This document shows positions 1 to 29,589 of a DNA stretch of 29,589 nucleotides, piece after piece. Position numbers and translations under genes: made by a program. The stretch is from a virus, in IMG/VR virus record IMGVR_UViG_3300029911_000113, positions 1-29,589 of that record; one strand, written 5' to 3'. Positions within the stretch are counted from its first letter, which is position 1. Each line of letters begins with the position of its first letter. The notes beneath the pieces are model-generated. The model ran no database searches and had not been told where the DNA came from. It saw only the letters and a list, made by a program, of their open reading frames with translations.

Positions 1-276
1 GAGGCGGCATGGGCGGCAGCACGGGCGGCAGCACGGACGGCGGCACGGGCGGCAGCAGGGTCGGCGGCAGGGTCGGCGGCACGGGCGGCAGCACGGGCGG
101 CAGCATGGTCGGCATGGGAGGCGGCATGGGAGGCGGCAGCAGGGGCGGCGGCAGGGTCGGCAGCAGAGTCGGCAGCAGAGTCGGCAGCAGAGTCGGCAGC
201 ACGGGCGGCAGCACGGGCGGCAGCAGGGTCGGCAGCAGGGGCGGCGGCACGTTCGGCAGCAAGGGCGGCACAGGAA
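1..276 (+). repeat. Degenerate 12-nt tandem repeat (unit like CGGGCGGCAGCA)
   Basis: About 23 imperfect copies of a 12-base unit lie head to tail, each encoding four residues of the Ala-rich tail. The third and fourth codons of the unit are almost always Ala (GCG/GCA GCA). The first alternates CGG, GGG, TGG, GAG and the second GCG, TCG. Exact sub-blocks recur: GAGTCGGCAGCA occurs three times in a row around 172-207. The unit keeps all three forward frames free of stops. Growth by replication slippage is the likely origin; copy number may vary between isolates or be misassembled. Confidence 0.85.
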
Positions 277-312
277 GCAGAATTCCTTCGTATCATAAGG
301 GAGAAAAATTAG
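1..312 (+). CDS. C-terminal Ala-rich repeat tail of a gene entering from the left (partial)
   Basis: The frame starting at base 1 is open from the window edge to a TAG at 310-312. It reads about 90 residues of a four-residue repeat of the form (R/G/W/E)-(A/S)-A-A, then ends in a normal-looking polar tail, QEAEFLRIIREKN. That non-repetitive end, and the helicase start two bases after the stop with a ribosome site (AAGGGAG, 297-303) inside this gene, make this the coding frame rather than either of the other two forward frames, which are also open through the repeat. Ala-rich X-A-A-A runs ending in a short charged tail occur in several phage and bacterial proteins, probably as long helices. The function cannot be told because the N-terminal part lies outside the window. 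Confidence 0.7.
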   Translation, partial: EAAWAAARAAARTAARAAAGSAAGSAARAAARAAAWSAWEAAWEAAAGAAAGSAAESAAESAAESAARAAARAAAGSAAGAAARSAARAAQEAEFLRIIREKN

Positions 313-314
313 GC

Positions 315-1559
315 ATGAAACTACGCAACTACCAGCTAGCAGGCGTTACACGTCTGCTAGCAGGCAGCTGCATTCTGGCGGACGAAATGGGGCTTGGTAA
401 AACCGTAACAGCTTTGACGGCTGCGTTCGAAGCGAAGGTTTCCCAAGTGACCGTTATATGCCCGGTTGCAGCTATCTCGGTTTGGAAAGAGCACGTAGAC
501 AAAGTGGGAGGAAAACCGGACTTCTGTACGGTTACCGTAACACCCTTTAGCAGACTCGGGCAGGAACCTGCTAAGGGGGGAATCCTGATAGTAGACGAGG
601 CCCACTATGTCAAGAACCGGCAGGCGGCTCGGACCAGGCACATTAAGCGGCTTGCCGAAGGCTATAAAATTGTGTGGCTGCTCACAGGAACCCCTGCAGT
701 AAATCACGCGGCTGATTACTGGAGTCTGCTGAGTATCTGCTACCCGAAGGATTTTAGTTCTTATTGGAGATATGTAGATATCTGGTGCTCGTACGAGTGG
801 TCACCTTTCGGAGGAGCACACAAGAAAATACTCCCCCCTGCGAAGGACCCTGTGCGCTTTGCGGGGATGCTTTCTCGCTACGTGCTGAGGCGTACGAAAG
901 ATCAGGTAGGAATTGAGCTGCCTGCCGTCACAGAGGTTACTCTGAGAATTCCTATGACACCTGCTCAGGAACGTCATCACACTCAGGCGCTCAAAGAAAT
1001 CATCCTAGAGTTGAGTGGCAAGAACTGGTTCATTTCGAACGCGGCAGTAGCCTATATGAGAGCACGTCAAATAGCGATAGATGCACGGATTCTAGGGGCA
1101 ACTGTCACAGGAAACAAGCTGCCTGTTCTGCAGGGGCTCTTGGAAGAAGCAGGCTCACGCGTCATCGTGTTTTCTGAATTCGTAGATGCGTTAAAACTGG
1201 CACACAAAGAGAGTCCGGGTTGGCTGTATCACGGAGGTCTCTCCGAGAGCCAGAGGCTAGCATGTCTTGTTAACTGGAAGCAGGACCCTTTGATGAGGCC
1301 CCTGTATATGTCAAGAGCTGTTGGAGGAGTTGCTCTCACCCTCACAGAGGCGCATACGTGCGTATTTCTGGACGAACCATGGAATTCAACAGATAGGGAG
1401 CAGGCGATAGCTCGAATGCACAGGATAGGGCAGGTTCACCCCGTTACCGTCTATTCCCTACAATCTATTGACTCTGTAGAGGAGCACGTTATAGCTCTGC
1501 AGTCCGGCAAACGCGAGGCTCTCGCAGCAGTGCATAAACATCTGTTGAAACAAGCTTGA
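315..1559 (+). CDS. SNF2-family DNA helicase/translocase
   Basis: A 414-residue superfamily 2 ATPase of the SNF2 type, expected to translocate on duplex DNA and remodel protein-DNA or branched structures during phage replication or recombination. The N-terminal Q-motif-like RNYQ is followed by Walker A DEMGLGKT (23-30), the DEAH box (94-97) and the LLTGTP motif III typical of SNF2 proteins. The second RecA lobe carries VIVFSEF, then TLTEAHTCVFLDEPWNSTDREQ, then ARMHRIGQ, the hallmark motifs V and VI. It is a minimal, accessory-domain-free version, as usual in phages. The start at 315 is chosen because AAGGGAG lies 11 bases upstream and the Q-motif begins at once. An in-frame 102-residue extension to position 9 would only translate the upstream repeat in the wrong frame. 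The next gene starts 24 bases later. Confidence 0.92.
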   Translation: MKLRNYQLAGVTRLLAGSCILADEMGLGKTVTALTAAFEAKVSQVTVICPVAAISVWKEHVDKVGGKPDFCTVTVTPFSRLGQEPAKGGILIVDEAHYVKNRQAARTRHIKRLAEGYKIVWLLTGTPAVNHAADYWSLLSICYPKDFSSYWRYVDIWCSYEWSPFGGAHKKILPPAKDPVRFAGMLSRYVLRRTKDQVGIELPAVTEVTLRIPMTPAQERHHTQALKEIILELSGKNWFISNAAVAYMRARQIAIDARILGATVTGNKLPVLQGLLEEAGSRVIVFSEFVDALKLAHKESPGWLYHGGLSESQRLACLVNWKQDPLMRPLYMSRAVGGVALTLTEAHTCVFLDEPWNSTDREQAIARMHRIGQVHPVTVYSLQSIDSVEEHVIALQSGKREALAAVHKHLLKQA

Positions 1560-1583
1560 CAAAGATGCAGAGGAAGGAGTAAG

Positions 1584-1793
1584 ATGCAAAATGATGCACG
1601 TATACGTAAAGTTTCCTCCTACCGTATGCGGCTGATGCACGCACAGCGTAGATTAAAGCCCTGTAAGCTGCTGCGAGAGGTACACGAGTTGCGAGAGCAC
1701 GGCATTCTGTTGCCCGTCGTACCAAAAACCAAGGGCGTCTCAAACAATATCTTGTCTGGTTCCGAGCACGTAGAACCGGACAAGAGCTTTTAG
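1584..1793 (+). CDS. Small basic hypothetical protein
   Basis: A 69-residue protein with no recognised domain. The first half is strongly basic (clusters such as RIRKVSSYRMRL and AQRRLKPCKLLREV), the second half neutral to acidic. It could bind nucleic acid, but that rests only on charge. The start is supported by a good ribosome site (AGGAAGGAG, 1571-1579) four bases upstream of the ATG. It sits between the SNF2 helicase and the nuclease, 24 bases after the first and 12 before the second, so it is most likely cotranscribed with the replication genes. Confidence 0.6.
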   Translation: MQNDARIRKVSSYRMRLMHAQRRLKPCKLLREVHELREHGILLPVVPKTKGVSNNILSGSEHVEPDKSF

Positions 1794-1805
1794 AAAGGAC
1801 CGACC

Positions 1806-2858
1806 ATGTACATCAAACACGAGCACATTCCGACCATCTCTGCGTCAGAGATTGCGGTCTGGAAACAGTGTAAACAAAAATGGTATTGGCAGTATTTCAT
1901 GCGAGTAGAACCCTCAGTAACTCACACTAAACTGGCACAAGGAACCATGGCGCACGCAGGAATAGCGGCTGCGCTGGCAGGCGACAACGTACGGGCTGCT
2001 GTCGCAAAGTCTGCTGCGGAGCTGTCTCGTACGGTGGCGCTCAGCATCGGAGAGGAAGACCTGGACTCAGCATCTCTTCTCGCAGAGGCGGAAGCCGAGA
2101 TTGATCTCGTAGCGGGCTGCGTGAAAAAGTGGGACCATGAAAGCTCCTACCGTCAAAGCGGTCGAAAACTGATCGACTCCGAGGCTGCCTGGACCATGCC
2201 GATACGCGACGGTTCGCGTAACTCCATGCCGGATGTTACGTGGAACGGGCGAATAGACGCGTTCATAGCTGTTCCCTTCAGCCCGAATAGCGTATGGGGG
2301 CTAGAAGCAAAATTCGTCGGACAGTTCCGAACCCCGGAATCTGTTGAGCTGTCGTCTCAGCTTGCTATGTACCTGATGTACATGCAGCATCGCGGTATCG
2401 AAAATCCCAAGCTGCTCTATCTGCAGATTCTCAACAGACTCCCGGCAATTCCAAATGTCAACAAGACAGGCGGAATCTCTCGATCGGCAATAACTACAGA
2501 CTGGGAGACTTACAAGGCTGCTGTCGTAGCAAACGGGTATGATCCCGAGCATTACGCAGATATGCGGGAGAAACTCGCTCCCCGACGCTTCTGGACCGAG
2601 CAGGTTATCTCAAGACCTGCTGAGAGATTGGTAGAGGATAGAGCTTCACTGTATGACTGCTCTATCGAGCTTATGGCGAAGCGCAAACGAATCTACATGT
2701 GTGACTCTCCATTCCTCTGCAAATCCTGCCAGTTCCGAGACTTGTGTCTTGAAACTGTACGCGGCAGAGATCCTCAGAACTTGATCGATGCAGGGGCCTA
2801 TGTCCCCCGCGACAAGCCACAAGACGACGCGGAGGTAGAAGCAGATGCGCAGAACTAG
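1806..2858 (+). CDS. PD-(D/E)XK nuclease, Cas4/RecB-like with predicted Fe-S cluster
   Basis: A 350-residue nuclease of the PDDEXK_1 (RecB/AddB/Cas4-like) group. The N-terminal SASEIAVWKQCKQKWYWQY is the standard opening of this fold. The active-site region shows WNGRIDAF followed by WGLEAKF (the D...E-x-K signature) and then SSQLAMYL, the motif QxxxY-like element. Four cysteines fit the Fe-S arrangement of Cas4 and AddB: C22 near the N-terminus, then C299 or C305, C308 and C314 in the tail (CKSCQFRDLC). It is expected to be a DNA exonuclease making ends for recombination, working with the Sak4-like ATPase and the single-strand-binding protein that follow. A ribosome site AAAGGA precedes the ATG. 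The end overlaps the next gene by 14 bases. The acidic tail after C314 looks disordered. Confidence 0.88.
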   Translation: MYIKHEHIPTISASEIAVWKQCKQKWYWQYFMRVEPSVTHTKLAQGTMAHAGIAAALAGDNVRAAVAKSAAELSRTVALSIGEEDLDSASLLAEAEAEIDLVAGCVKKWDHESSYRQSGRKLIDSEAAWTMPIRDGSRNSMPDVTWNGRIDAFIAVPFSPNSVWGLEAKFVGQFRTPESVELSSQLAMYLMYMQHRGIENPKLLYLQILNRLPAIPNVNKTGGISRSAITTDWETYKAAVVANGYDPEHYADMREKLAPRRFWTEQVISRPAERLVEDRASLYDCSIELMAKRKRIYMCDSPFLCKSCQFRDLCLETVRGRDPQNLIDAGAYVPRDKPQDDAEVEADAQN

Positions 2859-3762
2859 CGAGGCAAAGGCGGAGGCGGCGGCAGCGGCAGCTTGGGCAGG
2901 GGAGATAGAACGGAGGGAGGGACTTAATCCTGCAGATACTCCGGAAGCAGCTCCTGTGAAGGCGGCAGCTTCTCTGCGGCCTAAGGATCGTAACAGGTGG
3001 AGCCCCACATTTGTAGCGCCATCCAACGTACCTAAGCTCAAAATGGTGGTCTACGGACCTCCTGGAGTCGGCAAGACTACCTTGGCTGCCTCTGCGTCTC
3101 TGGAGCCTGAAATGAGTCCAGTACTATTTATTAGCCTGGAAGGAGGTACTCTCGCAATCTCCGAGAGCCTGGAAGGATTTATCGATCCTGCTAACATTCA
3201 GGTAACGGAGTTTGAAGGGCTCGGAGAGCTGGACAGGCTGCTCGAGTGGCTCTCAACAACTGACCACGGATTTAAGACCGTGGTGTTCGACTCGATTTCC
3301 GATATGCAGGAGCATCTCATAGACCTGTGGCAGAGAGTTATGCTGCCGAAGACGGAAGAGGGGCTGCCGGATCTTACCAAGGCAGACAAGGCTCAGATGA
3401 GGGTATTTGGCAAGACGACAGATAGTGTGCGAGAACGTCTTCGCAAGCTGCGGGATCTCCCGGCACACGTCATCTTGGTCAGTGGTGAGGCCGATACCTC
3501 AGGAGATCCGAACAAGGCATTCCAAAGGTACCCGGCGCTTATGCCGAAGTTGCGTCAGTCCGTCATCGGGTATGTGGACATAGTAGCTCGACTTTACATC
3601 AAACCGGGCGAGTCGGGGGACGTGGAGAGTACGCGACTTATGCTCTGTACTCCAACGAACGAGACCATAGCAAAAGACCGTTCTCCGGGCGGCAAACTTG
3701 GCAAACTCATAGTAGACCCCACCATGTCTAAGGTATGGGGCCTGCTCACAGGAAAGGGTTAG
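2845..3762 (+). CDS. Sak4-like RecA-fold ATPase (AAA_24 type)
   Basis: A 305-residue P-loop ATPase. After an Ala- and charge-rich N-terminal stretch of about 60 residues (probably flexible), the core begins KMVVYGPPGVGKT with Walker A at 71-78. A hydrophobic strand ending in D149 (KTVVFDS) serves as Walker B, and a later strand HVILVSGE fits the sensor region of RecA-like folds. This pattern is that of the AAA_24/Sak4 family, phage single-strand annealing or RecA-like recombination proteins that act with an SSB. The neighbours fit: a Cas4-like nuclease before and a DUF669-like SSB 7 bases after. The ATG lies inside the previous gene and has a strong GGAGG at 2831-2835, spaced 9 bases, so translation is probably coupled. 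Confidence 0.85.
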   Translation: MRRTSEAKAEAAAAAAWAGEIERREGLNPADTPEAAPVKAAASLRPKDRNRWSPTFVAPSNVPKLKMVVYGPPGVGKTTLAASASLEPEMSPVLFISLEGGTLAISESLEGFIDPANIQVTEFEGLGELDRLLEWLSTTDHGFKTVVFDSISDMQEHLIDLWQRVMLPKTEEGLPDLTKADKAQMRVFGKTTDSVRERLRKLRDLPAHVILVSGEADTSGDPNKAFQRYPALMPKLRQSVIGYVDIVARLYIKPGESGDVESTRLMLCTPTNETIAKDRSPGGKLGKLIVDPTMSKVWGLLTGKG

Positions 3763-3769
3763 TACGTAA

Positions 3770-4282
3770 ATGGCATTCAAGAAAAAGACGAACCTTGCGG
3801 ATGAACTAGGCGTGGAAGAGAAGGAGTTGGTGCTGGCTGCTTCAACAGCAGAGGGCAGCAGCTCGGGTTATGCAGACGACGGCGGAGAGGCAATCGAAGT
3901 TGAGATTGACTTTGATGCGGGGGGAGCTCTCCCGTATCCTTCCGGTACCTATCATGCCAGACTGGAGAGCGTTGAAAAGACGGTTGCGAAGTCCAGCGGG
4001 AATAAGATGGTCGTGTGGAGGTTCAGGACACTGCAAGACAAACGGGTGTTTTATGTTAACACCGTACTGACAAGGGATGCTATGTGGAAGGTCACAGAGA
4101 CCGCTAAGGCGTGCGGAGCAGTCGGTGTGGGGCAGGTGAAGCTGGATATTGCCAAGCTCGTAGGCAACGTTTGCCGGTTGGTGATCGAACAGCAGACCTA
4201 CGAGGGGGAGGCCAGGCCGGGCATCAAGAAGGTGCTATCTCCTACTGAGGAGACTTTTGAGGTCAGTGATCTCGCGGGGTAG
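3770..4282 (+). CDS. DUF669-like single-strand DNA-binding protein
   Basis: A 170-residue protein with the pattern of the DUF669 family, phage proteins thought to be SSB-like and usually found next to Sak4-type ATPases, as here. Visible features are the acidic AIEVEIDFDAGG segment, then PYPSGTYHARLESVEKTVAK, then NKMVVWRFRTLQDKRVF. This is the family's G-x-Y-x-A-x-L strand, charged loop and core strand. A C-terminal part with VKLDIAKLVGNVCRLVIEQQTYEG follows. Binding to single strands during recombination and replication is inferred from family and context. AGGAAAGG about 12 bases before the ATG is the ribosome site. Confidence 0.75.
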   Translation: MAFKKKTNLADELGVEEKELVLAASTAEGSSSGYADDGGEAIEVEIDFDAGGALPYPSGTYHARLESVEKTVAKSSGNKMVVWRFRTLQDKRVFYVNTVLTRDAMWKVTETAKACGAVGVGQVKLDIAKLVGNVCRLVIEQQTYEGEARPGIKKVLSPTEETFEVSDLAG

Positions 4283-4287
4283 GGCAG

Positions 4288-4476
4288 ATGGAATCTTACT
4301 GTAGTGGGTGCCACAAGGCTTGTGGTGAAAAAATCCAGACAGATTCTATAGGCTACGGTGCGGGAGGTTTCAACATCTCCCGCACCCTCCTCGTGTCTTA
4401 TTGCTGCGAGGCGGAGCTGGAGACAGCAAAGCAAAACAAACGTTATTGGGATGAACAAGAGCCTGAACAAATTTAA
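4288..4476 (+). CDS. Small Cys-rich (zinc-ribbon-like) protein
   Basis: A 62-residue protein with C5, C8, C12 and the pair C39-C40. The spacing CxxC...CC suggests a small zinc-binding module, as seen in many short phage proteins, but no specific family is recognised. It begins five bases after the SSB-like gene with a weak G-rich upstream sequence, so it may depend on translation of that gene. It is the last gene before the 133-base gap. Function unknown; a protein-protein or nucleic-acid contact is a guess from the cysteine pattern only. Confidence 0.55.
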   Translation: MESYCSGCHKACGEKIQTDSIGYGAGGFNISRTLLVSYCCEAELETAKQNKRYWDEQEPEQI

Positions 4477-4549
4477 CCTTCTTTGCTGCGGGTAGCCCTA
4501 GGCGTGGTGTACAACGCGAAATAGCCTATCTTAAAAATGCAGTAAAGCC

Positions 4550-4591
4550 CCGTCCCTCCCGTATTGAGTCAGTCCTTTCCGGGAGGGACGG
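4550..4591 (+). terminator. Perfect 11-bp hairpin in the intergenic gap, possible terminator or leader
   Basis: CCGTCCCTCCC (4550-4560) pairs perfectly with GGGAGGGACGG (4581-4591) around a 20-base loop and is followed by TAATTTTA, a weak U-rich tract. It fits a factor-independent terminator closing the first gene group. The gap 4477-4609 also holds a weaker imperfect stem (TAGGC 4499-4503 with GCCTA 4524-4528). No convincing promoter was found. The G-rich arm is about 22 bases from the next ATG, too far for a normal ribosome site, so a regulatory leader role is possible but less likely. Confidence 0.55.
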
Positions 4592-4609
4592 TAATTTTAG
4601 AGCACCCTA

Positions 4610-5329
4610 ATGGAAAAAGACGACACAATCGAGATTGAGCTGGACTTTAATCCTCCCCGTTGGGAGGACACTTTTGTATGGGTAACTCAGTATTCAGAAC
4701 TCCCTGACTATGCGCTCAAACAGGAAGACAAGGATTTAATATCAGAGCTGCTTTCTCTCGGCGGAAAGTACAGCGTCAAGGCTACTCGTTGGTATTTTAA
4801 GCATGGAGCCAACGCACAGAAAGCAATTTCGGCAGTTAATCGCTGGAGAGACTACGGTAGAGGTTATCACAGACAGGACTACCGAGAGCGTAGCTACAAC
4901 ATACGAGATACCTGGGATTCCTCATGGTTCGAAGAGCCGGACATTTTTGAAGAAGCAAACCAGCACGCGCCACAGCCAGGACAGACAAAGCATCCTTTTG
5001 CCCTAAGCTTCGATATTGCCCGGATAGATCCTCGTATTGTAATGTCTGTTGATGTAGTCAAAGCCAAACAGCGACTGAGGGCGTTGAACTCAAGTGGCCA
5101 TCTGGATAGGTCTGAGAAGATAGAGTTCGGGCGGCTCTCACAGCTTGTAGAGCTGCATATGCGAGGATTAAACGACTTTGATGATATGTTTCTGGAGCTT
5201 ACGGGTAAGCGCACCGGTGTTTTGATAGGAACGTGGAGTGACGACATAAGACCTACGGACAGGTACGAAGTAGCGAAGCTAATCAATGAGTGGATTGATG
5301 ACGAGAAAAAGGACAGGATACTCAAATGA
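4610..5329 (+). CDS. Hypothetical protein, translationally coupled to the Spo11-like gene
   Basis: A 239-residue soluble protein with no family recognised. The N-terminus is acidic (KDDTIEIELDFNPP). The middle is rich in Arg, Tyr and Trp (RWRDYGRGYHRQDYRERSYN, around 77-96), and a Pro/Gln linker follows. The C-terminal half looks helical, including KAKQRLRALNSSGHLDRSEKIEF. It ends four bases inside the next gene through an ATGA overlap, which suggests similar amounts of both products and possibly a shared task with the Spo11-like protein. No clear ribosome site precedes the ATG (the nearby sequence is TTAGAGCACCCTA), so the start is less certain than for the neighbours. Confidence 0.6.
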   Translation: MEKDDTIEIELDFNPPRWEDTFVWVTQYSELPDYALKQEDKDLISELLSLGGKYSVKATRWYFKHGANAQKAISAVNRWRDYGRGYHRQDYRERSYNIRDTWDSSWFEEPDIFEEANQHAPQPGQTKHPFALSFDIARIDPRIVMSVDVVKAKQRLRALNSSGHLDRSEKIEFGRLSQLVELHMRGLNDFDDMFLELTGKRTGVLIGTWSDDIRPTDRYEVAKLINEWIDDEKKDRILK

Positions 5330-6303
5330 GCAAAGTAGCGTATATCAAAAAGAAGTTCGGAGCCTCTAGCGCTTCTATCATCTCTATGGCAGAGGAGATA
5401 TGCGTCGAGTACGCTCGTCAGGGATACGACTTAACCTTACGGCAGCTCTACTACCAGTTTGTAGCCCGAGGCATTATTCCCAACAAAGATACCGAGTATG
5501 ACAGGCTAGGTTCGATTATCAACGACGCTCGGCTTGCAGGGCTCATAGACTGGAGCAGTATAACAGACCGCACTCGTAATCTGCAGGCACGAGACCACTT
5601 TAGTGATCCTGCAGACATTATTAATGCAATAGCTCCAAGCTATTTTCTGGATCTCTGGAACAACCAAGAGAATTATGTAGAGGTATGGGTAGAGAAAGAG
5701 GCTCTCGCGGGAGTAGTTGCACAGGTAGCTAATCGGTGGGATGTTCCCTACTTTTCTTGCCGGGGGTACGTGTCACAGAGCGAAATGAGGGCTGCGGGAA
5801 TCCGGCTAGCAGACAAGCTTGACGACCACAATCAAGCAATAATCATTCACCTGGGGGACCACGACCCTAGCGGGATAGATATGAGCAGGGATATTGAAGA
5901 ACGCTTGAGTTTGTTTATGACTTCAGGTACCCACTATCCGGCAGACGAAGACGACATACACGAAATCAAGAATCAGCAAGAGGATCTGCGTACCTATAAT
6001 CTGGTAGTGGACCGAATAGCTCTGAACATGGATCAGATCCGTACATATAACCCCCCACCAAATCCTGCAAAGCTGACGGACTCTCGCTGCGCCGACTATA
6101 TAGGCAGGTTTGGCGATCAGTCGTGGGAGCTTGATGCTCTCTCTCCTCTTCAGATGGACGAATTAATCTCGGACGCAATTCAAGGATACCTTGATATCGA
6201 TACATGGAATAAGGATCTCGCACGACAGACAGCGGAGCGACAGGAGCTTGTTGAGCTTTCTACTCGTTGGGCGGATGTTTCTGCTTTCTTGAAAGAAGGA
6301 TAA
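5326..6303 (+). CDS. Orphan Spo11/topoisomerase VI subunit A-like protein (Mini-A type)
   Basis: A 325-residue protein with the domain order of Spo11 and topoisomerase VI subunit A. First comes a winged-helix (5Y-CAP-like) part with LTLRQLYYQFV, where Y42 or Y43 matches the position of the DNA-cleaving tyrosine in the family's LRxxYY motif. A TOPRIM part follows, with the conserved Glu in VEVWVEKEAL (E123/E125) and the acidic motif HLGDHDPSGID (D178, D180, G183). No subunit B (GHKL ATPase) gene is visible in the window. Stand-alone relatives on mobile elements have been described as Mini-A. It may cut or bind DNA during replication or recombination, but activity is unproven. It is longer at the C-terminus than the TOPRIM core, with a helical tail. 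It starts in an ATGA overlap with the previous gene. Confidence 0.75.
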   Translation: MSKVAYIKKKFGASSASIISMAEEICVEYARQGYDLTLRQLYYQFVARGIIPNKDTEYDRLGSIINDARLAGLIDWSSITDRTRNLQARDHFSDPADIINAIAPSYFLDLWNNQENYVEVWVEKEALAGVVAQVANRWDVPYFSCRGYVSQSEMRAAGIRLADKLDDHNQAIIIHLGDHDPSGIDMSRDIEERLSLFMTSGTHYPADEDDIHEIKNQQEDLRTYNLVVDRIALNMDQIRTYNPPPNPAKLTDSRCADYIGRFGDQSWELDALSPLQMDELISDAIQGYLDIDTWNKDLARQTAERQELVELSTRWADVSAFLKEG

Positions 6304-6305
6304 AG

Positions 6306-8030
6306 ATGCTCGTGAGCACACGAGAAGCCTTTCATGAGGCTTTTTTCAGGCTAGAACAGGAAGGTAGGCTTCTTGCCTTCGATATCGAAACCACAGGGCT
6401 AAATCCCTACGGTGGAGACAGTCTACTCGGAGTATCTTTCTCGAACGGTCAGAGTAGCCTCTACTACTGTCCTTTTGGGCATCCGATAGCACGGGAGCAA
6501 ATGTCCCGATACGACTGGAAAAAGGACCTTCAGCCTATCTTTGCCGAAGGAACTTTCATCGGCTGGAACAGTAAATTTGACTGCCAGTTTTTGCGTAAGC
6601 AGGGACTTGACCTGAGCGGCTGCATAGTGATTGACGCTATGCTCCTCTGGCATCTAGCAGACGAAAACAGGTTCAGCTATGGCCTCAAGGAGTTTGGAGC
6701 CGAGGTAGATTCCGACGCAAAAGTATTCGAGGATACCCTGAACGCACATCTAATGGAGCTGCCAGAGAGCGGGAGAGGTAAGCCTGATAAGTCTCTTATG
6801 TGGAAGGTAGACCCCGCTGTCACAGGAAGCTATGCAGAGCAGGATGCAAGGCTTACCTGTCTGCTCTATCAGAAAGTCCTACACAAACTCCGGCAAGACG
6901 CTCTTACCTCGCTGGCAGGTGAAATGTGTGACTATGCGCGCGTGATAGAGGATATTGAGTACACAGGCATTAAGGTAAACCGTCGCAAGTGCGAAGAGGA
7001 GACTGCCCAGTGTGAAGAGAGGGTAGAGAAGCTGCGACTGCAGATAGAGGGGCTAACGTGGCCCGGTTTCAATCCCGGTTCTCCTAAGCAGGTGTGCCAG
7101 TGGCTCGGGGTGTCTTCCAGCGCAAAGGATAAGCTTCTGGAGCTGAACGACCCTAATGTAGATCTGCTGCTCGAATACCGAGGGCTATCCAAGGCTGTCA
7201 GCAGTTTCTATCAGGCTTTTCTCTCGCGTGCCGATCGTAACGGCAGGGTACATGCAAACTTCAAGATTCACGGTACCGTTACCGGGCGAATGTCCTGTGC
7301 GGAGCCTAACCTGCAGCAGCTCCCCCGTAAGTCAGCAGAGTGGCACAGAGCCCGTAACTTCGTAGAAGCCTCACGAGGGTATAAGCTAATCTCTGCCGAC
7401 CTCTCGCAGGCGGAGCTTCGGCTTATGGCGCACTATTCCGAAGACCCTTTCCTGATGAAAGCTTACTGTGAGGAGGGGCTTGACATTCACCAGATGGTAG
7501 CAGACGAGCTAGGCATTGAGCGTAACGCTGCCAAGACCCTGAACTTTGGTATGTGCTACGGAGCCGGACCTGCACGTGTGGCCTACATGCTTAAAATATC
7601 GGACCCGGCTGCGAGAGACGTGCTGCGACAGCATAACCTTTTAATGCCTGGAGTCAAGAAGTTGAACTATGCGCTTTCCGCACAGGCAGAAATGGCAGGT
7701 TACATTCGTCTGTGGTCGGGGCGTATGCGCAGATACCCTAAGAATGTAGGGCTCAAAGATAAGGCATATACTGCGATGAACAATGTGATCCAAGGGGGAG
7801 TGGCAGAAATCATACGGGTATCGATGCAGAGACTGTCTGAGGTACTGCCTTCGAGCTGCCGTATGATTTGTCAGGTTCATGATGAAATTCTATTTGAATG
7901 CAAAACAGAAAGGACTGAAGAGGTATGCTTGGTGATAAGAAGAACGATGGAGGATTTTCAGTTTCGAGTGCCGATAGTGTCGGAGACAAAGGTAGGTCGG
8001 ACATGGGGCAGCTTAGTCCCGACACACTAA
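6306..8030 (+). CDS. polA: Family A DNA polymerase with 3'-5' exonuclease domain
   Basis: The replicative DNA polymerase, 574 residues, a Pol I Klenow-like layout without a 5' nuclease. The proofreading domain keeps Exo I FDIETTG (D26, E28), Exo II NSKFDCQF (D92) and Exo III YAEQD (Y176, D180). The polymerase domain keeps TVTGRMS, motif A ADLSQAELR (D365), motif B RNAAKTLNFGMCYG (R406, K410, F414, Y418) and motif C CQVHDE (D526, E527), so it should be fully active. Motif B has Phe at the site equivalent to T7/Taq Phe/Tyr discrimination positions only by rough alignment. The ATG at 6306 follows AAGAAGGA at a spacing of about 6; an ATG 39 bases upstream lies inside the preceding gene and lacks such a site. 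Confidence 0.95.
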   Translation: MLVSTREAFHEAFFRLEQEGRLLAFDIETTGLNPYGGDSLLGVSFSNGQSSLYYCPFGHPIAREQMSRYDWKKDLQPIFAEGTFIGWNSKFDCQFLRKQGLDLSGCIVIDAMLLWHLADENRFSYGLKEFGAEVDSDAKVFEDTLNAHLMELPESGRGKPDKSLMWKVDPAVTGSYAEQDARLTCLLYQKVLHKLRQDALTSLAGEMCDYARVIEDIEYTGIKVNRRKCEEETAQCEERVEKLRLQIEGLTWPGFNPGSPKQVCQWLGVSSSAKDKLLELNDPNVDLLLEYRGLSKAVSSFYQAFLSRADRNGRVHANFKIHGTVTGRMSCAEPNLQQLPRKSAEWHRARNFVEASRGYKLISADLSQAELRLMAHYSEDPFLMKAYCEEGLDIHQMVADELGIERNAAKTLNFGMCYGAGPARVAYMLKISDPAARDVLRQHNLLMPGVKKLNYALSAQAEMAGYIRLWSGRMRRYPKNVGLKDKAYTAMNNVIQGGVAEIIRVSMQRLSEVLPSSCRMICQVHDEILFECKTERTEEVCLVIRRTMEDFQFRVPIVSETKVGRTWGSLVPTH

Positions 8031-8464
8031 AGAGCGTACTCAGCAGCAAGGTATTTGGCAGAGTGTACGCTTTTGATCCCGGGGACAGTACAGGTATCTG
8101 CATCCTGGATCAATCAGCGCCCGGAATCTATCACGTACGTACTGTCGTCCAGCAGGACTTGTTTCGGCTGCTCTCTCGCTACGATACAACAGTACCTTCC
8201 ATGATATTCTACGAGAGCTTTGTCAGTCGTCCTGTGCAGTTTGCCCGGACGCAGCTAGCGCCTCAGAACATCGGCGCTATCCAGTATTGGGCATACATTA
8301 ATGACTTCAAGACCGTGGAGATAATGCCTGCGGAGACACATCGGATTAAACGCGAAGTCATTCGAGATGCCGGCTGGGAGTGGCACACCGAACATGAGCT
8401 GGACGCCATCCGCATTATGGTCTATGGTATGGTCGTACTGCAATATCGCACAGGCAAGAAGTAG
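8003..8464 (+). CDS. RuvC-like (RNase H fold) nuclease, possible Holliday junction resolvase
   Basis: A 153-residue protein from this start. It opens with VYAFDPGDSTGICILD, the first strand and acidic residue of RuvC-like nucleases (DPGxxTG). FYESF supplies the second acidic residue, MPAETHRIKREV follows, and HTEHELDAIRIMVYGM is the late H...DA(I/A)R helix. This arrangement is common in phage RuvC-type proteins placed near the polymerase, where they resolve branched DNA before packaging. The start is uncertain: 8003 has AAAGG 10 bases upstream and overlaps the polymerase by 28 bases. An in-frame ATG at 7925 would add 26 polar residues and overlap by 106 bases. The domain is intact in both cases. 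Confidence 0.8.
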   Translation: MGQLSPDTLKSVLSSKVFGRVYAFDPGDSTGICILDQSAPGIYHVRTVVQQDLFRLLSRYDTTVPSMIFYESFVSRPVQFARTQLAPQNIGAIQYWAYINDFKTVEIMPAETHRIKREVIRDAGWEWHTEHELDAIRIMVYGMVVLQYRTGKK

Positions 8465-8470
8465 GCACAA

Positions 8471-9976
8471 ATGCCTACAGACGGCTGCTTAGAAGAGGCC
8501 CTCGCACGCCTCAAAGAAGGTCGTCCTGTCATCCCTATCTGGTGGATGCGAGATGACGGTACCTGTGCGTGCTCTCGTGCAGAGTGTACCTCTCCTGGTA
8601 AGCACCCGATACTACCTAGCTGGAAAGAGTTTCAGCAGCGCCTTCCGTCAGAGTCTCAGGTACGTGAGTGGTGGCAGAAGTGGCCTAACGCTAATGCCGC
8701 TATGCTAACAGGCTCTGCAGGAGGGCGGTCTAATTGGGTAGTGATCGATGTAGATAGACCTGGAGCAAGCCCCGAATTCTCTACGCGGACAGTTCGCACA
8801 GGAGGAGACGGGTTACATTACTACTTCGCTACGAAACGCAAATGGAAAAATAGCGCAAAGGGGGATGTTCATGTACGTGGAGAAGGGGGGTACGTCTTAC
8901 TCCCGACGTCTAACCATAAGTCCGGCAACAAGTATACCTATATCGACACCAGGATACCTGCACCCATTGAGCGACAGGCTATCAAGCTCCTTGACCCTGA
9001 CGCCGTATTTTCTGGTAACAGGCATGACGCAGCGGGTAGGCTTATTGGTCACCTGTTCAAAGAGGGCAAAAGCGTCCATGAAGTACGTAAGGCGCTTCGA
9101 GAGTGGAATGAGGAACATGTATATCCCCCGCTCTCGCAGGCGGAGCTTAATCGCTATGTGGACGATGTTGCCACGAAGGAACGCGCACCGGAAAGTGCGC
9201 CTGTATCGGCTGAGCGTTTCTTGCCGATGCTGGATTTCCTTTCCTTCTACACTCCAACACGGCAACAATGGCTTGTCCAAGACTGGATACCTTCAAGCTC
9301 GGCAGGAATAATCAGCGCCCTCCCAGGCTGCTATAAGACGTGGCTGCTGCTGGAGCTTGCTCTGTCTATCTCCAGTGGCAAGCCCTTCTTAGGGAGCTTC
9401 GAGGTACCCGCTCCTCGTCCTGTGGTCTTTTGCCAGCTCGAAGACGATTTCACGCTACTTGCTGATAGGCTGCGTATTCTTTTGGGCGGCTGTGAGCCAA
9501 CGCTCGAAGGTAACGAATTGGTTACAGTGTTTCAACCGAACTTACCTATTTACTTCTACGACGGTAGACGTATGGACATAACAAGTCCCGAGGGTATGAA
9601 GTCTCTGGAGCAGGTAGTAGGGGACTTAAAAGCAGGCCTGCTGATCGTTGATCCGATGAACGCGGCCGTAAACATGGAGGACTACGGGATCAAGGCTGTC
9701 TCCTCTCTCAACAAACTGAAGGAGATTCGAGATCGGGTAGGTACGACGTTGGAGTTTTCTCACCACGACCACAAGTCTGCGAAAGAGAGTACCCGGCAAA
9801 GTACCTACGGTACAGTATTCTTTGACGCGTGGAAAGAGCATGGCTGGAACATCACCAAGGTGGCGCCGGATACAGTACGGATCAAGAGGCACGCAAAACT
9901 TGTTCCGTATCTGTCAGATGTAACTGTACGCTTCGTGCTGGAGCACGGACTTTTTGAGGTAGAGGAGGGTACATAG
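8471..9976 (+). CDS. Primase-polymerase / RepA-like helicase fusion
   Basis: A 501-residue replication protein with three parts. Residues 1-160 form a prim-pol domain (bifunctional DNA primase/polymerase type): a small Cys cluster CACSRAECTSPGKHP (C32, C34, C39), the metal motif VIDVDRPG (D93, D95), TGGDGLHYYF with H116, and GYVLLPTSNHKSG. Residues about 185-240 resemble a PriCT helical domain (EVRKALREWNEE...LSQAELNRYV). Residues 265-440 are an AAA_25/RepA-like ATPase with a variant Walker A ALPGCYKT (283-290, Tyr before the Lys) and Walker B GLLIVD (D394), then SHHDHK. It should prime and unwind the phage origin and load the polymerase encoded just upstream. The next gene starts on its TAG. 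Confidence 0.88.
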   Translation: MPTDGCLEEALARLKEGRPVIPIWWMRDDGTCACSRAECTSPGKHPILPSWKEFQQRLPSESQVREWWQKWPNANAAMLTGSAGGRSNWVVIDVDRPGASPEFSTRTVRTGGDGLHYYFATKRKWKNSAKGDVHVRGEGGYVLLPTSNHKSGNKYTYIDTRIPAPIERQAIKLLDPDAVFSGNRHDAAGRLIGHLFKEGKSVHEVRKALREWNEEHVYPPLSQAELNRYVDDVATKERAPESAPVSAERFLPMLDFLSFYTPTRQQWLVQDWIPSSSAGIISALPGCYKTWLLLELALSISSGKPFLGSFEVPAPRPVVFCQLEDDFTLLADRLRILLGGCEPTLEGNELVTVFQPNLPIYFYDGRRMDITSPEGMKSLEQVVGDLKAGLLIVDPMNAAVNMEDYGIKAVSSLNKLKEIRDRVGTTLEFSHHDHKSAKESTRQSTYGTVFFDAWKEHGWNITKVAPDTVRIKRHAKLVPYLSDVTVRFVLEHGLFEVEEGT

Positions 9977-10191
9977 TGGCGAAAGTAATTGTAGAAGGGC
10001 TGGAGATGGATGACAGCAACATACCTACTCGTACTGGTAAGGCGGTTCGCCTGGGTCCTATCAACGTTGCAGCAGAGCTGCGAGACGCGATAGAAACTAT
10101 GGCAACAGAGGAGAGCAGGAGCATTTCAAACTGCTGCGTTCTCTTGATTGAACGAGGGCTGCTCTGGAGCAACAAGCAAAAAAACGCATGA
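9976..10191 (+). CDS. Small ribbon-helix-helix-like protein
   Basis: A 71-residue protein starting at GTG, sharing one base with the TAG of the previous gene, with a strong ribosome site AGAGGAGGGT (9961-9970). After a short charged lead, VRLGPINV could be the DNA-contacting strand, followed by helices around AAELRDAIETMATEE and SISNCCVLLIERGLLW. That is the size and order of MetJ/Arc-type ribbon-helix-helix regulators. It is the last gene of the + strand block and may control it or act as an antirepressor-like factor. Both are inference; the fold assignment itself is moderate. Confidence 0.6.
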   Translation: MAKVIVEGLEMDDSNIPTRTGKAVRLGPINVAAELRDAIETMATEESRSISNCCVLLIERGLLWSNKQKNA

Positions 10192-10196
10192 CCTAT

Positions 10197-10209
10197 ATTT
10201 CAGTGAAAT
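10197..10209. promoter_or_regulatory. 13-nt palindrome just after the RHH gene, possible operator
   Basis: ATTTCA-G-TGAAAT is a perfect 6-bp inverted repeat with a one-base centre, six bases after the stop of the ribbon-helix-helix gene. Short AT-rich palindromes are typical binding sites for such regulators, and the gap 10192-10251 holds nothing else recognisable. No good -35/-10 pair was seen beside it, and a palindrome this short can occur by chance. Confidence 0.25.
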
Positions 10210-10251
10210 CTAAGGTGCTTTGATATGTGCATTTGAGTAGTGAAGTAGGCA

Positions 10252-10296
10252 AAAAGATACCCCCTGCCGGAGAAGATTTGGCAGGGGGTATCTTTT
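10252..10296. terminator. Bidirectional rho-independent terminator between convergent operons
   Basis: AAAAGATACCCCCTGCC (10252-10268) pairs perfectly over 17 bp with GGCAGGGGGTATCTTTT (10280-10296) around an 11-base loop. The A run on one side and the T run on the other give a U tract in both directions. It lies 60 bases after the last + strand gene and 2 bases after the stop of the endolysin gene on the - strand, so one hairpin ends both transcription units. Confidence 0.92.
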
Positions 10297-10298
10297 CG

Positions 10299-10787
10299 TT
10301 AGACGAGCGCACCAATAAAAAAGCACTCGTCTACGATGTGCAGAAGCTTAGGGGTATTCCAGTCCCGGCTGCCTGGTCCGTTGTTTCCATAACTCTCTAC
10401 TGTGTGGCAAGAGTCGGGCCAGCTCACAACAGCCCATACGTGGCCTACCGGATCAGCTCCCCTTCCATTGGTGTGATGGAATGCGATATGCACTCCATAC
10501 CTCGTAGGAACCTCGTTGTAGGAAATACTCTGGTAGCCGTTCTCAGCAAGCCAGCGGCATTGATTCCATGAGCCATCCGGGTAGTCTTTGAAGGGCACCC
10601 CAACAGCATATTGCATCAGGGTTCGGTTGAAACCTGAGCAGTCGATCTTGCCGTAGCGAATCGGGAGCCCCTGCCCACAGAATTTATCTTTCGCTCCATA
10701 CCCGTACGTGAGCTTACGCTGTGTTACCCGCACAAATGCGGCAAGCTCGTACTCCCTGAACTTTTCCAGCGATACCGGAGCTATCAT
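10299..10787 (-). CDS. Endolysin-like cysteine peptidase (NlpC/P60-CHAP superfamily)
   Basis: A 162-residue protein expected to cut peptidoglycan peptides at the end of infection. KIDCSGFNRTLMQYAVG carries the catalytic Cys (C50) in the DCSGF motif of NlpC/P60 enzymes. DPVGHVWAVVSW carries the catalytic His (H116), and TVESYGNNGPGSRDW supplies the third polar residue and the loop after it. No signal peptide is visible, so release would need a holin, or the protein could act from the virion. It is the last gene of the structural operon, a usual place for lysis genes, and starts by an ATGA overlap with the gene before it. A capsid- or tail-associated muralytic role is the alternative. Confidence 0.8.
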   Translation of the reverse strand: MIAPVSLEKFREYELAAFVRVTQRKLTYGYGAKDKFCGQGLPIRYGKIDCSGFNRTLMQYAVGVPFKDYPDGSWNQCRWLAENGYQSISYNEVPTRYGVHIAFHHTNGRGADPVGHVWAVVSWPDSCHTVESYGNNGPGSRDWNTPKLLHIVDECFFIGALV

Positions 10788-11161
10788 CCCGCGTTACTCG
10801 GGTCAATGACCTCATCTCCCGTCAGTGGGTCGGTAGTCGTGTCCGTGGAATCGTCTGCAGTATCTGCAGGTATGAGGGGAATTACCCCCGGCGCTACGGG
10901 TCCCGACTTGATTGTACCGGTCGGAAGAGCCAAAAGAGCCTTAGAGCCTGCTGCAGGCAGCAAAGTATCTGCGCCGAACATAATGTCCGCCTTGATAAAG
11001 CCGAGAGGGATGCTGTACTCGATAGGAGCAGGCAGATCCTTAAGGGCGTTGTTCAAGAAGACGATTACAGAGGCAGGCAGATACTTGCCGAGTGCTTTGA
11101 GGATGTCGATGTGGAAATTCTCGTGAATAATTCCTGCGAGAACGAGGGCAATAGTAATCAT
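10784..11161 (-). CDS. Hypothetical protein next to the endolysin
   Basis: A 125-residue protein of unknown function. The first 80 residues are hydrophobic and helix-prone (ITIALVLAGIIHENFHIDILKALGKYLPASVIVFL). The last 40 are acidic and rich in Thr, Asp and Pro (TADDSTDTTTDPLTGDEVIDP), with a likely disordered end. A membrane-associated lysis role is possible from the N-terminus and from its overlap with the endolysin gene, but no clean transmembrane helix flanked by charges is seen. The ribosome site GGAG lies 8 bases before the ATG. It is separated from the upstream gene by a hairpin-bearing gap. Confidence 0.55.
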   Translation of the reverse strand: MITIALVLAGIIHENFHIDILKALGKYLPASVIVFLNNALKDLPAPIEYSIPLGFIKADIMFGADTLLPAAGSKALLALPTGTIKSGPVAPGVIPLIPADTADDSTDTTTDPLTGDEVIDPSNAG

Positions 11162-11187
11162 TAGGTATCTCCGTGGTCTTGAGATTT

Positions 11188-11218
11188 TAGGGCGTTCGAG
11201 TGTATTTCAAACGCCCTA
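11188..11218 (-). other. 9-bp hairpin in a 96-nt gap before the lysis genes
   Basis: TAGGGCGTT (11188-11196) and AACGCCCTA (11210-11218) form a perfect 9-bp stem around a 13-base loop. The gap 11162-11257 is otherwise empty. Neither strand has a U tract after the stem, so it is not a classical terminator. It might stabilise an mRNA end or mark a processing site between tail and lysis genes. Confidence 0.4.
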
Positions 11219-11257
11219 GCAGGCCCCTTGCAAAGCTCCTACATGTTGTAGCACGAG

Positions 11258-11731
11258 TTAGCCGGTCGGCGGGATTACCTGCGGAGTGCCGAGCGTAAAG
11301 TTGATAGAAGCGGGGACTCCCTCAGCTACAGCACCTGCGGCAGTCACTGCGATGCTGCCGAGCAGGGGGGGTGAACTGGAATCTGCAACGTTGATTGTGG
11401 TAGTGGCCCCTACGCTGGCAGTTTTGGACATGCCAAGAGTGAGGGTACCATTCGAGTTAACGACTACCGTAACGTCTCCCGGCGTCGGGCTTGTCTGGAA
11501 TGTCAGAGGGCCTTTGATCGGGATAGGGATACCGTCGCTGTCAAGTGATGGGGTACCGTCCGCGTTAAGGTACGCGGGAGTTGCTAGGATGAACAGCCCG
11601 AGGGCTAAAGATGCTGTGTTCACTGAATATCCTCCAGGATCGAAACAGGGAAAAATCAAGCCGATAGATGCAGGCTTGTGCCCATAGAATAGACGCTCGA
11701 TAAGCTCGCGCAGTTCTTCAAATATAGACAT
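11258..11731 (-). CDS. Hypothetical beta-rich structural protein
   Basis: A 157-residue protein. A short amphipathic N-terminus (SIFEELRELIERLFYG) and a hydrophobic stretch (TASLALGLFILATPAYL) precede a Thr/Val/Gly-rich half. That half has alternating strands (DVTVVVNSNGTLTLGMS, TTTINVADSSSPPLLGSIAV, SINFTLGTPQVIPP), suggesting an immunoglobulin-like or other beta-sandwich domain. The hydrophobic stretch could be a membrane segment. There is no ribosome site before the ATG, which follows the stop of the previous gene after one base, so translation probably reinitiates from that gene. Function unknown; a fibre or lysis accessory role is a guess from position. Confidence 0.55.
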   Translation of the reverse strand: MSIFEELRELIERLFYGHKPASIGLIFPCFDPGGYSVNTASLALGLFILATPAYLNADGTPSLDSDGIPIPIKGPLTFQTSPTPGDVTVVVNSNGTLTLGMSKTASVGATTTINVADSSSPPLLGSIAVTAAGAVAEGVPASINFTLGTPQVIPPTG

Positions 11732-11732
11732 G

Positions 11733-12041
11733 TTAATTTACTGGTAGGCTGCTTGCCCGTATGATTCTCGGAGTATCCTCTGCAGGATTCTCTGATACTT
11801 CGGCAAGGGAGTTAACGAGAACGTTTGTTGCGAGGGCTGTCCATGCGTAGGCTTCCCGAAGGCCGGGTACTGTCTTGCCCTCTTCGAAGCCCTCTCCTGT
11901 AAGAGCTACTCCGGTTTGCCTGCCAACTACTATGCCGTCCAGGTCAGCATACTCGATGCAGCTAATCAGGATCTGCCCTACGCAGCGTTCCATGGTCTCG
12001 GGGGGGCCTTCCAGCCTGAGAAGTGTTTTAGATGTGCTCAT
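11733..12041 (-). CDS. Hypothetical protein
   Basis: A 102-residue soluble protein with no recognised family. It begins LLRLEGPPETMERCVGQILIS and has a helical centre around YAWTALATNVLVNSLAEV. The composition is ordinary and no membrane segment is visible. A ribosome site AAAGGA lies in the 16-base gap after the small membrane-protein gene. Its place among the tail and lysis genes suggests a minor structural or assembly part, without sequence proof. Confidence 0.5.
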   Translation of the reverse strand: MSTSKTLLRLEGPPETMERCVGQILISCIEYADLDGIVVGRQTGVALTGEGFEEGKTVPGLREAYAWTALATNVLVNSLAEVSENPAEDTPRIIRASSLPVN

Positions 12042-12057
12042 CCGCTTTTGTCCTTTT

Positions 12058-12270
12058 CTATCGTTTGTGGGCGTCTTTCAATATAGCCAGTTCCATGTTG
12101 TGCGCGTGGATAGCAGCATCGTGCTTATCAAGGGTAGCCTGCTGCTCCTGCTGCGTGTAAGCTATTTTGTGTACGTCGTCTACAAGCTCCTTAGCATACC
12201 AGACTATACGTAATAGGGTGCTCATTATTACGAACAGAAAGCCTAGTTCTGCATAGTTCCAGTTTTGCAT
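12058..12270 (-). CDS. Small membrane protein with coiled coil, holin or spanin candidate
   Basis: A 70-residue protein. The N-terminal half holds one membrane segment (about residues 9-25, LGFLFVIMSTLLRIVWY). The C-terminal half is polar and coiled-coil-like (ELVDDVHKIAYTQQEQQATL, then DKHDAAIHAHNMELAILKD). This shape is shared by small phage holins, haemolysin-like XhlA proteins and short inner-membrane spanins. Its position three genes before the endolysin favours a lysis role. AGGA precedes the ATG by about 7 bases. Which of these roles applies cannot be decided from sequence alone. Confidence 0.6.
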   Translation of the reverse strand: MQNWNYAELGFLFVIMSTLLRIVWYAKELVDDVHKIAYTQQEQQATLDKHDAAIHAHNMELAILKDAHKR

Positions 12271-12279
12271 GTTGAATTC

Positions 12280-12645
12280 CTAGAAGGGGTTTGCCCGAAG
12301 CACAAAACTCTGCTGAATCGAGCCTACTTCTCCGGTCTTGTTTGTCAGGGTATATACTACCCGATAAGTGTCCGCCGATGTAATAGTCAGTCCGCTGCCT
12401 GTCTGCAAGAGATAGCCTGCCTGCTGCAATGGAGGAGCCGTATCGTCAGGCTCTATTTGAAGCGAGAGAGGGCCTGCTACCTTAGTGTTGGAGCTGTTGT
12501 ATACGTTAGCAACTGCGGAGGTAAGACTGAGCGTCTGATCTCTCTGGTTCCGGATTCTTTGCAGACCGATCCAGAACGAGGAGCCGAGCTGTTGCAGAAG
12601 CTCCTTCGTCATAAAGTCTGCGGATATTTGCTGTGCTACGAACAT
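12280..12645 (-). CDS. Hypothetical tail-associated beta protein
   Basis: A 121-residue protein. A helical start (DFMTKELLQQLGSSFWIGL) leads into a beta domain with alternating strands (TLSLTSAVANVYNSS, PLSLQIEPDDTAPP, TYRVVYTLTNKTGEVGSI). The beta part looks like the small immunoglobulin-like domains in baseplate and fibre accessory proteins, but no family is recognised. Its start overlaps the preceding gene by 10 bases. Likely a virion or assembly protein from its position. Confidence 0.5.
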   Translation of the reverse strand: MFVAQQISADFMTKELLQQLGSSFWIGLQRIRNQRDQTLSLTSAVANVYNSSNTKVAGPLSLQIEPDDTAPPLQQAGYLLQTGSGLTITSADTYRVVYTLTNKTGEVGSIQQSFVLRANPF

Positions 12646-13004
12646 GCGAGGGCCACCGCGACCGGGTTAGTGGGAGAGGAGCTGCCTCCTAGCCCACCCG
12701 ATGTCGTACATGCGAAAGATAGCGCCGTTCCGAAGGATATGCCTGTAAGCCACAGTGACTCCAGGATAGCGCCTCCTGCAACCATTATTGTTACGTCTGG
12801 TGCAGTAGTTCCTACCGTAGGTGCTGGGTTGTTGTACAGATGCAGATAGACGACCTGAGAAGGGTTAGCTGAGTTGTCTACTCGTGCAAGAAACAGGTTC
12901 GTAGCAGCTCCTCTGACGTTGTTATTCGGAGAGGCATTTGCAGAACTCTGTGCAATAAGTTGTGTCGTAAAAGGTCCCGCGAACGGGGTAGAAGTCAGGC
13001 TCAT
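12636..13004 (-). CDS. Hypothetical small structural protein
   Basis: A 122-residue protein rich in Ala, Thr, Ser and Asn with few charged residues, the usual make-up of phage virion beta proteins. Strand-like pieces include NLFLARVDNSANPSQVVYLHL and TIMVAGGAILESLWLTG. It ends with a Gly/Ser-rich low-complexity segment. A good ribosome site AGAGGAT precedes the ATG. It directly follows the large fibre gene (9-base gap), which suggests a fibre accessory, cap or decoration protein. Confidence 0.5.
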   Translation of the reverse strand: MSLTSTPFAGPFTTQLIAQSSANASPNNNVRGAATNLFLARVDNSANPSQVVYLHLYNNPAPTVGTTAPDVTIMVAGGAILESLWLTGISFGTALSFACTTSGGLGGSSSPTNPVAVALACS

Positions 13005-13013
13005 TTTATCCTC

Positions 13014-14819
13014 TTAGTACGAATGCAGTCTCCACTCAAAAACGATATTTTCGGCGGTTGAATCGGTATTGTACAGGTTGATCCGCCACCAATAACCCAC
13101 GTTAAAATGTCCATGCGCTTGCTGTACTGCTCCGGAAGCATCATCAGCAGTCCCTGTGCTGGAAGGGACTTGCTGACCTACGTACCATGTTGTACCTTTA
13201 TCCGTGCTGAATTCATAGTTCAGATTGAAGGTATTTGCACTCTCGGCATGTACCTTAACCTGCATTTGCTCGCGCTCTTGGCACTGGAAAGGGCCTACTA
13301 TAGTAGAACCATTTCCGACTGGTAGGGAGCTCGCTGTACCTGCGCCGTACTCCCACGCTCCCAAGGAGGACAAAGAAAAAGGCACGATCGGCAAAGTCAT
13401 ATCGATACTGCCGCCAGTGAGCCCGAATGTCGCTTTGCCGAGGTTGAAGAGCCGCTGCACGGTTGCGAGTATACTGCCACCGGTTTCGGTAAACGTCGCT
13501 TTTCCCAAATTCATTAGTTGCTGTACGGTCGCATTGATGCTTCCACCGGTTTCGGAGAACACAGCAGTTCCGAGATCCATAGATAAATTGCTTGATGCGT
13601 AGAACACTAAACCTGCTGCCGAGTACGTAGTTGCAGACACATTACTGACGGTCTGGATACCTACAAGGTCTCCTGCTGCCACGGATACCAAGTCAGTGGT
13701 GTCACTTGCATAACCCGGACTTATTGACAGCGCATGTGAGACTTGGCAAGTAAGCGCCGTAGGTCCCGCACTCTTGCGAAGCGTGAACTCCACAAAGTTG
13801 GATGCAATCGGAACAAATAGCTGCCCGTAGAGATTTAGAATCGTGTACGCACCGGGCATGATGTTCTGCGTATCAGCCTCAGTTAACGAAAAATCCGAAC
13901 CTGAAACGCCATTGTAGTAAAATCCGGCGGAGGGGAGAGGTGTGATGTCGTAGCATCCTAACGAGTAACCTGCCGTCGTTGGGTCAAACTCAAACCCCCA
14001 CGTGATATTCGACTGTGCGGTAGCAGTCGATCCGCCCGGAATAACTGCTACCGTAACAGAGTTTCCTGCCGCTACAGCTACCGTGTGAGTTGTATCGTGC
14101 GCATCTGCGCCAGACGAAACCGTTGCAGTAAGAGTTTGAGGCACGGTAGCCTTGTCAAGTGTTACTGTCCAGTAAGAGTTTGAGACGTTTGCGCTCGTGT
14201 GGATGTAGAGGTTTTTGAGTGTGCCGGGTGCGGCTATTGTCTCAGCAGGGCCGTCTGTGCCCACCGAGTTCCCGGCCACACCTTGGAACGACGCATACGT
14301 ATTTGCAGTCGTCGAAATTGTTCCACCAGAGCAGTTTCCGCCTAGCACCAGACTTTGATTGGCTCCGTACGCGACAAACTCAATGGCAAACTGCACCAGC
14401 GTTGCACTTATATCAACCGCGCCACTTGCCTGTACGCACTGGATACAAACAAGATCACCTTGATTGACCAATACTGTATGGGTTGTGTCCGAAGTTGTTC
14501 CCGTGCCTGCCGGGTTTACCGTTATACCGGTATTAAAACCGTTTACGTAAATTGTGAACGTGTACTTCGACGCGAGGTTAGCACTGCAATTGACGTAGAA
14601 GTTTTGCAACATTCCGCCACCAGGCAACATCCCATCAGCGCTGCCTACAGGTATAGGCTGCTGAAATGGCTGTTCTGTAGCGCCCCATGCCAACGCCGCA
14701 CCGTAGCCTTTGAGCAGGTTGGCGCACAGAAACGTGTAGTACGTTCCTGCAGAATTGGTAGGGCCACCACTGAACGACAGCAGCGGCGATCTTTGTCCGG
14801 TTGGATTAGGAGTTGGCAC
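13014..14819 (-). CDS. Large multi-domain tail fibre/spike-like protein
   Basis: A 601-residue virion protein. Residues 1-400 contain three related beta domains of about 125 residues. Each has a G-x-(L)-x-N-(L/F)-Y strand, a SAN(L/V)-x-(S/N) loop, a long strand and a D-T-T-(H/D)-x-V-x-V-x-x-G-D/N-x-V turn (for example SDTTHTVLVNQGDLV and DTTHTVAVAAGNSV). A threefold 22-residue repeat follows, then residues 482-601, a domain closely similar to the 137-residue protein encoded after the capsid gene. It probably forms a trimeric or jelly-roll host-contact or decoration structure. Start is GTG with AAGGG upstream at a spacing of about 7; an earlier start is blocked by the previous gene's stop. Confidence 0.7.
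   Translation of the reverse strand: MPTPNPTGQRSPLLSFSGGPTNSAGTYYTFLCANLLKGYGAALAWGATEQPFQQPIPVGSADGMLPGGGMLQNFYVNCSANLASKYTFTIYVNGFNTGITVNPAGTGTTSDTTHTVLVNQGDLVCIQCVQASGAVDISATLVQFAIEFVAYGANQSLVLGGNCSGGTISTTANTYASFQGVAGNSVGTDGPAETIAAPGTLKNLYIHTSANVSNSYWTVTLDKATVPQTLTATVSSGADAHDTTHTVAVAAGNSVTVAVIPGGSTATAQSNITWGFEFDPTTAGYSLGCYDITPLPSAGFYYNGVSGSDFSLTEADTQNIMPGAYTILNLYGQLFVPIASNFVEFTLRKSAGPTALTCQVSHALSISPGYASDTTDLVSVAAGDLVGIQTVSNVSATTYSAAGLVFYASSNLSMDLGTAVFSETGGSINATVQQLMNLGKATFTETGGSILATVQRLFNLGKATFGLTGGSIDMTLPIVPFSLSSLGAWEYGAGTASSLPVGNGSTIVGPFQCQEREQMQVKVHAESANTFNLNYEFSTDKGTTWYVGQQVPSSTGTADDASGAVQQAHGHFNVGYWWRINLYNTDSTAENIVFEWRLHSY
13377..13574 (-). repeat. Three tandem 66-nt (22-residue) repeats inside the fibre gene
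   Basis: The blocks 13509-13574, 13443-13508 and 13377-13442 encode three in-phase copies sharing the pattern LG-x-A-x-F-x-x-TGGSI. Copies one and two continue with A-T-V-Q-x-L; copy three diverges after GGSI. The nucleotides are also similar, so the array is a recent duplication. In the protein it joins the three beta domains to the C-terminal shared domain, possibly as a shaft or linker. Confidence 0.85.
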
Positions 14820-14829
14820 GGGTTATCCC

Positions 14830-15315
14830 TTAGTCATCGGTCAAAAGCGGGTAGGTAACTGTGAAGTTTCCGGCGCCGGCCGAGTTCTGCAAGAGGAGAT
14901 TCTGCCCGGACGCAAGCGACACCGAAGAGCCATTGTCCCACCAAAGCATAACCGGCCGCGTTGCAGTAGTGCCTACCGAGTTATCGTAGAGTACGGCATA
15001 TCGGAAAGGGCCGATTGCTCCGGTTGCAGTAATCACGCCCTGGTTAGCTACCAGAGATGCGAGGCCTGCTACTTCTGTGTAGGCATTGGAGGATAGCTGC
15101 ACGCCGCCCTTCGTGTACCCGTTGCCTGCAGCTATTTCTCCTGCGTTCGACACGCTCTTAACGGTACACGTCGTAGTAGTGGTGTCTACAACAGTATCTC
15201 CTGCATTGGGAGCAGTATTGGTGAGCAGAATGAACAGGTTGTCGGTGTTCAGGTTGTGAACGCCTTGACCAAGATTCTGAACGTAGATATTGAACTTATT
15301 TGCTGCTAAAGACAT
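14830..15315 (-). CDS. Probable tail/virion structural protein
   Basis: A 161-residue protein beginning AANKFNIYVQNLGQGVHNL, then NLFILLTNTAPNAGDTVV, and later GEIAAGNGYTKGG. This order (a short helical start, the LTNTAP strand and the AAGNGYT turn) is familiar from small phage structural proteins found near tail genes, though I cannot attach a named function. The rest is beta-rich and ends ITATGAIGPFRYAVLYDN...LLLQNSAGAGNFTVTYPL, again typical of virion parts. AGGAAGG is the ribosome site. The neighbours are both fibre-like genes. Confidence 0.6.
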   Translation of the reverse strand: MSLAANKFNIYVQNLGQGVHNLNTDNLFILLTNTAPNAGDTVVDTTTTTCTVKSVSNAGEIAAGNGYTKGGVQLSSNAYTEVAGLASLVANQGVITATGAIGPFRYAVLYDNSVGTTATRPVMLWWDNGSSVSLASGQNLLLQNSAGAGNFTVTYPLLTDD

Positions 15316-15329
15316 GTTGACCTTCCTAC

Positions 15330-16067
15330 CTACTGATCTACTCGTACCATCATCGTGCGGAGCTGTGTGGTGTTGCCTGCGTTAGCTACGCTGAATTGCC
15401 ATGTAACAGTTATTGCCTGGTTAGTTGTACTATCGATTGTGAACGGGGATGTATTTGCCGAAACGTCTACGCCGGTTGTTCCCAACGTTGCAAACTCCGC
15501 CCGCCCTTGTACTTCGATTGTACCCGACGCACCGATCGAGGTGGCAAACAGCACTGCATCCAGACCCCAGCCATTGGAGGCAAACGGGCCTGCCAGGGTA
15601 AACGGACCGAAACTCAGGACCTGCGTCGATCCTATTTTGACAGTAATTGTGATCGTGCCAGCCAATGCAGTGTAAAGTCCATAGTTGCCGCACAAGTCTA
15701 ACTCAAGCACCATACCTGCTGCTAACGTGTTGGCCGGAATCGTGTATGAGGATGCAAACGCCGTTGCCGTAGTTGTGTTGGCAATTGTGTTGCCACTCGG
15801 CACAGAGGCATCTGCGTAGAGTAGGCAAGGACCATTGTGTACGTGGTCCTCACGAGCATAGGACGGCAGAGATCCTACGACCGATGCCTCTGCTATCTGT
15901 GTTACCGTTGTGGCAGGCGAAATAGAGGGCAAAGGAGATACGTTAGGCTTTACAGGGGAGGCCGCAGGAACAGTAGTTGTGCTGCTCTCAAGAGCTCCTA
16001 CCCGAGACAAGATACGATTGATCTCTTCGTCCAATCCCCTGTTACCTGTTGTCTTCAGTACGTCCAT
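15330..16067 (-). CDS. Tail fibre-like protein with DHVH motif
   Basis: A 245-residue protein. A short helical N-terminus (DEEINRILSRVGALESS) may serve as trimer or attachment helix. It is followed by a Pro/Thr linker and the REDHVH segment (72-77), which in many phage fibres precedes the distal domain and can bind metal. The C-terminal 165 residues form a beta domain (TIPANTLAAGMVLELDLCGNY, TITITVKIGSTQVLSFGPF, then TIEVQGRAEFAT) compatible with a jelly-roll head. It starts on a TAATG one-base overlap with the nozzle-like gene. Likely a receptor-binding or appendage component; the host target is unknown. Confidence 0.65.
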   Translation of the reverse strand: MDVLKTTGNRGLDEEINRILSRVGALESSTTTVPAASPVKPNVSPLPSISPATTVTQIAEASVVGSLPSYAREDHVHNGPCLLYADASVPSGNTIANTTTATAFASSYTIPANTLAAGMVLELDLCGNYGLYTALAGTITITVKIGSTQVLSFGPFTLAGPFASNGWGLDAVLFATSIGASGTIEVQGRAEFATLGTTGVDVSANTSPFTIDSTTNQAITVTWQFSVANAGNTTQLRTMMVRVDQ

Positions 16068-18556
16068 TATCCGCCTGCTGCATCTGTTTCTTCGAACATC
16101 ATATTTGCCGCAAACAGAGATACCAGATTCGCTCCACCGAACTCCAGCCGGAGTTTCTTCCCTCTCAGGTCAGTAGGACCGGGAAAGTCTACCTCCGTAC
16201 GCCACGATTGATCATTAGCTACAAGGAGCCTTGCCTCATCGGGCTCTATTGCCTCAAGTGTCTTCGCTACCTTAACTGTAACCAGCCCGGATGCAAGAAC
16301 ACTTAGCTGAGTCGCGAATCCAGGCTTTATCATACGAGAGAAGCCTGTACTATATACCCAAGCCGGAGGCGAGGTACCCGGCGTACTTCCGATAGCGTTA
16401 TCTGTTTGACAGAAGGACTGAAATCGGGACACGTACCTGTCTGCTGTCAGTACCCAAAGCTGTTCTGTACTCTGATACGCCACAGAGTTGTATGTTCCCT
16501 GCGTGACAGAGAAGCTGAGCGCCGAAAACACGCTATCTGCCAATGTATCGGGGCCTGTCCACTTCGAGGTTACGAAGTCGTACCTGAGTCTCTTATTCCC
16601 TCGAAACACACTCAGCTTACGCTCCTGATAGCCGATAGCTACCGTACTATCCGGCAGAAATTGATTTTTGTACACGTAAATACGTATTGGCTGCGTCAGC
16701 TCTCCTGTATTTGAGACGTTTTGAGCGAAGTAAACACCGTCGTACGCTGCCCACATTAGCTGCTCTTCGGCATAAACAGCGGCTTGCTTACCAATTACGC
16801 CCCGGTTCAGTACATCAAATGGAATCGTGCCGGGAGTCAGCTCTCGAAGCAGAGAGACTCTCTTGTTGGTACCTATGTAGAGAGCATCCCCCGCCACAAC
16901 TGACAGTATTTGCTCTGTAGGAGCCGGATCAATGTTGAACGACCACCCGTTACTATCCTGTATTGCGATAGCAGGCCACTGAGGAATTAGGTCTGATGCT
17001 GCTGTTATGGGAGTAAAGCTGCTTATGTAAAGAGTGTTAGCATAGCCTCCTACCAAACGATCGGCAAATGCGCAGAGGCACGACACGCTAGGGCCGGGAC
17101 CTCCAGGCTGATAGACAGGATTAGAGGAGGCAGACTGTCCGGTATTGTCTGTGATGTCCCAAGCCGTATTGCCTCCTGTCTGGAAAGTATAGTTCAGAGG
17201 GTAATCGGAGGCTGTTCCTGTACCTGTCGTCCATGCGCTCCCGTCAGCCCGGGTAGACGTGATACAGTTTCCTACAAGGCTGACAGTATTCGAAGTAGAC
17301 CGATAGAGCTGTATAGTATCAGTATTCGGATACTGAGCTGCTGCCGGTATCGTGTCGGAGAAGGTGTAGATGAAGGCAAAATCCGCCGCGGTCGGATACG
17401 CTAGCCCGTCACCTCTGTTGAACATGTCGGAGAAGCCCATAGTATCCGGGTTCGTAGAGCGGATTCCGAGACTCTGAAAGTTGTTGTAGTTCCAGCGCCC
17501 CGCCTCCGTAGCAGGGAACGCTATGCTGATAGGTGCGTACACGATAGGCAGGGCAGGGGAGAGTGCCGATACCGCGCCTGTGACGCTGTTGTAGTAGACC
17601 ACGTAGTAGTCTACCGTTCCTGGCTCAGGAGCCGTAGAAAAGGCCATAAAGCCGCTAATACAAAAAGGGGCAGCGCCCGAACCACTGGGCTTGGTACCCT
17701 GGGTAAATGTTATGTACTTGATAGGGTCCGATATATCGAGCCCTACAAGGTAGAAGAACACACACCACGGAGAGCCATTAGTGTTAGGAGGATCTACTAT
17801 CGTACCAAGAGGGTAGGAGGTTCCGCCCGTATCTTGTAGAGATACCTGAAAATTAGTACCTCCCCCTGACAGGGTTTCAGGAGAGAGCGTCATCATTAAC
17901 CAGACAGTATTTTGCCACTGGTACCCTCCCGCAGGTCCTCCTCCGGTTGTAAGATCGTACTTGGCAGTACTGCCAGCGGTACCGGATAACTGCTCCCAAT
18001 TCGGAACAGAGGTGCTGCTTACTGTTATGCCTGACAAAGCGGGAGCCGACAGACCATTAAACAGAACGAGGTCCAGAGAAGCCCCGGTAGCGCTAGGCAC
18101 GGCAGGGGTAGGAAGCTGGGCAATTACTTCGAGCGTCAGGGAAGGTGTTATGCGTACCCACTTAGGCGTGCTGTTATCTGTCGCGAGGTAGAAGTTCTCC
18201 GCAAGCTGATCCCCACTAATGTTATCCGTCGCGCCAAACGTATTGACGCCTATTTCAGTAGCGGTAGCGTCAGAAGCAGTTTCGGAAGAAGCCTCCGTAA
18301 GTAGCCATACGTTGCCGGAGATCACAGCAACGGTATGGGCTGCTACGGAGAGGGTAGGCTGAAACCGACCTATGAATTGAGGGGTGCCTGTCGCAGCCAC
18401 GAAAGTATTTAGAAGAGAACGGTATCCGGTTCGTCCGGTTACGGTATCGTCATCCAGAAAGCAGTCAGTAGCAGTAATCGCCGCACCGAAAGGGACGCGA
18501 TTAGGGTTAACCAGACCTTGCAGCCCGCCGAAAGGTACGTCAAGAGGCTCGGGCAT
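16067..18556 (-). CDS. Podovirus nozzle-like tail protein (beta-propeller)
   Basis: The largest gene in the window, 829 residues. The N-terminus (NPNRVPFGAAITATDCFLDD, TVTGRTGYRSL) and the repeated strand blocks resemble nozzle or tail tubular B proteins of short-tailed phages, as in T7 gp12 or P22 gp10. Other visible pieces are HTVAVISGNVWLLTEA, NGWSFNIDPAPTEQILSVVAGDALYIGTNKRV and the YDGVYFAQ block. These proteins form the six-fold distal tube below the adaptor, and the adaptor-like gene lies right next to it, four bases upstream. The assignment is by pattern; a long central insert with domain-like beta segments (about 160-430) is not explained and could carry the host-contact part. Confidence 0.65.
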   Translation of the reverse strand: MPEPLDVPFGGLQGLVNPNRVPFGAAITATDCFLDDDTVTGRTGYRSLLNTFVAATGTPQFIGRFQPTLSVAAHTVAVISGNVWLLTEASSETASDATATEIGVNTFGATDNISGDQLAENFYLATDNSTPKWVRITPSLTLEVIAQLPTPAVPSATGASLDLVLFNGLSAPALSGITVSSTSVPNWEQLSGTAGSTAKYDLTTGGGPAGGYQWQNTVWLMMTLSPETLSGGGTNFQVSLQDTGGTSYPLGTIVDPPNTNGSPWCVFFYLVGLDISDPIKYITFTQGTKPSGSGAAPFCISGFMAFSTAPEPGTVDYYVVYYNSVTGAVSALSPALPIVYAPISIAFPATEAGRWNYNNFQSLGIRSTNPDTMGFSDMFNRGDGLAYPTAADFAFIYTFSDTIPAAAQYPNTDTIQLYRSTSNTVSLVGNCITSTRADGSAWTTGTGTASDYPLNYTFQTGGNTAWDITDNTGQSASSNPVYQPGGPGPSVSCLCAFADRLVGGYANTLYISSFTPITAASDLIPQWPAIAIQDSNGWSFNIDPAPTEQILSVVAGDALYIGTNKRVSLLRELTPGTIPFDVLNRGVIGKQAAVYAEEQLMWAAYDGVYFAQNVSNTGELTQPIRIYVYKNQFLPDSTVAIGYQERKLSVFRGNKRLRYDFVTSKWTGPDTLADSVFSALSFSVTQGTYNSVAYQSTEQLWVLTADRYVSRFQSFCQTDNAIGSTPGTSPPAWVYSTGFSRMIKPGFATQLSVLASGLVTVKVAKTLEAIEPDEARLLVANDQSWRTEVDFPGPTDLRGKKLRLEFGGANLVSLFAANMMFEETDAAGG

Positions 18557-18559
18557 TGT

Positions 18560-19375
18560 TTACCTCGAAACTTCAAAGAAGGGTATCTGCTTCATTCCGG
18601 TAACCATGTACTCTTGAGGTGCTCTCTGCACATAGCGGGTCACGAGAGACGCGTTCTTGGCAGACATTAGCTCCTTGGTGCGCTGTGCGAACCAGATACC
18701 TTGATCTTGATAAGCCGCTACGGTCTTCAGCTCGTCCCCTCGTGCATAGAGCTTGGCATGGTAGGCTGCACCTAGAAGAGCTACCCCCTCGCACTCCACG
18801 TCCGGTACCAAAGGTGTGTCAGAATCGTTCACCATGCTGGGCTCGTAGCGAATGCCGAGCCAGCTTATAGCGATACCGTCTGAGCACGGAACAGGCCATA
18901 GACCTATATGCTTCGGGTCATACCAAAACCACTGTTGAGGCGTACTTGGAGCATCATACCTCCACAAACGATTCATGTTGTCTAGGTTCGTAAGCGCCGT
19001 TTGCGGGAGCCACGAGGTAGTGAGCCCCGATGTTACTGAGGGCTGTGTAGTGCCAGGAACCTGAAGCCCCATCTGACCGCTGGAAGCAAGAGCGTTATAG
19101 TCTGTGCTAAAAGGACACTGAGAGAAGCCGTATGCCGCATTATCAAAGAGCATTACCCATTCCCTGGGGTCACTGGGATCTGGCTGCGCACTGTATGTAA
19201 GCTGCCCTCCGACAGTATATAAAGTTAAGGGCTCTACGCAATGTTGACTCTCTTGAGTAAACAGCTTGAGCCCCATGTTCGCGAGATACGCATAATCCGG
19301 CTTGACGGCTGTGCTTGTCCAGCCGCCAAACAGCAGAAGGCTATAGATACGATCTCGAATATCTTTGAACGTCAC
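18560..19375 (-). CDS. Head-to-tail adaptor (podovirus gp4/gp11-like)
   Basis: A 271-residue protein with the look of podovirus adaptors that bind the portal and receive the nozzle. A helical start (FKDIRDRIYSLLLFGG) is followed by YAYLANMGLKLFTQES. A C-terminal helical bundle (EGVALLGAAYHAKLYARGDELKTVAAYQDQGIWFAQRTKEL) matches the family's ALxxxxAxxLYxR-type helices. It starts at GTG in a GTGA overlap with the preceding gene and has GAGGT upstream. Sitting immediately before the nozzle-like gene is the expected order for these two parts. Confidence 0.7.
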   Translation of the reverse strand: MTFKDIRDRIYSLLLFGGWTSTAVKPDYAYLANMGLKLFTQESQHCVEPLTLYTVGGQLTYSAQPDPSDPREWVMLFDNAAYGFSQCPFSTDYNALASSGQMGLQVPGTTQPSVTSGLTTSWLPQTALTNLDNMNRLWRYDAPSTPQQWFWYDPKHIGLWPVPCSDGIAISWLGIRYEPSMVNDSDTPLVPDVECEGVALLGAAYHAKLYARGDELKTVAAYQDQGIWFAQRTKELMSAKNASLVTRYVQRAPQEYMVTGMKQIPFFEVSR

Positions 19376-19902
19376 TCTTCTACTACCTCGAAGAACAAGG
19401 TACGGGGAATCTTGATCTTCACGTAGCCCTTACCACGCATGTACAGGCGTACGATACAGTTACCTTCCGCGTCCTTGTTCTCAAAGGTCGCTTCATCGTC
19501 ATTAGAGTTTCCTGCATGGCCACAAGGTGCTTGGGAATCAGGCCACGAAGAGGCGCGAAGAGCTGCCCCTGCCGCGTCTCGTGTGACCATGACTCCCTTT
19601 GTTGGAACTCCTAATGCGTTCGTATGGTACTGAGCGGCAGGGATTATATCCCCAACACGAGCATACGTAACGCCAAACTCTCCGCCCTCAGTAGGTCCTA
19701 CCGTAGCAGCAATCACTTTCGGAGCTTCTGACAAAGGAACGGCTTTACTGCTGCCTTGACCTGGAGTGTAGAGTTTGCCCTCTGCATCGATCCAGAAACC
19801 GCCGACACCTCGTCCATGTACCCAATTCGGGTTACGCATGACAGGGTTACCCTTGATCACATGCGTAGCTACGAATTCAAGCTTCTCTGCGACTGCTGTC
19901 AA
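19372..19902 (-). CDS. Hypothetical virion-associated protein
   Basis: A 176-residue protein with no recognised family, starting at TTG after AAGGGAG at a spacing of about 7. Visible segments are a short beta pair (EKLEFVATHVIKGNPVMRNP), a Gly-rich section with KLYTPGQGSS, and a C-terminal half ending IVRLYMRGKGYVKIKIPRTL. It lies between the decoration-like and adaptor genes, so a head completion or virion role is likely. The pair C127/C148 (approximate) is not enough to propose a zinc site. Confidence 0.5.
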   Translation of the reverse strand: MTAVAEKLEFVATHVIKGNPVMRNPNWVHGRGVGGFWIDAEGKLYTPGQGSSKAVPLSEAPKVIAATVGPTEGGEFGVTYARVGDIIPAAQYHTNALGVPTKGVMVTRDAAGAALRASSWPDSQAPCGHAGNSNDDEATFENKDAEGNCIVRLYMRGKGYVKIKIPRTLFFEVVEE

Positions 19903-19912
19903 AGTATCTCCC

Positions 19913-20446
19913 TTACGCGAAGTTGACCGTGCTGTTACCCGCAGTCTGGTACTGGAATCCTATCGTGGTAGGAGCCTCCAGCCATATGTCTGTACCGTTC
20001 GGCAGGACCAGTCCAAGCATCGATATGAGGTCCCCGTTGGTAGTCGAAGGTGCAGCACAGGTATAGGCGCTTACGGTACCTGAACTTGCGGACGCCGCTA
20101 GCCATACACGCTTGCCTGCTGCGAGAGAAGGTACGAGCGTGGTGGTCATGTTCTTGATAAGAATTCGTCTTGCAACAGCAATCATTACCGGGCTATTTGG
20201 CTGCGTGCTAACGTTTCCAGTCACGTAGGATGCTGTGCCTCCTGAGAGGTCATCAACCATTTTCGCGAAGCCAAAACACTCTACGATAGCGCCTTGAGTC
20301 TTGGACGCGCAGACAACATACCCGGAGCTGTTCCAGCCTACCGGATCTCCGTCGTTGATAATCTCACCATTCGCAACGATAAAATTACCTATAATTTCAT
20401 CGGGCTTTGTTACGTTGCCCGGAGCTACAAGGGCGTACCCTGCCAT
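19913..20446 (-). CDS. Head decoration-like protein (DUF2190-type pattern)
   Basis: A 177-residue beta-rich protein. The segment NGEIINDGDPVGWNSSGYVVCA, repeated turns with GDP/GYV, and a later IAVARRILIKNMTTTLVPSLAAGKRVWLAASA resemble small capsid decoration or stabilisation proteins of the DUF2190 type. No domain search backs this. It follows the capsid-proximal gene by three bases, with GGGAGG before the ATG. High expression is expected for a protein of this kind. Confidence 0.55.
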   Translation of the reverse strand: MAGYALVAPGNVTKPDEIIGNFIVANGEIINDGDPVGWNSSGYVVCASKTQGAIVECFGFAKMVDDLSGGTASYVTGNVSTQPNSPVMIAVARRILIKNMTTTLVPSLAAGKRVWLAASASSGTVSAYTCAAPSTTNGDLISMLGLVLPNGTDIWLEAPTTIGFQYQTAGNSTVNFA

Positions 20447-20449
20447 CTA

Positions 20450-20863
20450 CTAGCCTCCCGCAGAGAAGTATCGCCACTCCGCTGCTACCGTTAAAGCTGT
20501 TCCGGAGGGGTTGTAAATGTTCACCCTCCACCGCCAGCCTACCGTGACATTCATTACCGCATTTTGCGTAAAGCTAGCGGTTCCATCATCCGCCGTTATT
20601 GTAGACGAAGCTACCTGTTGCCCTACATACCATGTAATGCCTAGATCCGTACTGAACTCATAGTCTAAATTGAACGCAGCCGTGCCTACAACTCGTGCAA
20701 CAAGAGACATATCCTGACGGTCTTCACACTTAAACGAAGGCATATTCGAAGGAAGTATTGTGATACCAGAGGTACCTGCCAGCGAATAAGCCTGAAGCGC
20801 CCCGTACTCTTGTACGGGAGCGCCGTTGGCCTGATTTGTAGGGACAAAGATAGGTGCTGTCAT
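20450..20863 (-). CDS. Beta-domain protein paralogous to the fibre C-terminus
   Basis: A 137-residue protein immediately after the major capsid gene (TAAATG junction, no gap). From residue 20 on it aligns with residues 482-601 of the large fibre protein. Shared blocks are FNL-x-YEFSTD, G-x-TWYVGQQV-x-SST, TADD, then G-x-WR-x-N-x-YN and EWR near the end. Such a domain on a short protein next to the capsid suggests a head decoration or a spare copy of the fibre tip domain. It has an N-terminal extension (FVPTNQANGAPVQEYGALQAYSL) that the fibre copy lacks, or has in a different form. Confidence 0.7.
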   Translation of the reverse strand: MTAPIFVPTNQANGAPVQEYGALQAYSLAGTSGITILPSNMPSFKCEDRQDMSLVARVVGTAAFNLDYEFSTDLGITWYVGQQVASSTITADDGTASFTQNAVMNVTVGWRWRVNIYNPSGTALTVAAEWRYFSAGG

Positions 20864-21994
20864 TTATTGGCTCAGGAATGGGTGTACTGCATGGACGTTG
20901 CCGAGGTGATCGCCTGTAAGAGCGCCATACCAGGAGCCAACATGCTCCTCGATCAAGCGATTCGAGACGACTTCCTTAAACTTCGGCTTGTTGCCGGTCG
21001 TTCTCCAGAACAGGTGCCGCATATTCAGCATAAACAGGTGCATTCCAAGGGCAGTAGAGGTTCCTGAGACATACCCGGTAAGCGGGCAGCGCTTGTCTAC
21101 AACCAGTTCCGCATTTCGGAATTTGATAGCAGAGAAGCCGAGCTTCGCCAGCCGAGACTCTCCGAATACCTGCCCACCATTACTGCCACCTACGGTTAGA
21201 AGATTCTGCATCTTCGAGTAGAGAGCTGGAGGAACGATGCACAGGTCCGGCTCTTCGCCTTCCTGATAGGCGTCCTCATAGATGTCGTTGAGAACCTGCA
21301 CAGTGAGGGCCTGTACTGCAGGAGTCCCTGACGTATTCCACACGTTAGAACACCAGTAAGCTGCGCCTGCCGCGTTACGCTCCAGAGAGCCTACATTTGT
21401 GATAGCAGTCGCACCAGAAGTTCCAACAAGTGCGGGATTTAGCTGATTCAACTGAGCTGGAGGATCAGCTCCACCATCAGTTGTGTTTGATCCGCCCGAA
21501 TTGATGAGGGTACGAAGAGAAGCGATTCGAGTACGGATACCCGTCGATCCAACAGTCTCGGGAGGGCTCCAAAGATGCTTGAGGAGTTTGTTAAACGCTC
21601 GAAGAAGCGCATTCTTAAAGTGCGACTCGCTCCAGCGTACCATCTCAACAGGGTCGCCTCCACGTACGGTATCGTAGTCATCCCAAGATACGTCGATCTT
21701 GTACTGACTTAGATAATAGTACGCAGAAGTGTACCCCGTCATAGGCTCGGGCTCGTCTTCTTCGTACCCAGTAGTGACACCATGAAAATCTGGTCCGGTG
21801 GTAACAGGAACCATGACCGGTTCACGCATACGATCGCCGTAGCCCCGAGGCTTTGTAATGCCGCGCCGAAGCTGCAGCATTTTTAGTACAGGCGAACGCT
21901 GCGTAAACAGCGGCATGTAGTTTGCCGACAGCCACGCATCACGAACAGCCGACGTAAAGCCGTTAGCTGCCGCATCAGCATTCGTAAGAGCCAA
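20864..21994 (-). CDS. Major capsid protein (HK97 fold)
   Basis: A 376-residue major head protein. The N-terminal part AVRDAWLSANYMPLFTQRSPVLKM, the E-loop region with MVPVTTGPDFHGVTTGYEED, and the P-domain helix HFKNALLRAFNKLLKHLWS all fit HK97-type capsid proteins. So does the A-domain tail LGMHLFMLNMRHLFWRTT...LIEEHVGSWYGALTG. Its place directly after the scaffold gene and before small beta proteins is the usual head cluster. No protease gene is visible and no cleavage peptide was assigned. The start is TTG, not ATG, with AAGGGG about 8 bases upstream; the N-terminal residues MALTNA support this start. Confidence 0.85.
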   Translation of the reverse strand: MALTNADAAANGFTSAVRDAWLSANYMPLFTQRSPVLKMLQLRRGITKPRGYGDRMREPVMVPVTTGPDFHGVTTGYEEDEPEPMTGYTSAYYYLSQYKIDVSWDDYDTVRGGDPVEMVRWSESHFKNALLRAFNKLLKHLWSPPETVGSTGIRTRIASLRTLINSGGSNTTDGGADPPAQLNQLNPALVGTSGATAITNVGSLERNAAGAAYWCSNVWNTSGTPAVQALTVQVLNDIYEDAYQEGEEPDLCIVPPALYSKMQNLLTVGGSNGGQVFGESRLAKLGFSAIKFRNAELVVDKRCPLTGYVSGTSTALGMHLFMLNMRHLFWRTTGNKPKFKEVVSNRLIEEHVGSWYGALTGDHLGNVHAVHPFLSQ

Positions 21995-22005
21995 TTTTTA
22001 ACCCC

Positions 22006-22878
22006 TTAACGAGGAGGGAGAACCCCTAGCCTCCGAGCAATAGCAACCGCATCCGTACCAACCGGAATTTTCTCCGCTGTACGTGTGCCCCCGCCGATTG
22101 TTTCCGGCCTTGGCGTACGCGTCTGCTTGTGAGCGTCTACTTGTCCTTTGTAGTTTGTGCTCTTACGTACTGCATCGCGGTACGTAGTATTGCCCCCCTG
22201 CAAGGTCTTAATGACTGCCCCTCCGTCTGGGTCCGGCAGCTCAATTCCGATAGCGGCGCATATCGCCTCAACCTTGGCAAGCGCAAGCTGTGCAGCTATG
22301 TTCGCATCAGTAACATGCGGCACGAAGGCAGAGAATCCCTGCTGGACTCGCTGGTCTGTTTCGTCTTGCATCTGAATAATGCTTGGAATAGCCTGAATGT
22401 CATTCCATTTGCTCTTGAGAGCAATCTCCATGTCCCCTTGAGGGTCATATCCATCAATATCGAATACTTCCCCTGTCGGCTGTTGTGCTCCGGCCGGTGG
22501 AGCAGGTGCTCCCCAAAGTTCACCGGCAAGAGCTGCTCTAGCCTGGGGGTTCATGCCGGCAAAAATTGCTTTTATGGCCTCGCCCGGACTATCGCGTAGA
22601 GCCGCGTCAAGCTTTTCGTACGCGTCAAGCTTCTCTGCTGCTTGGGGGTCCGGTGCGGTCTCCCCTTCTTTGGTACCTTCCCCCGGCTTGCCGCTTATGT
22701 CGCCAGCTTCCACGGAAGCCGGAGGAGGGTTCTGTGCGTCTTCGTTGGGATCGGGCGTATCCTCGTCTCCCAAGAAGTCAAAATTGTCAATGTCAGAGAT
22801 ATCCCCGAATTCATCGGGAAGATCGCCAATGCTCAGCGCCTCTCCTAGAGGAGCTTCTTCGATGTTTTCCAGGTCCAT
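22006..22878 (-). CDS. Scaffolding protein
   Basis: A 290-residue, very acidic and Pro/Gly-rich protein placed between portal and capsid, which is the normal place and make-up of a scaffold. The N-terminal third is Asp/Glu-rich and likely disordered (LPDEFGDISDIDNFDFLGDEDTP and the following Pro-rich part). Then come helical segments such as QAAEKLDAYEKLDAAL and AIKSKW-like stretches, with a helix QRVQQGFSAFVPHVTDANI in the middle. The end is more basic (RTPRPETIGGGTRTAEKI), as is common for scaffold ends that bind the capsid. AGGAG before the ATG. Confidence 0.8.
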   Translation of the reverse strand: MDLENIEEAPLGEALSIGDLPDEFGDISDIDNFDFLGDEDTPDPNEDAQNPPPASVEAGDISGKPGEGTKEGETAPDPQAAEKLDAYEKLDAALRDSPGEAIKAIFAGMNPQARAALAGELWGAPAPPAGAQQPTGEVFDIDGYDPQGDMEIALKSKWNDIQAIPSIIQMQDETDQRVQQGFSAFVPHVTDANIAAQLALAKVEAICAAIGIELPDPDGGAVIKTLQGGNTTYRDAVRKSTNYKGQVDAHKQTRTPRPETIGGGTRTAEKIPVGTDAVAIARRLGVLPPR

Positions 22879-22902
22879 AGTGTGCTCTCCTATCCCATTA
22901 TA

Positions 22903-24780
22903 CTACTGTTTATTGTTATTTCCTGCTAGCAGCGTATCAAGAATTTTGCTTGTAGTCGTGTGAGAGTGCTCCCTGTGCTGTTTTTCAAGCTCAACAGCCG
23001 CCTTCATGCGCTCTTTGTTCATGTCCTGATTTTCGTCTTTCTCAGGCGGAAGGACGGAAGGAGTAAATCCTACCTCTTTCTCTATCTGACGTCGAACGTC
23101 CTCAGGAGCATCTTTGTACATGGATACAAGGAGGCGCTCTCTTGTTGGAGACAACATCGATTGAGGAGGAGCAGGCTGCGCAGGCTTCATGTAATTCTCA
23201 GAATCGTTGATGTTATATGCACGCAAAAGGTGCATGTAGGCCGCGATAGGATCAGGAATAGCGGGAACCACGCCCTTAGCTGCCAGCCCTTCCCATACAG
23301 GCATGTTTTGCAGCACGCCGATGTAAAGCTGCAATGCAGACTGTTCTGAGGTAGCAGGGTTCCGGAACGAAGTGGAGCCAGGCTCTACCGATACCTCCTG
23401 CACAGCACCAAACGCCTGCCAGAGTTTACGGGTCTCTGCATTACCTGGGTCATCAGGGGTTGGCCCCCCAAACCTCTGAATGAGAGCTACGAAGGTCTCC
23501 GCCATTCGAGACAGCCATTCTTCTTGCCTCAGTCGCGCCTGCGTTGGAATCGCGCCACTTCTTCCTTCTGAGATAAGCGCTGAAGTAGCCGTCTCGCCTG
23601 CAAGCCCTCCTGTCCCTCGTGCCCCGACACCTATTCCCTGTACCGCATCGAGGGCTTGAACCATATCGGCTTTTGCCCCTTCGAATCCAGGGGAAAGCTG
23701 TTCTGCAGGAACGCGATATATAGGCACGTTTTGAGGATTGATAGGTGTTCGGGTGAAAATAACCTGCTGCTGCTGCCCGTTCTGTATGGCCTTTTTGACG
23801 CCCTCATCGAACGCTTTCTCCTCCGCAAGCGTAATCTGCCCACCATGTCTTGCCATATTGGTAGCGGCTGTTGTAAGATCCACGCACGCCTGATTAAGAC
23901 CAGAAGCAAGTATATTATCCCCGAGAGGCAGTAGGCGCCCACGTGGATCAATAATACTGGCTTGTTCGATAAGTGGAACATCATCTGTTATCCCCTGATA
24001 GAGATTCGGAGTACGGTAAATTACACGATCATTATAGATGTGCGCTTCGGTGTAGTAGTCCCAATAGATACGTAGCTCGATTGTCTTACGGTCCTGATTT
24101 GAGTAGAACTCTTCGCTCCATCCTTCATCAAGGAAGAGCATATTCTCCCCGTTAGGATCGTACTTCTGCTTAGCCTCTCGCAGAGGAATCCGCAGGATTC
24201 TTCCTCCATAACCTAACCTGCGCCAGTTGGACGCGTGAGGATTTACCAACAGCTCACGAGACATTAGATTCTCAAACATTGGGCCGTAGCGAGGGCTCCA
24301 GTAATAGGTAAGCGCCGCCAGTCCGCAGATACCGAGTTTCTGCAGCCCTCCTTGAACCTCTCTGCCCCATCCGCCATTCTTCCAGCATTTCTCCCAATAC
24401 TTAGAAACTGTACGAACAGCTCCCGGCACGCCCCCGCTCTTTTCATCTTCGTTTGCAATGATGACGAGCTTAGGCGCTTTTATAGCGATAGCTGCCTGCT
24501 TGATCTCGTTATTGATCGTGGCGTAGTTAATCTGCCCAATAGGGACGTTATCCGGAGTATCCGCTTCCTCGAAGTAGATGCCTTCCTCTCCATCAAAGTC
24601 ATAGACGGAATCCCCTGTTTCAGGAGAGTTAGCGTCAATGTACCGACGCGAAGCAGTCTCGTCCGCATCCTTGAAACGCTTCATGTAGCGTTCCATGAAG
24701 CGCACACGCCCGACTATCTCCGCATTCGATAGCGCGTTCGATTTTTCCTCAGGATGCTTCGGCGCTTGATCCAGCTTCAT
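22903..24780 (-). CDS. Portal protein
   Basis: A 625-residue portal, the dodecameric gate at the head vertex through which DNA is packaged. It starts with helices (ALSNAEIVGRVRFMERYMKRF) and carries DSVYDFDGEEGIYFEEAD, ELRIYWDYYTEAHIYNDRV and IDPRGRLLPLGD, a beta-rich wing or clip pattern. A C-terminal helix QARLRQEEWLSRMAETFVALIQRFG fits the family. It lies between the terminase and scaffold genes. The start chosen is the ATG at 24780 because GGAAGG is 8 bases upstream; the TTG two codons earlier has only 2 bases of spacing. It overlaps the previous gene by 32 bases. Confidence 0.88.
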   Translation of the reverse strand: MKLDQAPKHPEEKSNALSNAEIVGRVRFMERYMKRFKDADETASRRYIDANSPETGDSVYDFDGEEGIYFEEADTPDNVPIGQINYATINNEIKQAAIAIKAPKLVIIANEDEKSGGVPGAVRTVSKYWEKCWKNGGWGREVQGGLQKLGICGLAALTYYWSPRYGPMFENLMSRELLVNPHASNWRRLGYGGRILRIPLREAKQKYDPNGENMLFLDEGWSEEFYSNQDRKTIELRIYWDYYTEAHIYNDRVIYRTPNLYQGITDDVPLIEQASIIDPRGRLLPLGDNILASGLNQACVDLTTAATNMARHGGQITLAEEKAFDEGVKKAIQNGQQQQVIFTRTPINPQNVPIYRVPAEQLSPGFEGAKADMVQALDAVQGIGVGARGTGGLAGETATSALISEGRSGAIPTQARLRQEEWLSRMAETFVALIQRFGGPTPDDPGNAETRKLWQAFGAVQEVSVEPGSTSFRNPATSEQSALQLYIGVLQNMPVWEGLAAKGVVPAIPDPIAAYMHLLRAYNINDSENYMKPAQPAPPQSMLSPTRERLLVSMYKDAPEDVRRQIEKEVGFTPSVLPPEKDENQDMNKERMKAAVELEKQHREHSHTTTSKILDTLLAGNNNKQ

Positions 24781-25180
24781 CTGCAATACCTTCCAGCTCA
24801 GGACGTACCCAATTTTCTCGCCAACGGTTGACCGCTTCTATGCCTGATTTAGCTGCCTCTACTATACCTGAGCGCAGAATAGTGTCCATGGATACGATAG
24901 GGGCCTCTCCGATAATGCTGTCGGACTCCTCATCGTTCTGCTGAGCATATTTCTCCTGAACAGCCTTCTTATCTTTGTCGGAAGTAGACCGGGCTATGAT
25001 GCCGAAAATATCATTCTCAGCAGAGGTATGCTCAGGAATCATTATCCTCGGAACCGTAAATATACGATCTAGAAGAGTGCCACAATCGGGACAAAAAGCA
25101 GGATCTGCGCCCTCTGTCATAGGTCGAACTATCTGCTTTCGCCTCTTGCAGCCGATACAGTCAAAAAGGTATCTAGGCAT
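24749..25180 (-). CDS. FmdB-type zinc-ribbon protein
   Basis: A 143-residue protein whose first 40 residues are a zinc ribbon of the FmdB kind: MPRYLFDCIGC (C8, C11) and FCPDCG (C30, C33), with the Tyr-rich opening usual for the family. The remainder is acidic and helical (SDKDKKAVQEKYAQQNDEESDS, VEAAKSGIEAVNRW), with no known fold. FmdB-like ribbons appear in several phage packaging regions without a settled role. It may aid portal or terminase docking or act in gene control. It lies between the 46-aa gene and the portal. Confidence 0.75.
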   Translation of the reverse strand: MPRYLFDCIGCKRRKQIVRPMTEGADPAFCPDCGTLLDRIFTVPRIMIPEHTSAENDIFGIIARSTSDKDKKAVQEKYAQQNDEESDSIIGEAPIVSMDTILRSGIVEAAKSGIEAVNRWRENWVRPELEGIADEAGSSAEAS

Positions 25181-25313
25181 TCTTCTTGCCCTGTGCCTTA
25201 AAAATATGAGGAAGAGGGCTAGGAGCCGCCTTGAACTTCACTGCTTCCGCAGCGAGCTTCTCTGCTCTCTTTTTCGCCTCTTCTCCGCTGAAATCGTGTG
25301 CTCTACGTTTCAT
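25173..25313 (-). CDS. Tiny 46-residue gene between terminase and FmdB
   Basis: A reading frame of 46 residues, MKRRAHDFSG... ending ...FKAQGKKNA. It begins in an ATGA overlap with the terminase stop (25310-25313) and ends on a TAG overlapping the FmdB start region (ATG at 25178-25180). This leaves no uncoded base between the two larger genes, which is strong evidence that it is real. It is basic with a helical centre (EEAKKRAEKLAAEAVKF). Function unknown. Being translationally coupled to the terminase, it could be a packaging accessory. Confidence 0.7.
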   Translation of the reverse strand: MKRRAHDFSGEEAKKRAEKLAAEAVKFKAAPSPLPHIFKAQGKKNA

Positions 25314-26698
25314 GGCCTCTCATCATCTCCTACCAGCTCAAGCGGTCTGCCATACCCGTCTACAATCTCCTTCGACGCTCCGTAGTTCAGTCCGAACAGG
25401 TGACATACCAGGTACGCAAGGCAATCAAGGGCATGGTCAGCGCATTTCTTTTGGTCTATGTCGTCCTTGTCTTCCATCTGCACGGCACGCTTAATCTCAG
25501 AGATCAGCTCTGCACAGCGGGGAGAGATTGTAAGAATTCCCTGATTGAAGAGCCTGCGTACCAGCGCCCATCTTGCGGGGCGGGACCACTTACCTGCAGG
25601 ATAGGTATATAGCCCGTTATCCCGCCACTGATCCGCAACAGCCTTACTTTGGTCCTCAGACTCACGGGGAGCCGGTGTACCTGTTGCGGGGTCCGCCAAC
25701 CGATATTCAACCTCTTTGAATGAACCTTTCGTGTACTCACGGACGGATTCCTCCATTTCGAGCGACATCTTAGCCTGCATATCGGTATCGAGACGTGCTC
25801 TATACACCATGTCTTGTATGTGCAGGTGAGGATTGCCTTTGTCATCTTGCCAGAAGGCGGACAGCAGATAGGCAAAAGGCTTAGAGTACCCATAGTCCGC
25901 AGCTCCCTGCCACTGAGCATAGCGAGGAGGGAAGAGCTCCCTGACAACCTTATCCGGCAAGACGAAGAAAGAGCCGTTTATTACATCCCAATCTCCGTCA
26001 AGCCAACGCTGACGAGTAACCCGGTCCTTTATCTTCATTAACTTTTGCGGGATATACGAAGGGTCTCTCTCAAGAGTAGACAGGCACTCCCGCACGGTTG
26101 ATTTAATGTAGACAGTACGCCTGTCTCGCGTCTCAGGGTTCACTATCCGCTTTTGTATCCACTCCTGCCCAATACCCCCCGGATTGAAAGTGAGAAGCAT
26201 TCTAGAAATACAATCAGGATTATTGGGACGGTTTGAGCCTGTGAACTTGTCGTACATGGACTCTTTCACCTGCTCGGCCTGCTCGAACCAAATGTCATCC
26301 CATTGGAGACCGAGATGCTGCTCCCAATCGCTCGAAAGACGGCAGTAGGCAAGCTGGATCATTGATCCATTAGGGAGAATAAATCGCTTGTCTGCCTCCA
26401 GATACGTTACTCCTCCTCCTGACCTCTTGCCTACAGACATACCATGAGCCTTAAAAAAGGCATGCTTAATCTCTTCTCCGAGGTTCAGATCAGCAGCACG
26501 CTGAACAGTACGAAGACAAAGACCACGAGTATTCGGGTACATTAGGCGGCGAAAACCCATAATCTGAGAACCCGTCCACGTCTTGGCTCCGTAACGGGAG
26601 CCTCCGAACCCGAGAGCCATAGTCTCGTATCCATCGAACAAGTAGTGCTCCAAAGCCTCCCGACTCTTGGCAGTAGCCCTTACATCAATTACTCGCAA
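25310..26698 (-). CDS. Terminase large subunit
   Basis: A 462-residue DNA-packaging motor and nuclease. The ATPase part has the Walker A-like GFGGSRYGAKT (30-40), a Walker B-like strand DDIWFEQAEQ with E139, and the LTFNPGG coupling motif. The nuclease part starts near AADYGYSKPFAYLLSAF (D268 as first metal ligand) and ends with DQKKCADHALDCLAYLV, the late acidic motif of the RNase H-like fold. Start is TTG, supported by AAGGAAC upstream. It starts 12 bases after the putative small subunit and overlaps the tiny gene after it. Confidence 0.9.
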   Translation of the reverse strand: MRVIDVRATAKSREALEHYLFDGYETMALGFGGSRYGAKTWTGSQIMGFRRLMYPNTRGLCLRTVQRAADLNLGEEIKHAFFKAHGMSVGKRSGGGVTYLEADKRFILPNGSMIQLAYCRLSSDWEQHLGLQWDDIWFEQAEQVKESMYDKFTGSNRPNNPDCISRMLLTFNPGGIGQEWIQKRIVNPETRDRRTVYIKSTVRECLSTLERDPSYIPQKLMKIKDRVTRQRWLDGDWDVINGSFFVLPDKVVRELFPPRYAQWQGAADYGYSKPFAYLLSAFWQDDKGNPHLHIQDMVYRARLDTDMQAKMSLEMEESVREYTKGSFKEVEYRLADPATGTPAPRESEDQSKAVADQWRDNGLYTYPAGKWSRPARWALVRRLFNQGILTISPRCAELISEIKRAVQMEDKDDIDQKKCADHALDCLAYLVCHLFGLNYGASKEIVDGYGRPLELVGDDERP

Positions 26699-26710
26699 GA
26701 TAGAAGTTCC

Positions 26711-27106
26711 TTATTCTTCATCGCCAACACGCTCCAGGTCTTCCAACCACGTAAAAATAGTAGGCTGAAGATTCTCCCACTTTTCAAGCATGTCGGCAGG
26801 GAATCCGTCTGTTTGCATACGAAGAGTAAGTCCTTTGAGGGCATCTGCTACTACCTGTGCGTCAGCATTCTGCAGGATATTCGAGAGGGCAGGATCGGCT
26901 ATCCGATAGGGAACAATGTTGATCTCTACGTTAAAGGTCTGCTCGTTCTGTGTCTTCTGTACCTGATCGAACCATTCCGCCTTAGCACGCATATCTCCAT
27001 CAAGTGCCCGCTGATAGAGGTCGGCCATTTGAGCATCAATTTGCTCTTGAAGGGTTGCAGGTACTTTAGCTTTACGAGGAGCTGCTGGAAGTTTCGCTGT
27101 TGCCAA
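26711..27106 (-). CDS. Putative terminase small subunit
   Basis: A 131-residue protein directly before the large terminase gene, the usual place for the DNA-recognition subunit. The N-terminus is basic and Pro/Ala-rich (AKLPAAPRKAKVPATL). A helical stretch QEQIDAQMADLYQRALDGDMRAKAEWF follows, where the helix-turn-helix would be expected, and the C-terminal helix is PADMLEKWENLQPTIFTWL. The assignment rests mostly on position and length. The start is TTG with GGAGAA upstream, 35 bases inside the previous gene. Confidence 0.6.
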   Translation of the reverse strand: MATAKLPAAPRKAKVPATLQEQIDAQMADLYQRALDGDMRAKAEWFDQVQKTQNEQTFNVEINIVPYRIADPALSNILQNADAQVVADALKGLTLRMQTDGFPADMLEKWENLQPTIFTWLEDLERVGDEE

Positions 27107-27485
27107 TTACATTCTCCGTGCTCGAAGAAATATCATGGGGCGTACCTGTCAGAGACCGGAACGCCATTTCGACACCGTACGCTATGTGGTGAGCCCTACC
27201 ATAGGGGCAGCCCGGCTCCGCTCCGGGTTCCGGTGAATCTGTGTGTGAGAAGTCCCATTCATCTATCTTTGTTGTAGGTACACCATCTTCTCGTGCTACT
27301 GCCCACTCTACCAACGAGTGGAGCAGTATCGCCATTTTGTGTGAGAAAGAGCCTTCTTTTGAGACTAAAACCACCAATTGGCCCTGATCCATGAAATAGT
27401 CATCGGTAGTGTCGTACCTCTGCGCCAGAGGTGCCACGAACCGAACACGTATCTCAAAATCATCATCCAGAGTGACATCAATCAT
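27072..27485 (-). CDS. Small HxxxE protein, possible metal-binding
   Basis: A 137-residue protein of unknown family. It carries LLHSLVEWAVARE with H56 and E60 (HxxxE), then EWDF with D78, then YGRAHHIAYGVEMAF with H99/H100 and E106. This set resembles helix-based metal sites in small phage proteins with HxxxE...H...E patterns, so a metal-binding or hydrolase-like role is possible. The first third is beta-like and acidic, and the last ten residues are a Ser-rich tail (SETSSSSS) that overlaps the next gene. It is coupled to the ATP-grasp gene by an ATGA overlap. Confidence 0.55.
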   Translation of the reverse strand: MIDVTLDDDFEIRVRFVAPLAQRYDTTDDYFMDQGQLVVLVSKEGSFSHKMAILLHSLVEWAVAREDGVPTTKIDEWDFSHTDSPEPGAEPGCPYGRAHHIAYGVEMAFRSLTGTPHDISSSTENVIGNSETSSSSS

Positions 27486-28741
27486 ATGCCAAGCCCTAAC
27501 GAGTCTAACTTCTTCAACTCCTCCGCGGCCTGATCTAGCGAGTGAGACTCGTTGGCGAACAGGTAGCCCTTTACCTGCTCTGCATACTCTTTCGCCTGCT
27601 TAATTGCTTCCTCCATCGTGTTACCGATCCCGCAAGCAGCCCCTACCATCTGAGGGCCGGTAACCTGCGGAATCATGTAGTACCTGCCTCCGACTCTCGC
27701 AGAAGCTCTTAGCTTAATGTGTTCGCGAATCTCTTCCGGGAAGTCCACGGATCTCCAAGCCTTGCCATCTCCTGCGAAGTGAACAAGCAGCTCGGCACAC
27801 CACTTTCCAGCCACTTCTGGTTCGATCATCTCTCCTACCGCTCCGTGCCAGAACACTTCCGGAAGATTCGTGTACATGTTCAGCAGGAGATCCCCAGGAG
27901 GGCTTGAAGTACGGCAGCAAGGGTCAATTACCCAAGCCTTATGGTCCTCAGTAATCCGTGCTTCGCACGCGAAGAAGTTCCTATAACGATAATTTCGGAG
28001 GGTGGGAGCCAGCTTCTCGTTAATATCTCGCAGTGGCTCGGGGACGTCAGTATACGGGATGAACTTACCGACGTATCCGGCGTCCTTAATTTCGATTCCG
28101 CAAACGCTATGTTTTGGAAACTGTCCATCGATAGTGTACCCATCAAAAGCTATCTCCACAGCGTCTGGAATGTTCTTCTCAACAATAAAGCGAGTCGTGT
28201 GCTTACGAATACCGAGGATCTGCTCTATTTCATCGATCCGAGTCTCGATCTGTCGATACGTAGGAGAATAGAACGTCTCAAAGTCTCCTCTGAAACGATC
28301 TATCTTAACCCACTGTCTGGGGTGCGATTTGAGGTAAGTTCGAAGGTTATCTAGCCCCTCTACCGGCTGCCAGTCGCCTATATGCAGCCCTATACGCTGA
28401 AAGAACGCCTTAGACTTCTCGCGCCGGAATTCCAGCTCCTCCCCCATACGAGAGCCCCAAACACGCTTGCCGAGGGACTCAAGGTGTAGCTGGAGGGGGC
28501 CATCACCGACATCAGGGAATACGAAGAGGTCTACCTCATCAACAACATCGAAGAGGCTATCTATGCGCTTAATGCCTGGAATGCCACGCCCTATCATGTT
28601 ATCGTTCGAGCGAGGAAAAGCGTTTACCCATGGGGTGACATAGTAGACCTTGCCAAACGCTTTTGAGAGCATGACGGCAGTTTCGAGGAAGGCTCCATTG
28701 TCTATCACACAGGCAGACTTCGTACTCAAGTCTTCTTTCAT
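27482..28741 (-). CDS. ATP-grasp ligase-like protein
   Basis: A 419-residue enzyme resembling ATP-grasp ligases of the PurD type. The N-terminal Rossmann-like part (SACVIDNGAFLETAVMLSKAFG) is followed by FRREKSKAFFQRIGL and a Lys in WVKIDRF (K146). The second ATP-grasp part is RFIVEKNIPDAVEIAFDGY, then ACEARITEDHKAWVIDPCCR (E260, R262, D273, R277), with DP and Arg in the metal and phosphate positions. The end TMEEAIKQAKEYAEQVKG resembles the GARS C-terminal helix. It should join a carboxylate to an amine or thiol through an acyl phosphate; the substrate is unknown. It lies between the decarboxylase-like gene, sharing one base, and the HxxxE gene. Confidence 0.75.
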   Translation of the reverse strand: MKEDLSTKSACVIDNGAFLETAVMLSKAFGKVYYVTPWVNAFPRSNDNMIGRGIPGIKRIDSLFDVVDEVDLFVFPDVGDGPLQLHLESLGKRVWGSRMGEELEFRREKSKAFFQRIGLHIGDWQPVEGLDNLRTYLKSHPRQWVKIDRFRGDFETFYSPTYRQIETRIDEIEQILGIRKHTTRFIVEKNIPDAVEIAFDGYTIDGQFPKHSVCGIEIKDAGYVGKFIPYTDVPEPLRDINEKLAPTLRNYRYRNFFACEARITEDHKAWVIDPCCRTSSPPGDLLLNMYTNLPEVFWHGAVGEMIEPEVAGKWCAELLVHFAGDGKAWRSVDFPEEIREHIKLRASARVGGRYYMIPQVTGPQMVGAACGIGNTMEEAIKQAKEYAEQVKGYLFANESHSLDQAAEELKKLDSLGLGI

Positions 28742-29094
28742 TATAGGTTCAGGTACCCTCCGCTGATCGACATTCTACGGAATCCCCACTTATCTATGAG
28801 GTTCTCTACGTCGGTAGAGTTAAAGTCCTTGCAGCTTGCTACTCCAAGATAGAATCCCTTGAGATTCGTCCACACATCCAGTATCACGTAACTCTCGATA
28901 AGAGGCTGGAGAAGCATAAATCCGATATTCTCGCCATTATGAAGCGGGTACTCTACCACGTGCGCCGGGTGGGATATTTGCATCCCTATGCAATTGACGC
29001 ACTCAATAGCAAATGCGCGGGCGTCCTCAATACTGAGTTCTCCGCGCACGCTAACGCCTAGCATAGTGATTTCAGTTCCAAACCGCTCGGCCAA
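28741..29094 (-). CDS. S-adenosylmethionine-decarboxylase-fold (SpeD-like) protein
   Basis: A 117-residue protein with the half-length of bacterial SpeD-type AdoMet decarboxylases. LLQPLIESYVILDVW aligns with the self-cleavage site: E67-S68 fits the Glu-Ser bond that yields the pyruvoyl group, W75 matches a Trp seven residues later, and C88 in GVASCK falls 20 residues after the Ser like the family's catalytic Cys. The residue five after the Ser is D73 where the family has a processing His. Members of this fold also act as arginine or ornithine decarboxylases. Start is TTG with GGGAG at a spacing of 7. It overlaps the ATP-grasp gene by one base (TAATG). Confidence 0.65.
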   Translation of the reverse strand: MAERFGTEITMLGVSVRGELSIEDARAFAIECVNCIGMQISHPAHVVEYPLHNGENIGFMLLQPLIESYVILDVWTNLKGFYLGVASCKDFNSTDVENLIDKWGFRRMSISGGYLNL

Positions 29095-29097
29095 ATG

Positions 29098-29574
29098 CTA
29101 TCTCCCGAATTTCTTAGCCTTTATAGCCTTCTGTCTGTCCGTCTTAATGGCGTGCTGTGTTAAATAGTCTATCACAGACTGCGCATAATCTGTATCGGCA
29201 TACCCCGCTTTGGGAGCTATTTGAGCGCCTCCGACTGTGTCCCGAATGAAATTGTACACTTCAACAGGTACCGTAGCGTCTTTCGGCTGCGAAGGCATAG
29301 GTATCGGATACTGCTGCCCCGGCTGATACTCAAAGTATGGATGTCTGCCTATTAGCCCAAAAGCCGCAGAGGTTCCCGGATTAGACGTTAGCCCTGCGAG
29401 GGTATTTACTGCGCCTACGGCAAAATCTCCTGCCGCATCTCGAAGAGGGGACGAATCCTCAGTTACCTTAGAACTAAATTCATCCCTCCCGAAACCAGAA
29501 TCGGTAACCCCGGACTGCATCTGCTCTCTGTGCATTCTGGATCGAAGCCCGCTTACCTGTAACACTACTTCCAT
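29098..29574 (-). CDS. Hypothetical protein, possibly partial at the right edge
   Basis: At least 158 residues. The first 60 are polar and charged (FGRDEFSSKVTEDSSPLRDA). A hydrophobic helix-like piece follows (FAVGAVNTLAGLTSNPGTSAAFGLIG), then a Pro/Tyr-rich stretch (YFEYQPGQQYPIPMP) and a basic, helical C-terminus (TDRQKAIKAKKFGR). No family recognised. The frame stays open from the ATG at 29574 to the window edge and no ribosome site precedes that ATG. The true start may lie outside, or at a nearer ATG such as residue 14 or 19. It ends three bases before the next gene's start. Confidence 0.5.
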   Translation of the reverse strand: MEVVLQVSGLRSRMHREQMQSGVTDSGFGRDEFSSKVTEDSSPLRDAAGDFAVGAVNTLAGLTSNPGTSAAFGLIGRHPYFEYQPGQQYPIPMPSQPKDATVPVEVYNFIRDTVGGAQIAPKAGYADTDYAQSVIDYLTQHAIKTDRQKAIKAKKFGR

Positions 29575-29589
29575 CTGAGGTAGCCAAAA

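Follow-up and report, generated by a model that had tools for sequence, protein, structure and literature searches.

A SpeD-fold protein and a remote PurD-like ATP-grasp protein encoded as a linked gene pair among the late genes of uncultivated tailed phages

The stretch of DNA analysed here (hereafter the window) is one entire virus record of 29,589 bases. Its plus strand carries a replication module (helicase, exonuclease, Sak4-like protein, DNA polymerase, primase) and its minus strand a late module that includes the terminase and the major head protein. Read along the minus strand, a SpeD-like gene is followed by an ATP-grasp gene, an HxxxE gene, a 131-aa open reading frame and the gene for the terminase large subunit, and is itself preceded by the end of a large late gene:

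29098..29574, minus strand: C-terminal part of a large late protein, truncated where the contig stops; its gene directly precedes the SpeD-like one
28741..29094, minus strand: SpeD-fold (class 1b AdoMet-decarboxylase-like) protein, 117 aa, TTG start at 29094, predicted from Pfam, profile and model
27482..28741, minus strand: putative PurD-like ATP-grasp ligase family protein, 419 aa, predicted from profile similarity, with no Pfam or PHROG family
27072..27485, minus strand: HxxxE protein, 137 aa, invariant H56, E60, D78 and H99, possible zincin-like metal site
26711..27106, minus strand: 131-aa late protein in the gap between the HxxxE and terminase genes, possibly the small terminase to judge by its position
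25310..26698, minus strand: terminase large subunit (Terminase_3, E 4e-8; phrog_2, E 2e-21)

The stop codon of the SpeD-like gene and the ATG of the ATP-grasp gene share one base (TAATG), while the end of the latter and the start of the HxxxE gene share four (ATGA). A previous reading of this DNA from its sequence alone (the sequence-only reading) had described three genes joined by 1- and 4-base overlaps in front of the packaging genes, and the open reading frames do lie this way on the minus strand, at the coordinates listed above. The arrangement is not a matter of chance, since the same order recurs in another record, L004, where SpeD-like, ATP-grasp, HxxxE and 131-aa-like genes, whose products are 68, 79, 61 and 70% identical to those of the window, are followed by TerL (78%). 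Comparison with L004 also gives pN values far below pS for the three cassette genes (0.23/0.79, 0.15/0.80 and 0.29/0.81). The 131-aa protein has no significant family match in Pfam or PHROG, its homologue in L004 lying at the equivalent place, and the product of 29098..29574 is 33% identical (E 4e-20) to the C-terminus of a 1409-aa protein that occupies the same place in L004.

Assignment of the SpeD-like protein and of the ligase required profiles, since searches with single proteins fell short. Taken by itself, the SpeD-like protein of the window gives a sub-threshold Pfam match (E 0.03), and a single-sequence search of the PDB with it returned no match. Pfam AdoMet_dc is nonetheless matched by 23 of the 24 members of the family (best 4.7e-17), and the family profile finds the SpeD of A. 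aeolicus (2iii, E 1.4e-6). The structure model (pLDDT 94.6) has bacterial SpeD structures as its best Foldseek matches (E about 1e-4) and, in the VIA comparison, reaches Z 12-13 to bacterial SpeD over about 106 residues and Z 13.0 to 1vr7/1tlu (107 residues), the next AdoMetDC-fold proteins scoring 9.6. The SpeD fold that had been proposed for this protein is hence secure at the level of the predicted structure, as supported by the model, its similarity to T. maritima SpeD and the Pfam matches across the family.

The resemblance to class 1b SpeD, represented by T. maritima TM0655, extends to the active site, with a Glu-Ser site and a Cys 20 residues further on, at identical spacing. In the window these are Glu67, the pyruvoyl-type Ser68 and Cys88. 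The serine of the cleavage site is invariant in all members and the cysteine is present in all members with an intact 3' half, the preceding Glu being replaced by Asp in a few. In contrast to T. maritima SpeD, the ESH...TCG pattern becomes ESF/Y...SCK, no spermidine synthase partner is seen in the 49 records searched for one, and the position of the processing histidine, His68, is occupied by Asp (Asp73 in the window) in 38 of the 42 members scored, by His in three and by Glu in one. According to PMC10407285, His68, Ser63 and Cys83 are essential to the self-processing of SpeD; with Asp at the histidine position, the SpeD-like protein may therefore not process itself, and is a predicted enzyme only.

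Diverged SpeD proteins are also known as SpeDC and SpeDA, pyruvoyl-dependent ornithine and arginine decarboxylases derived from SpeD, some of which are carried by phages (PMC9992855, PMC10407285). Four residues, Gln, Thr, Phe and Tyr, are diagnostic of the ornithine decarboxylase SpeDC in the latter source, their positions being deduced here from Methanomicrobiales SpeDC-type sequences and not from the published figure. The family shares SCK with these sequences, Tyr(+14) in most members and Gln(-5) in roughly half. Unlike in SpeDC, two of the four presumed diagnostic residues are missing, Thr(-1) being Glu and Phe(+6) mostly Thr or Val, Asp occupies the histidine position, and the gene goes together with that of an ATP-grasp ligase. 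This mixture of motifs, together with the replacement of the histidine, sets the family apart from standard AdoMet decarboxylases and from standard SpeDC alike. At one locus (L005:7655-8005), the SpeD-like gene is broken by a single in-frame TAA next to an intact ligase gene, and is either a pseudogene or the result of an assembly error.

The ligase is more remote from known families. None of the members scanned matches a Pfam ATP-grasp family, and the only match in a single-sequence PDB search was a designed repeat. A profile built from seven ligase relatives has PurD as its best solved matches (E 6e-8), and a 15-member profile again leads to PurD structures (E 1.6e-6). When an 84-row ligase profile was aligned to the host PurD with hhalign, the probability was 90% over 380 columns, including the C-terminal domain, versus 0.1-0.8% for column-shuffled controls. 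These profile results back the ATP-grasp assignment of the sequence-only reading and point to a remote, full-length PurD-like protein. As in PurD (GAR synthetase) and other ATP-grasp ligases, the ATP lysine and the Glu and Asp/Arg positions align, the invariant residues being K146 (the ATP lysine), R151, E155, E217, K219, E260, D273 and R277. Differences from PurD are also clear: the signature GPNTGGMG is absent from the ligase alignments, which have a G-x-E-x-K-D stretch instead, the usual second metal-ligand Asn is replaced, and there is no purine context. Carboxylate-amine (amide) ligase activity would be the natural expectation for an ATP-grasp protein of this kind.

The third gene of the cassette had been proposed to encode a metal hydrolase. 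Only H56, E60, D78 and H99 are invariant in the alignment of the HxxxE family, for which neither Pfam nor PHROGs provides a convincing match. The model (pLDDT 87) weakly resembles the minimal zincins (IrrE/PprI, SprT, selecase): its helices and three-strand sheet can be superposed on IrrE, which is also its best solved match, with a Z of 5.7 that is too low to exclude a mere common arrangement; no Foldseek match has an E at or below 0.001. Unlike in zincins, HxxxE takes the place of HEXXH, and in the window Ser follows the histidine, where the catalytic Glu would be expected. A metal site is plausible, but the proposal of a metal hydrolase is weak and peptidase activity is not supported. In a clade of longer HxxxE proteins of about 230-315 aa (L048, L052, L053, L054, L056 and L057), three of those scanned have matches to the sulfhydryl-oxidase family Erv1/Alr (best 8.5e-8).

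How tightly the three genes belong together was addressed by family searches, run with sub-alignments for the SpeD-like and HxxxE families. Among 85 ligase loci, the SpeD-like gene is found at 25, the HxxxE gene at 27, both at six and neither at 39, some of the latter being short contigs. Where present, the SpeD-like gene always lies upstream of the ligase gene and on the same strand, and 60 of the 85 loci have none in the stretch examined. The strongest evidence for linkage comes from the reciprocal scan, in which the SpeD-like protein alone was used as query. It gave 30 further loci, 21 on previously unseen contigs; the ligase gene is present at 29, and at the thirtieth the contig stops 9 bases past the SpeD-like gene. 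Among 43 unique pairs, 26 are overlapping or at most 20 bases apart, which is a lower bound since the starts of the open reading frames were set mechanically. The two proteins also diverge together (Mantel r 0.61 between pairwise distances, 0/5000), whereas HxxxE and ligase distances are unrelated (r -0.09). Mapped onto the tree of the ligase, the distribution of the SpeD-like gene implies 10 or more gains or losses, and that of the HxxxE gene 16 or more. With HxxxE as query, 80 contigs were obtained. In 51 of them the ligase gene lies within about 4 kb, often with an overlap of a few bases; the other 29 lack an ATP-grasp gene over the stretch examined (up to 4 kb on each side). From the reciprocal linkage and the co-divergence, the real unit is the SpeD-like/ligase pair. 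HxxxE, which is exchanged freely and also occurs apart from the ligase, is a frequent but exchangeable neighbour; its inclusion in the same obligate unit was rejected for want of co-divergence with the ligase. The sequence-only reading would have been refuted by related phages with the genes at separate places; put to that test, the SpeD-like/ligase pair is not refuted, whereas HxxxE is split off.

The pair is carried by many uncultivated tailed phages, among their late head-assembly genes. Its neighbours are portal, terminase and large virion-type or polyvalent proteins. In L099, L114 and L119, the order is a terminase-like gene, the SpeD-like gene, the ligase gene and then a gene for a large portal-like protein (names given from sequence inspection and position). 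The L114 record has an integrase at one end, which makes a temperate lifestyle probable for some of the group. The record numbers of these three lack the 33000... metagenome form, which suggests isolate genomes, perhaps from cultured lysogens that carry the pair. Searches of 50,697 phage records by tblastn with the window, relative and consensus ligase sequences gave no match, and 513 records of the same collection were matched by the TerL control. HxxxE likewise has no match in the phage records, and one ligase relative has none among 72,556 plasmids (tblastn). The SpeD-like consensus matched one uncultured jumbo phage (two records), whose SpeD is canonical-looking (ESH...HTF) and has no ligase in the stretch examined.

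Other features were observed around these loci. Large proteins encoded just upstream of the cassette, otherwise unlike one another, have in common a basic-Phe/Tyr-Ser-Ile/Leu tail at the C-terminus, of which KKRFSILGL and KRFSILK are instances (for example at L005:5240-7339, L070:3195-5294, L061, L068 and L092); this pattern, which was picked post hoc, occurs in 18 of 123 proteins at gene positions -1/-2, versus 4 of 385 elsewhere. The upstream late genes of five ligase loci, identified by sequence inspection, encode O-antigen-ligase-like (Wzy_C) proteins, for instance at L045:3000-4187 (best 8.6e-12). At L007, which has HxxxE and no SpeD-like gene, a PAPS-reductase-like gene (8415-9275; phrog_424, E 1.6e-45) directly follows the ligase gene.

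What could such a pair do? We favour, at just short of an even chance, a late-acting pair of which one member makes an amine and the other ligates it in an amide, on a metabolite or a virion protein. Most likely, the SpeD-like protein would cleave itself between Glu67 and Ser68, thereby forming a pyruvoyl group, and would decarboxylate an amino acid, probably not AdoMet, to yield a small amine. With ATP, the PurD-like protein would then activate a carboxylate and join it as an amide to that amine, which phages lacking a SpeD-like gene would draw from the host. The product would be used late, either attached to a virion protein or as a metabolite produced while particles assemble. Decarboxylation, the first step, is made plausible by the ornithine and arginine decarboxylases known among SpeD homologues of phages (PMC9992855, PMC10407285); the obligate pairing makes the second step, ligation of that amine, the natural link, and the location among head and packaging genes suggests late use of the product.

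The same data can be read in another way, which is doubtful and yet deserves serious attention: the SpeD-like protein could be a non-processing partner, prozyme-like or a specificity subunit, leaving the ATP-grasp ligase as the sole enzyme of the pair. The Asp in place of the processing histidine speaks for such a subunit, as does the strict dependence of the SpeD-like gene on the ligase gene, with which it co-diverges, and a catalytically dead SpeD paralogue acts as a subunit in trypanosomes (PMC5201418). However, a dead subunit would have no need for the invariant serine of the cleavage site or for the proton-donor cysteine, and Asp could itself act as a base.

Within the favoured reading of an amine-making and amide-ligating pair, a virion protein is an attractive idea for the target. 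A specific version of it, in which the SpeD-derived enzyme with Asp for His makes a decarboxylated amino acid that the ligase attaches to a virion or ejected protein, the candidate being the large protein encoded just upstream, several examples of which have the basic-Phe/Tyr-Ser tail, is unlikely as it stands. It is similarly improbable that the genes serve auxiliary polyamine metabolism, with the SpeD-like protein raising putrescine or spermidine levels and the ligase conjugating polyamines in the manner of glutathionylspermidine synthetase, with no virion target. ODC, ADC or AdoMetDC activity has been established for SpeD homologues of phages (PMC9992855), and Gln(-5), in about half of the members, and Tyr(+14) are common with SpeDC-type proteins as aligned; on the other hand, the obligate tie is to a ligase of the packaging region and not to polyamine genes, and no isolate-phage SpeD of this type was found in the phage records. 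Spermidine synthesis, for which a marker search was made, is further argued against by the lack of spermidine synthase in all 49 records of pair-type phages, which may be fragments and whose hosts could supply the enzyme. Finally, amine-modified thymines occur in some phages, such as the alpha-putrescinylthymine of phage phiW-14, and the cassette adjoins the terminase, but the modified DNA base proposed by the sequence-only reading, with an amine or amino acid added onto a modified pyrimidine ahead of packaging, is very improbable and is disfavoured for hydroxymethyl-pyrimidine routes, since a marker search of the same 49 records, possibly fragments, found no thymidylate-synthase-family hydroxymethylase, the entry enzyme of the known pathways.

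The folds are known, as are phage homologues of SpeD; what is new is the ligase family and its pairing with the SpeD-like protein, of which the open-access literature, itself incompletely covered, gave no account in phages. The pair would be a conserved phage biosynthetic unit set within the head and packaging genes, in phages that culture collections have missed, and its ligase belongs to a family that Pfam and PHROGs leave unnamed. Such constant pairing predicts that the product of one enzyme is the substrate of the other, a prediction that concerns two small proteins. The replacement of His by Asp additionally constitutes a natural test of what SpeD-type enzymes need to form the pyruvoyl cofactor and, if a virion protein does turn out to be the target, this would be a new kind of particle modification in phages.
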